64,000 nt of DNA. Source: Archaeoglobaceae archaeon. Lineage in GTDB: Archaea; Halobacteriota; Archaeoglobi; Archaeoglobales; Archaeoglobaceae. Each line of letters starts with the position of its first letter. Positions within the stretch are counted from its first letter, which is position 1. Where the stretch lies: NCBI GenBank assembly GCA_026986375.1, contig JALSOQ010000016.1:1-64000 (forward strand), in the 5' to 3' direction. Shown here one piece after another: positions 1-64,000 of the stretch. A program made the translations under genes and the position numbers. Under the pieces are notes generated by a model. That model made no database searches and was not told the origin of the DNA. It saw only the letters and a program-made list of their open reading frames with translations.

Positions 1-50
1 GTGCTGTTCGTATAGCCTTTTCAGATCTATAACTTCCTTTCGGGCTGAGC

Positions 51-92
51 TTGGTAAGGCAAAGGTCCCGGGTTCAAATCCCGGCCGTGGCT
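51..92 (+). tRNA. 3' part of a tRNA, probably tRNA-Thr(GGU); 5' exon outside the window
   Basis: A perfect T arm is visible: stem 68-72 and 80-84 (CCGGG/CCCGG) around the loop TTCAAAT. It is followed by a 7-base 3' acceptor strand CCGTGGC (85-91) and a U discriminator at 92. Reading backward with a 5-base variable loop (AGGTC, 63-67) puts GGCAA in the 3' anticodon stem and T33-GGT-AA (52-57) in the anticodon loop. U73, U36 and A37 all fit tRNA-Thr. No matching 5' acceptor strand (GCCACGG) or anticodon-stem strand (TTGCC) occurs at 1-50. Bases 1-50 are therefore probably intron and the 5' exon lies before the window. The amino-acid identity is inference. A T run follows at 99-104. Confidence 0.6.
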
Positions 93-98
93 CTTACC

Positions 99-104
99 TT
101 TTTT
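99..104 (+). terminator. oligo-T terminator after the tRNA
   Basis: A run of six T residues starts 7 bases after the tRNA 3' end. Archaeal tRNA genes commonly end transcription at such T runs. Assignment is by position and composition only. Confidence 0.4.
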
Positions 105-117
105 GAGATTCCGAAGG

Positions 118-125
118 TTTTTTAA
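118..125 (+). promoter_or_regulatory. TATA box for the glycosyltransferase gene
   Basis: The AT-rich element TTTTTTAA lies 23-30 bases before the ATG at 148. This is the spacing expected when the transcript starts at or next to the start codon (leaderless). There is no Shine-Dalgarno sequence before 148, which fits. Confidence 0.4.
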
Positions 126-147
126 CGAATCCGCTAAATTTACGATA

Positions 148-1296
148 ATGACGATCAAGATCGGTTTCGTTTCGAGATATCCTCCTGTTCACTGCGGAAT
201 AGCCGAATACACCAAATTTCTGATCTCAGCTTTACGTTCTCTGAATCCCAAGTTGAAGTTATACGTCTTCTCTACGAAAGAGGTGCATGAATTCCCTTAC
301 GAGGATGAGTTGGGTGTCGAAGTGATCCCCTGCTTCTCGCCAATGGAAAAAAAATATTCCGAATTTCTGTCGAGACTTTCGGAAGTCGGGGGAGTTGACG
401 TCTTACACGTTCAGCACGAATACGGAATATTCGGGGAGGGTAAGTATGTTATAGACGCTCTGATTAAAGCTAAGGAAGAAAAACTCACAAGAAGGACCGT
501 TATAACCATGCACACCGTGGATCACCCTTACGGAAGGGATTACGCGTTGAGGTTTCAGGCGTCGCTGAACGAAGTCGATGCGGTGGTGGTTCACAGCAAT
601 CTGCAGGAATTCGAGCTTCAGAATCAAAACGTAACTCCAAACCGTATATCGAGGATTCCCCACGGAACGCTAATAAATCCATACCTCAGCTATTCTAAAA
701 GCATACTATCGGACAGTCTGGGATTGAACGCTGACGAGTTTAGGGGAATGATTTTAGCGATTCCAGGATTTCTTAGGAAGGACAAGGGCGTGGACGTTCT
801 ATTCGAAGCTTTGAAGATGATAGAAGACATGAGGTTCACGATACTGTTGGCGGGGGAGCCTAAGGATCCCGAGTTACACGAACTCGTTTCGAGAGAGACG
901 GAATACAGAACGATAGTTATGGAGAGATACCTTTCGAGCGACGAGATACTGAAAGTCGTGGCATTGGCCGATGCGATAGTTCTTCCTTATAAGGACAGAA
1001 AGGGTGCTTACGCCGTAAGTGGTATTCTGCACCTATCCATGGGAGGTTTGAAGCCGATAATAGGTAGCAGAACGCCGAGACTCGTAGAGCTTTATCAGTT
1101 CGCTCCCGATATGACCGTTCCGCCGAACGATGCCGAGGAGCTCGCCAACAAGATCAAGTGGCTCGTCGAAAACTACGACTACGCTGTAGCATACATGACC
1201 GAGCTATACAGTTACGCCGCAACCACCCAGTGGATCAGGATGGCTCGAAGACATCTAAGACTTTACAACTCTCTCCTTTATTCTCTCAACGACTGA
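148..1296 (+). CDS. GT4-type glycosyltransferase
   Basis: A 382-residue GT-B glycosyltransferase of the glycosyltransferase family 4/1 type, expected to move a sugar from a nucleotide donor to an unknown acceptor in the cytosol. The N-terminal half starts with KIGFVSRYPPVHCGIAEYT, the usual GxxxYPPxxGG-like nucleotide-sugar loop of cell-envelope and exopolysaccharide transferases. The C-terminal half has the acceptor/donor-domain pattern FLRKDKGVDVLFEAL and LADAIVLPYKD. No signal peptide or membrane segment is visible. An earlier ATG at 103 is open, but the family start motif begins at 148 and a TATA-like element sits in the extra region, so 148 is preferred. The last 42 bases overlap the convergent PurM-like gene. 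Donor and acceptor cannot be told from sequence. Confidence 0.8.
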   Translation: MTIKIGFVSRYPPVHCGIAEYTKFLISALRSLNPKLKLYVFSTKEVHEFPYEDELGVEVIPCFSPMEKKYSEFLSRLSEVGGVDVLHVQHEYGIFGEGKYVIDALIKAKEEKLTRRTVITMHTVDHPYGRDYALRFQASLNEVDAVVVHSNLQEFELQNQNVTPNRISRIPHGTLINPYLSYSKSILSDSLGLNADEFRGMILAIPGFLRKDKGVDVLFEALKMIEDMRFTILLAGEPKDPELHELVSRETEYRTIVMERYLSSDEILKVVALADAIVLPYKDRKGAYAVSGILHLSMGGLKPIIGSRTPRLVELYQFAPDMTVPPNDAEELANKIKWLVENYDYAVAYMTELYSYAATTQWIRMARRHLRLYNSLLYSLND

Positions 1297-2592
1297 CTTC
1301 TTTTTTTCTATGGCCATTCTAACCGCCTCATCTATTCTCTTGCACATCTCCTCGAAATCCTTTGGCGTCTCCTCTCCGACCACCTTCTTTATGGGCGTGT
1401 ATGCGGATTCTCTGAACTTCGGTTTTAACGGTATTCTTTTTCCGTTTTCAACGATGTAAGCTCCGTTTCCCTTCTCAACCCACCCGACTTCCTCTATTCT
1501 AATCCCAACGCCTCTGACAACCGACTTTACTTCATCCGCAATGTCTTCTGGGCATATCACCATGAGAGAATCTATGGATACTCCCATAAAGTCTATTTCG
1601 AGATCTTCGAGCATCTTCAACACTTTAGCGTTCACGATCCTTCTGCACCTCTCGTAATCGAAAACGAGCGCCTTTCCCGAAACCTTTGCTATCTCCTCGG
1701 CATCTCCCCTAATCCCGCCGTTCGTCACGTCGCTCATGGAGTGAATTCTTTCAACCAATCCTGCCCTCATTATGGCCTCGCACGCCAATATGAAGTCTAT
1801 GTTTAGAGTCTCCTCCACGACTTCGTGCATCCCGTAGTATATCGCCGTCGTCGCTATGGTTCCTCCACCGGCCCCTTCCGTCATCAAAATAACATCTTCC
1901 TCCTTAACGTTCTTCCTCGGGGTTATGTATTCCGATACTCCAACGCATCCGACACACCCGGTCATCCTCTCCCCTATGACCATATCTCCCCCTATCCTTA
2001 AAGTCGAACCCGCCACGAGCGGAACTCCAACCAACTCGCATACCGCAGTAATTCCGGCGATGTGATCGAATATCTTCGCCACATCTCCGTCGTCGGCAAC
2101 GTGTATATCTGAAAAAACCGCTATCGGCCTCGCACCCATAACGTATACATCCCTCATCGCCGCTCTCGTGACGTGAAATCCCGCTATAAAGGGAAACTCG
2201 CTGAGACGGGAGTGAATTCCATCTACCGCCACGGAAATGTAGAGGTTACCCACTTTCACGACACCAGCATCGTCCAAATCCTTCGAATCTATTACGGCAT
2301 TCGTTCTGCCAATTATTTCCGCTATCTTTCTGTGAACGTAGAAGTCCCCCTTTCCCCTCGAACCCACTCCGAACTCTCCCATCTTAACTCCACTTCTGTA
2401 ATACTCCAGAACGGGATGGGATTTGGAATACGCGTTTTTTACTTCTTCTATCACCGCTTTTGCCCACTTTTCGGCAGTTTCCCTTCCAAAACCCTTTATT
2501 TCGATCAACCTCTCGATGAGCATCTCTTTAACCTTATCCTCATCGAACCTTTCGAGCAACCTCTTAGCGTATCCCTCCAAGTCCATACTCAT
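1255..2592 (-). CDS. PurM/HypE-superfamily (AIR synthase-related) protein
   Basis: A 445-residue protein of the AIR synthase-related superfamily (PurM, PurL, SelD, HypE, ThiL), whose members bind ATP and phosphorylate or activate a substrate. Residues ~1-55 form a separate helical segment with a helix-hairpin-helix-like turn (IKGFGRETAEKWAK). The PurM-like body follows, with the conserved acidic loop DLDDAGVVKVG (~105), the VAVDGIHSR strand, and the C-terminal-domain signature TEGAGGGTIATTA with MSDVTNGGIRGD. It is much longer than ThiL or HypE, so it is an orphan archaeal member rather than one of those. Its start overlaps the stop of the EamA gene by 4 bases (ATGA), so the two are probably co-transcribed. 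An alternative ATG is two codons in (2586). The substrate is unknown. Confidence 0.7.
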   Translation of the reverse strand: MSMDLEGYAKRLLERFDEDKVKEMLIERLIEIKGFGRETAEKWAKAVIEEVKNAYSKSHPVLEYYRSGVKMGEFGVGSRGKGDFYVHRKIAEIIGRTNAVIDSKDLDDAGVVKVGNLYISVAVDGIHSRLSEFPFIAGFHVTRAAMRDVYVMGARPIAVFSDIHVADDGDVAKIFDHIAGITAVCELVGVPLVAGSTLRIGGDMVIGERMTGCVGCVGVSEYITPRKNVKEEDVILMTEGAGGGTIATTAIYYGMHEVVEETLNIDFILACEAIMRAGLVERIHSMSDVTNGGIRGDAEEIAKVSGKALVFDYERCRRIVNAKVLKMLEDLEIDFMGVSIDSLMVICPEDIADEVKSVVRGVGIRIEEVGWVEKGNGAYIVENGKRIPLKPKFRESAYTPIKKVVGEETPKDFEEMCKRIDEAVRMAIEKKKSVVERIKERVVKS

Positions 2593-3011
2593 CCCTCACA
2601 AACCATAACGACTCCCAAAACTATCAAAACCGCCCCCACCACTACTTTTGGACTAACGTTTTCTCCCAACGCGATGGAGGAGAACAGAATCGTGAATAAC
2701 GGATATATCGAAGTGATGGGAACGACTTTTGATGCCGACGTGAACTTCAGAGCCATGTAGTATAGCACCATCGCCACCCCACCACCCAAAGCGCCTGCCG
2801 TGAGCAGGTAGATTAGATTTCTCCCAACGAACGCCGATTGGTCGAACTGCCTCAGAACGATTACCGAGAAGATCAGGAAAGTTACGGCCCCGAATGCCCT
2901 TACGATGTTCGCCGTATATGGCGAGACTCCGGAAGAGACTACCATCTTGTCGAATATCGGTGCTATCCCCCAAAGCAGTGCCGAAATCAGCGCCAAAATT
3001 TCGCCTTTCAT
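2589..3011 (-). CDS. half-size EamA/DMT-family transporter
   Basis: A 140-residue membrane protein that is a single EamA (drug/metabolite transporter) repeat. It shows about four or five hydrophobic helices, beginning EILALISALLWGIAPIFDK and ending VVVGAVLIVLGVVMV. Full-size members of the family carry two such repeats (about 300 residues), so this one would have to work as a dimer, as EmrE-type and other single-EamA proteins do. The family includes exporters of metabolites and amino acids; the cargo is unknown. The gene sits between a TrmH-type methyltransferase and the PurM-like gene with 4-base overlaps on both sides, suggesting one transcript. Confidence 0.75.
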   Translation of the reverse strand: MKGEILALISALLWGIAPIFDKMVVSSGVSPYTANIVRAFGAVTFLIFSVIVLRQFDQSAFVGRNLIYLLTAGALGGGVAMVLYYMALKFTSASKVVPITSIYPLFTILFSSIALGENVSPKVVVGAVLIVLGVVMVCEG

Positions 3012-3712
3012 TTCTCCCTCAACCTCCTGTCGAACTCGAACATGAATATTCCGGCCGCGACGGAAAGGTTTAGACTATTCACCTTCCCCCTTCCGGGAAT
3101 CTTCGCTATAAAATCGCACTGCTTTTTCACCGATCTCGAAATACCCCTATCCTCCCCCCCTATCACTATCGCCACCGGGGGAGAAAGATCCACGTTGCTT
3201 ATATCCTCCCCATCCAGATCCGCTCCTACCACCGTTATACCGAATTTTTTGAGCTTTTTCAGAGCGTTCGCCATATTTTCGACCCTCGCTATGTCCAAGT
3301 GCAACGCCGCTCCGGCAGAAACCCTAACGACAGTATCTGTAACCTGCACCGCCCTCCTCTTCGGAATAACCACTCCCGCACATCCGAAGAACTCAGCAGA
3401 TCTTAGCACCGCTCCCAAGTTGTTAGGATCCTCCACGGAATCCAAGAACAGGAGGAATGATCCCGTTCTGAGGCATTTGTCGATTAAGTAGTCGATTTCC
3501 ACGTATTTTATCGGAGATATGTCCGCGGCAATCCCCCTCGAATCCTTGGGAAGTGAGGAGCGAGGAACGTAAACAACTGGTATCCCCCTCTTCTTTGCCA
3601 TCGCTATTATCTCCCTTATCCTCGGGTTGTTCGTATCCTTGTCCACGTATACCTTGTTGACCTTCCCCGACTTCAAAGCTTCCGCGACGCTGTTTATACC
3701 CCCCACCCTCAT
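3008..3712 (-). CDS. TrmH/SpoU-family RNA 2'-O-methyltransferase
   Basis: A 234-residue SPOUT-class methyltransferase, expected to methylate the 2'-OH of a ribose in rRNA or tRNA using S-adenosylmethionine. An N-terminal substrate-binding domain starts GGINSVAEALKSGKV, as in RlmB-type enzymes. The three SpoU motifs follow: motif 1 DPNNLGAVLRSAEFFG (Asn and Arg), motif 2 VAIVIGGEDRGIS, and motif 3 IPGRGKVNSLNLSVAAGI, which form the knotted cofactor site. A longer reading from 3781 adds 23 residues with no family similarity and would leave no promoter space for the divergent gene, so the ATG at 3712 is chosen. The RNA target is not predictable from sequence. Confidence 0.85.
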   Translation of the reverse strand: MRVGGINSVAEALKSGKVNKVYVDKDTNNPRIREIIAMAKKRGIPVVYVPRSSLPKDSRGIAADISPIKYVEIDYLIDKCLRTGSFLLFLDSVEDPNNLGAVLRSAEFFGCAGVVIPKRRAVQVTDTVVRVSAGAALHLDIARVENMANALKKLKKFGITVVGADLDGEDISNVDLSPPVAIVIGGEDRGISRSVKKQCDFIAKIPGRGKVNSLNLSVAAGIFMFEFDRRLREK

Positions 3713-3784
3713 CTTCCACGATTTTCGTTCTCCGTTTATGACGTTTGCGAAGAAGGTTTTAATCGGTGAGTCGAACCTCATAAT

Positions 3785-4018
3785 ATGAGGGACGTGGGTT
3801 TCGTAACTTCGAATCCCAACAAGGTCAGGGTGGTCGAAGTCATAAGGAAGAGGGGTAAAACCACTATGAAGGAGGTTTCAAAGTTCACGAGAATTCCGGA
3901 GGTTATGCTTAGGGGTGTTCTGGAGGAGCTGAAGAGGGAGGGGTTCGTTTCGGAAGAGGAGGGATTGTTAAAGCTCACTCCTGCGGGATTCGAGGTTTTG
4001 GAGAAGATGAGGATATGA
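3785..4018 (+). CDS. small winged helix-turn-helix protein
   Basis: A 77-residue single-domain winged-helix protein. Helices in GKTTMKEVSKFTRIPEVMLRGVLEELKREGFV form the recognition region, and the wing is SEEEGLLKLTPAGFEVLEKM, typical of MarR/ArsR-like archaeal regulators. No ligand or metal site is visible. The start is close to its probable promoter (ttttaatc at about 3755-3762), so the transcript may be leaderless. The stop TGA overlaps the start of the radical SAM gene (ATGATG), so the two are co-transcribed and probably translationally coupled. It may control that gene, but this is inference from context. Confidence 0.75.
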   Translation: MRDVGFVTSNPNKVRVVEVIRKRGKTTMKEVSKFTRIPEVMLRGVLEELKREGFVSEEEGLLKLTPAGFEVLEKMRI

Positions 4019-5166
4019 TGCTAAGGGAGTTCGAAACGAAGGGAGAGAAGGTGTTCCTAATAAGGAACCTGATAGAGGTCAGGATACCGAAGAGGCACTA
4101 CGAAAAGCTCGCCAAAAAGTATTCGAAGGAATACATAATATCCTACGCGGAGCCTAAGAGAATTCTCCACCACGTAACGAAAAGGGAGTTGGTTTACGTA
4201 ACGAGGGAGAGCGGGATACCCCTTTTGGGACACGCAGCTTTCGGACTCATAGACAGGGGGACGAATCTGATACAGGTAAGGCCTATAACAGGTTGCAATT
4301 TGAACTGCGTATTCTGTAGCGTCGATGAGGGGAGGAAGAGCAGGACGAGGGTCACGGACTACATTGTGGAGCCGGATTATCTCGTAGAGGAGTTCGAGAA
4401 GGTCGCGGGGTTCAAAGGGGACGGCGTGGAGGCGCATATAGACGGGCAGGGTGAACCGACGCTTTACCCTTACATGGACGAGCTCCTTGAGGGGCTGAGG
4501 AAGGTGAAGGAGGTCAGGGTAATTTCGATGCAGACCAACGGAGTCCTGCTGAGCGAGGAGAAGATAGAGAGGTGGGAGAAATACTTGGACAGGATAAACC
4601 TTTCGATAAGCACCCTCGACGAAAGGAAGGCGGAATTCATATACGGTTGCAGATATCCCCTGAAGAGGGTTATAGAGATAGCTAAGGCGATAGCGGAGAG
4701 CAAGATCGACCTTCTCATAGCTCCGGTCTGGCTTCCGGGGGTCAACGACGAGGACATGGAAAAGCTGATAGAGTTCGCTTTGGAGATAGGTGCCGGAAAG
4801 AGGTGGCCTCCAATTGGTATTCAGAAGTATATACCTTACAAGTTCGGAAGAAAGCCGAAGGTCGACGTCATGAGCTTCAGGGAGTTCTACGAAAGACTAA
4901 GAAGGCTTGAGGAGGAATACGGGGTCAAGCTTATTTTAAGGCCTGAAGACTTCGGAATAGAGAAGAGGCCGAGAATTCCGCATCCGATAAAGAAGGGAGA
5001 TGTCCTTAAGGCGAGAATAGTCGCGAACGGGAGAGTTAAGGGGGAGAAGATAGTCGTGGTCAAGGGGAGGGTGGTTACGGTTTTGACCGATAAGAAGGTG
5101 GGTGAGTTCGTTAAGTTCGAGATAGTCAGGGATCACGACGGCATATTCCTCGCGAAGGAGTTATAA
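4015..5166 (+). CDS. radical SAM protein of the archaeal COG2100 type
   Basis: A 383-residue radical SAM enzyme. The cluster-binding motif is GCNLNCVFC (C-x3-C-x2-C, about residues 95-102), followed by the DGQGEPTLYPYM strand that corresponds to the GGEP SAM-binding motif. The C-terminal ~55 residues (KKGDVLKARIVANGRVKGEK onward) look like a small beta-barrel of the TRAM/OB type, as in RNA-modifying radical SAM proteins. Before the radical SAM core there is an N-terminal domain of about 85 residues. It matches a family widespread in archaea whose reaction is unknown as far as I know. The start overlaps the upstream wHTH gene; ATG codons at 4015 and 4018 are both possible. Confidence 0.75.
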   Translation: MMLREFETKGEKVFLIRNLIEVRIPKRHYEKLAKKYSKEYIISYAEPKRILHHVTKRELVYVTRESGIPLLGHAAFGLIDRGTNLIQVRPITGCNLNCVFCSVDEGRKSRTRVTDYIVEPDYLVEEFEKVAGFKGDGVEAHIDGQGEPTLYPYMDELLEGLRKVKEVRVISMQTNGVLLSEEKIERWEKYLDRINLSISTLDERKAEFIYGCRYPLKRVIEIAKAIAESKIDLLIAPVWLPGVNDEDMEKLIEFALEIGAGKRWPPIGIQKYIPYKFGRKPKVDVMSFREFYERLRRLEEEYGVKLILRPEDFGIEKRPRIPHPIKKGDVLKARIVANGRVKGEKIVVVKGRVVTVLTDKKVGEFVKFEIVRDHDGIFLAKEL

Positions 5167-5170
5167 AACG
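5161..5170 (+). promoter_or_regulatory. TATA box for abce1
   Basis: The element TTATAAAACG lies 20-29 bases before the ATG at 5190 and overlaps the stop of the preceding gene. The spacing fits a leaderless transcript and supports 5190 rather than the upstream TTG at 5178 as the start. Confidence 0.5.
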
Positions 5171-5189
5171 ATCGGCGTTGCGAGATTCG

Positions 5190-6962
5190 ATGCCAGAGTT
5201 CAGGATCGCAGTGGTTAACAAGGACAAGTGCCAGCCGAAGAAATGCTCTCAGGAGTGCATAAAGTTCTGCCCGAAGATAAGGACGGGAGTTGAGGACGTT
5301 ATAGTCATAAAGGACGGAAAGGCGGTGATTTCGGAGGAGCTTTGCGTCGGGTGTGGTATATGTGTTAAAAAGTGTCCTTTCAAAGCGATCTCCATAGTGG
5401 GTCTTCCGCACGAGTTGGAGGGAAGGGAAGTTCACAGATACGGTAAAAACGGATTCGTTCTTTACGGTTTACCCGTTCCGAGGAAGGGTTATGTAGTCGG
5501 TCTTTTGGGCCCGAACGGGACGGGAAAGTCCACCGCAGTCAAGATACTCACAGGACAGCTTAAACCTAATCTCGGCAGGGTGGATGAGGAGCCGGATTGG
5601 GATGAAATATGCGAGCGATTCTCAGGGACGGAGCTTTTCAACTACTTAAAGAATCTCGCGAGCGGAAGTATAAGGACGAGCCAGAAACCTCAATACATAG
5701 AGGCGATTCCTAAGGTTTACAGGGGGAAGGTTAGGGATTTGCTTGAGAGAGTGGATGAGCTCGGGATTTTGGACGAGATCGTCGAGAAGCTCGAACTGAA
5801 GAACGCTCTGGATAGAGACGTTAAGGATCTCAGTGGTGGAGAACTTCAGAGGCTCGCTATTGCCGGATGTCTGATGAAGGACGCGGACTTCTATTTCTTG
5901 GACGAGATAACCTCCTACCTCGACATACAGCAGAGGATAAACGTCGCGAAGGTTATCAAGGAGTGGAGCGAGAAGAGGCCCGTGCTAATAGTTGAGCACG
6001 ATTTGGCCATTTTGGACATGCTCGCGGACTTCGTCCACATAAGCTACGGAGAGCCGGGAGTTTACGGAGTGATAACGAACGCGAAGGGTGTTAGGGTTGG
6101 AATAAATCAATACCTCAGAGGATACCTCGCCGAGGAGAACGTCAGGATAAGGGAGAAGCCGATAGAGTTCGAGATATTCCAGCCGAAGGAAGGGGAGAGC
6201 GAGAAAGTTTTGGTGGAGTATCCTTCCTTCACGAAAACGTTCGAGGGATTCAGACTTAAGGTGGAAGGGGGAGAGATAAGGGCTGAGGAAGTTTTGGGGG
6301 TCGTGGGACCAAACGCAACCGGAAAATCGACTTTCGTTAAGATATTGGCCGGTGTTTTGGAGGATGATGAGAAGAAGGTCAAGCTCAACGTTAAGGTTTC
6401 ATACAAGCCCCAATACGTTAAGGCAGATGTGAGCATGCCCGTGGGGATGTTTTTGAGGAAGATAAATCCGATGGTAGATTCCTCTTATTACAGAACTGAA
6501 TTCCTCAAACCCTTGGGAATAGAGGATTTGATGGACAGGAATCTGGACGAACTCAGCGGAGGAGAGCTTCAGAGGGTTGCGATAGTCGCCTGTCTTTTGA
6601 GGGAGGCGGACCTCTACCTGTTGGACGAGCCTTCCGCCCACTTGGATGTGGAGCAGAGGACGGAAGTCGCGAGGATGATAAGGAGGTTCGCTCTGAACTT
6701 CTCGAAGAGCGTTTTGGTGGTCGATCACGACATATACCTAATAGACATGGTGAGCGACAGGTTGATGGTATTCCAAGGGGAGCCGGGGAAGAGGGGAGTT
6801 GCGAGAAGGCCTATGGGTATGAGGGAGGGAATGAACCTGTTCCTTTCGAACTTGGGCATCACCTTTAGAAGGGATGAAGAGACGAAGAGGCCGAGGGTAA
6901 ACAAGTTAGGTTCGAGGTTGGACAGGGAGCAGAAGGCGAAGGGCGAGTATTACTACTACTAA
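5190..6962 (+). CDS. abce1: ribosome-recycling ATPase ABCE1 (RNase L inhibitor homologue)
   Basis: A 590-residue soluble twin-ATPase that splits ribosomes after termination and is conserved in all archaea and eukaryotes. Residues ~1-75 form the two [4Fe-4S] ferredoxin-like clusters, with eight cysteines including CVGCGICVKKCP. NBD1 has Walker A GPNGTGKST (~107), signature LSGGELQR (~213) and Walker B DFYFLDEITSYLD. NBD2 has Walker A GPNATGKST (~372), signature LSGGELQR (~454) and LYLLDEPSAHLD. Full family length and every ATPase motif are present. The chosen ATG gives MPEFRIAVVNKDKC, a normal family N-terminus. The gene is monocistronic here and followed by the convergent uS2 gene. Confidence 0.97.
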   Translation: MPEFRIAVVNKDKCQPKKCSQECIKFCPKIRTGVEDVIVIKDGKAVISEELCVGCGICVKKCPFKAISIVGLPHELEGREVHRYGKNGFVLYGLPVPRKGYVVGLLGPNGTGKSTAVKILTGQLKPNLGRVDEEPDWDEICERFSGTELFNYLKNLASGSIRTSQKPQYIEAIPKVYRGKVRDLLERVDELGILDEIVEKLELKNALDRDVKDLSGGELQRLAIAGCLMKDADFYFLDEITSYLDIQQRINVAKVIKEWSEKRPVLIVEHDLAILDMLADFVHISYGEPGVYGVITNAKGVRVGINQYLRGYLAEENVRIREKPIEFEIFQPKEGESEKVLVEYPSFTKTFEGFRLKVEGGEIRAEEVLGVVGPNATGKSTFVKILAGVLEDDEKKVKLNVKVSYKPQYVKADVSMPVGMFLRKINPMVDSSYYRTEFLKPLGIEDLMDRNLDELSGGELQRVAIVACLLREADLYLLDEPSAHLDVEQRTEVARMIRRFALNFSKSVLVVDHDIYLIDMVSDRLMVFQGEPGKRGVARRPMGMREGMNLFLSNLGITFRRDEETKRPRVNKLGSRLDREQKAKGEYYYY

Positions 6963-6977
6963 AAATTTAAAAAAACG

Positions 6978-7577
6978 CTAAAGTTCAGCTTCGAAGTCCT
7001 CCACCTTATACGGGAACTCCTCTACACCTCTGTTCTTCAGCACTTCTCTTGCGAGGAGCCAGTAAACCAGTGCGAGGGCCTTTCTACCTTTGTTGTTCGT
7101 GGGAATAACCAAGTCTACGTTGGATGCGGAGTTGTTGGAATCGCACAAAGCTACTACTGGTATGCCTATGGCGGTTGCCTCCTGAACGGCCTGTCTGTCT
7201 ATGGCCGGATCCGTGACTATCACAACATCGGGCTCTCTGTATTCCTTCAGCATCGGATTCGTAAGAGTTCCGGGAACGAACCTTCCGATCACGTAGTCCG
7301 CTCCTACCGCTTTAGCGAACATCATGACCGGTTTCTGTCCGTATTGCCTCGCGGCGACAGCTAAGATCCTGCTCGGCTCGAACCTCGCTAAGAACTTTCC
7401 GGCAATCCTTATCCTTTCGTCCAGTTGCCTTATGTCCAATACGTATAGTCCGTCCGGCCTGACCTTGTATATGAACTTCTTCATGTCTCCCGTTTTTATC
7501 TGCGTTCCTATGTGAACTCCAGCCGCTAAATACTCATCTGGTGGGACCAGATACTCATACTCTGTCTTCGCCTCCAT
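6978..7577 (-). CDS. rps2: ribosomal protein uS2
   Basis: Small-subunit ribosomal protein uS2, 199 residues, normal length for archaea. Family motifs include [11 protein letters not shown] near the N-terminus, [18 protein letters not shown], the [16 protein letters not shown] block and the [18 protein letters not shown] loop near the 16S contact. The start ATG at 7577 is preferred over the GTG at 7580 because a GGTGAT Shine-Dalgarno sequence lies five bases upstream. The enolase stop overlaps it by one base (TGATG). An eno-rps2 pairing is common in Archaeoglobales and other euryarchaea. Confidence 0.95.
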
Positions 7578-8785
7578 CACATCACCCTCACCATTTTTGG
7601 TGAGCCCAATTCATCTTCAATTCTGATGAGCTCGTTTAACTTGGCGATCCTCTCGCCCCCAACCACACCCGTCTTTATTAATGTTGCGTTGAAAGCGACG
7701 CTCAAGTGGGCTATCGTTTCGTCTTCCGTTTCGCCACTCCTGTGAGATACGACGACTTTATAACCTTTGTCCTTGGCCAATTTCACGGCTTTAAACGTGT
7801 CCGTCAGCGTCCCTATTTGATTGGGCTTTATGAGAACGGTGTTGCACGCTCCGACCTCTATTCCTCTCTGAATCCTCTTAACGTTCGTAACGAAAAGATC
7901 ATCCCCACAAACCATGCATCTTTTTCCTATCTGTTCTGTCAGCTTGGCGAACCCCTCGAAGTCATTTTCGTGTAGAGGATCCTCGACGTAGATAATACCG
8001 TATTCGTCCACGAGCTCCGCAACGTAGGCTATCTGCTCCTCTGGAGTGAGCTTCTTGTCCTTGTAAACGTAACGTTCTCCATCCCAGAGTTCGGTTGCGG
8101 CGAAGTCGATTCCCATCCTAACCTCCACGCCCGTTTCATCCTTCACGATTCCTATAGCCTCTTTGAGAATTTCAAAAGCTACCTCGTCCGTAATCTGAGC
8201 GGCCCAAGCTCCTTCATCACCCTTAGCGGCGAAAATTCCCCTTTTCTTGAAGATCCTCTTCAGAGTTTTGTGAACCAACGCGTTCGTTCTCTGAGCTTCG
8301 AAGAAGTTCTTTGCTCCCACTGGAATTACGAGGAACTCCTGAATGCTCGTCGAACCTACGGCATGAGCCCCCCCGCCTATAACGTTTCCCAACGGATAAG
8401 GCAGTTCCTTCGCGAATGCTCCTCCGATGTATTCGTAAAGTGGAACGCCTAAAAGGTTAGACGCCGCCTTCGCACAGGCTAAACTGGCAGTTATCGCGAA
8501 GTTACCGCCTATGTTTGCGAAGTTTTCGGTTCCGTCTATCTCCCTGAGCTTCTCATCTATGCTCTCCTGATCGAAAACGGACATGCCTATGAGCGCTTTC
8601 GAAACCTTTTCTTCAATCTCGTCCTTTTTGTATGGATCGACGACAATCGCCTCCTCGCTACCCGTTGAAGCTCCGCTCGGAGCTATGGCCTTTCCGACAA
8701 CATCTCCGGCGTAAATCTCGCACTCAACAGTTTCGTTCCCCCTGCTGTCGAAAACTATCCTATACCTAACGTCCTCGATTATCAT
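7577..8785 (-). CDS. eno: enolase
   Basis: Phosphopyruvate hydratase, 402 residues, which interconverts 2-phosphoglycerate and phosphoenolpyruvate in the cytosol. Seen: the N-terminal [12 protein letters not shown], the mobile loop [12 protein letters not shown], the metal-binding acidic residues in [34 protein letters not shown] and [10 protein letters not shown], the catalytic lysine in [11 protein letters not shown], and the C-terminal [20 protein letters not shown]. It is slightly shorter than bacterial enolases (about 430). The gene leads an operon with uS2. A TATA-like sequence (GCTTATCTAT on the minus strand, about 8806-8815) fits a short leader. Confidence 0.96.
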
Positions 8786-8838
8786 CTTACGGCTATCTTC
8801 GGAAGAATAGATAAGCTTTTTCGGATTCGAATATTATC

Positions 8839-9579
8839 GTGAATGAGAAGGTCAAGATATGGGTCGAAAGGTTCGTAGTGGGTGACTTTTGGAGAAAGCC
8901 CTTGGTTGGATTCTGCGACGCTGAAGACGTGGAAAAGCTAAAAAAGGACATTCCCAACCACTTAATGCCAGACGAAATCCTTAAATCTGCCAAGTCCGTT
9001 ATAGTATACTTCATTCCGTTCACGAGGAATGTGGTAAGAAGTAACGTCGGCGGGATTTTCTCTTCCAAGCTGTGGGCTAGAGCGTATGTGGAGACGAACG
9101 AGCTAATAGTTAGTCTAAACGATTTCATCTCAAGGAAATTGGAAAACTTGGGTTACGCTTCTGCTACAATTCCGCCAACGCACAACTTCGATGAAGTCGA
9201 GCTGTTGAGCGATTGGTCTCACAAACACATAGCATATCTGGCCGGATTGGGAACTTTCGGTATGCACACGCTTATAATAACGGAGAAAGGCTGTTGCGGC
9301 AGGTTGGGTAGTCTCGTAACGTCGGCAGTGTTCGAATACGGGGAACCTCTTAGGGAAGAGTTCTGTCTTCACAAGAGGGGACTGAAGTGCCTCAAATGTG
9401 TTAAGAGGTGTGTATTCGGAGCCCTGACGGAAAGCGGTTTGAACAAACGCAGGTGTTACGAGGTTCTGCTCGAAAACGATAGATTCCATTCCGATTTGCC
9501 GTTGACCGATGTGTGTGGAAAGTGCTGTTGCGGAGTTCCTTGCGATCTGCGGAAACCCGATGGGGCCGCCGAGATTTGA
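8839..9579 (+). CDS. epoxyqueuosine-reductase-like iron-sulfur protein
   Basis: A 246-residue protein related to the QueG/COG1600 family, whose bacterial members reduce epoxyqueuosine in tRNA with a cobalamin and iron-sulfur clusters. Seen: the family block VIVYFIPF, KHIAYLAGLGTFGMHTLIIT (the conserved GxGxxGxxxLLI-like region), and a C-terminal cysteine set in LKCLKCVKRCVFGAL and VCGKCCCGVPC. It is much shorter than bacterial QueG (about 380) because the C-terminal HEAT-like part is missing. Archaea make archaeosine rather than queuosine, so the role is probably different. The start is GTG with no alternative in frame. The last 19 coding bases lie inside tRNA-Pro on the other strand. Confidence 0.7.
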   Translation: MNEKVKIWVERFVVGDFWRKPLVGFCDAEDVEKLKKDIPNHLMPDEILKSAKSVIVYFIPFTRNVVRSNVGGIFSSKLWARAYVETNELIVSLNDFISRKLENLGYASATIPPTHNFDEVELLSDWSHKHIAYLAGLGTFGMHTLIITEKGCCGRLGSLVTSAVFEYGEPLREEFCLHKRGLKCLKCVKRCVFGALTESGLNKRRCYEVLLENDRFHSDLPLTDVCGKCCCGVPCDLRKPDGAAEI

Positions 9580-9634
9580 ACTCGGGTCACCGGCTCCCAA
9601 AGCCGGGAGGATAACCAGGCTACCCTACGGCCCC
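9561..9634 (-). tRNA. trnP: tRNA-Pro(TGG)
   Basis: The minus strand folds as a complete cloverleaf: acceptor GGGGCCG/CGGCCCC, D arm with GG in the loop, anticodon arm CCGGC-TTTGGGA-GCCGG giving anticodon TGG, T arm CCGAG-TTCAAAT-CTCGG, discriminator A. CCA is not encoded. There is no intron. The 3' end overlaps the end of the convergent epoxyqueuosine-reductase-like gene by 19 bases. Confidence 0.97.
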
Positions 9635-9733
9635 TCGTCCGATTTCGTTGAGATCGCTTAAAAAATCTATCGCAAGGCGTTTTTAATAAAATGAGCGAAA
9701 CATATATACTCGAAGGTAAAATATTATTCGAGG

Positions 9734-10924
9734 ATGAAGTTCGTCCACGACACGATCCACGGCCACTTAAAGCTTGATGACTGGCAGGTCGCAATAGTAG
9801 ATACCCTCGAATTTCAGAGGCTTAGGAGGATCAGTCAGATAGGTTTTGCGAATCTGGTGTATCCGGGAGCCAACCACACGAGGTTCGAGCACTCTTTGGG
9901 AACGATGCACATAGCGAAGATTCTTGTCGAGAGAATGGATGCGAGCGATGATGAAAAGATCGAGATCGTCGCTTCCGCACTTCTGCACGACATAGGTCAC
10001 GCCCCTTTTTCCCACTGCACGGAATCGATTCTGAGGAAGTATTTGAGGAAGGGGCATGAGGACGTGGAATGGATTTTGAAGAGGGGTGTTATTGGGGAAA
10101 CACTCTCCGATTTGGGATTCAGCGTTCGTAATATTGTCAGGCACATAAAGGGTAAATCCGACTGCAACGTCGTAAGCGGGGACATAGATGCGGACAGGAT
10201 GGACTACTTGGTAAGGGACTCTCACTACACCGGTGTGGCGTATGGCGTTTTCGACCTATCACGCCTTCTCAACAAGATAACTTTCGAGGGGAAGAGGATG
10301 GTGATCGAGTCCGGAGGAATAAAGGCTGCGGAATCTCTTTTGGTTTCGAGATACATGATGTATTCCACCGTTTACTTTCACCACGTTTGCAGAATTGCGA
10401 GAAAGATGTTCGAAAGGGCTTTGGAGTTCTGCATAGAGGAAGGGACTTTGAATCCCGAGGATCTGCTCCGCATGGACGACTACGATATCGTCTCTTTTCT
10501 CAGATCGCACGGCGGTTATCCTTCCGAGATCATGGAAAGAATAGATTCGAGAAACCTGTTTAAGAGAGCGTTATACGTTGGAATCGACAGAGTCGATTTT
10601 ACGGATGTGCATAGGATTAATTCCAAAAGGGCTGAGGAAGAAATAGCGTGTATTGCCGGAGTGGACGAAAGGGACGTTATAGTGGACGTTCCTCCGATCG
10701 AGGAAGGAAAGGAGTTCAAAGCCATCGTTAGAATCAACGGGGAATTGAAGAGTTTGGAGGAAGTGTCCTCGCTCGTTAAGGCTTTGAAGAAAGCTGAGAT
10801 GGACGTTTGGAGGCTGGGGGTTTATACTAAAAAGGAGTTCGTCGAGTCCGTTAGAAAGGCCGCTTTGAAGTTCTTCAACATCGAGAAGACGATAAAGCAG
10901 AGGAGATTGGACGAACTGTTTTAA
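9734..10924 (+). CDS. HD-domain phosphohydrolase (dGTPase/SAMHD-like)
   Basis: A 396-residue metal-dependent phosphohydrolase of the HD superfamily (COG1078 type), related to dNTP triphosphohydrolases. The N-terminus VHDTIHGHLKLDD and the motif RLRRISQIG are typical. The metal ligands are H in RFEHSLGTMHIA (~54), HD in LLHDIGHAPFSH (~85) and D in GDIDADRMDYLVRD (~155). The C-terminal half is the usual mixed domain of this group. A likely TATA element (ACATATATAC, 9700-9709) sits 25-34 bases before the ATG, fitting a leaderless transcript. The likely role is dNTP pool control or another phosphoester hydrolysis; the substrate is not proven by sequence. Confidence 0.85.
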   Translation: MKFVHDTIHGHLKLDDWQVAIVDTLEFQRLRRISQIGFANLVYPGANHTRFEHSLGTMHIAKILVERMDASDDEKIEIVASALLHDIGHAPFSHCTESILRKYLRKGHEDVEWILKRGVIGETLSDLGFSVRNIVRHIKGKSDCNVVSGDIDADRMDYLVRDSHYTGVAYGVFDLSRLLNKITFEGKRMVIESGGIKAAESLLVSRYMMYSTVYFHHVCRIARKMFERALEFCIEEGTLNPEDLLRMDDYDIVSFLRSHGGYPSEIMERIDSRNLFKRALYVGIDRVDFTDVHRINSKRAEEEIACIAGVDERDVIVDVPPIEEGKEFKAIVRINGELKSLEEVSSLVKALKKAEMDVWRLGVYTKKEFVESVRKAALKFFNIEKTIKQRRLDELF

Positions 10925-10935
10925 TCGAACGTGAT

Positions 10936-10966
10936 AAATAGCAAATTTTAAAAATATTTATAACGA
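10936..10966 (+). promoter_or_regulatory. promoter region of fqoHI, sharing a sequence with the ATP synthase promoter
   Basis: AAATAGCAAATTTTAA (10936-10951) followed by AAATATTTATAACGA is rich in TATA-like sequence and ends 10 bases before the fqoH ATG. The first 16 bases recur exactly at 18005-18020 upstream of the ATP synthase operon. TATA-to-ATG spacing suggests a nearly leaderless transcript here. Confidence 0.5.
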
Positions 10967-10975
10967 CAAATCCGT

Positions 10976-12064
10976 ATGAACCTGCTGAACACCCTATTCA
11001 GCATCTTTACTAAAAATCTCGTCAGCATTCCAATTTTAAAGCCGATAATAAACAAACTGCTCGGCATTCCCGTAATAAAATACATCGTCGCCTTGATTCT
11101 GTGGAAGCCCGGATTCGCGATACTCATATTTCCGGGACTCTTAGGCTTAATGATCTGCCTTCTCGTTATAATATGGTTCGAGAGGAAGCTGACTGCAAAG
11201 GTTCAGTGGAGATACGGGCCTTTGGAGGTTTCCCGTCCCATAGGCGGACTGCTTCAGCCCCTCGCAGACGGTATGAGGTATTTCTTCCAGGAGGTTATAA
11301 TCCACAGGGATGCCCACAAGGCCTACTTCATTCAATTCCCGATACTGTCGTTCATCCCGGCTTTGCTACCGATTTTAGTGATTCCCGCCGGAGCGATAGT
11401 TGCGATAAGGACTCCTTACGCTGTTCCATTCGTGGTGGCCGTGATCGCTCTCATTCCCGTAATAATACTCGCGATAGGATGGGCGACGAACAGCAGGTTC
11501 GCATACATCGGAACGGTCAGAGAGGCGTTCATGTACTTCGCATACGAGATACCTCTCATAATAGCCGTTCTGGCGATGGTCTTGATGTACGGTTCGACTG
11601 ACTTCTACGATATAGTTCAAAAGCAGACGATCCCCGGAGCTATTCTGAATCCTCTGGCGTGTCTTGTGTTCTTCATAGCGGTGGCCATGGCAACTTCGAG
11701 GTTCCCGTTCGAGATTCCTGAGGCGGATCAGGAAATAGCCTTCGGACCATTCGTAGAATACAGCGGTATAATGTTCGGTTTGGTCATGACCTTAGCGTAT
11801 GAAAAGCTGTATCTGCTCTGCCTGCTGTTCTCGCTTCTGTTCCTCGGAGGATGGAACGGGCCGACGATTCCCTGCTTGGGAGATCTGATGCCCGTGATAT
11901 ACCTCTTCATCAAGACTATAGCACTAATGTGCATATTCGTGTTCTTCAGATCGGTGTATCCGAGAATAAGGCTCGACCAAGCGCTGAAGTTCGGATGGAA
12001 GCACCTACTTTCGATTTCCGTAGTATCTTTAGCTTTGGGCATCGCTTTGGGAGGTGTGGTGTGA
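10976..12064 (+). CDS. fqoH: F420H2:quinone oxidoreductase subunit H (NuoH-like)
   Basis: A 362-residue membrane protein of the complex I subunit 1 family (NuoH/FpoH/FqoH), which links the hydrophilic arm to the proton-pumping arm and forms the quinone entry channel. About eight membrane helices are visible. Conserved loops are present: ERKLTAKVQWRYGP, the quinone-site loop REAFMYFAYEIPL, and RFPFEIPEADQEI. The first ~45 residues before the first core helix are longer than usual. Only subunit I follows; other Fqo subunits are not in this window. By family knowledge, in Archaeoglobus the complex oxidises reduced F420 and reduces menaquinone. The symbol is by homology and likely taxon. Confidence 0.85.
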   Translation: MNLLNTLFSIFTKNLVSIPILKPIINKLLGIPVIKYIVALILWKPGFAILIFPGLLGLMICLLVIIWFERKLTAKVQWRYGPLEVSRPIGGLLQPLADGMRYFFQEVIIHRDAHKAYFIQFPILSFIPALLPILVIPAGAIVAIRTPYAVPFVVAVIALIPVIILAIGWATNSRFAYIGTVREAFMYFAYEIPLIIAVLAMVLMYGSTDFYDIVQKQTIPGAILNPLACLVFFIAVAMATSRFPFEIPEADQEIAFGPFVEYSGIMFGLVMTLAYEKLYLLCLLFSLLFLGGWNGPTIPCLGDLMPVIYLFIKTIALMCIFVFFRSVYPRIRLDQALKFGWKHLLSISVVSLALGIALGGVV

Positions 12065-12624
12065 TGGCGTTTAGGATAACGATGCCGGGAACGGGGCTGT
12101 TGGATCAGATAAAGGGTCACCTTGAGGCCATAAAGACCGGATTGGAGGAAGTTTTCGCTTCCAACAGAATTACGATTCACTATCCTAAGGAGAGAAGGAA
12201 GTATCCGGAGAGGTTCAGGGGTCTGATAAGGTTCGATCCGACGAAGTGCATAAGCTGTTTCCAGTGCGCCTTCATATGCCCGGCCAACGCCATCCAGTTT
12301 AAATTGGCGCCGAACGGGAAGTTCTACCCTTGCGTGGATTACGCGAAATGCATCTTCTGCCACTTCTGCGTGGATACTTGCACCAAGGGAGCGATGCAGC
12401 CATCGAAGTTCCACGATCTGGCATTCAGAAGCTTGGAGGAGATGTTCACTCCGACTGAGAAGATGATAGAGAAGCCGGACATGAAGATAGGAGATGTCGA
12501 AGCTGTTGTCGAGTTCGTTGAGGAGGACGGGAAGATTAAGATAAGGAGGGAGCACACCCTCTACTTGGAGGTAATTCCGGAGGAGGGTAAGATAGAGCTC
12601 GTTAGGCATCGGGTAGAGGAATGA
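12064..12624 (+). CDS. fqoI: F420H2:quinone oxidoreductase subunit I (two [4Fe-4S] clusters)
   Basis: A 186-residue ferredoxin-like subunit of the NuoI/FpoI type that carries electrons toward the quinone site. Two cluster motifs are seen: CISCFQCAFICPANAI and CIFCHFCVDTCTKGAM. The second has Thr where the usual CP proline sits. The N-terminal ~45 residues include an amphipathic stretch as in other NuoI proteins, and the C-terminal ~60 residues are acidic. The ATG overlaps the fqoH stop by one base (TGATG), so the two are translationally coupled. An upstream in-frame ATG at 11851 is rejected because it lies within fqoH. Confidence 0.88.
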   Translation: MAFRITMPGTGLLDQIKGHLEAIKTGLEEVFASNRITIHYPKERRKYPERFRGLIRFDPTKCISCFQCAFICPANAIQFKLAPNGKFYPCVDYAKCIFCHFCVDTCTKGAMQPSKFHDLAFRSLEEMFTPTEKMIEKPDMKIGDVEAVVEFVEEDGKIKIRREHTLYLEVIPEEGKIELVRHRVEE

Positions 12625-13832
12625 TAATTTCAGGTAAATTTTTTTATAGAAATCGAATAGTCGAAGGCTGTATAGTTGTGGAAGATGGTATCATCGTCGA
12701 CATTCGTAGAAACGCACGTCCGAACTTAGAGTTTTCGAGAGGAGTAATCCTTCCGGCCGGGATAGACGTCCACGTTCACTTCAGAGATTTTAAAGAGAGC
12801 TACAAGGAAACTATAGAATCCGGTTCGCTTTCAGCTTTATATGGTGGAATTTGCCTCGTAGTCGATCAGCCGAACACGAATCCGCCCGTAACCGATTCCG
12901 AAATTTATCTGGAGAGGATAAGGAAGGCCGAAAAAGAATCTTTTATCGATTACGCTCTAAATCTGGGTTTGACGGAGGAGAACAGCGGTAAGATTCGCGA
13001 AATCGTTGAGGAAATCGAGGAACTCGTTAGGATTCCGGCTGTAGGGGAGGTTTTTCTTCAACATAGGACTATACAGGTTAGTTACGAAACTCTGAAGTCT
13101 GTAAGAGGGCAAATTGAGAAGCTGATCACGGTTCATGCGGAAGATCCGGTATTAATAGAGAGAGAGGACGTTAGGCCGAAAGAGGCGGAGATAACGGCCG
13201 TCAGGAAATGCCTCAGCATCGGAAACTTCTACTTCTGCCACGTATCGACTCCGGAAGCTCTGAACATGATATACAATTCCAAATCCTTTGCAGAGGTTAC
13301 ACCGCATCACCTACTGCTATCTATGGGAAAGGTCGAGTTCGGAAGGGTGAATCCTCCGCTCAGATCCGAAAAGGATAGAATCGAGCTTTTGAGAAATTTA
13401 AGTAAGGCCGATGTTATAGCTTCAGACCACGCCCCACATACGATTGAGGATAAGAAGGAAGGAGCCCCGGGGTTTCCCGGAGTTGAGACGATATATCCTC
13501 TCATGTTGAACTTGGTAAGAAAGGGCGTAATCTCTTTGCCCGACCTAATTCAAAGGATCGTGATCAATCCTGCAAAGATCTTCAGATTCGATAGGTATTC
13601 CGGAATAGAAGTTGGAAATTACGCCAATTTGGCAGTTTTCGATTTTTCGGAGGTCAGGAAGATTAAAGCGAAGGATCTGCATTCAAAGGCGGGATGGACG
13701 CCTTACGAGGGTTTCGAGGCTATATTTCCCAAGGTCGTGTTTTTGAGGGGCGTTAGGGCGTTGGATGAAGGGGACGTTTTGATCGATAGGGGATTCGGTC
13801 AGACGTGCATCACGAACACTAAGATTACGTAG
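12621..13832 (+). CDS. pyrC: dihydroorotase
   Basis: Dihydroorotase, 403 residues, which closes carbamoyl aspartate to dihydroorotate in pyrimidine synthesis. It is an amidohydrolase-superfamily TIM barrel with the zinc ligands in PAGIDVHVHFRDF (~44-56), a loop histidine in LITVHAEDP, a histidine in FYFCHVSTPEAL and the catalytic Asp in IASDHAPHTIEDK (~267). The C-terminal composite beta domain is present. The start overlaps the fqoI stop by 4 bases (ATGA), so it is transcribed with fqoHI although functionally unrelated. Its last 34 bases overlap the convergent exchanger gene. Confidence 0.9.
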   Translation: MIISGKFFYRNRIVEGCIVVEDGIIVDIRRNARPNLEFSRGVILPAGIDVHVHFRDFKESYKETIESGSLSALYGGICLVVDQPNTNPPVTDSEIYLERIRKAEKESFIDYALNLGLTEENSGKIREIVEEIEELVRIPAVGEVFLQHRTIQVSYETLKSVRGQIEKLITVHAEDPVLIEREDVRPKEAEITAVRKCLSIGNFYFCHVSTPEALNMIYNSKSFAEVTPHHLLLSMGKVEFGRVNPPLRSEKDRIELLRNLSKADVIASDHAPHTIEDKKEGAPGFPGVETIYPLMLNLVRKGVISLPDLIQRIVINPAKIFRFDRYSGIEVGNYANLAVFDFSEVRKIKAKDLHSKAGWTPYEGFEAIFPKVVFLRGVRALDEGDVLIDRGFGQTCITNTKIT

Positions 13833-14776
13833 CTGACGAAGAAAATTAAGCCGAAGCAGAGGGCTTTGACGGGAATCCTTCCCTTCGCTATGTAGTAGAG
13901 CAGGACGAGGGATATTACCGTGGTCGCAACCACGCTCATGTATGCGTGGATGTCGAGAGTCCAGGACGTCATGAGTAAACCCAATCCGGGGTAAAATGTT
14001 GAGTAGAGTATCTTCTCCCCTACGAGGGATCCTATGCTGAGCGTGTCCCTTCCCCTGTATCCCCAGATTATGGCACTCGCCGTTTCCGGGATTGCAGTCG
14101 CGGCGGGAACTATAACCAAAGCGAGCCCCATCTCGCTTATTCCCGTTTGCAGGGCCAGCTCCCTCACCGATTCTACGAGCTTTTCTGATCCTATGTATAG
14201 AAGGATTATCGAGCACATCGCTTGGATTATAACGCTCGGAAGCGGGTGGGGAATTATCCTGCAGATGTATAGGTCGTCTGCTTCCTCGATTATTCCTTCC
14301 TCCATCCTCTTACACATCATCCAGACGTATGACACGTATGAGGCCAGAAAAATGAGTCCGAACAGCTTGTGAAAGCCGATGATTGAGGGGACGATAGTTA
14401 GAGGGAAAAGAACCGTTACGAAAACGTAAGGTATTACGAGCGAACTATCGACATCGAAAATAAGGTCGTCCCTTTTCTTAAGCCAGTATCCGATTATCGC
14501 CGCAATCCCGACCAAACCGTAGGATAAGCTTGAAGCCATGAAGGGCTGACCGAATACCGTTCCGACACCTATGCTCTCCTCCTTAGCGACAAAGATCGCA
14601 ACCAAGAAGACGACCATCTCTGGGAGAGAGGTGAAGAGAGGGGAGATTATGGCCCCTATGAACGATGATCCTAGGCCAAACCTGCATCCGACGTATTCAA
14701 CGGTATTTACGAACAGCATCGCCGCTAAAAACACCATTACGATACTGCCAAGCAGTGAGAGTATTGTCTCGATCAC
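13799..14776 (-). CDS. sodium/calcium exchanger-family membrane protein
   Basis: A 325-residue CaCA-superfamily cation antiporter with about 10 membrane helices in two inverted halves. The first alpha repeat is GSSFIGAIISPLFTSLPEM (Glu in a SLPE motif) and the second is VPAATAIPETASAIIWG; these two acidic repeats form the ion-binding site. It probably exchanges Ca2+ or another cation for Na+ or H+. The start is GTG at 14776, inside GGTGATC; no better start follows nearby. It stands alone, convergent to pyrC and divergent from the radical SAM pseudogene. Confidence 0.82.
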   Translation of the reverse strand: MIETILSLLGSIVMVFLAAMLFVNTVEYVGCRFGLGSSFIGAIISPLFTSLPEMVVFLVAIFVAKEESIGVGTVFGQPFMASSLSYGLVGIAAIIGYWLKKRDDLIFDVDSSLVIPYVFVTVLFPLTIVPSIIGFHKLFGLIFLASYVSYVWMMCKRMEEGIIEEADDLYICRIIPHPLPSVIIQAMCSIILLYIGSEKLVESVRELALQTGISEMGLALVIVPAATAIPETASAIIWGYRGRDTLSIGSLVGEKILYSTFYPGLGLLMTSWTLDIHAYMSVVATTVISLVLLYYIAKGRIPVKALCFGLIFFVSYVILVFVMHV

Positions 14777-14824
14777 CGCTGGAGGTTGGAAAATTTAGAT
14801 AAATTACTTTTGTTAAGTTAGTTT

Positions 14825-15314
14825 ATGGGATTGTTCAGCGGAAAACTCGATAACGTTCAAGTGGAGGTTTCAACGCACTGTCAACTCAACTGCGTCATGT
14901 GTCCGAAGAGAGTGTTCAGAAAAGATAAGAAAGGCTAAGGTTTTGGCCGATGTGCTCGGCATATCTTTCGTGGCAAAGCCGATAAGGCTTGAGTAGGTTT
15001 TGATCTGCGCCGAAAATCCGATAAGGAGTAGTCTCATAACAGTAAACGGCGACATTTGTCCGTGCGTCTACCTCCATTTACCGACGAAATCCGATACGAT
15101 CGTAAGGTTTTTCGAAGGAGAGAAGTTCGAAGTTAGGAAGATGTATTTCGGGAACTTAAGGAACGAGAATTTTGAAGAGATATGGAATATGAAAGAATAC
15201 AAGGAATTCAGAGCGATGTTCGAGATGAGGCTGTTTCCAGACTTTACGATAATACCGAAGATTCCCGACCTTTCGAGATCGTGTAGGAGTTGCTACAAGG
15301 CACACTCGGTGTGA
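14825..15314 (+). pseudogene. decayed radical SAM/SPASM-domain gene
   Basis: Three fragments in order belong to one radical SAM protein. 14825-14938: an intact N-terminus ending in THCQLNCVMCPKR, with the C-x3-C-x2-C cluster motif, which runs into TAA. 14934-14996: a different frame encodes AKVLADVLGISFVAKPIRLE and then TAG. 15000-15314: the same frame as the middle piece carries a SPASM-like C-terminus (ICPCVYLHLP, FGNLRNENFEEIWNMKEYKEF, CRSCYKA). The gene is therefore broken by a frameshift and an in-frame stop. At about 160 codons in total versus roughly 350 for the family, it has also lost most of the barrel. The family often sits beside tungsten aldehyde oxidoreductase and MoaD-like genes; a MoaD-like gene follows at once. 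Confidence 0.8.
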
Positions 15315-15317
15315 GGT

Positions 15318-15557
15318 ATGGTAAGGGTTAAGCTGTTTGCGAACCTCAAGGAAATCGCGGGAATAGATGAAATATTAGTAGATGTTCGTAACTTGGACGA
15401 GCTTATCGGATGGCTCGAAAAATATTATCCCCAACTGAAAGATTTGCTTGATAAGGGTTACGTCAGCATTTTCGTAAACTGCAAACTCGTTCGTTCAAAC
15501 GTTCCACTTAAAAATGACGATGTGGTCGCCCTGCTACCACCGGTTAGCGGTGGTTAA
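15318..15557 (+). CDS. MoaD/ThiS-like sulfur-carrier protein
   Basis: A 79-residue beta-grasp protein ending in PPVSGG, the C-terminal diglycine that is adenylated and thiocarboxylated in sulfur carriers. The N-terminal VRVKLFANLKEIAG and the DDVVALLPPVSGG tail are typical of MoaD, the small subunit of molybdopterin synthase. It starts 3 bases after the radical SAM remnant, behind a GAGGT ribosome-binding site, and was probably the downstream partner of that gene. An E1-like activating enzyme is encoded at 48.4 kb. Whether it still serves tungstopterin synthesis or another thiolation cannot be judged. Its stop overlaps the stop of the convergent propeller gene by 4 bases. Confidence 0.85.
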   Translation: MVRVKLFANLKEIAGIDEILVDVRNLDELIGWLEKYYPQLKDLLDKGYVSIFVNCKLVRSNVPLKNDDVVALLPPVSGG

Positions 15558-16414
15558 TTGAAAAATAGCTCATCAGACTCGTAACTTGCTATAACGTTAT
15601 CGATGTAAATGGGGATTCCCCTTATCCTTCTTACCCTACCATCGCTCCATAATATTCTGTTTCGGTATCCGAGGATTACCTCGTCGTCCACTACGAAAAC
15701 TCTTTGGGGCTTGTCGACCCTCTTGAACTCCAGCCTTTCTCCATCCAAACTCAAAATGTGGAGACCTCTATCGTCGCATACCGCTACGAACTCTCCTACA
15801 TCGAATATCGGACTCTCGAACTTCTCAACCCACAGCAAGTCTTTCCCATCAACGGCAAAAATGCATTCGTCGTTCGAGCAAAATACGAAGTCCTTCACTC
15901 TGATGTCTTGGCAGGGGAAGTCTATTTCCATACCGTCGATGTAAGTCTTTTTCGTCGTTCCCACGACCGTTATATCTTCCTGCCTGAGAGCATTCACGAA
16001 TCCTTCAAGCTCTCTTCTCTCTATCGTGTTGCCCTTTCTATCTAAAATGTTCAGGCTTGAATTCATCCACTCGTCGCATACAGCTATGTTTTTGCCAATA
16101 TCTACGGCGACAATGTCGTTTGGTCTTTCCCAGCAACCCATTATGCTCATGAACTGCCTTTCCCAGAGCTTCTTGCCATCCAAGTCAAAAGCGTAGACTT
16201 TTCCATCGGCGAAGTCCGTTCCGACGACAACGATATCGTCGACGGCAACGCTTATGACGTTGACATCGTGAAAAGGACCTCTATAGTATGTTGAGCTCAG
16301 CTTTTTAGCCCATACTAGGTCCTTTCCATCGAAAACGTAGACCCATCCGTTTTCGCATCCGATCACGAGCAGTTCGTTGTAGGAGTGGCAGAGAATCTTA
16401 CCTCCGAGCTTCAT
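15554..16414 (-). CDS. seven-bladed beta-propeller protein (PQQ/WD-like repeats)
   Basis: A 286-residue protein made almost wholly of repeats of about 40 residues of the type xxVGxxDGxVYxFDxDGKxLWxxxF. Seven can be counted, starting near LVIGCENGWVYVFDGKDL, VVVGTDFADGKVYAFDLDG, IAVCDEWMNSSLNILDRKG, VVGTTKKTYIDG, FVFCSNDECIFAVDGKDL, VAVCDDRGLHILSLDGE and VILGYRNRILWSDGR. This predicts one complete propeller. There is no signal peptide or catalytic residue set, so it is probably a cytosolic binding scaffold. It lies 22 bases upstream of, and in line with, the end of the YeiH-type gene. Function is unknown. Confidence 0.75.
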   Translation of the reverse strand: MKLGGKILCHSYNELLVIGCENGWVYVFDGKDLVWAKKLSSTYYRGPFHDVNVISVAVDDIVVVGTDFADGKVYAFDLDGKKLWERQFMSIMGCWERPNDIVAVDIGKNIAVCDEWMNSSLNILDRKGNTIERRELEGFVNALRQEDITVVGTTKKTYIDGMEIDFPCQDIRVKDFVFCSNDECIFAVDGKDLLWVEKFESPIFDVGEFVAVCDDRGLHILSLDGERLEFKRVDKPQRVFVVDDEVILGYRNRILWSDGRVRRIRGIPIYIDNVIASYESDELFFN

Positions 16415-16436
16415 AATAAAAATAAAGAGTAAGAGT

Positions 16437-17861
16437 TTAAATCTTGGGTGCCCACTCGGGCAGTCTCAACCAGGCTATAGGTCCGAAGATATAGTGAGAC
16501 AGAATGAATCCAAGGACTATGTTTATCGCCGCACCTATGAAGAACGCGGCCCATGGTCTCGCACCGAACTTGACGAACTCTCTGAACCTCGTAGTCATAC
16601 CTATGCTGAAGAATGTGAATATGAATGTCCATGTTCTCATAGTCTTTATCGGAGCTATCAGGTTGGGTTTCATGTGGTGGAGGTAAACGTCAGCGCTGAC
16701 CGTTCCTATAACCGCAGTCATTAGAGCGGACGCTATGAAGAATCCTATGACGAACTTCGGAAATCTCCACCATATTTCCATGGCGGATGGCTTTGCTCCC
16801 GTCTCTTCAACCTCCCATCTCGTAGTGGAAACTACCGCCATCACGAACGCCCATAGGCCTATCCAGATGTCTCTTCCTATGACTTTCATCAGCGTATAGG
16901 CCCATATGCAGAGATCCTTCGTGCTTATGCCCATTATCGTCTTGGCGACATGATCGTAATACCATGTTCCATACCAATCCGCGGCGGCGAAACCTGCGGC
17001 GTCTGCAAACTCGGAAGTTCCGATCCAAGCTCCGGCCTCTGCCGGATGCATCGGAGGATGCATGCTCATGGCTATACCCGGCAACAGGAATATCGCTATT
17101 ATCGCCATAATTATTACTGCGGCTATTCCGAAAACGTAGTCCTCCTTCTTGGCCCTAACGGCCGCCGCCATTGCAATTGCCGCGGAAACTCCACAGACCG
17201 CTCCTCCCGCACCCAATACGGCCGCAGTCCTCTTGTCAATTCCAAGTCCCCTCCCTATGTAGAATATCGATAGGAACGTTATTATCGCTATTATCGATGC
17301 CTGAGCGAGGACGTATGGACCGGCCATGAATATAAGGCTGAACGGCAGGGTGGCACCGAGCAGAACTATACCCGTCTTTATGTAGTATTCCACTCTGAAC
17401 CCCGCATCCATCCACTTGGGAAATCTGAAGAGGTTGCCGAGTATAAGCCCCACTATTACCGCGAGTATCGGTGGTTCTATATTGTAGTGGTGAGCGTAAT
17501 AGTTGGTTGCGACGAAGAATATCAGAATGCTCATGATGTAAACGAACGTAAAGGACGGAACGAAGTCTCTCGGTTTAAATCCGAGTATTTTGCTACTTAT
17601 CGTGAATATCACGAGCCAGAACACATAGTTCACTATGTATCCAAACCAGTGCGTTTTGTAATATGCTGTTACCTGACTCAGCGCCTTCCATTTGGGCGGT
17701 GCAGAAACTGCAAGCGTTTTAAGCGCTGAGATATTTCCAGTGTAGTAGAGGGCGAGTGAAATGAAGATCACTATGAACGCCATCCAGACCGCCCACCAGT
17801 CCTCTGTTTTCCAGAGCGCTTGCCAGCCTCTAACGACCTCTACTCTCTCCTCCTCCGCCAT
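16437..17861 (-). CDS. YeiH/UPF0324-family membrane protein (putative anion exporter)
   Basis: A 474-residue polytopic membrane protein with about 11-12 hydrophobic helices. The family signature is visible in the repeat LGNLFRFPKWMDAGFRVEYY, GIVLLGATLPFSLI and GAGGAVCGVSAAIAMAA. Bacterial YeiH proteins have been proposed as sulfate or other anion exporters; this is not firmly established. Compared with the usual ~340 residues this one has an N-terminal extension (~90 residues with two extra helices) and a long loop rich in His, Met and Trp around MSMHPPMHPAEAGAW (~265). A TATA-like element (GTTTATATTT on the minus strand, about 17896-17905) precedes it. Confidence 0.72.
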   Translation of the reverse strand: MAEEERVEVVRGWQALWKTEDWWAVWMAFIVIFISLALYYTGNISALKTLAVSAPPKWKALSQVTAYYKTHWFGYIVNYVFWLVIFTISSKILGFKPRDFVPSFTFVYIMSILIFFVATNYYAHHYNIEPPILAVIVGLILGNLFRFPKWMDAGFRVEYYIKTGIVLLGATLPFSLIFMAGPYVLAQASIIAIITFLSIFYIGRGLGIDKRTAAVLGAGGAVCGVSAAIAMAAAVRAKKEDYVFGIAAVIIMAIIAIFLLPGIAMSMHPPMHPAEAGAWIGTSEFADAAGFAAADWYGTWYYDHVAKTIMGISTKDLCIWAYTLMKVIGRDIWIGLWAFVMAVVSTTRWEVEETGAKPSAMEIWWRFPKFVIGFFIASALMTAVIGTVSADVYLHHMKPNLIAPIKTMRTWTFIFTFFSIGMTTRFREFVKFGARPWAAFFIGAAINIVLGFILSHYIFGPIAWLRLPEWAPKI

Positions 17862-18004
17862 ACGCGATCTCCTCTAAAATCTATACTGCAAAGGAAAAAT
17901 ATAAACATTGTCGTTTTTTATACTAATAAATACAAATTAGTTTATATTTTCCTTCCGGTCGAATGTCAAATCGTGATATTTCGTTCGAGGATCGGGAAAA
18001 CAAA

Positions 18005-18033
18005 AAATAGCAAATTTTAAATATTTCGTAACG
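18005..18033 (+). promoter_or_regulatory. promoter of the A-type ATP synthase operon
   Basis: AAATAGCAAATTTTAA (18005-18020) and ATATTTCGTAACG follow one another; TTTTAAATATT supplies a TATA box. A transcript starting about 26 bases later would have a leader of about 35-40 bases, with the Shine-Dalgarno AAGGTGAT at 18070-18077. The first 16 bases match the fqoH upstream region exactly. Confidence 0.5.
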
Positions 18034-18081
18034 GTTGCATTGTTGATTATTATCAAAACAACGAAATCTAAGGTGATGGTC

Positions 18082-18411
18082 ATGGAGAAAACAGAGATTC
18101 TTGAAAGGATTAAGAAGGCGGAGTTGGAGGTTGAAGAGAGGATCAGAAACGCTGAGGAAGAAAAAAAGAAGATAATAAACGAGGCTAAAATGAAAGCAAG
18201 GCAAATCATAGAAGATGCGGAAAAAGAGGCTGAGAAGGTCAAGGCGGAAATAATCGAGAAGGCCAAGGCTGAGATAGAGAAGGAGAAACAGAACATAAAG
18301 AGCTCGCTCAGCAAGGAGATTGCTGAGGTGGAGTCGAAGGGTAAGGCGAATTTGCAGAACGCGGTTGAATTTCTGTATAAAGAATTCGTAGGGATGATCG
18401 AGTATGCTTAA
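18082..18411 (+). CDS. atpH: A-type ATP synthase subunit H (peripheral stalk)
   Basis: A 109-residue, almost entirely coiled-coil protein rich in Glu, Lys and Ala (for example RIRNAEEEKKKIINEAKMK), matching subunit H/G, which pairs with subunit E in the peripheral stalk. It heads the operon, as in other archaea. The ATG at 18082 is chosen because AGGTGAT ends five bases upstream; the ATG at 18076 is inside that ribosome-binding site and the TTG at 18040 has no support. Its stop overlaps the start of atpI by 8 bases. Confidence 0.88.
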   Translation: MEKTEILERIKKAELEVEERIRNAEEEKKKIINEAKMKARQIIEDAEKEAEKVKAEIIEKAKAEIEKEKQNIKSSLSKEIAEVESKGKANLQNAVEFLYKEFVGMIEYA

Positions 18412-20449
18412 GCCGGAAAGAATGGTTAAGGTTTCCGTAGTGGGGCCAAGAGATCACTTCGAAACGGTATCCGATATACTCTACCGCCTAAACCTTATCC
18501 ACATCGAGGATCCGGTTGAAGACGAATACTTCAAACTCGGTGAACCCTTCGAGAAGGCTGGAATTTTGTCCAAGAGTCTTGTTCAACTCAGAAGCATACT
18601 GTCCTACCTGAAGCTCGATCCGGAGAAGTTCGTTCCCAAGAGGAGGTATAGGGAGGAAGAGATCAAGGCGGAGTTGGACAGAAAACTTGAAGAATACAGA
18701 ACGGAAATCGGAGCGAAGATAGACAGGATAAAGGAACTTCAGGAAAAGATAAAGGCTCTGGAGGACGAATTGAAGGTGATAGAGCCTCTCAAGGCTTTGG
18801 GAATTCCGCCGAGGCTTTTGAAAGGATACAAGACGATTAGGGCGTTCGTCGGATTCATAAGGGCGGATCCTTCTCCGAAGATTCAGAGCATAACTTCGGA
18901 TTTCGAAGTGTTTTTGAAGGATTACGGTAAGGAATACGTAGTTGCGGTTTTCGTTAAGGTCGAATACGCCGAAGAAGTTTACAGGGTGTTGCAGGAGCTT
19001 GGATTCAGAGAGGTTTCGGTTCCGGACATAGAGGATTACGATTCGAGGATCTCTGAAATAAACTCCGAAATTTCGAGGCTCAAAGAGGAGATAGCGACTC
19101 TCGAAAAGGAGATCGAGGATCTAAAGGCGAGAGAGGCAGAGTTGATGCTCGCCATCGAGGAATACCTAAGCATGGAGCTTGAGAAATCCGAACTGCCCTT
19201 AAAGTCGTTGGTGTCCAAGTATGCGTTCATAATAGTGGGCTACATACCGGCAAGGAAGTTCAACGAATTCAAATCTGCTGTGGAATCCGAGACTGGAGGT
19301 AAGGTTACGGTCGAAATGATTGAGGACGAAGAATTCGAGCCTCCAACGAAGCTCAACAATCCTCCCGGCGTCAGAAACTTCGAGATTCTCACGTTGACTT
19401 ACACAACGCCCAAGTATCACGAAATCGATCCGACGGCGATAATGGCGATATTCTTCCCGATATTCTTCGGAGCTATGCTTGGAGATGTGGGTTACGGTGC
19501 CATAATCACGGTCCTTTGTTTGTTTCTGAAAAGGATATTCAAAACGGAAGGATGGCAGAGGCTGTTGAACATAGGAGTATATGCTGGGATAGTATCGATA
19601 TTCTTTGGCTTCATATATGGAGAGTGCTTTGGGCCATTCGTATCGGTTGAGGAGGGTAAAATAGAGTTCTTCAAGCACTTCCTCTGGCCGATTCTGCATG
19701 CCATAGGCGTTCATAAATTCGAACCGGTTTTCGACAGAGTTTCTCCGATGGGAATTAAGGTTCTGCTGTTCGTCACGATCGTCGTCGGTATCTTCAAGAT
19801 CCTCTGGGGATTCATACTCGGATTCTACACCGTTCTTAAAGAGCATGGATTCAAGGAAGCGATGCTCGAAAAGGGCTGTTGGATTCTCGGAGTTTTGGGC
19901 TTGGCGTGCATAATATTCGGATTCGCCTATAACTTGGGTGTGTTCCACTACTTCTTCGGAGTAGGACCGGCTGAGGGTTCTGGAATTCCACCGCTCCCAT
20001 TGCCCGGTGTTGTCAAGGGGTGGCAGCAGGGATTGAACTTCTTCTACTTGGCAGCTTTGCCTTTGATACTGATATGGTTCGTTCTGTTCGTAATGGGCGA
20101 AGTTCCGAAGATGGGAGCGATGGGTGTAATACTCGCAGTAGAACTGCTCACGTGGTTCGGTCAGATAGTCAGCTACGCCAGAATTCTCGCCATAGGTCTG
20201 TCGTCGGTTTACATAGCGTTCGTCATGAACTTCATAGGAGTCGGACTCATAGATCCGCAGGGGATGTGCATACCGGTGCTCGGAGTCATAGTTCTGATAA
20301 TAGGCCATCTGATCAACCTGATACTCGGTGTCCTCGATCCGGGCTTACAGTCCTTGAGATTGCACTACGTAGAGTTCTTTACGAAGTTCCTTGAGGGTGG
20401 TGGAGTGTTGTATAAGCCGTTTGGTAGAATAAAGAAGTTTTTGGAGTGA
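18404..20449 (+). CDS. atpI: A-type ATP synthase subunit I (membrane stator, a subunit)
   Basis: A 681-residue protein with a soluble N-terminal half (to about 330) of globular and coiled-coil segments (LKEEIATLEKEIEDLKARE) and a C-terminal membrane half with 7-8 helices. The essential arginine of the ion half-channel is expected in the helix LLTWFGQIVSYARILAIGL (~592). It links the c ring to the peripheral stalks. Full family length, no break. It overlaps atpH and is followed by atpK after 14 bases containing a strong GGAGGTG site. Confidence 0.95.
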   Translation: MLKPERMVKVSVVGPRDHFETVSDILYRLNLIHIEDPVEDEYFKLGEPFEKAGILSKSLVQLRSILSYLKLDPEKFVPKRRYREEEIKAELDRKLEEYRTEIGAKIDRIKELQEKIKALEDELKVIEPLKALGIPPRLLKGYKTIRAFVGFIRADPSPKIQSITSDFEVFLKDYGKEYVVAVFVKVEYAEEVYRVLQELGFREVSVPDIEDYDSRISEINSEISRLKEEIATLEKEIEDLKAREAELMLAIEEYLSMELEKSELPLKSLVSKYAFIIVGYIPARKFNEFKSAVESETGGKVTVEMIEDEEFEPPTKLNNPPGVRNFEILTLTYTTPKYHEIDPTAIMAIFFPIFFGAMLGDVGYGAIITVLCLFLKRIFKTEGWQRLLNIGVYAGIVSIFFGFIYGECFGPFVSVEEGKIEFFKHFLWPILHAIGVHKFEPVFDRVSPMGIKVLLFVTIVVGIFKILWGFILGFYTVLKEHGFKEAMLEKGCWILGVLGLACIIFGFAYNLGVFHYFFGVGPAEGSGIPPLPLPGVVKGWQQGLNFFYLAALPLILIWFVLFVMGEVPKMGAMGVILAVELLTWFGQIVSYARILAIGLSSVYIAFVMNFIGVGLIDPQGMCIPVLGVIVLIIGHLINLILGVLDPGLQSLRLHYVEFFTKFLEGGGVLYKPFGRIKKFLE

Positions 20450-20463
20450 AGGAGGTGGTGTGA

Positions 20464-20697
20464 ATGGCGGAGGAAGCGATTGCGAGGGGTTTGATTGCGG
20501 TTGGAGCAGGTTTAGCTGTAGGGTTGGCTGGAATTGGAGCTGGACTTGGTGAGAGCGGAATCGGAGCGGCTGCGGTAGGAGCTACAGCGGAGGACAGAGG
20601 CTTCTTCGGTCTCGGTATACTGTTCACAGTTATCCCAGAAACGATCGTAATCTTCGGACTCGTCATAGCATTCATACTGATGTTCGCATTCCACTAA
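20464..20697 (+). CDS. atpK: A-type ATP synthase subunit K (c-ring proteolipid)
   Basis: A 77-residue two-helix hairpin, the ring subunit that carries the transported ion. The second helix has the ion-binding glutamate (Glu59) in VIPETIVIFGLV. The first helix is Gly/Ala rich (GLAVGLAGIGAGLGESGIG) with a further glutamate at 30. It is the simple single-hairpin form, not a duplicated one. The polar loop is ATAEDRGFF. Ion type (H+ or Na+) cannot be fixed safely from the sequence alone. A strong GGAGGTG ribosome-binding site precedes it, consistent with the high copy number needed. Confidence 0.95.
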   Translation: MAEEAIARGLIAVGAGLAVGLAGIGAGLGESGIGAAAVGATAEDRGFFGLGILFTVIPETIVIFGLVIAFILMFAFH

Positions 20698-20720
20698 CCC
20701 TTTCGAAAGGGTGAACAGAA

Positions 20721-21287
20721 ATGCCACTTGATAGCGTGGTTCAGGAGATATATAGGAAGGGAGAGGAGCAGGTTCAAGCGATAATCAGCGAGGCCAAGAA
20801 AGAGGCGGAGAGGATCATCAAGGAGGCGGAGGAGAAAGCCAAGGAGATCCTTGAGAGGGCGAGAGTCGAGGGGGAGAAGGAAGCCGAAGCTTTGAGAAGG
20901 CAGGAGATTTCGAGCGTAAGGCTTGAGATGAAGAGGGAACTGCTGAATAAGCAGAGGGAGATACTCGAAGCTGTGTTCAAGGCCGTGGAGGAGAGAGTTA
21001 AGGGAATGGATCCCGAAACGAAGAAGAAGGTTTACACGGCTCTTCTCAAGAAGTATGCGATGGAGGGTATGGTCATATATTCGAACAAGGAGGATGAGGA
21101 TCTTGTCAAGTCTTTAATTCAAGAGCTCGGACTGAACGCGAAATACGGTGGAAACATCGAGTGTTTGGGCGGTGTGGTTATAGAAAGTTCGGACGGAGAG
21201 TTGAGGATAAATCTGACGTTTGAGGAGCTCCTGAATCAGTTATACGAGCAGAAGATGAGTGAGCTATCGAAGATGCTGTTCGGGTGA
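20721..21287 (+). CDS. atpE: A-type ATP synthase subunit E (peripheral stalk)
   Basis: A 188-residue subunit with an N-terminal coiled coil of about 90 residues (KEAERIIKEAEEKAKEILER) and a C-terminal globular domain (KYGGNIECLGGVVIESSDGE) that binds the top of the A3B3 head. It pairs with subunit H to form the stator stalk. Normal length. A short spacer of 23 bases follows atpK, with GAAAGGGTGA as the likely ribosome-binding site. Confidence 0.93.
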   Translation: MPLDSVVQEIYRKGEEQVQAIISEAKKEAERIIKEAEEKAKEILERARVEGEKEAEALRRQEISSVRLEMKRELLNKQREILEAVFKAVEERVKGMDPETKKKVYTALLKKYAMEGMVIYSNKEDEDLVKSLIQELGLNAKYGGNIECLGGVVIESSDGELRINLTFEELLNQLYEQKMSELSKMLFG

Positions 21288-21293
21288 TCCGCA

Positions 21294-22316
21294 ATGTTGC
21301 TCAAGAGTAAGAGATCCTCATGGGCTTATATAGTTGCAAGGGTAAAGGTAATGAAAAGGAGGCTCATTCCGAGCGAGGAATACCGAAAGCTGCTCAACAT
21401 GGATTTCAACGAAATAGTGAGGTATCTTGAGGAGACGGATTACAAGAGGGAGATAGACGAACTCGCATACAAATACTCCGGTCCGAGGTTGTTGGATTAC
21501 GCCTTGACGCTCAACTTGGGTAGGACTTATAGGAAAATAATGGACGTATCCTTCGGAATAGCGAAGGACATAATCACAACGTATCTAAAGAGATGGGATA
21601 TATGGAACATAGTGACCATAATCAGGGGAAAGATGGCGGGAGTTTCCGAGGAGGAGATAGAGGAGGCTTTGGTTCCCGTCGGTGAATACACCCTCGACTT
21701 CTACAAATCTCTGATACCTAAGGAGATAGACGAAATCGTGAAGACCTTCGAGGGGACGCCATATTACTCCGTATTGTCTAAGGTGGGGAGCGAGCCTCTG
21801 AGCATAATAGAGGACGAGCTCTACAAGATATACTACCACCAGATTCTAAAGGAAAGACCGAGCGAATTCGCCCTAAAGCTGTTCGTTGACTTCATAAAAA
21901 TGGAAATCGATATAAAGAACATAAAGACGATTCTAAGGTTGAAGAGAGAGGACGTTTCGGCGGAGGAGATCATGAGGAGGATAATACCGGGTGGATTCGA
22001 GATAACGGAGGAGGAGGCATCGAAACTTATAGCGATGTCTTGGGACGAGCTCGTCAAAGCTTTGGAGGGATACTGGTTCTCGAAGGGACTTGAAGGCATA
22101 ACTGACAAGAGCATTTCGAGAATAGAGATCAAATTCGATAAAGCATGGATGGAGGTCGTAGCTAGGAGGGCGAGCAACTATCCGTTATCTATATTACCGG
22201 TGTTGCAGTATATGGTGTTGAAGAAGATAGAGGTGGATAACTTAAGGACTTTGGGTTGGGGTAAGTGGCAGGGGATTCCGAATGAGGAGATAGAAGAGCA
22301 GCTGGTGATACTATGA
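21294..22316 (+). CDS. atpC: A-type ATP synthase subunit C (central stalk, d-type)
   Basis: A 340-residue, all-helical funnel-shaped subunit that seats the central rotor on the c ring. It shows the three-fold internal pattern of the family: YRKLLNMDFNEIVRYLEET, then helical repeats such as DFIKMEIDIKNIKTILRLKR, and the C-terminal VLKKIEVDNLRTLGWGK. The start at 21294 follows the atpE stop by 6 bases. Its stop overlaps atpF by 4 bases. Confidence 0.93.
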   Translation: MLLKSKRSSWAYIVARVKVMKRRLIPSEEYRKLLNMDFNEIVRYLEETDYKREIDELAYKYSGPRLLDYALTLNLGRTYRKIMDVSFGIAKDIITTYLKRWDIWNIVTIIRGKMAGVSEEEIEEALVPVGEYTLDFYKSLIPKEIDEIVKTFEGTPYYSVLSKVGSEPLSIIEDELYKIYYHQILKERPSEFALKLFVDFIKMEIDIKNIKTILRLKREDVSAEEIMRRIIPGGFEITEEEASKLIAMSWDELVKALEGYWFSKGLEGITDKSISRIEIKFDKAWMEVVARRASNYPLSILPVLQYMVLKKIEVDNLRTLGWGKWQGIPNEEIEEQLVIL

Positions 22317-22618
22317 AGAAGGTTGCGGTTATAGGCGATCCGGATTTCACGATCGGTTTTAGGCTCGTCGGAATTAGGGATGTCTATGACGTTACCAACG
22401 ATGAGGAGTTGGTTAATGCCGTTAGGGACGTTTTGAGTAGGGATGATATCGGTATTGTCGTGATCAGGTATGACGATCTTAAGAAGTTGCCCGTTATGTT
22501 GAGGAGGGAGATAGACGAGAGGGTTGAGCCGACGTTTGTTGCGGTCGGCGGGATGGGTAGTGTTGAGGAGTTGAGGGAGAAGATAAGAAAGGCGATAGGT
22601 GTTGACCTATGGAAGTGA
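22313..22618 (+). CDS. atpF: A-type ATP synthase subunit F (central stalk)
   Basis: A 101-residue Rossmann-like subunit bound to the rotor shaft. It starts [19 protein letters not shown], the family's most conserved stretch, and continues [15 protein letters not shown] and EPTFVAVGG. Normal length. Both ends overlap neighbours (4 bases with atpC, 10 with atpA), so translation of C-F-A is probably coupled. Confidence 0.93.
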
Positions 22619-24354
22619 AAACGGCTGGTTCGGTTGGAGAGATATATAGGATTTCAGGGCCTCTCGTGGTAGCTGAGGGACTGAAGGCGAAGATGTACGA
22701 CGTATGCAAGGTAGGAGAAGAGGGACTGATGGGTGAAGTCGTAGGTATCAGAGGAGACAAGATCCTCATTCAGGTTTACGAGGACACTTCTGGAGTTAGG
22801 CCGGGAGAGAAGGTCATAAACACGGGAATGCCTTTGAGCGTTGAACTCGGTCCGGGAATGCTCGGAACGATATACGACGGTGTTCAGAGACCCCTTCCGG
22901 CTTTGAAGGAGGTCAGCGGGGACTTCATAGGAAGGGGCATCGAGGCCCCGGGTTTGGATAGAAAGAAGAAGTGGCACTTCAAGCCGACGGTTAAGAAGGG
23001 AGATAAGGTTAAGGGTGGAGATATAATAGGTGTGGTAAAGGAGACTGAGCTCATATCCGAACACAGGATTTTGGTTCCGCCGAACATCAGCGGAACTATA
23101 ACCGAAATCTACGAGGGAGACTTCACGGTCGAGGACACGGTTGCGGTTTTAGACAACGGAACAGAACTGAAGCTCTACCACAAGTGGCCCGTCAGAATTC
23201 CGAGGCCTTACGTAGAGAAGCTTCCGCCCGAGATTCCTCTCATCACGGGTCAGAGAATTTTGGACACGTTCTTCCCGGTTGCCAAGGGTGGAACGGCGGC
23301 CATACCCGGACCATTCGGAAGCGGTAAGACCGTCACGCAGCACCAGCTTGCAAAGTGGGCCGACGCGCAGATAATAGTTTACATCGGTTGCGGAGAAAGA
23401 GGAAACGAGATGACAGAAGTTCTGGAGGAGTTCCCGGAGCTCAAGGATCCGAGGACCGGAAGGCCTTTGATGGAGAGAACCGTGCTCATAGCCAACACTT
23501 CAAACATGCCGGTAGCTGCGAGAGAGGCTTCCGTTTACACGGGAATCACGATCGCGGAATACTTTAGAGATATGGGATACGACGTCGCCATTCAGGCCGA
23601 TTCAACATCAAGATGGGCCGAGGCGATGAGAGAGATATCGGGTAGGCTTGAAGAGATGCCCGGTGAGGAAGGTTATCCCGCCTACCTCGCATCGAGATTG
23701 GCTGAGTTCTACGAGAGAGCTGGTAGAGTCAAGACGCTCAGCGGACACATTGGGAGTGTTACGGTAGTTGGAGCTGTTTCACCACCGGGTGGAGACTTCA
23801 GCGAACCGGTTACGCAGAACACGCTGAGAATCGTGAAGGTCTTCTGGGCGCTGGATGCCAAGTTGGCTGCGAGAAGACACTTCCCGGCCATAAACTGGCT
23901 CCAGAGCTACAGTCTTTACGTTGAGACTCTGAGGCCGTGGTTCGAGAAGAACGTCGCGCCGGACTGGGGTGAGCTGAGGAACTGGGCGATGGAGGTTCTG
24001 CAGGAGGAGGCGAACTTGCAGGAGATAGTTCAGCTCGTAGGAAGCGATGCTCTGCCGGATGCACAGAGGATTCTGTTGGAGGTTGCGAGGATGATCAGAG
24101 AGATCTACCTCATTCAGTATGCCTACGATCCAGTCGATACCTACTGTCCGCTCGAAAAGCAGTATGACATGCTCAAAGGCATTAAGATGATCAACGACTG
24201 GATGTATAAGGCCTTGGAGATGGGCAAGCCCGTGGAGGAGATAATCGGCGTCAAGGGTAAGGAGAAGTTCGCGAGGGCGAAGTTCGAGGAGAATTACAAG
24301 CCCGTGCTTGAGGAGGCTTTGGAGGAGATTAGGAAGAACCTCTTGGGAGAGTGA
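22609..24354 (+). CDS. atpA: A-type ATP synthase catalytic subunit A
   Basis: The catalytic ATPase subunit, 581 residues. It has an N-terminal beta barrel ([14 protein letters not shown]), the bulge domain unique to A/V-type A subunits (~110-190), the P-loop GPFGSGKT (~234), the catalytic glutamate in [13 protein letters not shown], Walker B in [15 protein letters not shown], and the C-terminal helical bundle. There is no intein, although archaeal atpA genes can carry one at the P-loop. Complete and in the expected operon position. Confidence 0.97.
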
Positions 24355-24360
24355 TGTGTT

Positions 24361-25761
24361 ATGGGGAAGGAGTATAAGACGATTACGGATATCGCCGGTC
24401 CTTTAGTTTTTTTGGAGAAGACCGAACCGGTAGCTTACGGTGAACTGGTTACGATCACCCTGCCGGACGGAACCGTTAGGAGAGGTCAGGTTCTGGACAC
24501 ATCCAAGGACTTCGTCGTAGTTCAGGTTTTCGAGGGAACGAGGGGATTGGACAAATCGTGCAGCGTGAGGTTCACTGGAGATGTCGTTAAGCTGAACTGT
24601 TCGAAGGACATGCTCGGTAGAATTCTGAGCGGTTCTGGAGAGCCGATAGATGGTGGGCCGAAGATAGTTCCGGAGGAGAGGAGAGAAATAGTCGGTGCCG
24701 CTATAAATCCATATGCGAGGCAGTATCCGAGAGAGTTCATACAGACCGGTATTTCTGCCATCGACGGAATGAACACGCTGGTTAGAGGTCAGAAGTTGCC
24801 GATATTCAGCGGTTCCGGTCTGCCGCACAACGACATTGCCCTGCAGATCGCGAGGCAGGCTAAGGTAAGGGGAACCGAAGAGGAGTTCGCCATCGTATTC
24901 GCCGCCATGGGTATAACTTACGAGGAAGCTCACCAGTTCATGAAGGAGTTCGAGAGAACTGGAGCTCTTGAGAGAGCGGTAGTTTTCCTCAACTTGGCGA
25001 GCGATCCGGCCATCGAGAGGCTGATTACGCCGAGAATGGCTTTGACAGCCGCCGAATTCTTGGCTTACGAATACGACTATCACATCCTCGTCATCCTGAC
25101 GGACATGACCAACTACTGCGAGGCTTTGAGAGAGATTTCGGCGGCGAGAGAAGAGGTTCCGGGAAGGAGAGGTTATCCGGGTTACATGTATACGGATCTC
25201 GCTACGATATACGAGAGGGCGGGTAGAATCAGGGGTAGGAAGGGAACGATTACCCAGATGCCCATCCTTACGATGCCCGGTGACGACATAACTCACCCGA
25301 TCCCCGACCTTACGGGATACATCACAGAGGGGCAGATAGTTCTAAGCAGAGAGCTCCACGCCAAGGGTATCTATCCGCCGATCGACGTCCTTCCATCGCT
25401 CAGCAGGTTGATGAAGGAGGGTATCGGTAAGGGAATGACAAGGGAGGATCATAAGGAGTGGAACGACCAGATGTATGCCGCCTACGCTGAGGGTGTCGAT
25501 CTGAGAGGTCTCGTGGCTATAGTTGGTGAGGAAGCTCTGTCGGAGAGGGACAGGAGGTATCTTAAGTTCGCCGACGAGTTCGAGAGGAGGTTCGTCAATC
25601 AAGGCAAGTATGAGGACAGAGACATAGAATACACGCTCGACTTGGGTTGGGAGCTCCTCGCGATTCTGCCAGAAGAAGAGCTCACGAAGATAAGGAGGGA
25701 ATACATCGAGAAGTATCATCCGAAGTACAGGAAGAAGAAGGCGGAAGGAGAGGCATCTTAA
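24361..25761 (+). CDS. atpB: A-type ATP synthase regulatory subunit B
   Basis: The non-catalytic head subunit, 466 residues. Seen: the N-terminal barrel ([18 protein letters not shown]), the degenerate nucleotide loop [16 protein letters not shown] in place of a true P-loop, [15 protein letters not shown], and the C-terminal [21 protein letters not shown] block. This pattern separates B from A and from bacterial beta subunits. It starts 6 bases after atpA. Confidence 0.97.
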
Positions 25762-25788
25762 CCCTATTTTTTCTTTTGAGGTGTTTTT

Positions 25789-26430
25789 ATGTCCGTAGTC
25801 AAGGTTCAGCCGACGAGAATGGAATTAATTAAGCTCAGAAGAAGGATAAAGATGGCCAAGAGAGGACACTCCCTGCTGAAGATGAAGAGAGACGGTTTGA
25901 TAATGGAGTTCAGAGAGCTCTTGGAGGAGGCCAAGAAGGTAATCGGCGGGATGGCGGAGAAATACGAGAAGGCCATGCAGAAACTCGCCCTCGCGATGGC
26001 GGTCGATGGAGTTGTGGCAGTAAAATCGATAGCGATGGCGAGGCAGTGTGAGCCGAAGTTCGTTATGCACAAGAAGAACATAATGGGCGTTGTTGTGCCC
26101 GTCATAAAGAGGGAAGAGAAGATAGTTAGGTGTGTTGTGGAGAGGGAATACGGTGTCTTGGGAACGACTGCGAGGATAGATGAGGCTGTCGAGGCTTTCG
26201 AGCAGCTTGTAGACGCGATACTGGAGGTTGCGGAAATCGAGACGACGATTAGAAGGCTCATAGAGGAGATAGAGAAGACGAAGAGGAGAGTCAACGCTTT
26301 GGAGTATAGGGTCATACCTTCCATGGAGGAGGCGTGCAAGTTCATAGCGTTCAAGCTTGAGGAGATGGACAGGGAAAACATAATAAGGTTGAAGAAGCTG
26401 AAGAGCAAGAAGGCCAAGCAGGAAGCGTAA
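25789..26430 (+). CDS. atpD: A-type ATP synthase subunit D (rotor shaft)
   Basis: A 213-residue subunit that forms the long central rotor helices inside the A3B3 head. The N-terminal helix VQPTRMELIKLRRRIKMAKR and the C-terminal helix IRRLIEEIEKTKRRVNALEY are the coiled pair; the family phrase KTKRRVNALEYRVIPSMEEA is intact. It is the last gene of the nine-gene operon. The convergent DUF2299 gene ends 10 bases away. Confidence 0.95.
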   Translation: MSVVKVQPTRMELIKLRRRIKMAKRGHSLLKMKRDGLIMEFRELLEEAKKVIGGMAEKYEKAMQKLALAMAVDGVVAVKSIAMARQCEPKFVMHKKNIMGVVVPVIKREEKIVRCVVEREYGVLGTTARIDEAVEAFEQLVDAILEVAEIETTIRRLIEEIEKTKRRVNALEYRVIPSMEEACKFIAFKLEEMDRENIIRLKKLKSKKAKQEA

Positions 26431-26439
26431 ATTTATTTT

Positions 26440-26904
26440 TTAAAGATACATCAAATCTTTGTCGTCCGCCTTTTCGAACTCGTAGTTCACGTTCCATATT
26501 ATGTAGAGCTTGCACTTGAATATCTCCCTCAGAGCCTCCATGAGCTTGGGTTTCGTTAGTTCCTCCAAGTATAGAGGTATCTGAAATTCTATCTGCCTGA
26601 CGTTCTCGGCATCCGGTAACATCCTAAATTCTGCCTTTCTGAAGAGGAGGTCCATCTTCCACTTGAAGATTAGCTTTCTCTTCTTTTCCCTCGGAAGGGA
26701 GTGTAAGGCTTTGTAGTGGGGATCCGCCAAGATTATCCCGCTTACGACCACTACTATATCCCTATCTTTCACCTTTATTATATCCGAGATCTGTCCAGAA
26801 TTCGCCGGAAATTCCACCACGTAGTGCCAGTCCGCATTTTCATCTGGAACTTCTGACTTGAAAATTCCCTCCTCCAAGAGCCAACGCTTTACGGTTTCTT
26901 GCAT
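26440..26904 (-). CDS. DUF2299-like archaeal protein
   Basis: A 154-residue soluble protein matching, by my reading, the archaeal DUF2299 family. It begins with a short helix (TVKRWLLEEGIF), then mixed strands including ADWHYVVEFP and DIVVVVSGIILADPHYKAL, and ends IYIIW-like (LYIIWNVNYEFEKAD). No catalytic motif, metal site or membrane segment is visible. It is a single gene, convergent with atpD. The fold may resemble secretion-chaperone-like alpha/beta sandwiches, but I give no function. Confidence 0.6.
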   Translation of the reverse strand: MQETVKRWLLEEGIFKSEVPDENADWHYVVEFPANSGQISDIIKVKDRDIVVVVSGIILADPHYKALHSLPREKKRKLIFKWKMDLLFRKAEFRMLPDAENVRQIEFQIPLYLEELTKPKLMEALREIFKCKLYIIWNVNYEFEKADDKDLMYL

Positions 26905-27045
26905 GAACTGACGATGTCGGTGTATAATAAAAGTTTTTAGTCTTCGAAGCGGGATTTATTTAATTTTTATGAAAAATTATTTTTTATATTTGACGGGGAA
27001 AGGTCTTTATTGTTCGATGCGTTTCGATTTTAATCGGGTGGTAAA

Positions 27046-27978
27046 ATGAAAGATGAAAGGATAGAGAGAATAACGAATCAGATAGTGGAGCAGTTCAAGA
27101 GATCGGGATACGAGGTTGACGCTAAGGAGATATCAAAAAGGCTCAGGCTCCTCATTCACGAGTTCAAGGTTCCCGAAAGCGAAGCTGTAAAGACGATAAA
27201 GAACTGGCTCGCGAAGGAGTTGGACATTCCGAGGGAGAAGTTGTTGGCTGAAGCTCCCCTCGTAAAGATAGCGGACATAACGAAGCCGGGACAGTGGGTT
27301 AGTTTAAAAGCCAAAGTCGTTCAGCTGTGGGATTCTACGAGTCCGAGCGTTTCCCAAGTTGGACTGATAGGAGACGAGACGGGAATTATAAAGTTCGTTA
27401 TATGGGCTAAATCGGGAAAGAGGGAGGTGGAGGAGGGAAAGAGTTACCTTTTCAGAAACGTCGTGACCGATTCGTTTCAGGGAAGGATGCAGGTAAACGT
27501 TACGAGGACGAGCGACATAGTGGAGATCGACGAGGACATACAGCTACCTCCGCGTGAAATAGAGGTGGTCGGGGCTCTGGTTGCGATACAGCAGAACAGC
27601 GGTTTGATTCAGCGTTGCAGTATATGCAGAAGGGCGATGGCGAAGGGCGTTTGTCCAGTTCACGGGAAGGTCGAAGGATACGACGATCTTAGAGTGAAGG
27701 GAGTGCTCGACGACGGGGAGAACGTATACGAGATAATCCTGAACGAGGAGAACGTGAAGGCCTTGACCGGGATGGATTTGGAGAAGGCGAAGAAGATAGC
27801 CGCGGAGAGGCTCGACAGAGGTGCAGTCCTTTCGGAACTTAAGGCGAGGCTTTTGGGAAGGTATCTGAAGGTTGGAGGAACGAGGGGTGGCAGATACCTG
27901 ATTGTGAACCGCGTCGAGTTTTTGAAGGGCGTGGATAGGAAGGATGTCGAGAAGCTTATGGAGGAGGTCGCGGTATGA
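27046..27978 (+). CDS. rpa: replication protein A (OB-fold, zinc-finger ssDNA-binding protein)
   Basis: A 310-residue archaeal RPA that coats single-stranded DNA in replication and repair. An N-terminal helical region (~1-70) comes first. An OB fold follows (~75-165: ITKPGQWVSLKAKVVQLWDS, VGLIGDETGIIKFVIW, GRMQVNVTRTSDIVEID). Next is a zinc-finger OB domain with CSICRRAMAKGVCPVHG (C-x2-C-x8-C-x2-H) followed by DLRVKGVLDDGENVYEI. Length and single-OB-plus-zinc layout match the RPA1/RPA41 type. The downstream RPA-associated gene overlaps by 4 bases. A GGTGG ribosome-binding site precedes the ATG. Confidence 0.9.
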   Translation: MKDERIERITNQIVEQFKRSGYEVDAKEISKRLRLLIHEFKVPESEAVKTIKNWLAKELDIPREKLLAEAPLVKIADITKPGQWVSLKAKVVQLWDSTSPSVSQVGLIGDETGIIKFVIWAKSGKREVEEGKSYLFRNVVTDSFQGRMQVNVTRTSDIVEIDEDIQLPPREIEVVGALVAIQQNSGLIQRCSICRRAMAKGVCPVHGKVEGYDDLRVKGVLDDGENVYEIILNEENVKALTGMDLEKAKKIAAERLDRGAVLSELKARLLGRYLKVGGTRGGRYLIVNRVEFLKGVDRKDVEKLMEEVAV

Positions 27979-28652
27979 ACTTCAGGAAGAGGGAGGTTGC
28001 AAGGAGGATATTCTCATACGAGTTCAACAGATCCACGTATAGAATTCAGCCGGAAGAGGACAAGGCTCCGGTTTACGTTCTTACCCCCTTAGGAATGAGG
28101 TGCAACAGGGTTTTCGTAGTAGGAGCTTTGCTCGACAAGGAGGAGGTAAAGCCGGATTCCGGAGTTTGGAGGATAAGGGTGGCCGATCCAACCGGAGCTT
28201 TCAGGGGTTACGTAGGAAGGTTTCAAACCGACGCCCTCGACTCTCTGATGGAGATAGAACCGCCGGAACTCGTAGCTATAGTCGCGAAGGTGAGGGTTAT
28301 AGAGAGGGACGGAAGACTTTTCCCGGCTTTGAGACCGGAGAGCATTTCGGTGGTCGACAGCGAAACGAGGGATTACTGGATATACGAGACTTCCAAGAGA
28401 ACTCTTGAGAGGATAAGGAGGATGGAGGAGAAAGCTGACGAGGACTGCAAACTCGCTTGGCAGATATACAACCCCAACCTCAACGAGTTTAGGCAGGTGG
28501 TGAAGCAGGCTTTGGCCACGCTCTTAGAGGAATTCGAGCTCGTTGGAGAGAAGGAAGAGGAGTTCGAAGAGAAAGAGGAGTTTGAGGAGTTGGAGGAGGA
28601 GCTCGAATTCGAGGAGGAGGAATGGGATCTGACGGATATACTGGGTGAGTAA
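27975..28652 (+). CDS. RPA-associated OB-fold protein (COG3390 type)
   Basis: A 225-residue partner of RPA, of the archaeal RPA-associated/RPA32-like family usually encoded just after rpa. The N-terminal REVARRIFSYEFNRSTY is typical. The OB fold covers about 40-125 (NRVFVVGALLDKEEV, WRIRVADPTGAFRGYVGRF, LVAIVAKVRVIERDGRLFP). The C-terminal ~35 residues are nearly all Glu, a flexible acidic tail that may contact DNA-processing partners. Its start overlaps the rpa stop (ATGA). Confidence 0.85.
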   Translation: MNFRKREVARRIFSYEFNRSTYRIQPEEDKAPVYVLTPLGMRCNRVFVVGALLDKEEVKPDSGVWRIRVADPTGAFRGYVGRFQTDALDSLMEIEPPELVAIVAKVRVIERDGRLFPALRPESISVVDSETRDYWIYETSKRTLERIRRMEEKADEDCKLAWQIYNPNLNEFRQVVKQALATLLEEFELVGEKEEEFEEKEEFEELEEELEFEEEEWDLTDILGE

Positions 28653-28714
28653 TTTTACATTCAGAATCTCTATATTGAATTAATATTATATACCCTTTTA
28701 TCCAACTGTTGAAC

Positions 28715-29176
28715 ATGGCGGAGATGATAATACCCTACCCGCAACTGCAGAAGATATTGAAGGAGACGTGCGATCTCTCGCTTTACAAGGTGGAAGCGGA
28801 GGAGATGATGGAGATTGCGGAGAAGAAGCTCGCGGATCTCTTCGAAGTGGCTTGCGAGAAGGCGAAGGCGGAGGGGAGGAAGACGGTCATGCTCAGGGAT
28901 CTGCCACTCACCAAGGGTTTCCTCAACTCGATGGACCTCTTTAGGATGGCGATAACGAGGGAGAACGTAAGGATAGAGCCAATAAAGGAGTTCGTGCTGA
29001 AGAAAATTCCCGCCGATATGCCTCTGCAGGACGAGCTCGTGGACGAGTTGCCGGTGATAACGGGAACGCTGTTCGTTCTCATCGGAAGGGTCATAAAGGC
29101 CCTGCACCCCGATGTCGAGAGGGTCCACAAGGAGCACGTAGAGGAGGCGAAGAAGGTTTTGGATTACACGCTCTAA
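28715..29176 (+). CDS. DUF1931 double-histone-fold protein
   Basis: A 153-residue all-helical protein of the DUF1931 family, built from two fused histone folds. The first half ends with the histone-like [16 protein letters not shown]; the second contains [23 protein letters not shown] and a C-terminal helix with [15 protein letters not shown]. Related proteins have been described as histone-like; DNA binding is not proven here. The ATG at 28715 is chosen over the TTG at 28709 because a TATA element (AATATTATAT, about 28682-28691) lies at leaderless distance. It overlaps the convergent UbiD-type gene by 4 bases. Confidence 0.75.
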
Positions 29177-30417
29177 ACCACCTTTTCGAAATCCTTTAAC
29201 CTTTTGAGTTTTTTAGTGGCGTCGATCCCCCACTTGGCCGTGGTCTCTCCGGCGGAGGGATCCAAACTGCTCCCCCTCGCACCCCTTATTACTACGAAGT
29301 CCTCGTCCGCCTGAAACCTCGTGGCTATCGCGTATTCCACGTCGTTCGGATCGTATATATCGATGTCCTCATCGACGACAATAACACCCTTCAGGCTCGG
29401 ATTTGCGGAAAGAGCCGCTATTATAGCGTTCTTCCCGTCACCTTCCGTCACCTTCCTTATCTGAACTATGGCGTGGAAGTAGTGCCTACTGCCGGAAGTC
29501 ATGATCACGTTCCTGACCTTGCAAACGTTGGCTACGCTCCTGTATATCAGCGGCTCGTATGGAACTCCCATGAGGATCTGGTGCTCGGAGCTCGCCGGGG
29601 TTATGGAGTAGTATATCGGATCTTCTTTCACGAACATCGAGTCTATCTCTATCACCGGCTCCATCCTAACTTTGTCGTAAGTTCCGGTTATATCGACGAA
29701 CGGTCCTTCCTCAGCCCTTTCGTCCGTAATTCTACCGAGCAGAACTATTTCCGCATCGGGAACGAGCAGATCCTCTATCTCGAACAGATCCAGACCCTTC
29801 ATCAGGGCGGAGGCGTATCGGAACTCCATCCCCTCCGGAACCCTCGTGGCGGATGCGAAGAGAATCAGGGGATGGACTCCTATGGCTATGGCTATCGGGA
29901 GATCTCTTCCCCTTTCCACCGCATCCCTCCACATTAGATACGTGTGCCTCGGAGGAACGAGCCTCGCGACGAGCCTTTTCTCGTCCAAGATCATCATCCT
30001 GTGTATCGAGGCGTTGAATTTCTCCGGCTTAACCGGTTCATCCACCCACTTCGCTATCACGACCCCGGCGGTTATGTATCTCCCTCCATCCCTCTCGAAA
30101 TACTTCAGAGCCGGCAGTTCCTTCAGATTCACCCTCTCCTCCTTCAACGGAATATCCCTCTTAATCTTCACTTCCGCCGAGGAGTAGTCGATAGTTGCAA
30201 GATATTCCGCGATCTTTTCCTTTTTTATTCCCAAGTATTTTGACAGCAGTTCCCTCGTCGCTACGAAGTTCTTGGCGACCCTCTTACCTTCGACGTTCAG
30301 GAGAACAGGAGTTCTCTCCAAATTCCTTTCCTTCAGAAATTCGACGACCTCATCGTGCCCGAGTTCCTCCTCAACCACTACGACCTTTATCTGCCCTAAA
30401 ACGTCCCTAACGCTCAT
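29173..30417 (-). CDS. UbiD-family decarboxylase
   Basis: A 414-residue member of the UbiD family, which reversibly (de)carboxylates aromatic or unsaturated acids with prenylated FMN. Seen: [21 protein letters not shown]-type region ([17 protein letters not shown]), the metal/cofactor acidic set in [35 protein letters not shown], and the C-terminal [15 protein letters not shown]. UbiD proteins are about 420-490 residues, so this is complete. In archaea such enzymes serve menaquinone-like synthesis, mevalonate-pathway branches or aromatic breakdown; the substrate is not predictable here. Its start overlaps the purC stop by 4 bases. Confidence 0.85.
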
Positions 30418-31427
30418 TCTATCAACTCCTTCAGCCTTTTGACCACATCTCTGAGGCGTTCTACTTCGAAGATCTTTCTTCCGATTATCTCGTTGCAGCA
30501 GGCCTTATACATGTCCGAAACGACTCTCAGCAATTCCTTAGGTAGCTTCGGCGGTTTTCCGGCCAATTCCCTCCAGTTCGGCTTTCCCTTAACCCTTTCG
30601 AGCCTCTCAAACCACTCAGTCCTCCTATACCACTTCCTGAGCACCTCCTTGCTTATCTGAACTCCTTCAAAGCTGAACCTGCACTCGTCCGGAGTTCCTA
30701 CGGCATCGACGACCATTATCTCTCTATCGGAATCGAACGCGAACTCCACTTTTCCGTCCAAGTTCTCTATTCCTACTCTCCCAACTTCTTTCGTTATCGT
30801 ATCGTCTATCTTGAGAACGAGCTCCTTTATCCCCTCCAACTCCTCTTCGCTCAATCCCGCGATCTCCTTCGCCTCATCCCAGCTTAGGTATCTGTCCCTA
30901 TCCTCAAGCTTCGTGCTCACGTCTAATATAGGCCTTTCGAGCCTTTCGTTCGGCTTTGGATAACTCCTGAGACCGAGCTGTTCGAGCGTAACTTCCCCCC
31001 TTTCGAGCCTTCTGAAAACGCTACTTCCCTCCGGCAAAGCGTTTCTGTAGATGAATTCGAGCGGAATGAGGAAGTTACCCCTCTCCCTCTTGAATATCGA
31101 GTAGTCGTAGTGTTCGTTTACCTTTTTTGGCCTTAGAACCCTCACGAGCCTTATCTCCATGACGTTCGTCGGACCTTCCAGTTCTTCCAGCCTCTTAACC
31201 CTCCCGTTTTCAACCAATCCGACGTAATGCGTTCTGATACCCATTTCCTCAAGTTTCTCGAAGAAGAACGCGGATATCATGCAGAGCGAGGAGCCTTTAC
31301 CCTCTATTTCATCCGGCATCCTTCCGTAATCGAAGACGGAATACCTGTCGCTGAAAACGAACCTTCCACGTCCGAGCTCCTTTTCCTTCGGTTCCTTCAG
31401 AACCATCAGATCCTTCACACTACCCAT
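30414..31427 (-). CDS. purC: SAICAR synthetase (purC-type)
   Basis: A 337-residue archaeal-type phosphoribosylaminoimidazole-succinocarboxamide synthase, which joins aspartate to CAIR in purine synthesis. Seen: the N-terminal ATP-grasp-like strand KELGRGRFVFSDRYSVFDYG, KGSSLCMISAFFFEKLEEMGI, IRLVRVLRPKKV followed by PLEFIYRN, and KLEDRDRYLSWDEAK, all of which line the nucleotide and substrate sites in the family. It is longer than bacterial PurC (about 240) through a C-terminal helical extension common in archaea. The start overlaps the cbiZ stop by 8 bases; GTG three codons later is an alternative. Confidence 0.88.
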   Translation of the reverse strand: MGSVKDLMVLKEPKEKELGRGRFVFSDRYSVFDYGRMPDEIEGKGSSLCMISAFFFEKLEEMGIRTHYVGLVENGRVKRLEELEGPTNVMEIRLVRVLRPKKVNEHYDYSIFKRERGNFLIPLEFIYRNALPEGSSVFRRLERGEVTLEQLGLRSYPKPNERLERPILDVSTKLEDRDRYLSWDEAKEIAGLSEEELEGIKELVLKIDDTITKEVGRVGIENLDGKVEFAFDSDREIMVVDAVGTPDECRFSFEGVQISKEVLRKWYRRTEWFERLERVKGKPNWRELAGKPPKLPKELLRVVSDMYKACCNEIIGRKIFEVERLRDVVKRLKELIE

Positions 31428-32040
31428 GTTGCGAGTCTAAGCTTTTCCACTTGGAAAGACTTTCGGTAACCCCCCTCTTAACCGCTTCCCATATCCTCCT
31501 CCCGAGCTCGCTTACGTAGCCGGCGTATTCGTAGTAATCTCCCTTACAAGTTTTCGCTACTATTACCGCATCGGTCGATGTTCCTGTGAAGTTCAGACCG
31601 GCTTTTAGCAGAGCGAAAGACTTGGCTTCGGTTGCGGTTATAACCGCGTTTATCATCGCACTTTCCGGCATTTCTCCATCCACGACTACTATTACGTTTA
31701 TGGTTCCTATCCTCTCGTTCGGATTCGTAATCCCGGCGGTTACGAAGGCTGTGACGTTCCCGACGCTGACCACGGACAGCTTGTCCATCGGAACTGCGGT
31801 TAAAAGCCCGAAGAACCTCTTTAAACCGAACTCGTTCGCTATTCTTTTCACGTATTCCTTCGGATCGTCGAACCACCCTCTTATCGTGTGGTTGAACAAA
31901 TGCTCAACTCTCCCCCATCCCCCCAACACGCCGGAGCTTATCGCGAAGAAATCCCCCTCGACTATCAGAGTATCCCTAACGACCCCCCACCTCATCGTTA
32001 CGGTTTTATTTTCGGACGTATAATTCGTTTTTATGTCCAT
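31420..32040 (-). CDS. cbiZ: adenosylcobinamide amidohydrolase
   Basis: A CbiZ-family protein of about 206 residues, an archaeal-type enzyme that removes the aminopropanol side chain from salvaged cobinamide to give adenosylcobyric acid. Seen: AISSGVLGGWGRVEHLFNHT near the N-terminus, the family core FVTAGITNPNERIGTINVIV, TATEAKSFALLKAGL and GTSTDAVIVAKT. Start choice is uncertain. The open frame extends to 32109, but the divergent gene begins at 32033; the ATG at 32040 overlaps it by 8 bases, and an ATG at 31995 would leave room for promoters. Co-transcribed with purC. Confidence 0.8.
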   Translation of the reverse strand: MDIKTNYTSENKTVTMRWGVVRDTLIVEGDFFAISSGVLGGWGRVEHLFNHTIRGWFDDPKEYVKRIANEFGLKRFFGLLTAVPMDKLSVVSVGNVTAFVTAGITNPNERIGTINVIVVVDGEMPESAMINAVITATEAKSFALLKAGLNFTGTSTDAVIVAKTCKGDYYEYAGYVSELGRRIWEAVKRGVTESLSKWKSLDSQHG

Positions 32041-33223
32041 ATACGCGTTCGCGGAGATGGAGAACGGGAGGGCTAAGAGAATATACGCTTCCGCCAAATA
32101 TCCTTCCAAGCAGAGCGGAAACGTTTTTTACGATTCGGACGAATCGATAAACCTCAAGTTCGCGGACGAGTTGCCGGTGAAGGTGGAAGGTTTGTATTCG
32201 GTTGTGGCTTTCAGACCGAGCCACGTTTTGATTTCGAGGGACGTTCTGGGCGGAAAACCCCTATACTACGATCCGAAAACCCTCACGTTCTCATCCTTCA
32301 AATACTACTTCGAATCCGAGCCGATCGAAGTTTTGCCGGGCGAAGTCGTTAAAATAGATTACACCGGAGAAATTTTGGATAGGAGGCGATACGACTTCGG
32401 AGACGTTTTTAGGAAAATGGACGCAAGCATAGAAGAGTTGATGGAGATCGTGGAAAAGTCCCTTCTGAGCTTCAAACCCGGACACGCGTGCATATCTTTC
32501 TCCGGTGGTCTCGATTCTTCTCTCCTCGCTTCGATATACGACCTCCAACTCATAACGGTCACCGCATCGAAGGAGGAGAGGGAGTGGGTCGAAAGAGCGG
32601 CTAAGATGCTCGGAAGGGATCTGGAGGTTTACGAGTTCGGGGAAAGTGATGTAAAGGAGATTCTGCCGAAAGTCGTTTCCGCCATAGAGACCGCGGATCC
32701 CCTTCAGGTTTCGATAGCCGTTCCGATCTACCTCTCTCTGAGATTCGCTAAGGAGCTCGGATACAACGCGGTGGTGTTCGGACAGGGTGCGGATGAGCTC
32801 TTCGGAGGATACAAGAAATACTTAGAAATGAGCAGAGACGAGCTTGAGAGGGCTTTGATGGACGATGTTAGGAATTTGGGCAAGAACAACTTGGTGAGGG
32901 ACAGCAAGGTCGCCTACAGCTTGGAGATGAAGCTCGTTCTTCCATACCTCCAGTGGGACGTGATAAGGGCCGGAATAAGCGTTCCGGTCGAATACAAGGT
33001 AAGGAAAGTTGACGGAGAGGTGGTGAGGAAGTTCTTCTTGAGGAAGATAGCGGAGAACTTCATGCCGAAAGATCTGGCTTTCAGGGAGAAGAAGGCAGTC
33101 CAGTATTCTACCAAAACTACCAACATACTCAGAAAGATCGCGAAGAGAGAAGGTAAGAGGCTTGAGGAGTATTTGAAAGGATTCCTTGCCGAGCATGAAG
33201 AGGCGAAGGAGTTTTGGGGTTAA
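32033..33223 (+). CDS. asparagine-synthase-related ATP pyrophosphatase
   Basis: A 396-residue member of the asparagine synthase family. Residues ~1-115 look like the N-terminal glutamine amidotransferase domain (YSVVAFRPSHVLISRDVLGGKPLYY), but the protein starts MSIYAF without the catalytic Cys2, so glutaminase activity is not expected. The PP-loop SFSGGLDSS is at ~156, FGQGADELFGGYKKY follows, and then YSLEMKLVLPYLQWDVIRAG, as in asparagine synthase C-terminal domains. It is shorter than AsnB (about 500-600). It may use ammonia or adenylate a different substrate. Divergent from cbiZ; overlaps the next gene by 29 bases. Confidence 0.75.
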   Translation: MSIYAFAEMENGRAKRIYASAKYPSKQSGNVFYDSDESINLKFADELPVKVEGLYSVVAFRPSHVLISRDVLGGKPLYYDPKTLTFSSFKYYFESEPIEVLPGEVVKIDYTGEILDRRRYDFGDVFRKMDASIEELMEIVEKSLLSFKPGHACISFSGGLDSSLLASIYDLQLITVTASKEEREWVERAAKMLGRDLEVYEFGESDVKEILPKVVSAIETADPLQVSIAVPIYLSLRFAKELGYNAVVFGQGADELFGGYKKYLEMSRDELERALMDDVRNLGKNNLVRDSKVAYSLEMKLVLPYLQWDVIRAGISVPVEYKVRKVDGEVVRKFFLRKIAENFMPKDLAFREKKAVQYSTKTTNILRKIAKREGKRLEEYLKGFLAEHEEAKEFWG

Positions 33224-33614
33224 GCTTGACTGCAGGATTGGTGGGAGATTCTGCGGGAAGTGTTGCTACGAAACTGAAATGCCGCTTACGGAGGAGGACA
33301 TAGAGAGGATAGAGAGGCTCGGATTCAAAAGAGAAGAGTTCGTAGTCGAAGTTGACGGAATCCCTCAGCTTAGAAACGTCGGAGGTAGATGCTTCTTCTT
33401 GGACGAATCTAACCGATGCAGGATATACGAGAACAGGCCGATTGGATGCAGGATATATCCCGTAGTCCTCGACTTGGAGAGCGGTAGGGCGGTGGTGGAC
33501 GATATCTGCCCCAAGAAGGATTCAATAAGCGAGAGGGATTTGAAGGATGCGGAAGCTATCCTCAGGGAGCTCGTGAGGAAAATATACTCTCTACGGCTTC
33601 AGCGGCGATCTTAG
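33195..33614 (+). CDS. YkgJ-family cysteine-cluster protein
   Basis: A 139-residue protein with eight cysteines in the arrangement of the YkgJ (zinc- or iron-chelating) family: DCRIGGRFCGKCCYE near the N-terminus, then GGRCFFLDESNRCRIYENRPIGCRIYP and a final C in DDICPKK. Such domains bind a metal or iron-sulfur cluster; the role is mostly unknown. The only in-frame ATG is at 33195, inside the upstream gene, giving a 29-base overlap. The 3' end overlaps the convergent gene by 53 bases. Confidence 0.75.
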   Translation: MKRRRSFGVKLDCRIGGRFCGKCCYETEMPLTEEDIERIERLGFKREEFVVEVDGIPQLRNVGGRCFFLDESNRCRIYENRPIGCRIYPVVLDLESGRAVVDDICPKKDSISERDLKDAEAILRELVRKIYSLRLQRRS

Positions 33615-34815
33615 CCATTCTCGCTTTTATGAATTCCCCAAACCTCTCCTCGTCCACAACTTCTATGCCACCCCTCCTCTCTCTCACTATTCCCCTCTCC
33701 AACGCCACCTCCAAGTCCTTCGTTTTCGAAGTCTTCAGAAATGCGAGGTCGAGGACGTTTCGGAACTTCAGAACTGTTCTCTCATCGATCTCCGCGTATG
33801 CCCTCTTCGAGAGAAATTCCGCAACTTCTTTGGATGTTCTGTATTCGTATCCGAAGAACTCTCCGTAGTAGTCGTAAACGGGAACCTTGGATGCGAGGCT
33901 GACTTCGAATAGCCTTTCGAAGAGGTTCTTGGCCTCGCGATAGAATACGGTGTAGGATAGAAGTCTGCACAGCGCTACGAGCGGATCCAAACCCTTCAAC
34001 ATCTTCAGAATTTCATACACATCGAGCTTCGCGAATACCGGTAGGACGGAGTAGTATATCTCATCCAGTCCCCCTCCACTAACTTCGATTTCCTCGACGT
34101 CAGCATCTTTCAGGACGAGCCCCTTCCTCTCCGCGAGCCCCGTGACGATTACGAACAGTATCTCCTCCCTAAAATCCTTCAAAATTTCGTCTACTTTCCT
34201 CAGCTTTTCTCTCACCGCAACCTTGGCCACCCTGAAGCCTTCCCTCGTCAGAGAGGTCATGAAAGTCTTGGGTCTGACGAACTCCTTCGTATCTCTAATA
34301 GCGAGCCCGCATTCAATCAGCGTCGGAAAGAGTCGGACGAAAGGGATTTTCTCCGAGACCTTCCCCGAATAGTCCTCTATTACTTCCTCGGCCATGTAGA
34401 GGTAAACTATCGCATCCATCGCCCTCCTCGCAACAGCATCATCGGATAGCTTTTCTTTTAGGAGCTCCATAGCCTTCCTGTAAAGCTCGTAATCTCTGTT
34501 TTTCCTACTTTCGAGCCATACCTCGAATGGGGGATCGTAGTCTATTCCCAAAGCATCGCACATCCCTCTTAGGTCGGTAACTGTTACGCCCTCGAATTCC
34601 GAGCTACAACCCTCGCACAGGACGATTCTAATCGAGAAGGGATAGCTGAGAAGCTTGCGGGCGACGTTTTTGGGATTTCCTATCTCTATTCCGACCGAAA
34701 AACCTCGCTTGAATCCTGCCACGTCTATCCAGCCCAGAGGACATCTGAAGTCCTTGATTACCCTGAATCCGTTTTTCTTCAGAACGAATGCGACGAACTC
34801 CTTTACCTCTTCCAT
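33562..34815 (-). CDS. uncharacterised protein with a nuclease-like N-terminal segment
   Basis: A 417-residue soluble protein I do not recognise. Residues ~1-70 (VLKKNGFRVIKDFRCPLGW, then IDVAGFKRGFSVGIEIGN) have the strand-D-strand-E layout seen in PD-(D/E)XK-like nuclease folds, but the lysine of the motif is replaced (EIG), so activity is doubtful. CEGC (~73-76) could bind metal. The remainder is mostly helical with no known motif. It may be a regulator or a degraded-nuclease binding protein of the Archaeoglobales; this is inference. Its C-terminus overlaps the YkgJ-type gene on the other strand by 53 bases. Confidence 0.5.
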   Translation of the reverse strand: MEEVKEFVAFVLKKNGFRVIKDFRCPLGWIDVAGFKRGFSVGIEIGNPKNVARKLLSYPFSIRIVLCEGCSSEFEGVTVTDLRGMCDALGIDYDPPFEVWLESRKNRDYELYRKAMELLKEKLSDDAVARRAMDAIVYLYMAEEVIEDYSGKVSEKIPFVRLFPTLIECGLAIRDTKEFVRPKTFMTSLTREGFRVAKVAVREKLRKVDEILKDFREEILFVIVTGLAERKGLVLKDADVEEIEVSGGGLDEIYYSVLPVFAKLDVYEILKMLKGLDPLVALCRLLSYTVFYREAKNLFERLFEVSLASKVPVYDYYGEFFGYEYRTSKEVAEFLSKRAYAEIDERTVLKFRNVLDLAFLKTSKTKDLEVALERGIVRERRGGIEVVDEERFGEFIKARMAKIAAEAVESIFSSRAP

Positions 34816-34839
34816 AAAAGATACTCGAATCGAACGATA

Positions 34840-35172
34840 TCAATCATTCGGAATGAGGTAGTCGATGTAGTATGCGTCGAACTCGTCGTAAATCCCCAAA
34901 TTCTTGGCTACGAATAGGGCGAGGATATGTGCACAAGGTTTTTTTCCTTTAAGCCGAATCTGGAAGTCCTTGCACGTGCAGAAGGAGTCGTCGACCAGAT
35001 ACTCCTCCCTTCCGACCACGACGAAGAAATCCCTGTATTTCTTCACCCTCCTGTCCTTTACGTAGAAGAACGCCTTCTCTCCCCTCTTCCCGTAGCTGAG
35101 CAGTAGGGCCTTGTAGAGTTCGTAGCTCAATCCGTGCTTCAGAGCTTCTACAACTTTTTCGTCAATCCTCAT
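34840..35172 (-). CDS. small SWIM zinc-finger protein
   Basis: A 110-residue protein with a SWIM-type zinc finger: SFCTCKDFQIRLKGKKPCAH (C-x-C-x(n)-C-x-H) at about residues 64-83. A strand-rich segment (KYRDFFVVVGREEYLVDD) comes before it and a helix (LALFVAKNLGIYDEF) after it. SWIM domains bind DNA or protein. Small SWIM proteins in archaea have been linked to RecA-paralogue partners in recombination, but nothing in this context confirms that. It overlaps the DUF2150 gene by 11 bases and is probably co-transcribed with it. Confidence 0.72.
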   Translation of the reverse strand: MRIDEKVVEALKHGLSYELYKALLLSYGKRGEKAFFYVKDRRVKKYRDFFVVVGREEYLVDDSFCTCKDFQIRLKGKKPCAHILALFVAKNLGIYDEFDAYYIDYLIPND

Positions 35173-35722
35173 CTCCTGAATCTATTTCCGCGAGCTTCAT
35201 TACGACGTCGATCATCTCGACGCCGTCGAGCCAGTTTATCACAAAACCGTCTTCCGGAAGTTCGAGATTTTCCGGCAATTTTTCTCCCCTCAGAACCTTA
35301 GCCCCCATCCTCGCCACGGTTTCGAAAGCTCCTCGCAGATCCCCGCCCTTCTCCTTCTTGACCGCCTCTTTAAGGAGAGCATCGAAACTCTTCTTGCTCG
35401 TCTTTCCCTCTATGAACAGCTTGGTCGAGAATAGAATCGTCTTTATGCTTTCCCTCGTGAACTCGAACAGTTCGTTCTTTATCTCGTCTCCGAAGTCTAT
35501 GCTGGTAAGGATAAGCTTGCTCATGTCGTCGAGCTCTTGGAGTGCCTTCTTCTTCGTTATCTCCCTCTCCTTCAAAGCCCTTATGACGTTTAAGCATGCG
35601 ACCGTGAAGTCCTCTACGATCTGATCGAATACGTTTAGTGATTCGGATCTTTCCAGATCGACTTCGGTTTCGGCTATCTTGTTTATCCAGTTTCTGAACC
35701 TCTCTTCAGTGTAGAATTCCAT
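35162..35722 (-). CDS. DUF2150-like archaeal protein
   Basis: A 186-residue helical protein that resembles the archaeal DUF2150 family. It starts FYTEERFRNWINKIAE and has long amphipathic helices (NELFEFTRESIKTILFSTKL), ending with an acidic tail (LAEIDSGDED). No catalytic or metal motif is visible. It is the first gene of a two-gene unit with the SWIM protein; tRNA-Arg starts 72 bases away on the other strand. Function is unknown. Confidence 0.6.
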   Translation of the reverse strand: MEFYTEERFRNWINKIAETEVDLERSESLNVFDQIVEDFTVACLNVIRALKEREITKKKALQELDDMSKLILTSIDFGDEIKNELFEFTRESIKTILFSTKLFIEGKTSKKSFDALLKEAVKKEKGGDLRGAFETVARMGAKVLRGEKLPENLELPEDGFVINWLDGVEMIDVVMKLAEIDSGDED

Positions 35723-35794
35723 GGCTAAGCTTCACCGTGCAAAGATATAACGGTTACGTAACATTTTTAAATCTCCGAGAAATTCAGCTATTGA

Positions 35795-35869
35795 GGGCCC
35801 GTGGCTCAGCATGGATAGAGCGACGGCCTTCTAAGCCGTAGGTCGCGGGTTCAAATCCCGCCGGGTCCG
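35795..35869 (+). tRNA. trnR: tRNA-Arg(TCT)
   Basis: Complete cloverleaf: acceptor GGGCCCG/CGGGTCC (one G-U pair), D arm GCTC-AGCATGGATA-GAGC, anticodon arm ACGGC-CTTCTAA-GCCGT giving TCT, T arm GCGGG-TTCAAAT-CCCGC, discriminator G. No intron, no encoded CCA. A TATA-like run (CATTTTTAAAT, about 35762-35772) lies upstream. Confidence 0.97.
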
Positions 35870-35891
35870 CTTTTGGATTTCTATCGTAAAA

Positions 35892-36995
35892 TCAAAATCC
35901 CAAAAAGTGTGCCTCAGCGCTGAGGATTATGAAATAAACTATTAGCATGACTATTCCTATTGGAACACCTATCTCTGCCCACTCTTTCATCCTAATCCCT
36001 ATTCTGCCGGCTGAGACTATGTTCGGTATGTTTCCAGGGATGAGTATTCCTCCGGAGATCAGTAGCCCCATCAGAGCACTCTTTATCTGCATTAATGTAA
36101 GTTCGGGCCCTATTTCGACTGCAACAAGCGTCGCGTTATCCAAGATGGCAGAGATCGTGTTGAGCCAGTATAGGGCTTCGGGAGGAACCTTCTCGAAGAA
36201 CCACACTGCAAGAGGGGAAAGGCCTGTTCCCAGTAGAATGAGAGCGGAAACGAACACGTAAACTCTTATCGCTCTCAGCACGACAGTCCTCAGCGTTTCG
36301 GTGTATTCTGGAACTACCACCCTGTCTACCGTAGCCTCTCCAACTCTCTTAGCCCCGTAGATCGCGAGAGCTACCACTCCGGGGATTACGTAGATCCCCA
36401 AAACGTCGATGAGGAAGAAGAATCCCGCATGGTAAGGCTCACCCTTCAGCTTCGATATCGCTATGGTGGAGAGGGGTTCACCGACCGGAGTCAAAGCGGC
36501 TCCCAAGCCGACCGCAAAGCAGGCTATGACTACGAACTCTATCTTCTTCCTCCTCTCTAAAGGGAGAGCAAGAGCGATCTCCGATAGGATTACCGCTGTA
36601 ACTATTACGGATATGAGACTCGAAACCAATCCCAAAACCAATATTATGAAGAAAACGAAAGCCCTGATTCCTATCCTATTCATCAAACCCAAAATCGCCC
36701 CGTAAATCTGGCGGTTGTATTTGTATATGATGATGCCGAATACGAGGACGACCTGAAATATGCCGATCGGAATCGGAACGTTGGGCAACCATACCGGCTC
36801 CCTCAGAGCTTCGATTATCAACTCCTTACTCCATAGGCCTGAGATCGTTACCGCTAAAGCTCCCATTACGAGAAAGAACGGCTCCAAGTTCTCTTCGACT
36901 ATTCTGACCTTGAAGGGAAGAATTAGAACGAGCAAAAATATTGCGATAAGACCTATTGCTACACTCCAAATCGGTTCCGGAGGAATGGTATGCAT
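35892..36995 (-). CDS. DUF1646-family ion-transporter-like membrane protein
   Basis: A 367-residue membrane protein with about 10 helices that fits the DUF1646 family of the ion transporter superfamily (relatives include NhaD and ArsB-type carriers). Key polar helix breaks are ACFAVGLGAALTPVGEPLS and SAILDNATLVAVEIGPEL, and GGILIPGNIPNIVSAGRI forms the second re-entrant region. It may carry cations or anions driven by the ion gradient; the cargo is unknown. The gene stands alone and precedes the acetate-related block in the same direction. Confidence 0.7.
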   Translation of the reverse strand: MHTIPPEPIWSVAIGLIAIFLLVLILPFKVRIVEENLEPFFLVMGALAVTISGLWSKELIIEALREPVWLPNVPIPIGIFQVVLVFGIIIYKYNRQIYGAILGLMNRIGIRAFVFFIILVLGLVSSLISVIVTAVILSEIALALPLERRKKIEFVVIACFAVGLGAALTPVGEPLSTIAISKLKGEPYHAGFFFLIDVLGIYVIPGVVALAIYGAKRVGEATVDRVVVPEYTETLRTVVLRAIRVYVFVSALILLGTGLSPLAVWFFEKVPPEALYWLNTISAILDNATLVAVEIGPELTLMQIKSALMGLLISGGILIPGNIPNIVSAGRIGIRMKEWAEIGVPIGIVMLIVYFIILSAEAHFLGF

Positions 36996-37018
36996 GGGCT
37001 AACGTATCCTTAGGTCTT

Positions 37019-37540
37019 TTAACGTTTTTCCTTTACTATGCCCAGAATGTCCTTAAACTTATCGTGCTCGGCCGTTCTTAATATCTCGTAAACTATCGTC
37101 TCCCACGTCGTCAGATCGACCCCCTTCTTTTCCATCCTCCTGAGTGCTACCTCTTTATCGATTTCCCTCCTCGATCCCGTGCAATCGACCGCAACGCTGA
37201 CATCGTAACCCATGTCGAGAAGGTCTAAGGCGGTCTGAAGGACGCATATATGGGTTTCTATTCCTATCAAAACGCAATATTTTTCCCCGAAAGATTGTAA
37301 CTTTCTCACGAACTCTTCGCTACCGCAACAGCTGAAGCTAACCTTTTGGATCGGTTCGGATTCGAGAACCTCTGCTATCTCATCCACCGTCCTTCCGAGC
37401 TTCACCTGCTCCGTTGAAATCACCGGAAATCCCAAGACGTTGAACGATTTTATTAGTTTTCTGGAGTTGAAGAGGATTTCGTCGATTCCAGAAATGTGCG
37501 GACACAACCTCTCCTGAAAGTCGATCGAAACGAGAATCAT
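37019..37540 (-). CDS. isochorismatase-family hydrolase
   Basis: A 173-residue cysteine hydrolase of the isochorismatase/nicotinamidase superfamily. The catalytic triad can be placed as Asp7 (LVSIDFQERL), Lys66 (PIQKVSFSC) and Cys99 in GIETHICVLQTALDL, which also has the cis-peptide-type residues before the nucleophile. There is no typical nicotinamidase metal site, so it is closer to the small YcaC-like group of unknown substrate. It follows satP by 31 bases and could share its transcript. Confidence 0.82.
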   Translation of the reverse strand: MILVSIDFQERLCPHISGIDEILFNSRKLIKSFNVLGFPVISTEQVKLGRTVDEIAEVLESEPIQKVSFSCCGSEEFVRKLQSFGEKYCVLIGIETHICVLQTALDLLDMGYDVSVAVDCTGSRREIDKEVALRRMEKKGVDLTTWETIVYEILRTAEHDKFKDILGIVKEKR

Positions 37541-37571
37541 GGATCAAAATAAAAATTGAAGTAAATAAAAT

Positions 37572-38117
37572 TTACGCCAACGGCAGGACGTTCTTTCCGT
37601 AAACCGTGTTGACGAGTTCGGCCATCGCTATATACCAAGCGAGAAGTCCCGTAACGAATATCTCCGCCCCCACAGGCTTCGGTGGAATCATTCCGAGCGG
37701 TAGAGCTATCAGCAGGCCGAAGGCCACCCAAAGCAGGAAGAACAATGCGAATAAGAGCTTTCCTACCCTCGCAGAAGCTATGAGGAAGGCGAACGTGAAC
37801 AGGAACCACATCAGTGCGAATCCCGCTTCTCCCATCGCTCCGACCTTCACACCGAAGACCGGCAGGATGATGTCCTTTATGAACACCGCCCACCAAAACG
37901 CTCCGTATGACATGAACGCAGAACCGCCGAATATGCTTCCCTTTCTGAGGTCTATTATTCCCGCAACGAACTGTGCGGTTCCTCCGAAGGCCAGAGCTAA
38001 GGCGAGTGTGGGGCCAGCCTTCCAGAATCCCATGACCATCAGTCCGGTGGCCATCGTTGTTAGTGCGAAACCCATGAGGCCAACTACCGCCGGATTCGCC
38101 CAATCACCCTTTTCCAT
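37572..38117 (-). CDS. satP: acetate/succinate transporter of the GPR1/FUN34/SatP family
   Basis: A 181-residue membrane protein with six helices of the AceTr family, which imports acetate with protons. The family signature NPAVVGLMGFALTT is at the N-terminus (NPxP-like first helix), followed by LALAFGGTAQFVAGIIDLRKGSIFGG and FMSYGAFWW. The ATG at 38117 is preferred because AGGTGATC, an extended Shine-Dalgarno, ends four bases upstream; the GTG at 38126 is inside that site. It lies directly after acetyl-CoA synthetase, which supports acetate as the cargo. Confidence 0.9.
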   Translation of the reverse strand: MEKGDWANPAVVGLMGFALTTMATGLMVMGFWKAGPTLALALAFGGTAQFVAGIIDLRKGSIFGGSAFMSYGAFWWAVFIKDIILPVFGVKVGAMGEAGFALMWFLFTFAFLIASARVGKLLFALFFLLWVAFGLLIALPLGMIPPKPVGAEIFVTGLLAWYIAMAELVNTVYGKNVLPLA

Positions 38118-38136
38118 AAGGATCACCTAAAAAAAT

Positions 38137-40125
38137 TTATTGAGACTCCATGGCCCTCTTTATCTCCTCGTAAGCCTTCTTCGCCTCTTCAACAGCCTTC
38201 GGATCCTCCAAAGTCGTTACATCACCCAGTGGCTGTCCCATAAGAACGGCTCTCAGAATCCTCCTCATTATCTTACCGCTCCTCGTCTTCGGGAGCTTTT
38301 CAACGAATATTATGTCGTCCGGAGTCGCTATCGGCCCGATAGTCTTCCTGACCCACTCCTTGAGCTCCTTCTTTAGTTCTGGAGATGGCTCGTATCCCTC
38401 CTTAAGGACTACGAACGCAACTGGCACCTCTCCCTTTATGTCGTGAGCCTTTCCTATCACCGCCGCCTCGCTCACAGCTTTGTGGGCTACGAGAGCGCTC
38501 TCGACTTCCGCGGTTCCAAGCCTGTGTCCGCTCACGTTCAGCACGTCGTCTATCCTTCCCATTATCCAGAAGTATCCGTCCTCATCTATCCTCGCTCCAT
38601 CTCCGGTGAAGTAGGCGAGCTTGCCCGGGAAGGCGCTCCAGTATGTCTTTATGTATCTGTCCGGATCACCCCAGAGCGTTCTGAGCATCGAAGGCCAAGG
38701 CCTCGTGATTACGAGCTTTCCTCCTACGTTCGGCGGGCACGGATTCCCGTCATCGTCCCACACTTCCGCCTTTATTCCCGGGAAAGGTCTTGTGGCGGAG
38801 CCGGGCTTGAGCTTGGTTATTCCGGGCAAAGGCGTTATCATGTGCATTCCCGTTTCGGTCTGCCACCAAGTGTCCATTATCGGGCATCTTCCCTGACCGA
38901 TTACGTTGTAGAACCACTTCCAAGCTTCCGGATTTATCGGCTCTCCGACAGTTCCGAGCAACCTCAGACTGCTGAGATCGTGCTTCTTGACCCATTCCTC
39001 TCCGAGTCTCATGAAGTACCTTATTGCGGTCGGAGCGGTGTAGAATATCGTGACTCCATAGTACTCGATTATCTGCCACCACCTATCGGGTTGCGGATAA
39101 TCCGGAGCTCCTTCGTATATGAGCACAGTCGCTCCGTTGCTTAAAGGCCCGTAAACTACGTAGCTGTGCCCGGTGATCCAGCCTATATCGGCTGTGCACC
39201 AGTAGATATCCTCGTCCTTTATGTCGAACACCCACTTCGTCGTTATGTGGGTTCCGACGTTGTAACCTCCGTGGACGTGCAGAACACCCTTCGGCTTACC
39301 CGTGGTTCCGGACGTGTATAGAATGAACAGCGGATCCTCCGAATCCATAACTTCGGGCTCGCACTTCCAAGAAACTCCGTATTGGACGTCGTGCCATGTG
39401 AAATCCCTTCCCTCTTCCATGTTGACGTCCATTCCTATTCTTTCGTAAACTATAACGTGCTTCACGCTCGGAGCATCCACCAAAGCCTCATCCACGATCA
39501 TCTTCGTCTCGACTATCTTGCCCCTCCTGTAGAATCCGTCCATCGTTATCACGACTTTGGCCTGAGCGTCGTTTATTCTGTCCCTCAAAGCCGTTGCGGA
39601 GAAACCTCCGAATACTACGCTGTGGATCGCTCCTATCCTCGCGCAAGCGAGCATAGCAACTACCAATTCTGGAACCATTCCCATGTAAATCGTTACCCTG
39701 TCCCCCTTCCTAACGCCCAAGTTCTTGAGTGCATTTGCAAATCTGCAAACCCTCCTGTAGAGCTCGTAGTAGGTGAGAACCCTCCTTTCATTTTCGGGTT
39801 CTCCCTGCCAGATTATCGCCGCTTTGTTCTTCCTCCAAGTCTTTACGTGTCTGTCCAAACAGTTGTGAGTTATGTTTATCTTCCCACCTACGAACCACTT
39901 GTAGAAAGGAGCGTTGCTGTCATCCAAAACCTTCTTATAAGGCTCGAACCATTCGATTTCGGTTTTAGCGATCTCGTCCCAAAATCCGAGCCAGTCCTTT
40001 TCCGCCTTCTCGTATATCGACTCGTCCTTAACCCATGCCCTCTCCCTAATGCTTTCGGGAGGTTCGTATACCTCCTCAACTCTCATCAGCGACTCTATCG
40101 TCTTCTTATCCGCCAAACCGGACAC
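38137..40125 (-). CDS. acs: acetyl-CoA synthetase (AMP-forming)
   Basis: A 662-residue adenylate-forming enzyme that makes acetyl-CoA from acetate, ATP and CoA. Seen: the ACS N-terminal [19 protein letters not shown], the P-loop-like [16 protein letters not shown], the acetate-pocket Trp in [12 protein letters not shown], the hinge [19 protein letters not shown] and the catalytic lysine in [15 protein letters not shown]. Full length. Two starts compete: GTG at 40125, at leaderless distance from the TATA box, and TTG at 40116, six bases after GGAGGTG. Together with satP it suggests growth on, or scavenging of, acetate. Confidence 0.95.
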
Positions 40126-40150
40126 CTCCGATTTTTATTGAGATCGACAC

Positions 40151-40158
40151 TATTTAAA
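40151..40158 (-). promoter_or_regulatory. TATA box for acs-satP
   Basis: On the minus strand the sequence TTTAAATA lies 26-33 bases before the GTG start of acs, within ACGTTTAAATAGTG. The rest of the intergenic region (40160-40320) is AT-rich and holds two palindromes near the thyX stop. Confidence 0.5.
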
Positions 40159-40279
40159 CGTTTTCTCGACAATTGCCTTTCTTCAGTCTAAATCGTTACC
40201 TTTCCGACGCTGTTGAATAATCCATTATTAATTTTTACGATTCGGAATTAAATTGTGCTACAAGTAGTCATACAAAATT

Positions 40280-40315
40280 TTGAATTTGAAAATTCAATAG
40301 GAACGATCGATCGTT
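40280..40315. repeat. two adjacent perfect palindromes after thyX
   Basis: TTGAATTTGAAAATTCAA (40280-40297) is an 8-base inverted repeat around a 2-base centre, and AACGATCGATCGTT (40302-40315) is a perfect 14-base palindrome. They lie 6 and 24 bases past the thyX stop on the minus strand. They could form a transcript end structure or be protein-binding sites; no T run typical of an archaeal terminator directly follows. Confidence 0.45.
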
Positions 40316-40320
40316 ACAGA

Positions 40321-41031
40321 TTATCCCTTCCAACTCTCCTTTACCTCCCTCTTGGTCGGAATCCTGTTTCTGTAAGGGCAGTCCTTCGGACGAGCTTCGT
40401 TTTCCGGACATAGACCTATCGTATAACCCCTGCAACCGACGTTTTCGAAAATCTCCGGATATATTTTCACTACGATGTCGTATATCTTCTGCGCGAGCTC
40501 CCTTATCTCTGGGGCCGCTCTCTTACAGAGCCTCAATCCCAAGAAGTTTATCAGGCTCCTCGCGTTTATCGTCCATATGTAATGGGTGTGGGTGGCCATA
40601 GGAAGGACGTAACGCGAAGCTTCTAACGCTTCGGCCTTCGAATAGCCCTTTTCGAGCATTCTCTCGTATATTTTTACGTAATGTTGTCTCGCGGACTCCA
40701 TCGCCTCCTTAAACATTTCGACGAGCTCTTCATCATCGGCAATCGTCGGAGGAACCACGTAGCCGAAGTCCTTCTCGATGTTGTATCGGGTCGATCTCGC
40801 GGTGTGGCTCGCTATCCTGTGCTCCAAAAGCTCCCTGCTTATCGCGACGCTCATCCCCTTTATCTCGAAAGTGAAGTATATGTGCTCGATGGCGCTCGTG
40901 TAGTCGTTCTCCACGACCATCCTAACTATCTCCTCGTCGCTCAACCCTTCGGGAATCCCGCTCACCCTGCAACCTCTCGCGACCAAACTCACCCCGTCCG
41001 GAGTGTATCTCAAAAGTTTAACCTCGACCAT
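40321..41031 (-). CDS. thyX: flavin-dependent thymidylate synthase
   Basis: A 236-residue FAD enzyme that methylates dUMP to dTMP with methylene-tetrahydropterin and NAD(P)H. The ThyX motif RHRx7S appears as EHRIASHTARS at about residue 69, so the His, second Arg and Ser are kept but the first Arg is Glu. Other family parts are present: RYNIEKDFGYVVPP, ASRYVLPMATHTHYIWTINARSL and the C-terminal REIRELAQKIYDIV-type helix. The C-terminus has extra cysteines (VGCRGYTIGLCPENE and DCPYRN), possibly a metal site. Its ATG follows the nrdG stop directly (TGAATG) after a GGAGGAGG site. Confidence 0.9.
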   Translation of the reverse strand: MVEVKLLRYTPDGVSLVARGCRVSGIPEGLSDEEIVRMVVENDYTSAIEHIYFTFEIKGMSVAISRELLEHRIASHTARSTRYNIEKDFGYVVPPTIADDEELVEMFKEAMESARQHYVKIYERMLEKGYSKAEALEASRYVLPMATHTHYIWTINARSLINFLGLRLCKRAAPEIRELAQKIYDIVVKIYPEIFENVGCRGYTIGLCPENEARPKDCPYRNRIPTKREVKESWKG

Positions 41032-41736
41032 TCAAACCTCCTCCTCTCCCTCACACCTGACTATAACTTTCGGAACGTTCCGCTTTGCAATTCTTCCCAA
41101 TTCGAGTAGATAACCCTTTGGATAAGGTTCGACATTTCTGAGCTTCTCGTCCAAAACGTCTTCGTTCCTGAACTGCTGGAGGACGTATTTTCTCACCCCG
41201 AATTCCGACAGAACCTCCGAGATCTTCTCTATCTCCTCCCCATCTATTATCGTTGGAACGACCGTTGTCCTAACTTCATATTCGATGCCGGAGTTAGCCA
41301 AAATTTCGAGCGACTTCAGGACTCTTTCCGCGGAATCCCCCCTCCCCGTCAATTCGGCGTATCTTTCCGGAGTCGTCTTGAAGTCCATGGCAACGTAATC
41401 CACCAGATCCAGCACCTTCGAAAGCTTTTCGGGATAGTAACCGTTCGTGTCGATCTTTACCGCCAAGCCAAGATCCTTCAACCTTCTCAACAGTTCTAAG
41501 AGCTCCTCCAAGTCCTGAGCCAAGGGTTCCCCGCCGGTGAGGCAAACCCCGTCTATGAGGTAGTTTCTTTTCACAGCCTCTACGATCTCATCGACTCCTA
41601 CCTTAATCCCGCCGCTCAAGAGCCTGTGGTTCTGGCAGTAAGGACATCTGAAAGGACATCCGGCGAAGAATATTACCGAGCATAGCTTTCCGGGAAAGTC
41701 TATTGTGGAAAGGTCGAGAATGCCTCCCCAGAGCAT
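41032..41736 (-). CDS. nrdG: anaerobic ribonucleotide reductase activating enzyme
   Basis: A 234-residue radical SAM activase that generates the glycyl radical in NrdD. The cluster motif is Cys27, Cys31, Cys34 in AGCPFRCPYCQNH, and the SAM-binding GGEPL is in CLTGGEPLAQDLEELL. The length and the N-terminus GGILDLSTIDFPGKLC match the NrdG/PflA-like group used by archaeal class III reductases. Co-directional nrdD and a glutaredoxin-like gene upstream support this role over a general pyruvate-formate-lyase activase. Confidence 0.88.
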   Translation of the reverse strand: MLWGGILDLSTIDFPGKLCSVIFFAGCPFRCPYCQNHRLLSGGIKVGVDEIVEAVKRNYLIDGVCLTGGEPLAQDLEELLELLRRLKDLGLAVKIDTNGYYPEKLSKVLDLVDYVAMDFKTTPERYAELTGRGDSAERVLKSLEILANSGIEYEVRTTVVPTIIDGEEIEKISEVLSEFGVRKYVLQQFRNEDVLDEKLRNVEPYPKGYLLELGRIAKRNVPKVIVRCEGEEEV

Positions 41737-41740
41737 GCTA

Positions 41741-41989
41741 TCACTTCATCAGCTTGAGAATCTCCTGTTTAAGCTGTTCCTTCGTAGGAACCTCCCCTCT
41801 GAAAAGAACTTCCTCGCCGAAAGCTATGGAAGGTGTCGAAGCCACGTTGAACTGTAGAGCGGTTATGAGATCCTTTTCGATGTCTATCTCTTCATACTCA
41901 AGCCCAAGTTCCTCGGCAACCTCCTTAGCAATAGCCTTAGCGTTCGGACACTGCGGACAGTCCTTTTTCGTGAACACTATCAACTTCAT
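41741..41989 (-). CDS. glutaredoxin/thioredoxin-like redox protein
   Basis: An 82-residue thioredoxin-fold protein with the redox motif CPQC in VFTKKDCPQCPNAK (~12) and the cis-proline loop STPSIAFG. Its small size and NrdH-like layout fit an electron donor for ribonucleotide reductase or a general disulfide reductase. The longer reading to 42070 would run through a guide RNA gene on the other strand; ATG 41989 starts the fold exactly and has a TATA element 26 bases upstream (about 42011-42020). It is followed by nrdG after 4 bases. Confidence 0.85.
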   Translation of the reverse strand: MKLIVFTKKDCPQCPNAKAIAKEVAEELGLEYEEIDIEKDLITALQFNVASTPSIAFGEEVLFRGEVPTKEQLKQEILKLMK

Positions 41990-42010
41990 GTTCGATGCTC
42001 GGGGGACATT

Positions 42011-42020
42011 GTTTATATTG
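42011..42020. promoter_or_regulatory. TATA-like element facing both the guide RNAs and the glutaredoxin gene
   Basis: GTTTATATTG is about 27 bases before the expected 5' end of the first C/D RNA on the plus strand (about 42040). On the minus strand, read as CAATATAAAC, it is about 26 bases before the glutaredoxin ATG (41989). One element may serve both directions, or two promoters overlap. Confidence 0.45.
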
Positions 42021-42037
42021 CTTGACATCCTAAAAGG

Positions 42038-42098
42038 GTTGGATGATGATTGAATCCAATCCTGAGCCAAGCGATGATGACGTAGCCCGCGCCTGAAA
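42038..42098 (+). ncRNA. C/D box guide RNA 1 (2'-O-methylation guide)
   Basis: Box C ATGATGA (42043-42049), a 12-base guide TTGAATCCAATC, box D' CTGA (42062-42065), an 8-base spacer, box C' ATGATGA (42074-42080), a 12-base guide CGTAGCCCGCGC and box D CTGA (42093-42096). Both guides have exactly 12 bases between boxes, as in archaeal C/D RNAs, where the base paired to the fifth guide position before D or D' is methylated. The second guide is complementary over about 10 bases to CGCGGGCTAC, a sequence I recall from archaeal 16S rRNA (tentative). Ends are approximate. Confidence 0.85.
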
Positions 42099-42103
42099 AT
42101 ATT

Positions 42104-42160
42104 TCCGATGATGACCCCTCCCCTAACTGAAAAAATGATGATTGCCGATTTCTCTGAGGT
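42104..42160 (+). ncRNA. C/D box guide RNA 2 (2'-O-methylation guide)
   Basis: Box C ATGATGA (42108-42114), a 12-base guide CCCCTCCCCTAA, box D' CTGA (42127-42130), a 4-base spacer AAAA, box C' ATGATGA (42135-42141), a 12-base guide TTGCCGATTTCT and box D CTGA (42154-42157). It starts 11 bases after box D of guide RNA 1, so the two are probably one precursor. Expected targets are TTAGGGGAGGGG and AGAAATCGGCAA in rRNA or tRNA, which I cannot place. The 3' end touches the last bases of nrdD on the other strand. Ends are approximate. Confidence 0.85.
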
Positions 42161-44244
42161 TATCCCAAATTAACCCTCTTTCTGTCGAAAAGTTCTTTCC
42201 TCTTACCGTCGTTCCAACCGCTAACCCTTTGATAGTAACCCGTCACCCTCGAATACCATTCCACGTTGCTACTACCGCAGTTCGGACAACTCTTTTTAAT
42301 TCCTCCGCTGAGGTTCTTACAGTCTCTGCAGAACGTCATGTCCTTCGTGTAGGCCCAGTAACCGATGAGCGTCTTGGTTGCGATCTTCTTGGTGAGTTCC
42401 CATAGGAGTTCGGGATTCGGAGAACTCTCGCCGATCCAAACGTGAGCCATCATACCTCCGTTGCAGAGCGGGTGGAAAGCCCCCTCTATCCTGAGCCTCT
42501 CGAACAGCGGAACGTCCGCACTGACTCTCACATGGGATGAGTTGGTGTAGTAGACCGCACCGGTCTTAACATCACCCTGCACGACCGCCTTTCCGTTGAA
42601 CTCCTTCAGATCGAGCAAAGCCAATCTGTGTGATGCTGATTCCGCCGGAGTCTGCGTTATCACCCATCTCTGTCCCGTCTCCTCGCTCCACTCCATCGCT
42701 ATGTCCATCATCCTCTTGATGACCTCCAATCCGAACCTCCACGCATCCTTGCTTTCGTGCAACTCTTCTCCGGTATGAGCCTTGAGCATCTCGTTCAATC
42801 CGACGAAACCTATCGATCTAACGACCTTATCCACTCTGTAATACGGCTCACCGTTCACGTCCTGCGTTAGGAACGGCAGAGACCCTTGCTTCATTCTCTT
42901 GAGTATTATATCTCTCTTGATCTCTATAACTTCTCTCGCAAGCTTCATCCTCTCCTCAAGCAGTTCGAACAACTTCTCGTCGTTTCCGTTGGATTCGTAG
43001 GCTATCCTCGGAAGGTTTATCGTAACCACTTGCAGACTTCCGGTTCTCATGCAACCGTTCTTGAAATCCTCCCAATCGGTGTTATCTGGCGAAAGGACTA
43101 ACCTGCAACATTGAGCGAATACGTTATCGGGCAGATAGCCGGCCAATAGGTTGAGGAAGTAAGGAGAACCGTATTTTGCAACGACCTTATGCACGAGGAT
43201 CATGAACTCGTCGAAACCTTCCTTCTTGAAGCACTCCCTTCTGAGCTTGTAGTTGGGCTTGGGGAAGAAGAACGGCTTTCCTACGTAATCCCCCTCCAAG
43301 TAAACCTCCGTCAAGGCACGAGCGAACATTATCGCCTCTTCCTCGAAGTCTCCGTAAGTTATGGAATCCTTAACGACACCTCCGGGCAGAACGGCTGGCA
43401 AATCTTGACAGATCTTCGGAACTCCGTATTCTATGTCTATGTCGCTGAAAACTACCTGCCCACCCCTCGCCACATACATTTGGCTTAATTCGTAAATGAA
43501 CATCTGAGCAAGCTGTTTAATCTCCTTATACGTTTTTCCGGCCATGTAAGGTGCAAGCCAGACGTTGAAGAAATCCAAACCCTGCCCACCGGCGAAGTTC
43601 GTCTGTGCCGCAGCCAGAGCCTTAGCGGCGTGCAGAATAGCTACTTCAGCGTTCTTAGCCGGCCCAGCTACTGCGGTGTTCTCTCCAGTTCCATCAACTT
43701 TAAGCCCGTTCTTCAAGAACCACCTCAAGTCGTGCTGGAAGCAATACGGACGGGTTACGAAGTATTCCAAGTCGTGGATGTGGATCTCTCCCCGCATGTG
43801 TGCGTCAGCCAGATGAAGGGGAAGAGCCTTCAGTAAGGCGTATTCCTTCATCACCCAGTCAGCGACGAGCTTGTGGATAGTTTCGGGGTTGTGCTGAAGG
43901 TTTGCGTTCTCCCTAACTCCCTTCTCTATTATCTGGGTTGCGTCGTAAACCGGTAACCCCAAACGGGTGTAATCCCTCCTTGCATCCTCAAGTCTCCTTT
44001 CGAGCAACTTTACGTTCACAATCTCTCTGATCAGCGGGGCGGAGATGAACTTCAGCTTGAGCTTCTTGATGGTCTCTTCAACTTCCAACGCTATCTCTTC
44101 CGCGATTTCCTTGGAGATTCCTGTCTCTTTAATAAGAGATTGAACTATTTTTCTCCTGTCAAAGCTTTCGAGCATGTTTCTGGAGGTTCTGACCGTCAGA
44201 AACTCCTTGTTGTGATCGTATTCGGTATCGAATGTTTCGGGCAT
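42160..44244 (-). CDS. nrdD: anaerobic (class III) ribonucleoside-triphosphate reductase
   Basis: A 694-residue glycyl-radical enzyme that reduces ribonucleotides to deoxyribonucleotides without oxygen. An N-terminal ATP-cone lies at ~15-105 (VRTSRNMLESFDRRKIVQSL). The ten-stranded barrel follows, with YCFQHDLRWFLKNG and FAGGQGLDFFNVWLAPY. The C-terminal zinc site is CRDCKN and CPNC, and the radical glycine is expected in SRVTGYYQRVSGW (~670). No intein. The ATG at 44244 is chosen because the frame before it has no family similarity. The gene lies upstream of the glutaredoxin-like gene, nrdG and thyX, with guide RNAs in between on the other strand. Confidence 0.93.
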   Translation of the reverse strand: MPETFDTEYDHNKEFLTVRTSRNMLESFDRRKIVQSLIKETGISKEIAEEIALEVEETIKKLKLKFISAPLIREIVNVKLLERRLEDARRDYTRLGLPVYDATQIIEKGVRENANLQHNPETIHKLVADWVMKEYALLKALPLHLADAHMRGEIHIHDLEYFVTRPYCFQHDLRWFLKNGLKVDGTGENTAVAGPAKNAEVAILHAAKALAAAQTNFAGGQGLDFFNVWLAPYMAGKTYKEIKQLAQMFIYELSQMYVARGGQVVFSDIDIEYGVPKICQDLPAVLPGGVVKDSITYGDFEEEAIMFARALTEVYLEGDYVGKPFFFPKPNYKLRRECFKKEGFDEFMILVHKVVAKYGSPYFLNLLAGYLPDNVFAQCCRLVLSPDNTDWEDFKNGCMRTGSLQVVTINLPRIAYESNGNDEKLFELLEERMKLAREVIEIKRDIILKRMKQGSLPFLTQDVNGEPYYRVDKVVRSIGFVGLNEMLKAHTGEELHESKDAWRFGLEVIKRMMDIAMEWSEETGQRWVITQTPAESASHRLALLDLKEFNGKAVVQGDVKTGAVYYTNSSHVRVSADVPLFERLRIEGAFHPLCNGGMMAHVWIGESSPNPELLWELTKKIATKTLIGYWAYTKDMTFCRDCKNLSGGIKKSCPNCGSSNVEWYSRVTGYYQRVSGWNDGKRKELFDRKRVNLG

Positions 44245-44367
44245 AATTACCAGTAGATTCGAGACTTTAAAAATTTGCTGCTTAATATACATTTGATCCA
44301 GATGAAATAGAGTCCAGACTAAATATTTAACTTTGATTTGGATATATTTTCGATAAGAGAACCGGAG

Positions 44368-44442
44368 CGCCCGGGCCGGGATTTGAACCCGGGTCGCGGG
44401 CTCGACAGGCCCGCATGATAGGCCGGGCTACACCACCCGGGC
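44368..44442 (-). tRNA. trnD: tRNA-Asp(GTC)
   Basis: The minus strand folds with acceptor GCCCGGG/CCCGGGC, D arm with TAGCCCGGCCTA, anticodon arm CGGGC-CTGTCGA-GCCCG giving GTC, T arm CCGGG-TTCAAAT-CCCGG and discriminator G, as expected for Asp. No intron and no encoded CCA. Confidence 0.97.
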
Positions 44443-44494
44443 TTGGGGAAAGGTTAGGATTAGTCGCTTTTTAAATGTTTTGGTAAAAAAATGG

Positions 44495-44698
44495 TTACGT
44501 CTTCAGCGCCAGCTTTATGTCTTCGGCCTTAACCGTCTTTCTTCCGGCGTGCTTCGCTATCTCAACCGCCTTTTTAGCGACTTCAGTCGCCCACTCTTCG
44601 AGGATTTCCGCCAAAGCTTCCCTCGCGTCTTCGCTTACTCTCTCGGCGCCAGCTTTTCTAATCAACCTATCGATCGGAGCGATCGGCAACTCGCCCAT
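44495..44698 (-). CDS. archaeal histone
   Basis: A 67-residue single histone fold (HMfA/HMfB type) that wraps DNA into nucleosome-like particles. The sequence shows the N-terminal [19 protein letters not shown], the central helix with [20 protein letters not shown], and the C-terminal loop and helix [16 protein letters not shown]. Normal length, no tails. A strong promoter (ACTATATATATTTTG on the minus strand, 44736-44750) and a GGAGGTG site fit high expression. Divergent from the phosphoribosyltransferase gene. Confidence 0.96.
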
Positions 44699-44735
44699 TC
44701 CGAAACACCTCCTTCAATATTCGACTGAGTTATTC

Positions 44736-44750
44736 AAAATATATATAGTT
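44736..44750 (-). promoter_or_regulatory. TATA box region of the histone gene
   Basis: On the minus strand ACTATATATATTTTG lies about 40-50 bases before the ATG at 44698, giving a leader of about 20 bases that includes the Shine-Dalgarno GGAGGTG (44704-44710). Confidence 0.55.
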
Positions 44751-44834
44751 TTCGCAAAAGATCAAGATTTTCAAGTTGCTGGGGCAAAACATGCTTACGA
44801 AAGGGTTATAAAATTGCGGTGTCATGGCAGATCG

Positions 44835-45431
44835 ATGAAGTTCAAGTGCGTCCAATACGACTGGGACGAGGTTTACGAACTGTGCAGAATCTTGGCTAAG
44901 AAGATAAGGGAGTCCAATTTCAAACCCGATGCGATAGTGGCGGTTGCGAGAGGTGGCTGGATTCCGGCGAGGATCTTGGCGGATCTTCTTTTCGTAAAGG
45001 AGCTTTACAGCGTTAAAGCGGAGCACTGGGGAATAGTAGCGACTCCAACGGGAAAGGCGAAGATAACGCAACCTCTTACCGTAGACCTTAGCGGAAAGTC
45101 CGTCTTAGTCGTGGACGATGTGGCCGATACGGGGGAGACTGTCGAAATCGTGGCCAAGCACGTGATGGAGAGAAACGCGAAGGAAGTCAGAACCGCGGTG
45201 ATAGACTTCAAGCACACGTCGAAGTTCGTCCCCGATTACTACGCCAAGGAGATGGAGAACTGGGCTTGGATAGTTTATCCGTGGAGCCTCTACGAGGACG
45301 CCAGAGATCTCATAAGCAAAATAGCGAACGACGGCATGAGCGTCGAGGAGATTAAAAAAAAGCTCGCGAAGGAGTTCGATTTTTACGTCGATGAAAGCGT
45401 CATAGAGGAAGTTTTGGAATTTTGGCGATAG
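44835..45431 (+). CDS. purine-type phosphoribosyltransferase
   Basis: A 198-residue type I phosphoribosyltransferase (COG2236 type), expected to salvage a purine base with PRPP. Seen: IVAVARGGWIPARILADLL near the N-terminus, and the PRPP loop VLVVDDVADTGETVEIV, with two acidic residues and the TGET phosphate loop. The C-terminal ~50 residues form an extra helical piece. The ATG at 44835 is 22 bases after the TATA element GTTATAAAA (44805-44813), so the transcript is probably leaderless. Adenine deaminase follows after 30 bases, and adenine deamination gives hypoxanthine, which supports a hypoxanthine/xanthine/guanine role (inference). Confidence 0.85.
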   Translation: MKFKCVQYDWDEVYELCRILAKKIRESNFKPDAIVAVARGGWIPARILADLLFVKELYSVKAEHWGIVATPTGKAKITQPLTVDLSGKSVLVVDDVADTGETVEIVAKHVMERNAKEVRTAVIDFKHTSKFVPDYYAKEMENWAWIVYPWSLYEDARDLISKIANDGMSVEEIKKKLAKEFDFYVDESVIEEVLEFWR

Positions 45432-45461
45432 CGTTAATATTCCTTACCCTAAATCGATATC

Positions 45462-47126
45462 ATGCGAATTGTGGATGTCGCTTTGGGTAGGGAGAAGGCG
45501 GATTTGGTAATAAAGAACGCGGAAATCGTGAACGTTCTCACGGAAGAGTTCATTCAGGCGGACATAGCCGTATGCGGTGATAGAATTGCCGGAATTGGAA
45601 GATACGATGGAGTGGAGGAGATAGATGCTGAAGGACTTTACGCGGTTCCCGGGCTTATAGACGGGCACACCCATGTGGAGATGTCGATGCTGAGCGTCAC
45701 AGAATTCGCGAGGATAGTCGTTCCAAAGGGGACGACATCAGTCGTCGCAGATCCGCACGAAATAGCGAACGTCTTGGGAAAAGAAGGGGTCAGGGTTTTA
45801 ATAGAGGAGGCGAAGACGACCCCGCTGAAGCTCTTCTGCATGGTTCCTTCGTGCGTTCCCTCCTCTCCTCTGGAAACTCCCGGGGCGGTTATAACTTCCG
45901 AGGATGTCGCTGAGATGCTCGAATGGGAGAACGTGATAGGTCTGGCGGAGATGATGAACTACCCCGGAGTTTTGAACAAGGATGAAGATGTCCTGAGAAA
46001 GATAGAAGTGGCCAAGAGGGTGGGAAAGCCTATAGACGGTCACTGTCCGATGCTGAGAGGGAAGGAGCTCAACGCTTACATATCCGCCGGAATAGGTTCG
46101 GATCACGAGAGCATAAGCGAGGAGGAGGCGATGGAAAAGCTAAGGCTGGGTATGAGAGTGATGATCAGGGAGGGGTCGGTCGCGAGGAATCTCGAAGCCC
46201 TTCTCCCCATAGCCAAAAAAGCTTATAGGTGGTGCATGCTCGTAACCGACGGGGATAGAACCCCTAAGGACTTGATAGAGCAGGGTTACTTGGACTACGT
46301 TTACAGGAGGGCTGTGGAGGAGGGCGTCGATCCTATAAAGGCTCTGCAGATGTGCACAATAAATCCCGCTGAGTGGTTCGGAATTCCCGCCGGCTTGATA
46401 GCTCCGGGGAGGTATGCGGACATAGTTCTGCTGAAGAACTTGGAGAGGTTCGAAGTTTTCAAGGTCGTGGCCAACGGAAAGCCGGTAGGAGAGATAAGGA
46501 GGACTTACGAGTATCCGGAGTTCGTAAAGAGGAGCGTCAGGCTCCGCAAGCCCTTAACCCCCGAAGACATAAGGATAGAAGGAAAGGGAGTTGCGAGGAT
46601 AATAAGGGTTATAGAGGGTGAAATAGTCACGGGAGAGGATAGGGAGTTCGTCGAAGGTGTGGATGTCGAAAAGGACATACTCAAGATAGTGGTCGTCGAA
46701 AGGCACAAGGGAACGGGCAACATAGGAAAGGCGTTCGTTAGGGGTTTCGGGCTTAAGAGGGGAGCGATAGCCCAGACGATAGCGCATGATGCCCATAACA
46801 TAGTGGCGGTGGGTGTTGGTGATGAGGATATATGCAAAGCGGTGAACAGACTGGCGGAAATTCAGGGAGGAATAGTGGTCGTCGATGGAGAGGTTAAGGA
46901 GGAGCTCAGGCTGAACGTTGCCGGGTTAATGAGCGAGGAGAGAGCGGAAGTCGTGGCGGAAAAGCTGGACAGAATTCACAGAACCGTTAGGGAGATGGGA
47001 TGCAGGCTTAAGTCCCCCATTCTCGCCCTATCCTTCATGGCACTGCCGGTAATTCCCAAGCTTAAGGTAACCGATCTGGGTTTGATAGATGTTGAGAGGT
47101 TCGAGGTCGTGGACGTATTCTGTTAA
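45462..47126 (+). CDS. ade: adenine deaminase
   Basis: Adenine deaminase, 554 residues, which converts adenine to hypoxanthine and ammonia. Amidohydrolase superfamily: metal-binding LIDGHTHVEMSML, VADPHEIANVLG, DGHCPMLRGKELNAYISAG, DHESISEEEA and LVTDGDRTPKDLIEQGYLD. The C-terminal domain (VVVERHKGTGNIGKAFVRGF, AIAQTIAHDAHNIVAVG) is typical of the Ade family and distinguishes it from other deaminases. Full length. It follows the phosphoribosyltransferase in the same direction, forming a purine salvage pair. Confidence 0.94.
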   Translation: MRIVDVALGREKADLVIKNAEIVNVLTEEFIQADIAVCGDRIAGIGRYDGVEEIDAEGLYAVPGLIDGHTHVEMSMLSVTEFARIVVPKGTTSVVADPHEIANVLGKEGVRVLIEEAKTTPLKLFCMVPSCVPSSPLETPGAVITSEDVAEMLEWENVIGLAEMMNYPGVLNKDEDVLRKIEVAKRVGKPIDGHCPMLRGKELNAYISAGIGSDHESISEEEAMEKLRLGMRVMIREGSVARNLEALLPIAKKAYRWCMLVTDGDRTPKDLIEQGYLDYVYRRAVEEGVDPIKALQMCTINPAEWFGIPAGLIAPGRYADIVLLKNLERFEVFKVVANGKPVGEIRRTYEYPEFVKRSVRLRKPLTPEDIRIEGKGVARIIRVIEGEIVTGEDREFVEGVDVEKDILKIVVVERHKGTGNIGKAFVRGFGLKRGAIAQTIAHDAHNIVAVGVGDEDICKAVNRLAEIQGGIVVVDGEVKEELRLNVAGLMSEERAEVVAEKLDRIHRTVREMGCRLKSPILALSFMALPVIPKLKVTDLGLIDVERFEVVDVFC

Positions 47127-47134
47127 AAATTTTT

Positions 47135-48154
47135 TTAAAGTTTTAACTTTCCTATTTCGAGAGTCTCGTTCGTAACCTTCATGCTCTCCTCCTTATCCGC
47201 AAGCTCGAACATCGCCCTGATGGCATCGACGTTCTCCGGAACTACTATCGCCTCCTGATGAATCGCCTGAGTTACGTAGAGCTCTCCGTCGACGACTGAT
47301 ATGCTCTCCCTCCAAACGACGTTCTCGAATAGGTCGTATCTCTTTCTAAATTCTCTCGCGAACTCTATGACTTTGGCGGTCGATGTGAACCCGTCCTCCT
47401 CCGAAATGAGCAGAATCCTCGGTTCTCCTTCGAGGACTTCCAACACATCTTCAGCTTTGGCGTCCTTTTCGAGCTCTATCATTATCGAGTGGACGTGCAT
47501 CAGAGTAGTGGGGACTTTGAAAGCGGTCGTCACTATTTTCACGTCCGGAAGAACGGTCTGAACGTCGGGGCCGTGGTGGGATGGAACCGCAACGGGGTTC
47601 GGAGCTATTCCGTTAACGAGTCCCTTCTTATCCTCCTTCGGATCCACCACCCTCCTTATCATCACCGCCCTGACCTTCCTTATCCCGAAGTTCTCCTTGA
47701 CCAAGTAAAGCAACCTGACCAGCCCGGTAGTGTTGCAGCTGACCACTCTGACGAAGTTCTTCCCCCTAGCCTCATCATAATTGGCCAAAGCGTTGAAGGA
47801 AACCTCCGCTACGTTGGCCTTTTCCCCACCCTGAAATATCGCCTTAACTCCGGCCTTTTCGTATTTAGGCTTGTTCTCCGCACCCACCTTCCCGGGGGAG
47901 CAGTCCACGACTATGTCCACCTTTTCGAGCAGATCGTCTATCGTTCCCTCTATGGGCACTCCGGCTTTGTCAAAAGCCTCGGCCTTTTCCGGAATTGCAG
48001 CGTAGAGCTTGTATCTCTTTACCGCAAGCTTCGCCTCGAAGTCCGGTTTCGTCTTCGTCACGCCCACCACTTCCATGTCCTTCTGAAGGCTTATGGCATC
48101 AGCAACCCTCTTACCTATCGTTCCAAAACCGTTTATGGCCACACGAACCTTCAT
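47135..48154 (-). CDS. gap: glyceraldehyde-3-phosphate dehydrogenase (archaeal type II)
   Basis: A 339-residue archaeal phosphorylating GAPDH, acting mainly in gluconeogenesis. The nucleotide-binding start is [19 protein letters not shown], the catalytic cysteine is Cys140 in [13 protein letters not shown], and [19 protein letters not shown] with the following histidine region is typical of the archaeal class. Length is normal. The cooT-like gene overlaps its start by 4 bases. Its stop is 9 bases from the convergent ade stop. Confidence 0.95.
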
Positions 48155-48342
48155 TCTATCTCCTCCACAAATATCTTATGCCCGACCAAATCCATTAGAA
48201 CTATTCTACCCTTAATCTCCTTAACTTCACCTAAAAGACCGTAAAGTTTGAGCTTATCGTTTTCGACCTCCACTCTGACGACATCTTCCATAATTGTCTT
48301 TTCCTTTCCATCCCTCACCGCCACGACCTTCGACTCGCACAT
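48151..48342 (-). CDS. CooT-family nickel-binding protein
   Basis: A 63-residue protein of the CooT/DUF2097-like beta-barrel type that begins MCESKVV, the N-terminal Cys2 motif that binds nickel in bacterial CooT. The rest is short strands ([33 protein letters not shown]). In bacteria CooT helps mature carbon-monoxide dehydrogenase; such enzymes are usual in Archaeoglobales but none is encoded in this window. Probably co-transcribed with gap through a 4-base overlap. Confidence 0.72.
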
Positions 48343-48383
48343 AAGAACCTTTATGACTGATAATTAAAAATCGTTTCCATTAT

Positions 48384-49142
48384 ATGCTCATCCCTGAACA
48401 TGACCCCATGGACAGATACATCCGCCAGATTCCGATAATAGGAGAGGAAGGGCAGAAGAAGCTAAAAAAAGCGAAGGTTCTGGTCGTTGGAGCCGGAGGT
48501 TTGGGTAGTCCGGCGATAGCTTATTTGGCAGCTGCCGGCGTCGGAAAGCTTGGAATTGTAGATGGAGATTCCGTCGAGGAGCACAACCTTCAGAGGCAGA
48601 TAATCCACGCGGGAAACGTCGGAATGAACAAGGCGGAATCCGCAAAGGCGTTCGTCGAAAGACTGAACCCCGATGTGGAGGTGGAAGCGTATCCCTTCAA
48701 CATAACTCCAGAGAACGTCGTCGAAATCGTTAAAAAATATGATGTCGTCGTCTCCTGCCCGGACAACTTCGAGACGAGGCTGTTGCTGAACGACGCTTGT
48801 AAGATCTTGGGAAGGCCGATGGTTCACGCCGCGATATTCGGATTCGAGGGGGAGGCGATGACGATAGTCGATACTCCGTGCTACAGATGCCTTTACACTT
48901 CCTTTCCGAAAGCGGACAAGACTTCCACGGCGGTGATGGGTTTCACTGCCGGATTCTTCGGATGCATTCAAGCTTCGGAAACCGTAAAGCTGATCTTGGG
49001 AATGGAGGTCTTGAGGGGTAAACTCTTCAGAGGTGATCTAAGGGCTATGGAGTTCTTCGAGGTCGAAATCGATACGAATCCGAACTGTCCGATATGTAAC
49101 GGGGAGATAAAAGAGATAATTCCGGAAAATTATAAAAATTAG
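48384..49142 (+). CDS. E1-like ubiquitin/sulfur-carrier activating enzyme (MoeB/ThiF/HesA family)
   Basis: A 252-residue adenylating enzyme that activates the C-terminal glycine of a MoaD- or ThiS-like carrier. The Rossmann motif is VLVVGAGGLGSPAIAYLAA, with the family's ERYxRQI-like start (DRYIRQIPIIG), DGDSVEEHNLQRQI and the structural zinc cysteines CYRC and CPIC. A rhodanese domain is absent. A partner could be the MoaD-like protein encoded at 15.3 kb. The ATG at 48384 is used; the ATG at 48408 is equally near the family start and would better fit a TATA element at about 48364. Confidence 0.88.
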   Translation: MLIPEHDPMDRYIRQIPIIGEEGQKKLKKAKVLVVGAGGLGSPAIAYLAAAGVGKLGIVDGDSVEEHNLQRQIIHAGNVGMNKAESAKAFVERLNPDVEVEAYPFNITPENVVEIVKKYDVVVSCPDNFETRLLLNDACKILGRPMVHAAIFGFEGEAMTIVDTPCYRCLYTSFPKADKTSTAVMGFTAGFFGCIQASETVKLILGMEVLRGKLFRGDLRAMEFFEVEIDTNPNCPICNGEIKEIIPENYKN

Positions 49143-49414
49143 AAGAAGTCGGACTTCCTCCTTCCGAGCTTACCCGGCTGGACGATTCCCAAGTTCCTCG
49201 CGCACTTGGGACAGTAGTAAGCCTTAACCCTCGTTACGGATATGTTCTTTCTACCAACCATCTTTACTATATCGTAATCGAGCCTCAAACCCCTGTAAGT
49301 TACGAAAGTTTTGAAGCGCGGAACCTTCCTACCGCATCCATCGCATCTAACCATGTAGTCCTTTCCTCTCGCCTTACTCTGCTTATACTCCCTAACGTAG
49401 GGAGCCTTTGCCAT
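49139..49414 (-). CDS. zinc-ribbon protein resembling ribosomal protein eS26
   Basis: A 91-residue basic protein with two CxxC pairs: VRCDGCGRKVPRFKTF and AYYCPKCARNLGI. The pairing of a CDxCGRxVP-like N-terminal knuckle with a YYCxKCAxxxGI C-terminal one is close to eS26, a small-subunit protein that contacts the mRNA exit channel in eukaryotes and some archaea. The basic tail (PGKLGRRKSDFF) fits RNA binding. Many euryarchaea lack eS26, so the call is tentative; a separate zinc-ribbon family is possible. Convergent overlap of 4 bases with the E1-like gene. Confidence 0.55.
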   Translation of the reverse strand: MAKAPYVREYKQSKARGKDYMVRCDGCGRKVPRFKTFVTYRGLRLDYDIVKMVGRKNISVTRVKAYYCPKCARNLGIVQPGKLGRRKSDFF

Positions 49415-49503
49415 GATGGTATGTCTGCTTCGAAATAAAAAAACTTTGCCCGATCGAAAGTCGAATGAAAAATTTAAAATTACGAAGGTTTCAGCGTTAG
49501 CCC

Positions 49504-51978
49504 ATGAAAAAGTTCTGGCACTTCGCGTTTCTCGTAGCTTCGGTAATCTTAGGGCTTTACATTCGAATTGTAAACCCTTGGAACAGCGTTTTCGCTTGGA
49601 CGGTCAGATTGGGCGGGAACGATCCTTGGTATTACTTCAGACTCATTCAGAACTGCCTTTACAACTTCCCGTATAGGATTTGGTTCGATCCCTTTACCCA
49701 TTACCCATACGGAACTTATACCCACTTCGGCCCCTTCCTCGTTTACTTCAGCGCGATACTCTGCAAGATTTTCGGAGCGACGACTTCCGAATCGATAAGA
49801 TCGGTCTTAGCGTTCATACCCACCATAGGAGGAGCACTGCTGGCTTTACCCACATACCTCTTCACGAAAGAGGCCTTCGGTAAGAAGGCGGGCGTAATTT
49901 CGGCTTTGCTCGTGGTGATAATCCCGGGTCAGCTCTTGGCGAGGAGCATACTGGGTTTCAACGACCACCACGTATGGGAGGTCTTCTGGATGACGACAGC
50001 ACTTTCCCTCTACGCTCACGCGATAAACGAATGGAGAAACGATCTGAACGCGATAAGAAACAAAAGAAAGCTCGCACTCGCCATCTTGACCGGAATCGCA
50101 TACGGCATGTATCTTCTAACTTGGGCTCCGAGCTTCTACCTCGCGTTATTCATCGTCGGATACGTCTTCATCCTAATGATCTTCGAGAAATTCGTTAATT
50201 CCGACGTTAAGAATGTTATATACATTAGCTTAATAGCTTTGGCCGTGGCAACCGCTATGTTCCTCCCGTTTGCCTTCAACACTCCGTTTTTGAGCACGAC
50301 GCACTACTCGCCGTTCCAACTCTTAGTTCTTTGTTCCTGCATCGCCATGCTTTTGACGTTCAGAGGAATCGGCGTTTTAAAGGAAAGGGGATACTACTCA
50401 AGATTGGGTATAAAGGAAGAATACGCATTCCTAGCTACGATGATAGCGATACTTTTGGCAGTTATTTTGACGATATTCGTCGTATCTCCAAGCTTCTTCC
50501 ACATGCTTTTGGGTGTAATCGGAGTGGTTCAGCCCAAAGGAGGTGCCTTAACAGTTGCGGAGATCCAGCCGTTCTTCACCATGGGCGGACAGTTCAGCTT
50601 GGCTCCGGCATACTTGAACTTCGGAATGACTTTCTTCTTCGGATTCTTCGGATTCCTGGTTTTGTCCAAGCTTATTTATGAAGAAAGGAGAGACGTTCAC
50701 GTTCTAATTCTGCTGTGGTCTCTGATGCTTTTCGTAGCGTTGTGCGGTCAGAACAGGTTCGCGTACTACTTCGGAGTCGTATGCGCCGTAACGTCCGGAT
50801 TCATGCTCGACTGGTTGTTGAGAAAGTTGGACTTCTATGGAACGCTGGAGAGCAGGAAGGTTAGCTACACGAAGTTGTCCGTCGCCGTATTGCTGATAAT
50901 TCTACTGTTCGTTCCGACATTCGCCCTCGCATACGATCAGAGCAAATACGCCGGAGGAATTCCCAAGCCATGGTGGGACGCTCTGGTTTGGATGAGGAAC
51001 AACACGCCCGGCAAGGAGAATTACGACAGCTACTACTACGAGCTCTACAAACCCCCTAAAGACTGGAGGAAACCTTATCCGTATCCTTTCAAGACTTACG
51101 GAGTCATGAGCTGGTGGGATTACGGGCATTGGATAGAGGCGATAGCCCACAGGATGCCCATAGCGAATCCGTTCCAGCAGGGGATAGGGAACAAATACGA
51201 CAACGTTCCCGGAGCGGCACCTTTCTTTACAGCTTTCAACGAGAGCTATGCGGATGAGATAGCGAAGAAGCTCAACGTAAAATACGTGATAAGCGATGTG
51301 GAGATGGAGACCGGAAAGTTCTACGCGATGGCGGTTTGGGCCGAAGGAAGCTTGGAGAAGGCCAACAGGATATACTACAGAGGTTCCGCCATAGCATACA
51401 TAACCCCCCAAGGTCAGATAGGTATCACTACGAACCCGCTTGCGATTCCACCCGGATCGGTTAAAATGGTGGTGCCGATTCCGAGCGAGAAATACTTTGA
51501 AACTATGGAGGCGAGACTTCATCTGATGGATGGATGCGGTCTTTCGCACTACAGAATGATATACGAAAGCGAAATCGTCAATTCTCCTATGGAAATTCAG
51601 GAGATGATATATAAGATTATATTCAATAAATACTACGCTAAAAAGTTCGGATTGCCTCAACTCAACGTGACTCCCACCGGATACGTAAAGATATTCGAGT
51701 TCGTGAAGGGTGTTAAGGTTATTGGCAAGGCCAACGCCAAAAATGTTACGGTAAGCGTTAAGATAAGGACAAATCAGAATCGAACGTTCGTCTGGCAGAA
51801 GACCGTGCCGGTGGTGAACGGGACTTACGAAGTCGTCGTTCCCTACGCCCAAAACACTAAATATCCGGTAAAGCCGGTGGGAGAATACACGATAAAAGCT
51901 GGGAATATGGTTAAGCACTTCTCCGTTACGGACGAGCAGGTGGAGAGCGGTGCAGTAATACGCATAGACCTAACCTGA
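49504..51978 (+). CDS. aglB: oligosaccharyltransferase AglB (STT3 type)
   Basis: An 824-residue membrane enzyme that moves the lipid-linked glycan to Asn in N-X-S/T sites outside the cell. A signal-anchor starts the protein, and about 13 membrane helices follow (to ~485). The first catalytic acidic motif is LGGNDPWYYFRL (~39). The soluble C-terminal domain holds the sequon-binding motif WWDYGHW (~536). A beta-rich module (VTVSVKIRTNQNRTFVWQ) ends the protein. Length and layout match the STT3/AglB family. A TATA-like run (AAATTTAAAATT, about 49473-49484) lies at leaderless distance. Glycosyltransferases making the glycan are elsewhere, apart perhaps from the gene at 148. Confidence 0.93.
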   Translation: MKKFWHFAFLVASVILGLYIRIVNPWNSVFAWTVRLGGNDPWYYFRLIQNCLYNFPYRIWFDPFTHYPYGTYTHFGPFLVYFSAILCKIFGATTSESIRSVLAFIPTIGGALLALPTYLFTKEAFGKKAGVISALLVVIIPGQLLARSILGFNDHHVWEVFWMTTALSLYAHAINEWRNDLNAIRNKRKLALAILTGIAYGMYLLTWAPSFYLALFIVGYVFILMIFEKFVNSDVKNVIYISLIALAVATAMFLPFAFNTPFLSTTHYSPFQLLVLCSCIAMLLTFRGIGVLKERGYYSRLGIKEEYAFLATMIAILLAVILTIFVVSPSFFHMLLGVIGVVQPKGGALTVAEIQPFFTMGGQFSLAPAYLNFGMTFFFGFFGFLVLSKLIYEERRDVHVLILLWSLMLFVALCGQNRFAYYFGVVCAVTSGFMLDWLLRKLDFYGTLESRKVSYTKLSVAVLLIILLFVPTFALAYDQSKYAGGIPKPWWDALVWMRNNTPGKENYDSYYYELYKPPKDWRKPYPYPFKTYGVMSWWDYGHWIEAIAHRMPIANPFQQGIGNKYDNVPGAAPFFTAFNESYADEIAKKLNVKYVISDVEMETGKFYAMAVWAEGSLEKANRIYYRGSAIAYITPQGQIGITTNPLAIPPGSVKMVVPIPSEKYFETMEARLHLMDGCGLSHYRMIYESEIVNSPMEIQEMIYKIIFNKYYAKKFGLPQLNVTPTGYVKIFEFVKGVKVIGKANAKNVTVSVKIRTNQNRTFVWQKTVPVVNGTYEVVVPYAQNTKYPVKPVGEYTIKAGNMVKHFSVTDEQVESGAVIRIDLT

Positions 51979-52013
51979 GAGTTACTTTTATTTATTATCG
52001 ATAAACTTTGAAC

Positions 52014-52838
52014 ATGGACGATATAAAGGTAGCAGTTCTGAGAATAGAAGGAACGAACTGCGAGGACGAGACGGTTAAAGCCTTCAGAAGTTTAGGTGTT
52101 TGGGCGGAGGCAGTTCACCTCAAGCAGTTCTACAGCGACATGATAAAGGAGGAAGAGCAGAGGAGCATTTTCGACTATCACTGCATAGTTTTCCCCGGCG
52201 GATTTTCAGCCGGAGATTACGTTAGGGCCGGTGCGATCTTCTCGGCGAGGGTTAAGAGCGTTTTGAAGAGGGATTTGGAAGAGTTCATAAAGGAGGGTTT
52301 CCCCGTCTTGGGTATTTGTAACGGATTTCAGGTTTTGGTAGAATTGGGTGCTCTGCCGGGGTTCGACGAGGACAAGCCCTTAGCGGAAAAACCCGAGATG
52401 GCTTTGGGTATAAACGAGTCGAACAGGTTCGAGTGCAGACCGTGTTTTCTCAAGCACGAGAACAGAGGGAAGTGCGTTTTCACTAAGAGGATAGAGAAGG
52501 GAAGGATTTTGATGTTTCCCGTCGCTCACGCGGAGGGGAGGGTAATTTTTCCGAAAGGGAAGGAGGAGGAATACGTCGAAAGACTAATAGAAAACGATCA
52601 AATCGTCTTCAGATACGTCGACGACGACGGAAACTACGCCGGCTATCCTTGGAATCCGAATGGGTCGATATACAACATAGCGGGGATATGCAACGTCAGG
52701 GGCAACGTCTTCGGTCTGATGCCTCATCCGGAAAGAGTTTTCTGGAGATATCAGCATCCGAACTGGGAAGAAGCTGAAAAGCCCGGTGACGGGAGGGTTG
52801 TATTCGAAAGCGTCATCGATTACCTCAGAACTCTCTGA
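52014..52838 (+). CDS. purQ: phosphoribosylformylglycinamidine synthase glutaminase subunit
   Basis: A 274-residue class I glutamine amidotransferase, the PurQ subunit that supplies ammonia to PurL in purine synthesis. Seen: IKVAVLRIEGTNCEDETVKA, the oxyanion strand VFPGGFSAGDYVRAGAIFS, the nucleophile in PVLGICNGFQVLVELG (~100), and His-Glu in GLMPHPERVFW. The ATG at 52014 is used; the TTG at 52008 is two codons earlier. It is longer than bacterial PurQ (about 225) by an internal insert typical of some archaea. purL and purS are not in this window. Its last 14 bases overlap a small opposite-strand gene candidate. Confidence 0.93.
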   Translation: MDDIKVAVLRIEGTNCEDETVKAFRSLGVWAEAVHLKQFYSDMIKEEEQRSIFDYHCIVFPGGFSAGDYVRAGAIFSARVKSVLKRDLEEFIKEGFPVLGICNGFQVLVELGALPGFDEDKPLAEKPEMALGINESNRFECRPCFLKHENRGKCVFTKRIEKGRILMFPVAHAEGRVIFPKGKEEEYVERLIENDQIVFRYVDDDGNYAGYPWNPNGSIYNIAGICNVRGNVFGLMPHPERVFWRYQHPNWEEAEKPGDGRVVFESVIDYLRTL

Positions 52839-52950
52839 GCCTCCTTATTAGCTCGTCCAAATCACCTCCACTCCTGAGATGTCTCTCTATCCGCTGAAAT
52901 CTTTTCCTTTTCCTTTTGCTCTCTAAGAACTTCAGGAAAAATTTAAACAT
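52825..52950 (-). CDS. candidate 41-residue basic helical protein
   Basis: An ATG-to-TGA frame of 41 codons on the minus strand between purQ and the next gene. The peptide is strongly patterned: hydrophobic start (MFKFFLKFLES), a basic cluster KRKRKRFQRIERHLRS, a GGDLDELI turn and the end RRLREF. It looks amphipathic and helical, like a small nucleic-acid- or membrane-surface-binding protein, and nothing like the antisense of a known gene. A TATA-like sequence AAGTAAAAATAAC lies about 25-35 bases before the ATG on this strand. There is no Shine-Dalgarno. It overlaps the purQ end by 14 bases. I do not recognise a family. Confidence 0.4.
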   Translation of the reverse strand: MFKFFLKFLESKRKRKRFQRIERHLRSGGDLDELIRRLREF

Positions 52951-53002
52951 CGTAGGGATATGGAGGAGGTAGTTATTTTTACTTTCGATTTGAATTGACA
53001 TC

Positions 53003-53437
53003 ATGGATCTCGACAGGTTGCTAACCGAGGAAGGAAGGAGATGTGCGGTATGGATTCTAAAGAGGGTCGGAATCGCCGATAACGTGGATATAGAACCTAA
53101 AGAGCCGATGTTCGAGGAAGAGAAGTTGAGCGACGAAGAAATAGATTTGTTCGACTACGTGGAATCTCTGCTATTCGCGGACGAATACGAGCGAGCTTAC
53201 GGAGTTGCGATGAATGTCGTTAGGGATTTGATGAAAAGGAAGAGATACAGGAGTGCGTTATACGTCTGTCAGATGATCGGTGATGAAATTCTGAGGATGG
53301 AAATTCTGAAGGAGGGTTTGATTCACTACGAGAGCGTCGGCGATTTCAAAAACGCGATGGACTTCGCCCGCCTCTTAGGCGATATAGGAAGATATGAGAT
53401 TTACAAAAGTCTGTGGGAAATCTATCAACGTCTGTAG
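53003..53437 (+). CDS. uncharacterised helical protein
   Basis: A 144-residue soluble, acidic, helical protein I cannot assign. After a short N-terminal helix (DRLLTEEGRRCAVWILKRVG) and an acidic linker, residues ~50-144 read as pairs of helices (YVESLLFADEYERAYGVAM, RSALYVCQMIGDEILRMEI, HYESVGDFKNAMDFARLLG). This resembles a TPR-like or other alpha-solenoid repeat, suggesting a protein-binding role. It overlaps the convergent cytidylate kinase gene by 13 bases. Probably an order-specific gene. Confidence 0.65.
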   Translation: MDLDRLLTEEGRRCAVWILKRVGIADNVDIEPKEPMFEEEKLSDEEIDLFDYVESLLFADEYERAYGVAMNVVRDLMKRKRYRSALYVCQMIGDEILRMEILKEGLIHYESVGDFKNAMDFARLLGDIGRYEIYKSLWEIYQRL

Positions 53438-53949
53438 AACTCCAAAGCCTTCAAAATAATCTCCGCTATTTCCTCGGGCGCGAAGTGCTCCGAATTTATG
53501 GCTAAATGATATACGCTTATGTCGTCCAAGTCTATGCTGTAGAACTTCTTGTATCTCCTCTTCTCAAGCTCTTCCCTCTTCTTCGTCTCACTCCTAACCC
53601 TTGCCAGATCCTTGCCTTCCCTCTTCGCTATTCTCCTATACCTAACCTCCGGACTCGCGTATATCCATACCTTAAAAGCGTCCTTCACCATCCATCCCGA
53701 GAGTCTCCCCTCCACGACGACGTTATCCTCCTTCTCCGCCATCTCCTTCTGAAGTCTGTCTATGTAGAAGTCTATGTCGGGATTCGTTTCGGCATACTTG
53801 CTGAACTCTTCGAGGGTCATACCTCTTTCTGCCGCAAGCTTTCTGAATATCTCTCCGGCTGAAATCAGCTTGAATCCTAACTTCTTCGCCAAAATCCTCG
53901 CTACCGTAGTCGTTCCGCTACCTGGAGGGCCGGATATCGTAATTCTCAT
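53425..53949 (-). CDS. cmk: cytidylate kinase (archaeal type)
   Basis: A 174-residue P-loop kinase that phosphorylates CMP/dCMP. The P-loop is ISGPPGSGTTT (~5-15), followed by LISAGEIFRKLAAERGM, VVEGRLSGWMVKDAFKVWIYA and the lid KREGKDLARVRSETKKREE. The short form without the CMP-insert domain is the archaeal/Cmk2 class. The ATG at 53949 is chosen because the fold starts there; 53958 adds three residues. It closes the ribosomal/secY operon, its usual place in euryarchaea. Confidence 0.92.
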   Translation of the reverse strand: MRITISGPPGSGTTTVARILAKKLGFKLISAGEIFRKLAAERGMTLEEFSKYAETNPDIDFYIDRLQKEMAEKEDNVVVEGRLSGWMVKDAFKVWIYASPEVRYRRIAKREGKDLARVRSETKKREELEKRRYKKFYSIDLDDISVYHLAINSEHFAPEEIAEIILKALEFYRR

Positions 53950-53951
53950 GG

Positions 53952-54569
53952 CTACCATCCCACTCTAAACACCCTTCTGAGCATCTGGCCGATGAATATC
54001 GAGCAGATGAAATACCAGAACAACCACCAAGGTATGAATATTACGGGATCGCTAACGTGAATCAAACCCTTGAAAGGAACGACGACTTCAAACCTGCTCA
54101 CTCCGCTATATAGGCCGTGGTAGCCGGATTCCGCTATGTTGTAAATCCTGAACCACAGCCACACCCAGATGGGTATGGTCACAACCACAGTATAGAACAT
54201 CGTCCTGAAGTTCATGCTCATTAGTTCCGCCTGAAGTGCGTTGATCTCGTTCTTCTGTTTCTCCAACTGCTTGATCAGGAACTGGTTGTTCTCCTTCACG
54301 GCCTTCATATACTTCTTCTGGTATTCCATGACCTTCTGCTGAATATCCCTCATCTTCTTGTAATCCACCGTTAATTTCTGAATGAGTGTGGAGTAGAAGG
54401 CTGTGAACGTCGCTAAGATTAAGATCACGATGTGTATCGGCATGCAGAGGAGAGGATCGAGAATCGGCGATACCAATTCAGCGAGTCCTATTCTGAACTG
54501 GGGAAAGAAAATTCCGAGGAATATCACCGCACCCAAAACCATCAAAAATTTTTGGAGTAGATCCTTCAT
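53952..54569 (-). CDS. DUF106/EMC3-like membrane insertase (archaeal YidC homologue)
   Basis: A 205-residue membrane protein of the DUF106 family, archaeal members of the Oxa1 superfamily related to EMC3/TMCO1 and YidC. It has an N-terminal membrane helix (~8-30), a second core helix (HIVILILATFTAFYSTLIQ), a cytosolic coiled hairpin (KKMRDIQQKVMEYQKKYMK to QLEKQKNEINALQAELMSM) and two further helices (FYTVVVTIPIWVWLWFRI, FIPWWLFWYFICSIFIGQM). It is expected to insert membrane proteins together with SecY, encoded immediately upstream with a 1-base gap. Confidence 0.88.
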   Translation of the reverse strand: MKDLLQKFLMVLGAVIFLGIFFPQFRIGLAELVSPILDPLLCMPIHIVILILATFTAFYSTLIQKLTVDYKKMRDIQQKVMEYQKKYMKAVKENNQFLIKQLEKQKNEINALQAELMSMNFRTMFYTVVVTIPIWVWLWFRIYNIAESGYHGLYSGVSRFEVVVPFKGLIHVSDPVIFIPWWLFWYFICSIFIGQMLRRVFRVGW

Positions 54570-54570
54570 A

Positions 54571-56076
54571 CTACTCCTCTCCCAAAAGCTTTCTGAGCAT
54601 CGGGTGCATTTCCGTCAGTTGCTCTCTCGTAAGCTCCTCATAGAACTGATACGCTATGCTTACAGCCAAAAGCAGTCCCGTTCCGCTCACCCTTCCGACA
54701 GTTCCGAGAATGTTCGCGATCAGCGTAAGAACGCCTATCGCCGCTCCACCTATCACAGTGACCTTCGGAATGTATCTTTCCAAGAACTTCTCTAAAATTT
54801 TTGGATTCTTTCTGAATCCCGGAATCTGTAATCCAGATTTCGCTATTTGCTCCGCTACTGTCTTTGCATCCATTCCGGACGTTTCCACCCAGAATATTGC
54901 AAAGAGAATACCTCCGACGATTAGTATGGTCGCGTCGACGAGGAGGTGGAGGTATATCATCCAGTCCGGCATGTTCGCGAAGTATGCGGCGTATGGGTTC
55001 CTCGTAGGATCCTTAACGAGCGCCGGAACCCAGTCGTATGGACTTCTAACCGGGGAAAGCAGATACATCAAACCGGAACATGGCTTCGCAGTTCCCGGAA
55101 TGTATTCTCCCAGGAAGGTTATCCCGTGCTGGTAGAGTATCAACCCCAAAACTACGATGTTCGCCTGCAGAGCTCTGACGAATATCATAGGCAGAACGCT
55201 CGCGTATATCAGCTTTATCGGAAACCTTCCCCTCGCCCCCCTAACGAGCGTATGGGCTAAGGGTATCTCCACCCTCGTTCCTTCCGCGAACACTACGAGC
55301 AGGATTATTATTGCGGTCGTTATCAGCGCGAGTATTCCGCCGTCAACTAATAGGAATATTAGTCCGTTTAGAGATAGCAGGTAATCCATTGGATAATGCG
55401 TGAATATGTAGAAAAGCCTCGGGAAGACTCCAGCGGGTAGTCGGCTGTGTTTTGGTATGACCCAGTTGAAGAGTCCAATCACCATCGCCTGAGATATGCT
55501 CGCGAGTATGAAGAGACTGACACCGCTCCCTATTCCCCACTTCGAAACAACTTCATCCATGTATACTATCAGCACACCACCTATGAACAGCTGGAGGAAT
55601 ATCAGAAACGCCAGAAATCCCGGCGGAACTCCCAGTTGATGGGCCAGATCCAAGTTCGGCTTAAGGAAACCTCCCAATATTTGAGGAGCGGCCTCCAATG
55701 CTATCATTACGAATACCAAGAACCTCTGAAAATCTTCGTAAGCGGCTCTGTCGTCGGGATTCGTTAGATCAAGACTTATTATTCCCGCTCCGACCAAAAG
55801 CTGAAGGATGATGGACGCGGTAACTATCGGCCCGATACCCAAGGCTAAAATCGAACCCGCGGCACCAGCGAAAAATGCTCTGTATTGGGCAAAAATGTCT
55901 ATGGACTGAGGAGAAAGACCGAAAACTGGAACGTTTGTAAGGAAAAAGTAGAGAAGGAGAATACCTATCGTCCAGGCGAATTTCTCCTTAAAGGGAACGT
56001 GTCTTTTAGGCCTCTCAACAGCAGGAATTCTTTCAAAATAAGGCTGGAGTTTTCTCAAAATGTCGTTTACATCCAT
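54571..56076 (-). CDS. secY: preprotein translocase subunit SecY
   Basis: The central pore protein of the Sec translocon, 501 residues, ten membrane helices. Seen: the N-terminal amphipathic start, the plug/TM2 region FAGAAGSILALGIGPIVTASI, TM5 with WGIGSGVSLFI, and the TM7-TM8 and TM10 segments. The extra C-terminal residues and the longer loop at TM7/8 (PGTAKPCSGLMYLLSPVRSP) are typical of archaeal SecY. It follows uL15 by 2 bases, the conserved arrangement. Confidence 0.96.
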   Translation of the reverse strand: MDVNDILRKLQPYFERIPAVERPKRHVPFKEKFAWTIGILLLYFFLTNVPVFGLSPQSIDIFAQYRAFFAGAAGSILALGIGPIVTASIILQLLVGAGIISLDLTNPDDRAAYEDFQRFLVFVMIALEAAPQILGGFLKPNLDLAHQLGVPPGFLAFLIFLQLFIGGVLIVYMDEVVSKWGIGSGVSLFILASISQAMVIGLFNWVIPKHSRLPAGVFPRLFYIFTHYPMDYLLSLNGLIFLLVDGGILALITTAIIILLVVFAEGTRVEIPLAHTLVRGARGRFPIKLIYASVLPMIFVRALQANIVVLGLILYQHGITFLGEYIPGTAKPCSGLMYLLSPVRSPYDWVPALVKDPTRNPYAAYFANMPDWMIYLHLLVDATILIVGGILFAIFWVETSGMDAKTVAEQIAKSGLQIPGFRKNPKILEKFLERYIPKVTVIGGAAIGVLTLIANILGTVGRVSGTGLLLAVSIAYQFYEELTREQLTEMHPMLRKLLGEE

Positions 56077-56078
56077 AA

Positions 56079-56612
56079 TCAGGCCTCCAGCAACACCTTA
56101 CCTCCGGCCTCTTCAACCTTCTGAATCGCAACCTGCGTCGCGGACTGAACCTTAACCTCCACGGGTTTGGTTATGATTCCCCTTCCAAGCAACTTCGTGT
56201 ATCCGAGAGCGGTCAGATCTACAAAGTATCTGTCGTTCTCCTTGCTCGCCAATCCAAGTTCGACGAGTCTGTCGATGATGTAGTCGAGATCATCGACGTT
56301 GATTTCTGGCCGGGAATATAGGAATTTGTAGGTGTATTCGTCGAGCTTGCCTTCAGCCTTAAGCTTTCTCAAAGTCTTCTTGTGGAAGTTCTCCGCCCTA
56401 TACTCCTGCTGGACTACTTTCGGCCTCGTGAATCCGTATTTACCGAACTGGTAGAGCCCCATCTTCGCGAGCTTTATGAACTTGAGATACTTGTGCTTGT
56501 GAACTCCAGCGTTACCCCTTCCACCCCTACATCCAGCACCCCTGTTCCTCCTGTTCCTTCCCTTTCCATGCGTTCTCGATCCCCTGAACTTCTTAACCTT
56601 CTTCTTCGGCAT
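56079..56612 (-). CDS. rpl15: ribosomal protein uL15
   Basis: Large-subunit protein uL15, 177 residues. The basic glycine-rich N-terminus (KFRGSRTHGKGRNRRNRGAG) and the C-terminal globular part (DLTALGYTKLLGRGIITKPV, VQKVEEAGGKV-like end) match the archaeal/eukaryotic group. The open frame extends to 56690 with no family similarity; the ATG at 56612 sits behind AGGTGAG. Six bases separate it from uL30. Confidence 0.95.
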   Translation of the reverse strand: MPKKKVKKFRGSRTHGKGRNRRNRGAGCRGGRGNAGVHKHKYLKFIKLAKMGLYQFGKYGFTRPKVVQQEYRAENFHKKTLRKLKAEGKLDEYTYKFLYSRPEINVDDLDYIIDRLVELGLASKENDRYFVDLTALGYTKLLGRGIITKPVEVKVQSATQVAIQKVEEAGGKVLLEA

Positions 56613-56617
56613 AAAAC

Positions 56618-57079
56618 TCACCTCATCTTGTAGAGCAACTTCTTGATGTCCTTCCCGTGATAGCCCAAACTCCCCCTCGGATAGTGCCACTTTATGTTTT
56701 TAAGTCCTCCCCTCGGCGGGTGCAACCTGAAGACGGGTTTCAGATCGGGCAGATCTTTCAGACTCGCCTTCCCTTCCACGACCGCTTTAGCGAACTCCTC
56801 TATGGAGTTGTATCCTGTCTTCTCCCTCACGTATTCGTCCGTCAGTGGCTTGTCCCCGACGAGCCTTCCCCTGTTCCTCAACAGCATCGCGAGGGTTTCG
56901 GCGTCTATCTCCCCGTATGCGACGTAATCCTTCACCACCTGCAACATTCCTCTGTATGATGGGGTGTCCGGAATTACGACGCAGTGATACCTCTTGTGAA
57001 GCCTGAGCATCTTCAGAGTGTCCCTTATCTTCCTGTGAACGCCCACCGTTCCCCTAACCCTAACTACCGCGAAGAGCAT
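56618..57079 (-). CDS. rpl30: ribosomal protein uL30
   Basis: Large-subunit protein uL30, 153 residues, the long archaeal/eukaryotic form with the eL7-like extension (bacterial uL30 is about 60). Starts [20 protein letters not shown] and contains [17 protein letters not shown]. The ATG at 57079 is chosen: a GAGGTGAT site ends five bases upstream, and the ATG at 57085 and GTG at 57088 are part of, or next to, that site. The uS5 stop (57085) lies within this signal. Confidence 0.95.
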
Positions 57080-57084
57080 CGTCA

Positions 57085-57681
57085 TCACCTCTTGACGAAC
57101 ATCGTCTGCTTCAGAGCCTCGAACGTCGCTTTCGCGAAGTTTATGGTCGTCTTCGTCTGTCCCCTCGTAAAAGTCCAGACGTCGTTAACTCCCGCGAGCT
57201 CAAGAACTTTCTTCGCGACCTTTCCGGCAACTATTCCCAACCCCTTCGGCCCGGGCATCAACGTGACTCTGACACTTCCCGCCGAACCCGTCACCTTGAA
57301 CGGAATAGAATGCGGTTCACCGCAACCACACTCCCAAGATCCGCAACCTCTCTGAACCTTAAATATGTTTATCTTGGCGTTGTTTATGGCCTTCTGAATG
57401 GCGGGAGCGACTTGGGAGGCTTTGCCGACACCCACCCCAACGTAACCGTCCCTGTTGCCCACTACGACGGTAACCCTGAACTTCGTCCTCCTTCCGCTGT
57501 CCGTCATCCTCTGAACCATCGATATCTCAAGAACCTCGTCCTCTAAGTCCGGTAGCAGAACATCGACTATCTCCGGCTCCTTAAGAGGCAATCCGCTCGC
57601 CAAAGCTTCGTCGATCGTCTTGATCTTGCCCTCAGCTACGAGCTTACCCAACCTCGTCCTCGGAACCCAATCCTCCGTCAT
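57085..57681 (-). CDS. rps5: ribosomal protein uS5
   Basis: Small-subunit protein uS5, 198 residues. The double-stranded RNA-binding-like N-terminal part contains [20 protein letters not shown] and [17 protein letters not shown]. The C-terminal ribosomal S5 fold contains [36 protein letters not shown] loop with Cys/His is seen in archaeal/eukaryotic members. The start overlaps the uL18 stop by 4 bases. Confidence 0.96.
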
Positions 57682-58241
57682 GCTCCCACCATTATCTTTT
57701 CTTTAATCTCCTCGAAGTGTTGGGGTAAATCGGTAGGCTTCAAACCCCTCTTCTCGTATTCGGTAAACCTCTCCGGAGCTATCTCGTAATACTGAGCTAT
57801 GTGCTCACCCCTTATGCGTGACTCGTCCGGCAGTATTTCGGGACTGTGCGGGATTTCCATCCCGGCATCGACCGCTCCCTTCAGAACTGCAAACACCCTC
57901 CCGCCCTTGGTGGGAGTGTGCAGTCCTATGTCGAGGATCGCCTCCTTAATTCCCTTCTCCAAGGCCTTTTTACCTACGAGCAACCCCGTTAGGTAAGCCG
58001 CGGGTGTGTTGTTCAGATCTCCTTTCCATCCGTATTTCGTCAGCATCGACGAGTCCACTCCAACCAAAACCCTGTCTCCGTCTGGATGGTATTCTATTAT
58101 CTGCGCTATCACCCTTCTGTTCGTAATCCTAACGACCAGCCTCGGCTTCCTCGAAAGTAGGAGCTTGAGCCTCTTTCTGTAGTTGGTCTTACCTTCCCTC
58201 CTCCTCCTATACGGAACCTTATACCTCGGCCCTTTCGCCAT
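57678..58241 (-). CDS. rpl18: ribosomal protein uL18
   Basis: Large-subunit protein uL18, 187 residues, the archaeal form that binds 5S rRNA. It starts [19 protein letters not shown] and contains [19 protein letters not shown] and [20 protein letters not shown]. Length is typical for archaea and longer than the bacterial protein (about 117). Normal operon place between eL19 and uS5. Confidence 0.96.
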
Positions 58242-58245
58242 TACA

Positions 58246-58695
58246 TCACCCCTTCAAAATTCCCATCGATTCCAAGTAAGCGTTAAGGTGAGACACGCTC
58301 CTAAACTCACCACCCTTCGCCTTCATGTAGAGCATCCTGTAAGTCCTCCTGTCTATTATACCCTTATCCCTCAGATACCTCAACCTCCTTCTGAGAGCTC
58401 TGATCCTTATTATCCAAGCCTCCTTCCTCGACAGCCTTGCCGTCTTCTTACCCTTCCTGCTTCCGTGTCCTCTCCTCCTTCCCTTCCTCTTCTGAGCCTT
58501 CTTGTAGTTGATCCTGACCCTGCAAACACCCTTAACGGGCTTCCTCTTTATCAAACCCCTCTCAACGAGCTCCCTTATGTCCTCCTTCGTCGCCGCGGAC
58601 GCGATCTCATCCAAAGCGGAGGGATCGAACCAAACCCTGTTCATCCCGCACTTCAAAACCTGAGCCGCCAAACGCCTCTGAAGTCTCAAGTCCAC
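58246..58695 (-). CDS. rpl19e: ribosomal protein eL19
   Basis: Large-subunit protein eL19 of archaea and eukaryotes, 149 residues. Starts [20 protein letters not shown] and has the basic repeat [20 protein letters not shown] and [18 protein letters not shown]. Start choice: GTG 58695 is five bases after GAGGTGAT and gives the family N-terminus; the ATG at 58701 and GTG at 58704 are inside that Shine-Dalgarno. Confidence 0.93.
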
Positions 58696-58700
58696 GAGCA

Positions 58701-59108
58701 TCACCTCGTAGGATTGAGAACTTTAATTCCCAACTCCTTCGCCTTCTCCTCAATCTGCAACCTCTTCTTCATTCCAACGGTTGAAGCTATCCTTATCGCC
58801 TGTTTCTTCGGATCAACGTTTTCCAGATCTTTTACGTTGTAAACCAGAACCTCCTCGTATCCGGATGGGTGAAGCCCCCTCACTGCCTTAGGCGAGCCGA
58901 AGCCGATGCTGACGAGTATCCTACCGCTCCACTTACCTCCCACCCTCTCCCTCCACTTGTTGTGCAATCCCTTTGGCTTTCTCCATCCCTTGTCTCTCAA
59001 TCTGAGCTTCTTATGAGCTTCGAAGTGCCTGAACTCCGGTTTCCTCGCCTTCTGCCTCATCCTAACCTTCATCAACCTCACGAGTTCGGGGCTGAGATTG
59101 GGGTTCAT
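58701..59108 (-). CDS. rpl32e: ribosomal protein eL32
   Basis: Large-subunit protein eL32, 135 residues. The middle segment FRHFEAHKKLRLRDKGWRKP and KLHNKWR-type stretch (KGLHNKWRERVGGKW), followed by VSIGFGSPKAVRGLHPSGYE, are diagnostic. The ATG at 59108 follows GAGGTGGT at suitable spacing; the GTG at 59117 is inside that site. Its stop overlaps the region of the eL19 ribosome-binding site. Confidence 0.95.
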   Translation of the reverse strand: MNPNLSPELVRLMKVRMRQKARKPEFRHFEAHKKLRLRDKGWRKPKGLHNKWRERVGGKWSGRILVSIGFGSPKAVRGLHPSGYEEVLVYNVKDLENVDPKKQAIRIASTVGMKKRLQIEEKAKELGIKVLNPTR

Positions 59109-59118
59109 AATAACCACC

Positions 59119-59658
59119 TCACTTCGGCTTTTCGACTATATATATACCATCCTGAAACACCCTCGGATCCAGACGTTTAATTTTAGTGGCCTGCTCGAGA
59201 TTTGCGGCAGTCTGTCCGCACTCCTCCTTATCTATCCCCTTCACTATTATCTCCTGTCCCCTGATTTCGACCTTCGCCCTACCGACTATCTTCGCCCTCC
59301 TCGGATGCTTCTCGCCCAAGAAGTTCTCTATTATCACCTCGTTCCCCTCAACCCTTACCTTTATCGGGAAGTGAGCGTAAACGACCTTGAGCTTGTATTC
59401 GAAACCTTCCGTAACGCCCTTTATCAGATTTCTTATGTGTGCCCAGAACGTTCCTACCATCGCCTTAAGCCTTCTCCTATCCTCTTTCGCGTAAACCCTT
59501 ATGGCTCCGTTCGTCTTCTCTATGTAAACCCCCCTGAACTTGAGAAATCTGGAGTTCTCTCCCAAAGGCCCTTTGGCTGTGATCGTGTATCCTTTGGCGG
59601 TGTCTCCCTCAACGCTAACCTCAACGTTCTCTGGAATCGGAATTACCCTCTCTATCAT
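59119..59658 (-). CDS. rpl6: ribosomal protein uL6
   Basis: Large-subunit protein uL6, 179 residues, with the two alpha/beta repeats of the family. Seen: [55 protein letters not shown] and [20 protein letters not shown]. The start at 59658 follows GAGGTGGTTGCA; the longer frame to 59736 reads through the uS8 end and has no similarity. Confidence 0.95.
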
Positions 59659-59668
59659 TGCAACCACC

Positions 59669-60058
59669 TCAGTAAACGTAAGCAAGCAGAACACCACCCA
59701 ATCCCAACTCTCTCGCCTCTCTCTGCGACATGACACCCCTCGTCGTTGACACTATCAGAATTCCGAAGTCCCTTGCAGGCAGATACCTCTTCTCGAACTT
59801 CTCGTAATCCGTTCTCTTTACGGAGAACCTTGGCCTTATAGCTCCGCAGTCGTTTATTCTACCGCAAAGCTCAACGATGAACTTTCCTCCTCTATGATTT
59901 TCCACGTATTCGAACCCCTTTATGTAGCCGTATTCCTTCATTACCTTGAGGACGTTACCTATGAGCTTCGAAGCCGGCTTAATTTCGCACTTATCCTTTC
60001 CGACCCTCTCCGCGTTCTTTATCGCTGACATGGCGTTGGATAGTGTATCGACCGACAT
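59669..60058 (-). CDS. rps8: ribosomal protein uS8
   Basis: Small-subunit protein uS8, 129 residues. Seen: [40 protein letters not shown], and the C-terminal 16S-binding stretch [19 protein letters not shown]. The ATG at 60058 follows GAGGTGATC with a four-base gap; the GTG at 60067 is part of the Shine-Dalgarno. Confidence 0.96.
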
Positions 60059-60068
60059 CGCGATCACC

Positions 60069-60227
60069 TCACCATAGCTTCTTGAATCCCAACTCCGAAG
60101 CTACCTCTCTAAAGCACTGCCTGCAGAGGTAAAGACCGTATTTCCTTATCAAACCCCTCTTCCTTCCGCATCTCCGGCACCTATTCGCTCCTCTTCCGAA
60201 GATCTTATTCTTGGGCTTGCTCGCCAT
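60069..60227 (-). CDS. rps14: ribosomal protein uS14 (zinc form)
   Basis: A 52-residue protein encoded between uL5 and uS8. It starts [16 protein letters not shown] and has the zinc knuckle CRRC and CRQC spaced as in the short C+ form of uS14, ending ELGFKKLW. Zinc-binding uS14 is universal in archaea and this is its conserved place. The ATG is 1 base from the uL5 stop and the TGA is followed by the uS8 start after 10 bases. Confidence 0.96.
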
Positions 60228-60228
60228 A

Positions 60229-60768
60229 TCACACCACCTCCACGCCCAAACTCTTAAGCCACTCTATCGTCTCCTCCTTCGTTATCCTGTGCCTCTTACC
60301 CACCTTGCTCCTACACCTCCTCCTCTTCGCAACCCTGTAACCCCTCCTCTTCAGCACGACGCAGACGTCCATTCCGAATATCCCTATGTCCGGATCGTAA
60401 TCGACCCCCGGCAAATCTATGTGCTCCTGAATCCCGAACGAGAAGTTTCCGGCGTTTATCGATCTCGCGGGAAGTTTGAACTCCTTGACCTTCAAAGCGT
60501 CGAGAAGGAACTTCATCGCCTTCTCTCCCCTAAGCGTAACCTTCACGCCTATGGCCTCTCCTCTCCTTATCCCGAAGTTCTTTATCGTTTGGGTGGCGTA
60601 GGTTATCGCCGGCTTTTGGCCCGTGAGCATTTCCAAGAGCTTTACCGCCTTCTTGTGCCTCTCTCCGCTCTCTCCGACTCCTATGTTTATTACGACTTTA
60701 TCTATGAGTATCTCCCTCATCGGATTTTCTTCCTTCTTAGCTTTCGTAACCTCTGCAACCGCCTGCAT
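60229..60768 (-). CDS. rpl5: ribosomal protein uL5
   Basis: Large-subunit protein uL5, 179 residues, which binds 5S rRNA and contacts P-site tRNA. Seen: [60 protein letters not shown] and [20 protein letters not shown]. The N-terminal ~17 residues are a variable extension; an internal ATG at 60720 would give a shorter form, but the annotated ATG leaves only a 3-base gap to eS4, as is usual in this operon. Confidence 0.95.
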
Positions 60769-60771
60769 CCG

Positions 60772-61473
60772 TTACACCCCCAGATCTATCACGGGTTTGT
60801 CGGAATCCTTCTTTCCAACTACGAAAACGTAATCGACGACCGTCGTGAACTCGCCCTTTTCGGACTCTACCGTAACGAGGTTCGGTGCGGAACTTCGAAC
60901 TATCCTGTAATCCTTCACCCTTCCTAACTCACCGGCGTGACTTCCTCCTGTAACCATCACGAGAGCTCCGATTTCGAACGGAAGGTGGTCTATGATCTCC
61001 TTCTCCGGTATCTTCATGAGGATGCTATCCTTGGTCTTGTATCTGTTGTCCGCGAGGACGTTCGTTCCGTCGAATAGGTTCAGCTGAATCCTCCCGCCTT
61101 TGACCATCGTCTTGTTGACTATCTTGTAGAGTTTGACGTCGTCGTCCTCTATCTCGATCGGAACGTATCTACCCTTCTCGTCGAACACTATCCTGTAGCT
61201 CTTTTCGAGCTTGGGAATCTTAACAACGTCGAACAGCCCTACTGGGAACTTGTAATCTTTCCTCGGAACGCCATCCACCAAAATTTCTCCGGCGGCTATT
61301 ATCCTCCTCGCCTCCCTTGCCGTATCTGCGAGTCCCAAGTAGTCCCTGACGAGTATCAGCAGAGGTATCGCGAACTTGTTGTGCGGGCCGGGTGAGGGCT
61401 TTACGACCCACCTACCGCCGCTCTTCCTCGGAATCCTCCAAGTTTTAGGAGCGGACAACCTCTTCTGGTGCAT
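60772..61473 (-). CDS. rps4e: ribosomal protein eS4
   Basis: Small-subunit protein eS4, 233 residues, with an S4-like RNA-binding domain (RDYLGLADTAREARRIIAAG), a central eS4 domain and a KOW motif near the C-terminus (GALVMVTGGSHAGELGRVKD). The ATG at 61473 gives MHQKRLSAPKTW, the family start, five bases after a GTGAT signal; ATG 61479 and GTG 61482 are inside that signal. Confidence 0.95.
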   Translation of the reverse strand: MHQKRLSAPKTWRIPRKSGGRWVVKPSPGPHNKFAIPLLILVRDYLGLADTAREARRIIAAGEILVDGVPRKDYKFPVGLFDVVKIPKLEKSYRIVFDEKGRYVPIEIEDDDVKLYKIVNKTMVKGGRIQLNLFDGTNVLADNRYKTKDSILMKIPEKEIIDHLPFEIGALVMVTGGSHAGELGRVKDYRIVRSSAPNLVTVESEKGEFTTVVDYVFVVGKKDSDKPVIDLGV

Positions 61474-61478
61474 ACCCA

Positions 61479-61844
61479 TCACTTCCTCTCCAATATCTTC
61501 TTCCTAACCTCATCCACCTCTCCCAACTCGATTATCATGACGTTTGAGGGATGAATCGGAATGAAAACCTCCGTTCCATCCGCCTTGGTTTGAGTGACTC
61601 CCTCCACGTAGATCCTGACCCTCTTCATGTCCACCTCTACGACCTTACCCTCGTGTCCCTTGAACTCTCCCCTCATTATCCTCACCTTATCTCCTTTCCT
61701 TATTCTGATCGCCCTCTTTCCGTATTTCTTCCTCAGCTCCTTTGATAGAGTAGCGTGAAGCAGTCTGTGCCTCTCGTGGAGTTTGGAAGTCTTGTAGAGC
61801 CATCTCCTCCACTTCCTCGGTTGCTTCGACTTTGGAATCGGCAT
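61479..61844 (-). CDS. rpl24: ribosomal protein uL24
   Basis: Large-subunit protein uL24, 121 residues, archaeal/eukaryotic (L26-like) form. An N-terminal basic part ([20 protein letters not shown]) is followed by the KOW motif [20 protein letters not shown] and the [11 protein letters not shown] strand. Normal length; ATG behind GGTGGC. Confidence 0.95.
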
Positions 61845-61853
61845 GCCACCACC

Positions 61854-62252
61854 TCACACTATTATCGAAGCTAAGGATCCTATCTTCGGGAACCTCTCCG
61901 CGGCCTCCCTCGCGACCGGCCCCCTAATCTCCGAACCCTTCGGATTTCCCTTATCGTCAGTAATTACGGCGGCGTTGTCCTCGAACTTGACTCGAGTCCC
62001 ATCGGGACGGCGGTATTCCTTCCTCTGCCTTATTATTACGGCGTAGTGCACCTGCTTCCTTATGTCCGGTGTCCCTTTCTTAACCGTAACGACCACTATA
62101 TCTCCCACTCCCGCGGCGGGATACCTCCTCCTCACACCCTTGTATCCCTTAACGGCGATAATCTCAAGCTCTCTCGCTCCGGTGTTGTCTGCACAGACCA
62201 AGCGAGCTCCTGTAGGTAAGCACCTCGGAACCTCAGCCTTGATCGCCCTCAC
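61854..62252 (-). CDS. rpl14: ribosomal protein uL14
   Basis: Large-subunit protein uL14, 132 residues. Seen: [59 protein letters not shown] and [20 protein letters not shown]. The start is GTG 62252 after GGTGGTGAAGC; it lies within the last 20 bases of uS17. Confidence 0.95.
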
Positions 62253-62571
62253 GCTTCACCACCTCCACTATGACGAAAGCTTTCGTCTTGCTGATCGGCC
62301 TGCACTCCGCTATCGTAACTATATCTCCCGGCTTTGCGTCTATGCAAGGAGGGTTGTGGGCGTGTATCTTCGATCTCCTCTTCAGATACCTCTCGTATTT
62401 CCTCACGTATCTTATGAGTTCCCTCTCTATTACTGCCGTCCTCTCATAAGTTTTAACGACCTTTCCCGTCAGTATCTGCCCCCTTACCCTCAAATCCCCG
62501 TGGAACGGGCAGTTCTTATCGTTACACTCCTTTTCCGGAGGTTTCACATCCAAACCTATGTCCTTCACCAT
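62233..62571 (-). CDS. rps17: ribosomal protein uS17
   Basis: Small-subunit protein uS17, 112 residues, OB fold. The archaeal N-terminal extension carries [13 protein letters not shown], a Cys/Cys/His arrangement that could hold a metal. The fold follows: [39 protein letters not shown] and [19 protein letters not shown] 62571 is preferred over TTG 62577. It overlaps the Rnp1 gene by 7 bases and uL14 by 20. Confidence 0.95.
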
Positions 62572-62864
62572 AACCAAACACCCTTCGCCCTTTTCAACAT
62601 GAGTATGCCCTTCTTAATCCTATCCTCCGGCCTGAACGCTATCAAATCCCCCTTCACCCTCAACACCTTTCCGGCGAACTTGACGCGGAAGGTTCTTCCC
62701 TTCTTCGCCACTGTTTTTAAACCTTTTTCCGTCTTTATCCTGAGGGTGTTCATCGTTTCGTCCACTACCACACCTCTAATCCCAATTTCGCACGGATTGG
62801 GGGATTCAACCACTTCTACTTCCAATCCTATCCACTCGTGAGCCAAAACGAACTCCGGCCTCAT
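62565..62864 (-). CDS. rnp1: ribonuclease P protein component 1 (Rpp29 homologue)
   Basis: A 99-residue archaeal Rnp1/Rpp29/Pop4 protein, which binds the RNase P RNA and helps tRNA 5' maturation. The Sm-like barrel is seen in [39 protein letters not shown] and the end [20 protein letters not shown]. Location between uL29 and uS17 is conserved in archaea. Its ATG overlaps the uL29 stop by 4 bases. Confidence 0.93.
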
Positions 62865-63058
62865 ACCCTGTAACCTTCCTCCCTCAACGCGAGCTTTATC
62901 CTCGCTATGTCCTTCCTGACGTTCCTTATCGCCATGGGGTTTTCGAGGGACCCACCGGATCTAACCAGAGTTCTAAGCCTTAGCAGTTCGAGTTCGAGCT
63001 CTCTGAGCTTCTTCAGCTTCTCCTCCCTGCTCATCTTCCTTATCTCGTCCATCTTCAT
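62861..63058 (-). CDS. rpl29: ribosomal protein uL29
   Basis: Large-subunit protein uL29, 65 residues, a two-helix hairpin at the exit tunnel. Seen: MDEIRKMSREEKLKKLRELE and the conserved RNVRKDIARIKLALRE. Overlaps the uS3 stop and the rnp1 start by 4 bases each. Confidence 0.95.
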   Translation of the reverse strand: MKMDEIRKMSREEKLKKLRELELELLRLRTLVRSGGSLENPMAIRNVRKDIARIKLALREEGYRV

Positions 63059-63729
63059 TCTCCTTCACCCTCCTCTCCTTCCTCCTCATGAGCTTCGCCC
63101 ATCACTTTGGCCTTCAAAGCTTCGAGTTCCTCCTTGCCGACCTCCTTAACCTTGAACTCGTCCGGAAGCTCCACATCTGGTGGAATTATCTTGACGAGAA
63201 CTCCGTAAACGCCAAGCTTCTTTATCGCTATGTCGAACCCCTTCCTAACGAGCTCGTAAGCTGGATCACCGGTGTGAACCATCGTTCCCGCTACGAACTT
63301 CTCTGTCCTCGCCCTCTCACTCGTGAGCTTACCGCTTATCTGAATTTCACAACCCTTCGCTCCGGCTTCCATTATCCTGTAGAGGAACCTGTATCCAGCC
63401 CTCCTGAAATACCAACCCCTCTCTAAAGCCCTCGCCAGAAGAGTCGCCATTAGTTGAGCGTTGAATTCCGGTTTTTCAACCTCATCAACGCTTATCTGGG
63501 GATTGTCGAGCCCGAACTCTTTCAGCTTTTCCTGAAGCATTCTGATTCTCCTTCCTCCCTTTCCTATTACGAGTCCGGGTCTTTCCACGAACAGACTCAC
63601 TTGCGTTCCCAAAGGCGTTCTGACTATGTCGACTCCCCCGAATCCAGCGTTTCTCACTTCCTCCTTCAGCCACTCCTTAACCTGAAGCTTCGTGATCCTG
63701 TCCCTTATGAACTTCCTCTCGACCGCCAT
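63055..63729 (-). CDS. rps3: ribosomal protein uS3
   Basis: Small-subunit protein uS3, 224 residues. The N-terminal KH domain is VERPGLVIGKGGRRIRML, preceded by TPLGTQVSLF; the C-terminal domain contains GAKGCEIQISGKLTSERART and GYVLVKI-like strands (GVYGVLVKIIPPDVELP). The Glu-rich tail (EEGEEGEGE) is archaeal. The ATG at 63729 overlaps the uL22 stop (TAATG); the longer frame reads back into uL22. Confidence 0.96.
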   Translation of the reverse strand: MAVERKFIRDRITKLQVKEWLKEEVRNAGFGGVDIVRTPLGTQVSLFVERPGLVIGKGGRRIRMLQEKLKEFGLDNPQISVDEVEKPEFNAQLMATLLARALERGWYFRRAGYRFLYRIMEAGAKGCEIQISGKLTSERARTEKFVAGTMVHTGDPAYELVRKGFDIAIKKLGVYGVLVKIIPPDVELPDEFKVKEVGKEELEALKAKVMGEAHEEEGEEGEGE

Positions 63730-64000
63730 TACTCCTTCACCTCCGCGACAACTTCGACCGTCGTTAACTGCTGGAACCAAGGCGTGGCCCTTCCGAAAGC
63801 ACGGGGAACGTACTTCTTTATCTTCCTCCCCATCTTAGCCTGAGCGTGGACTATCACGAGCTTGTCCACATCCAGACCCTTGTATTCAGCGTTCGCCTCC
63901 AAGTTCTTCAGAACCTTGAGTATGTATCTGCAGGCCTTCTGCGGATACCTTCCGGCATACCACTTCTCCAGACCGCTCTTGTGGGCGACCTTCTTCTTGT
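63729..64000 (-). CDS. rpl22: ribosomal protein uL22 (C-terminal part, cut by the window edge)
   Basis: The C-terminal 90 residues of uL22, a large-subunit protein that lines the exit tunnel. Seen: KKKVAHKSGLEKWYAGRYPQ, ACRYILKVLKNLEANAEYKG, DKLVIVHAQAKMGRKIKKYV and PRAFGRATPW, the archaeal signature. The start lies beyond 64000. It precedes uS3 with a 1-base overlap, as in other archaeal S10-spc operons. Confidence 0.95.
   Translation of the reverse strand, partial: KKKVAHKSGLEKWYAGRYPQKACRYILKVLKNLEANAEYKGLDVDKLVIVHAQAKMGRKIKKYVPRAFGRATPWFQQLTTVEVVAEVKE

Follow-up and report, generated by a model that had tools for sequence, protein, structure and literature searches.

Archaeal dual-guide C/D box sRNAs form a well-known class (Dennis et al. 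2015, PMC4644070; Breuer et al. 2021, PMC7994747), in which the methylated rRNA ribose is the one paired with the fifth base before the D' or D box (N+5 rule, PMC4644070). Among its described members, sR46 of the Thermococcales (Rfam RF01130) has been seen in Thermococcus kodakarensis by RNA-seq, in linear and circular forms (PMC9014305). The two guides of Nanoarchaeum equitans sR15 are predicted to pair one with each strand of 16S helix 30, and chaperone bridging was proposed for them, and for Methanopyrus kandleri sR88, compared with sR39/sR119, a circular rearrangement that swaps the guide positions has already been proposed (PMC4644070).

In the window, i.e. the whole 64,000-nt stretch of Archaeoglobaceae DNA that was analysed, the gap between nrdD and a glutaredoxin gene contains two units of this ordinary type, sRNA-1 and sRNA-2 (Table 1), which are essentially no different from the described RNAs and are new to annotation. 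The best explanation, to which we assign a probability of about 95%, is that both are dual-guide C/D box sRNAs and predicted guides for rRNA 2'-O-methylation. This agrees with the identity proposed in the first-pass annotation, and is based on the box anatomy, guides kept at unrelated loci, rRNA sites paired at N+5, about 19 further genes in the same genome, and fibrillarin. The covariance search advised in that annotation gave a divided answer: at gathering thresholds, Rfam returned no match at the sRNA pair, and in E-value mode sR46, snoPyro_CD and sR1 appeared below the gathering score with low E-values, the latter two as sub-threshold matches of sRNA-2. sRNA-1 has the D' guide core TGAATCCAAT adjoining the C box in common with sR46, and therefore the same predicted 16S site, whereas the second guide is of the GACCCCAGAGTGG-type in some Thermococcus and TAGCCCGC in Archaeoglobaceae. 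With 27.0 bits (E 2e-4) against a gathering score of 50 bits, and only the D' guide shared, we do not regard sRNA-1 as a member of RF01130. A TIGR-Tas array was also considered and rejected; such arrays have an adjacent Tas protein gene and DNA-directed guides (PMC12045711), whereas the neighbours here are other genes and the guides match rRNA.

The C/D box pair between nrdD and a glutaredoxin gene

The first-pass annotation had placed a single C/D box gene in this gap, with consensus C, D', C' and D boxes and guides of exactly 12 nt. Direct reading of sRNA-1 confirmed each of these details, but a second complete unit, sRNA-2, which follows 11 nt downstream, had been overlooked, and the tandem pair places four 12-nt guides in the gap. 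Both units have a C box (RUGAUGA) and D box (CUGA) near their ends and C'/D' boxes inside, and they combine this with the other features by which archaeal C/D sRNAs are recognised: rRNA complementarity, conservation in relatives, and a fibrillarin gene in the host genome (PF01269, 236.6 bits). Each sRNA would be transcribed, processed and bound by L7Ae at its C/D and C'/D' kink-turns, after which Nop5 and fibrillarin would be recruited, the two guides presented, and the rRNA riboses designated by the N+5 rule methylated by fibrillarin. Around the pair, at 40321-44292 of the window, genes of deoxynucleotide synthesis (ThyX-like, NrdG, glutaredoxin, and NrdD) are tightly clustered, all of them on the minus strand, and acetyl-CoA synthetase-like, tRNA, and histone-like genes are also found nearby (some genes were named by inspection).

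Table 1. Positions of the two sRNA units and flanking features in the window
Feature	Position	Strand	Description
Glutaredoxin/thioredoxin-like gene	41741-41989	-	Pfam PF13192/PF00462; flanks sRNA pair, start at 41989
TATA-like box	42011-42018	.	TTTATATT; between sRNA-1 and glutaredoxin start, 25-32 nt before sRNA-1 C box
sRNA-1, whole unit	42043-42096	+	ATGATGA-12 nt-CTGA-8 nt-ATGATGA-12 nt-CTGA, from sequence
sRNA-1 C box	42043-42049	+	ATGATGA, from sequence
sRNA-1 D' guide (guide 1)	42050-42061	+	TTGAATCCAATC, 12 nt; predicted target 16S G939 (E. coli 962)
sRNA-1 D' box	42062-42065	+	CTGA, from sequence
sRNA-1 internal D'-C' spacer	between 42065 and 42074	+	GCCAAGCG, 8 nt, from sequence
sRNA-1 C' box	42074-42080	+	ATGATGA, from sequence
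sRNA-1 D guide (guide 2)	42081-42092	+	CGTAGCCCGCGC, 12 nt; predicted target 16S G1211 (E. coli 1231)
sRNA-1 D box	42093-42096	+	CTGA, from sequence
sRNA-2, whole unit	42108-42157	+	ATGATGA-12 nt-CTGA-AAAA-ATGATGA-12 nt-CTGA, from sequence
sRNA-2 C box	42108-42114	+	ATGATGA, from sequence
sRNA-2 D' guide (guide 3)	42115-42126	+	CCCCTCCCCTAA, 12 nt; tentative target 23S near E. coli 1765
sRNA-2 D' box	42127-42130	+	CTGA, from sequence
sRNA-2 C' box	42135-42141	+	ATGATGA, from sequence
sRNA-2 D guide (guide 4)	42142-42153	+	TTGCCGATTTCT, 12 nt; predicted target 23S A1797 (E. coli 1670)
sRNA-2 D box	42154-42157	+	CTGA; ends 2 nt before nrdD stop codon (42160-42162, minus strand)
nrdD, anaerobic ribonucleotide reductase	42160-44292	-	Pfam PF13597; flanks sRNA pair, convergent

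A strict C/D pattern matched twice in the window and not once in 200 order-5 Markov simulations of it (25.6 Mb, both strands), and the independent-base expectation for the window is ~2e-7. A census of the own genome, carried out as a pattern search with a looser pattern, gave 22 matches compared to 0 for the backwards control. The claim that the boxes were very unlikely to have arisen by chance is therefore upheld. Three of the 22 matches are sRNA-1, sRNA-2, and their middle combination, and several of the ~19 others are paired; one tandem and one divergent pair are located at C10:53015-53148 (units at 53015 and 53101) and C9:23561-23697 (23561 and 23652). Degenerate C/D-like sequences do exist, e.g. 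at locus L147 of the own genome, but considering the perfect boxes in two adjacent units, the outcome of the simulation and pattern controls, and the guides kept across genera, it is extremely improbable that the pair is a chance or decayed sequence without function. The middle combination, composed of the C'-D half of sRNA-1 and the C-D' half of sRNA-2 (42074-42130), also fits the loose pattern, and this, together with the short gap between the units, would suit a single processed tetra-guide or hybrid unit, in which these halves also function together and the pair is an array. However, no other unit found in the own genome has a spacer as long as 11 nt, and genome G014 has both sRNAs complete at separate loci, which makes such a unit very unlikely.

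The A+T content in the genome peaks 28-37 nt upstream of the sRNA C boxes, and the first-pass annotation had pointed to a TATA-like element upstream of sRNA-1. The element is present, but its assignment to sRNA-1 is doubtful. When scored with a promoter motif (roughly AAAC-CTTTTATA) trained on 18 other sRNA genes of the own genome, it reached 4.9 in the direction of sRNA-1 (plus strand) and 9.4 in the direction of the glutaredoxin gene (minus strand), and 4.9 is unremarkable, the 90th percentile of random 50-mers being 5.4. After this scoring, the box was no longer used as independent proof of an sRNA-1 promoter. The box may work in both directions; if it does not, sRNA-1 would rely on a weak or read-through promoter. 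A TATA-like motif is found in only ~20% of archaeal C/D genes (PMC7994747), so a weak promoter does not count against sRNA-1. The motif score of sRNA-2 was -0.3, and this unit most likely depends on the sRNA-1 transcript.

Predicted rRNA targets

Targets were searched in the rRNAs of the own genome using the N+5 rule, and P values were obtained with shuffled guides. Guide 1 forms 11 contiguous Watson-Crick pairs with the 16S sequence AATTGGATTCAA, which points to G939 (P = 0.0017), and guide 4 forms 11 Watson-Crick pairs and one G-U pair with the 23S sequence GGAAATCGGCAA, which points to A1797 (P = 0.0023). The 10 contiguous inner Watson-Crick pairs of guide 2 with the 16S sequence ACGCGGGCTACA would direct methylation to G1211, a prediction that is marginal when taken by itself (P = 0.08); G1166 (E. 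coli 1186) was considered as well, yet pairing there contains an internal mismatch and G1211 was preferred. Guide 3 gave no significant target in the own-genome rRNA (P = 0.49). It is conserved in G014 and G053, where sRNA-2 is a stand-alone gene, and because guide 3 of G014 forms an uninterrupted 11-base pairing near E. coli 1764, at the homologous 23S site (P = 0.07), a weak target near E. coli 1765 is possible but unproven. In sRNA-2 homologues (L086 and L087, ~1501-1548), including that of G014, guide 4 has slid 2 nt along its 23S target sequence, so that the predicted site is 1672 instead of 1670 (E. coli numbering). The best pairings with tRNAs were weaker than those with rRNA, and the 9 pairs of guide 3 with tRNA-Pro(GGG) were not convincing. 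Thus, the comparison with rRNAs and tRNAs proposed at the outset was productive for guides 1 and 4, borderline for guide 2, not significant for guide 3, and unconvincing for tRNAs.

In the 16S structure of E. coli, we take position 1231 to be located in the 3' strand of helix 30 and position 962 in the adjoining helix 31. sRNA-1 would therefore resemble the helix-30 bridging pair of N. equitans sR15, although the 962 site apparently lies a few nt 3' of helix 30, and the position match to the sR15 alignment numbering is approximate. With the predicted G939 and G1211 sites on opposite sides of the helix 30/31 region, sRNA-1 may have a role as a folding bridge besides methylation.

Gene contexts and guide order in relatives

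Guide 1 with its boxes (TGATGANNGAATCCAATNCTGA) was found in 41 GTDB records, 40 of which are archaeal, mostly Thermococci and Archaeoglobaceae, and also Altiarchaeota, Methanofastidiosia, and others, and most of these show a plausible second C/D unit. The remaining Flavobacteriia match (L036) has no second guide unit and was treated as chance. The second guide differs by lineage, and its TAGCCCGC-type, with the guide core kept, is present in Archaeoglobaceae, in 10 of the 55 genomes searched. In these ten Archaeoglobaceae genomes, sRNA-1 with both guides occupies seven gene contexts: the nrdD/glutaredoxin gap in the source genome, the end of a permease gene in G001, G002, and G004, and further contexts in G010/G060, G014 (a cas2-like ORF), G015, G050, and G003 (neighbour names by inspection). 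Since the gene contexts differ, the conservation of sRNA-1 is not a by-product of coding-gene conservation. In G014 (L091, ~1470-1522), sRNA-1 lies just past the cas2-like ORF and ahead of an apparent type III Cas gene. The permease locus is present in the own genome as well, but sRNA-1 is absent there; on contig C9, a C/D-like but degenerate sequence (ATGAGGA-12 nt-CTGA-GGT-GTGATGA-12 nt-CGAG) is found at this locus (L147, ~3050-3130), in the orientation opposite to that of sRNA-1 in relatives.

In G001 and G002, no sRNAs are present between nrdD and glutaredoxin, and the gap is taken up instead by an antisense ORF of 193 aa that is membrane-protein-like (L009 860-1510, L010 796-1510). Loss of the boxes in close relatives with the flanks kept had been named as evidence against a gene, and literally this is what G001 and G002 show, yet both carry sRNA-1 at another locus, which therefore indicates relocation and not a false gene. 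Judging from these comparisons, sRNA-1 is retained while its genomic position changes. The same observations bear on the possibility that the k-turn elements act only in cis, as an L7Ae-bound, plus-strand antisense regulator of the nrdD 3' end or the glutaredoxin 5' end, with incidental guides. The pair does have an antisense position in the gap, right next to the nrdD stop codon, and T. kodakarensis is reported to have antisense C/D RNAs at the 3' ends of genes (PMC4247193). However, the same guides are found beside unrelated genes in relatives and match rRNA, and the element is missing from this operon gap in G001 and G002, so that we consider regulation in cis very unlikely and rRNA guide function the preferred reading.

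The order of the guides varies as well: guide 1 precedes guide 2 in G000, G001, G002, G004, G010, G014, and G060, and the order is swapped in G003, G015, and G050. This is reminiscent of the rearrangement in M. kandleri sR88, with the difference that the latter concerns paralogues within one genome, whereas here the order differs between related species, in genes that correspond to each other and have kept both guides. In G003, the tail past the terminal D box reads GCCTTA, the same letters with which the internal spacer (GCCTTAGCG) begins in the unswapped G010 and G060. This suggests a permutation, although the match is short and CTGAGC often occurs at D boxes. For hyperthermophiles, there is good documentation of C/D RNAs in circular form (PMC7994747, PMC3695527). 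It is conceivable, but rather improbable, that the C/D sRNA genes of Archaeoglobaceae are mobile modules, and that the swapped copies arose from a reinserted circular sRNA or DNA copy opened in the old D'-C' spacer; the trace in G003 would be identical after a tandem duplication from which the outer halves were then lost.

With this analysis, an Archaeoglobaceae genome gains two guide RNA genes that had not been annotated, along with ~20 strict candidates across the genome as a whole. With one sRNA that has kept both guides in seven contexts and in both orders, the analysis also provides a compact comparative case, and movement and permutation of C/D genes therefore become testable. If the predictions hold, 16S G939 would be a widely conserved archaeal 2'-O-methylation site.

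Follow-up and report, generated by a model that had tools for sequence, protein, structure and literature searches.

Two box C/D guide RNAs lie head to tail in a contig of an Archaeoglobaceae archaeon (JALSOQ010000016.1), and their closeness raises the question of whether they are made separately or cut from one precursor. The window analyzed here is the whole stretch of 64,000 nucleotides (nt) from positions 1 to 64,000 of this contig. A preliminary description of the locus had proposed that the second RNA lacks a promoter of its own and that a dicistronic transcript is implied.

The box and guide layout of both RNAs can be read directly from the DNA (Table 1). In the first RNA (RNA 1), boxes D′ and C′ are separated by the 8-nt spacer GCCAAGCG. 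The second RNA (RNA 2; 42105-42159, forward strand) is a complete double-guide box C/D sRNA with the order C, guide, D′, AAAA, C′, guide, D. All four of its boxes are consensus, and a single copy was found in the genome. The letters thus confirm the earlier account of a second full box set 11 nt past the first box D, with 12-nt guides and a 4-nt spacer. An outer CC (42105-42106) and GG (42158-42159) would be able to close a C/D kink-turn in RNA 2. The GG directly adjoins TTA (42160-42162), the nrdD stop codon on the opposite strand, which bears out the claim that the 3′ end of RNA 2 touches this stop. The ends first proposed, 42104 and 42160, are right to within a few bases, as plausible ends drawn from sequence alone. 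No complementary outer stem is present in the RNA 1 flanks, which counts against the reading favored below. RNA folding predicts no more structure than is found for shuffled sequences, but this argues neither way since it is expected of RNAs with exposed guides.

Table 1. Positions of the two C/D sRNAs and adjoining features in the window.
Feature	Position	Strand	Sequence or remark
Redoxin (thioredoxin/glutaredoxin-like), downstream of nrdD	41741-41992	-	Pfam Thioredoxin_3, E 6.9e-14
Likely BRE/TATA element of two-RNA unit	42005-42020	+	GACATTGTTTATATTG; core TTTATATT at 42012-42019
RNA 1, whole C/D sRNA	42043-42096	+	guides TTGAATCCAATC, CGTAGCCCGCGC; boxes read directly
RNA 1 box C	42043-42049	+	ATGATGA
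RNA 1 D′ guide	42050-42061	+	TTGAATCCAATC, 12 nt
RNA 1 box D′	42062-42065	+	CTGA
RNA 1 box C′	42074-42080	+	ATGATGA
RNA 1 D guide	42081-42092	+	CGTAGCCCGCGC, 12 nt
RNA 1 box D	42093-42096	+	CTGA
Junction, RNA 1 box D to RNA 2 box C	42097-42107	+	AAATATTTCCG, 11 nt
RNA 2 box C	42108-42114	+	ATGATGA
RNA 2 D′ guide	42115-42126	+	CCCCTCCCCTAA, 12 nt
RNA 2 box D′	42127-42130	+	CTGA
RNA 2 D′-C′ spacer	42131-42134	+	AAAA, 4 nt
RNA 2 box C′	42135-42141	+	ATGATGA
RNA 2 D guide	42142-42153	+	TTGCCGATTTCT, 12 nt
RNA 2 box D	42154-42157	+	CTGA
nrdD, anaerobic ribonucleotide reductase	42160-44292	-	Pfam NRDD, E 6.8e-176; converges on sRNA pair

Both RNAs have the features of archaeal box C/D sRNAs: ordered C, D′, C′, and D boxes with 10-12-nt guides, rRNA-complementary guides beside D and D′ in which the fifth nucleotide is paired, and conservation in relatives. 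A search of the 1.46-Mb genome with the pattern TGATGAN{9,14}CTGAN{3,22}TGATGA gave 28 matches, compared with 0 for the reversed pattern used as a control. Three of these matches come from the RNA 1-RNA 2 locus, one of them running across the junction, and most of the remainder extend to a full C-D′-C′-D arrangement (27 strict sets, with overlapping readings counted). The genome therefore carries some two dozen box C/D RNAs, and it also encodes fibrillarin (E 1.2e-70). Rfam models applied to the window at gathering thresholds detected three tRNAs only and gave no match at RNA 1 or RNA 2.

Several unusual arrangements of C/D boxes occur elsewhere in this genome. A three-guide C/D RNA (G000:C10:52985-53060; L029 1500-1575, L123) has the form ATGATGA-g1-CTGA-GTC-GTGATGA-g2-CTGA-CCG-ATGATGA-g3-CTGA, in which the spacer is 3 nt long at either junction. 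Its relatives have three guides in G003 and G004 and two in G050 and G015, and a compelling match to rRNA is lacking for each of its own three guides. A possible three-guide array at L043 (G000:C16:103033) reads TGATGA-g-CTGA-GATG-TGATGA-g-CCGA-CCGG-TGATGA-g-CTGA. At L032 (G000:C10:54246 onward), two convergent C/D sRNAs have D boxes that, by eye, overlap in the palindrome CTGATCAG. Finally, L036 (G000:C13:88681) is a C/D sRNA apparently located within a tRNA intron, which we take to resemble the classic tRNA-Trp intron type.

Guide targets were sought in the 16S and 23S genes of this same genome, with E. coli numbering taken from an E. coli operon. Each guide was shuffled 1000 times (400 times for the D′ guide of G050), and predicted methylation sites were assigned by the N+5 rule. 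The RNA 1 D′ guide forms 11 base pairs (bp) with 16S rRNA around G939 (E. coli ∼962), a strong match that is equaled by 1 of 1000 shuffles. The match of the RNA 1 D guide is moderate, with 10 bp around 16S G1211 (E. coli ∼1231; 76 of 1000). These two predicted sites flank the helix-30 region of 16S rRNA on both sides. For RNA 2, the D guide gives a strong match of 12 bp, including one G-U pair, at 23S A1797 (E. coli ∼1669; 1 of 1000). For the D′ guide, the match is 10 bp, including two G-U pairs, at 23S G1882 (E. coli ∼1764), which is not significant by itself (397 of 1000). However, the Ferroglobus-type D′ guide of G014, CCCCTCCCCTAG, differs by one base and matches this same stretch over 11 bp in the 23S rRNA of G014 itself. 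The G1882 target is supported by this result, since the G014 guide and its 23S rRNA differ from those of the window and yet pair there. Site 995 in 23S rRNA is an alternative for the CCCCTCCCCTAA guide that was placed below 1882 because the best match of the G014 guide to its own 23S rRNA is at the 1882 stretch. A different D′ guide in G050 has a weak 7-bp match a few bases onward in this stretch (32 of 400 shuffles). Both guides of each RNA thus map to one rRNA, RNA 1 to 16S and RNA 2 to 23S.

Guides of both RNAs are conserved across relatives although the flanks differ. Homologues of RNA 1 with the same guides are present in three congeneric species (G001, G002, and G004) and in another genus (G010 and G060). 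In G015, from a third genus, the RNA 1 guides occur in swapped order (L007; G015:C31, ∼52722-52748). The swap looks as after circular permutation (circular forms of C/D sRNAs are known) or recombination within a tandem copy, or else it may reflect convergence on the same targets. A match to RNA 1 in G050 (L058) shares only the D′-C′ region, and its guides differ.

Full-length homologues of RNA 2 were found in G014 and G053 (Ferroglobus MAG record WAQS01000140). Three more genomes (G050, G015, and G013) came from a search with only the box-D guide; in these the D guide is kept and the D′ guide is different. Conservation of the core of the box-D guide thus extends to five genomes from three other genera. 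All five homologues have CCG ahead of the box C ATGA and GG behind box D. Their D guide ends in TTTGCCGATT(T/A)-CTGA, whereas the window has TTGCCGATTTCT-CTGA, so that the register has slid 2 nt relative to every homologue. Under the N+5 rule, the predicted methylation site would be C1799 in the unslipped register and A1797 in that of the window. Four weaker candidates were set aside: L054 (G001), a weak BLAST match that proved to be a separate C/D-like RNA whose guides are different; L053 (G010), a weak BLAST match without a box set; and L119 (G016) and L122 (G024), D-guide pattern matches without a full box set.

The adjacency of RNA 1 and RNA 2 is absent in every relative examined; G015 holds both, on different contigs. 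Among 57 genomes of the order that were searched, the tandem is seen in this genome only. It is therefore most likely a derived state, in which two genes of a well-known type have recently become paired. In the window, the sRNA pair is antisense to, and in a spacer of, an opposite-strand run composed of nrdD, the redoxin gene, a gene for a radical SAM protein (probably nrdG), and thyX. A comparison of the region downstream from nrdD in other Archaeoglobales, proposed in the preliminary description, located the pair in none of the relatives examined: neither RNA was present in the nrdD 3′ flanks at 12 loci, one of which ends at a contig end. In G001, G002, G003, G015, and G051 (L067-L071, L074-L078), nrdD has a long in-frame insert at about residue 270-284, probably an intein. 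The nrdD gene of the window is uninterrupted, unlike those of the insert-bearing relatives.

Promoter-like sites were scored with a BRE+TATA matrix trained on the sequences upstream of 29 tRNAs in this genome (median site score 15.2); in all but one of them, the site ends 21-25 nt ahead of the tRNA. A BRE/TATA-like site starting ∼36-42 nt ahead of box C is present for most sRNAs of the genome. RNA 1 has such a site at -38 from box C with a modest score of 5.3 (P 0.07 against random 60-nt stretches, position free). None was found upstream of the RNA 2 box C, where the best score is -6.6, a value that 90% of random stretches equal or beat. In contrast, the five lone homologues of RNA 2 have a TATA/BRE-like site at -38 to -40 from box C with scores from 4.1 to 13.3; two of these five sites rank second within their stretch. 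Since RNA 2 is without the site that its lone homologues have and RNA 1 has one, the best reading is one promoter that gives a two-RNA precursor. A precursor of ∼120 nt is thus supported as the most economical interpretation of these sequences, and both the missing RNA 2 promoter and the dicistronic transcript of the preliminary description are upheld by the comparison.

If RNA 2 had a promoter of its own, it would have to be an unrecognized one, located inside RNA 1 or of non-consensus form. Some other sRNAs here are also without a good promoter score (e.g., in L028, L036, and L044), and two other close clusters (C10, set GCTAATCCGCAC; C26, set AACCCATCGGGT) each have a separate promoter-like site for the downstream member. 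However, the score of the 60 nt ahead of the RNA 2 box C ranks near the 10th percentile of random sequence, and the bases at -38 belong to an RNA 1 guide and C′ box, which are functionally constrained. A separate promoter is therefore unlikely, and the sites in C10 and C26 make the RNA 1-RNA 2 pair exceptional within its genome.

Under the single-promoter reading, RNA 1 and RNA 2 would be transcribed together from a promoter at ∼42005-42020. L7Ae, Nop5, and fibrillarin would bind every C/D and C′/D′ unit of both RNAs, and the unprotected linker at 42097-42107 would be cut or nibbled off to leave two sRNPs. RNA 1 is then predicted to guide 2′-O-methylation of 16S G939 and G1211, and RNA 2 methylation of 23S A1797 and probably also G1882. 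Cotranscription, trimming, sRNP assembly, and methylation are inferred from sequence, and we assign the proposal as a whole a probability of about 0.78.

A transcript that stays unsplit would instead act as one four-guide RNA bridging regions of 16S and 23S rRNA. The 11-nt linker between box D and box C barely exceeds the D′-C′ spacer of RNA 1, a three-guide C/D RNA exists in the same genome, and four-guide dimeric RNPs have been proposed to join distant rRNA sites (PMC4644070). Against this, the homologues of RNA 1 and RNA 2 are separate in relatives, and the GG/CC closing pair is kept in the window and in all RNA 2 homologues, as for a separate terminal kink-turn. We consider an unsplit RNA very unlikely, and it is highly improbable that the pair remains joined and, as one RNP with four guides, keeps sites in 16S and 23S rRNA together while ribosomes assemble. 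That RNA 2 is a decaying, functionless copy, as its slipped register might suggest, is exceedingly improbable, since the 12-nt pairing with 23S rRNA persists despite the slip and the sole copy found in the genome keeps four consensus boxes.

The RNAs themselves are no different from common archaeal double-guide C/D sRNAs, with which they share the C-guide-D′-C′-guide-D layout, consensus boxes, 12-nt guides, N+5 rRNA targets, and a genome that encodes fibrillarin; only their head-to-tail placing, with one likely promoter for the two, is uncommon. Archaea are already known to have C/D sRNAs in clusters and in dicistronic units, C/D genes whose location changes, and guides that slip. Archaeal C/D sRNA genes occur in clusters of two or three, and their maturation depends on internal boxes rather than flanks (PMC7994747). 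The internal boxes and sRNP assembly are indicated to define the mature RNA, with exposed ends processed off (PMC7994747); clustered and dicistronic genes are described by Tripp et al. (2017), here as far as that work is reviewed in PMC7994747. Such clusters and the tRNA-sRNA precursors of Nanoarchaeum (PMC3491384) likewise comprise two RNA genes apparently in one unit, the second promoterless. The present pair differs in consisting of two C/D sRNAs with an 11-nt gap between them, and in that RNA 2 is without the site that its relatives have.

Similar precedents exist for the guides. The arrangement in RNA 1 is like that of Nanoarchaeum equitans sR15, whose guides target both sides of the 16S helix-30 region (G930 and G1217, compared with G939 and G1211, each in the species' own numbering; PMC4644070), a likeness in target placement. 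In Methanopyrus sR24 and sR25, the predicted target of methylation is displaced a few nucleotides by indels beside the D guide (PMC4644070). Those RNAs are duplicates within one genome, whereas the predicted shift in RNA 2 is between species, the register having slipped 2 nt with 23S complementarity kept. The pair is a clean comparative case of a C/D sRNA gene that appears to have no promoter and to form the downstream part of a precursor; in sister genera, RNA 2 still stands alone with a promoter-like site. Because promoter loss in tandem and guide slip are both known in outline, the gain is an example and not a principle.
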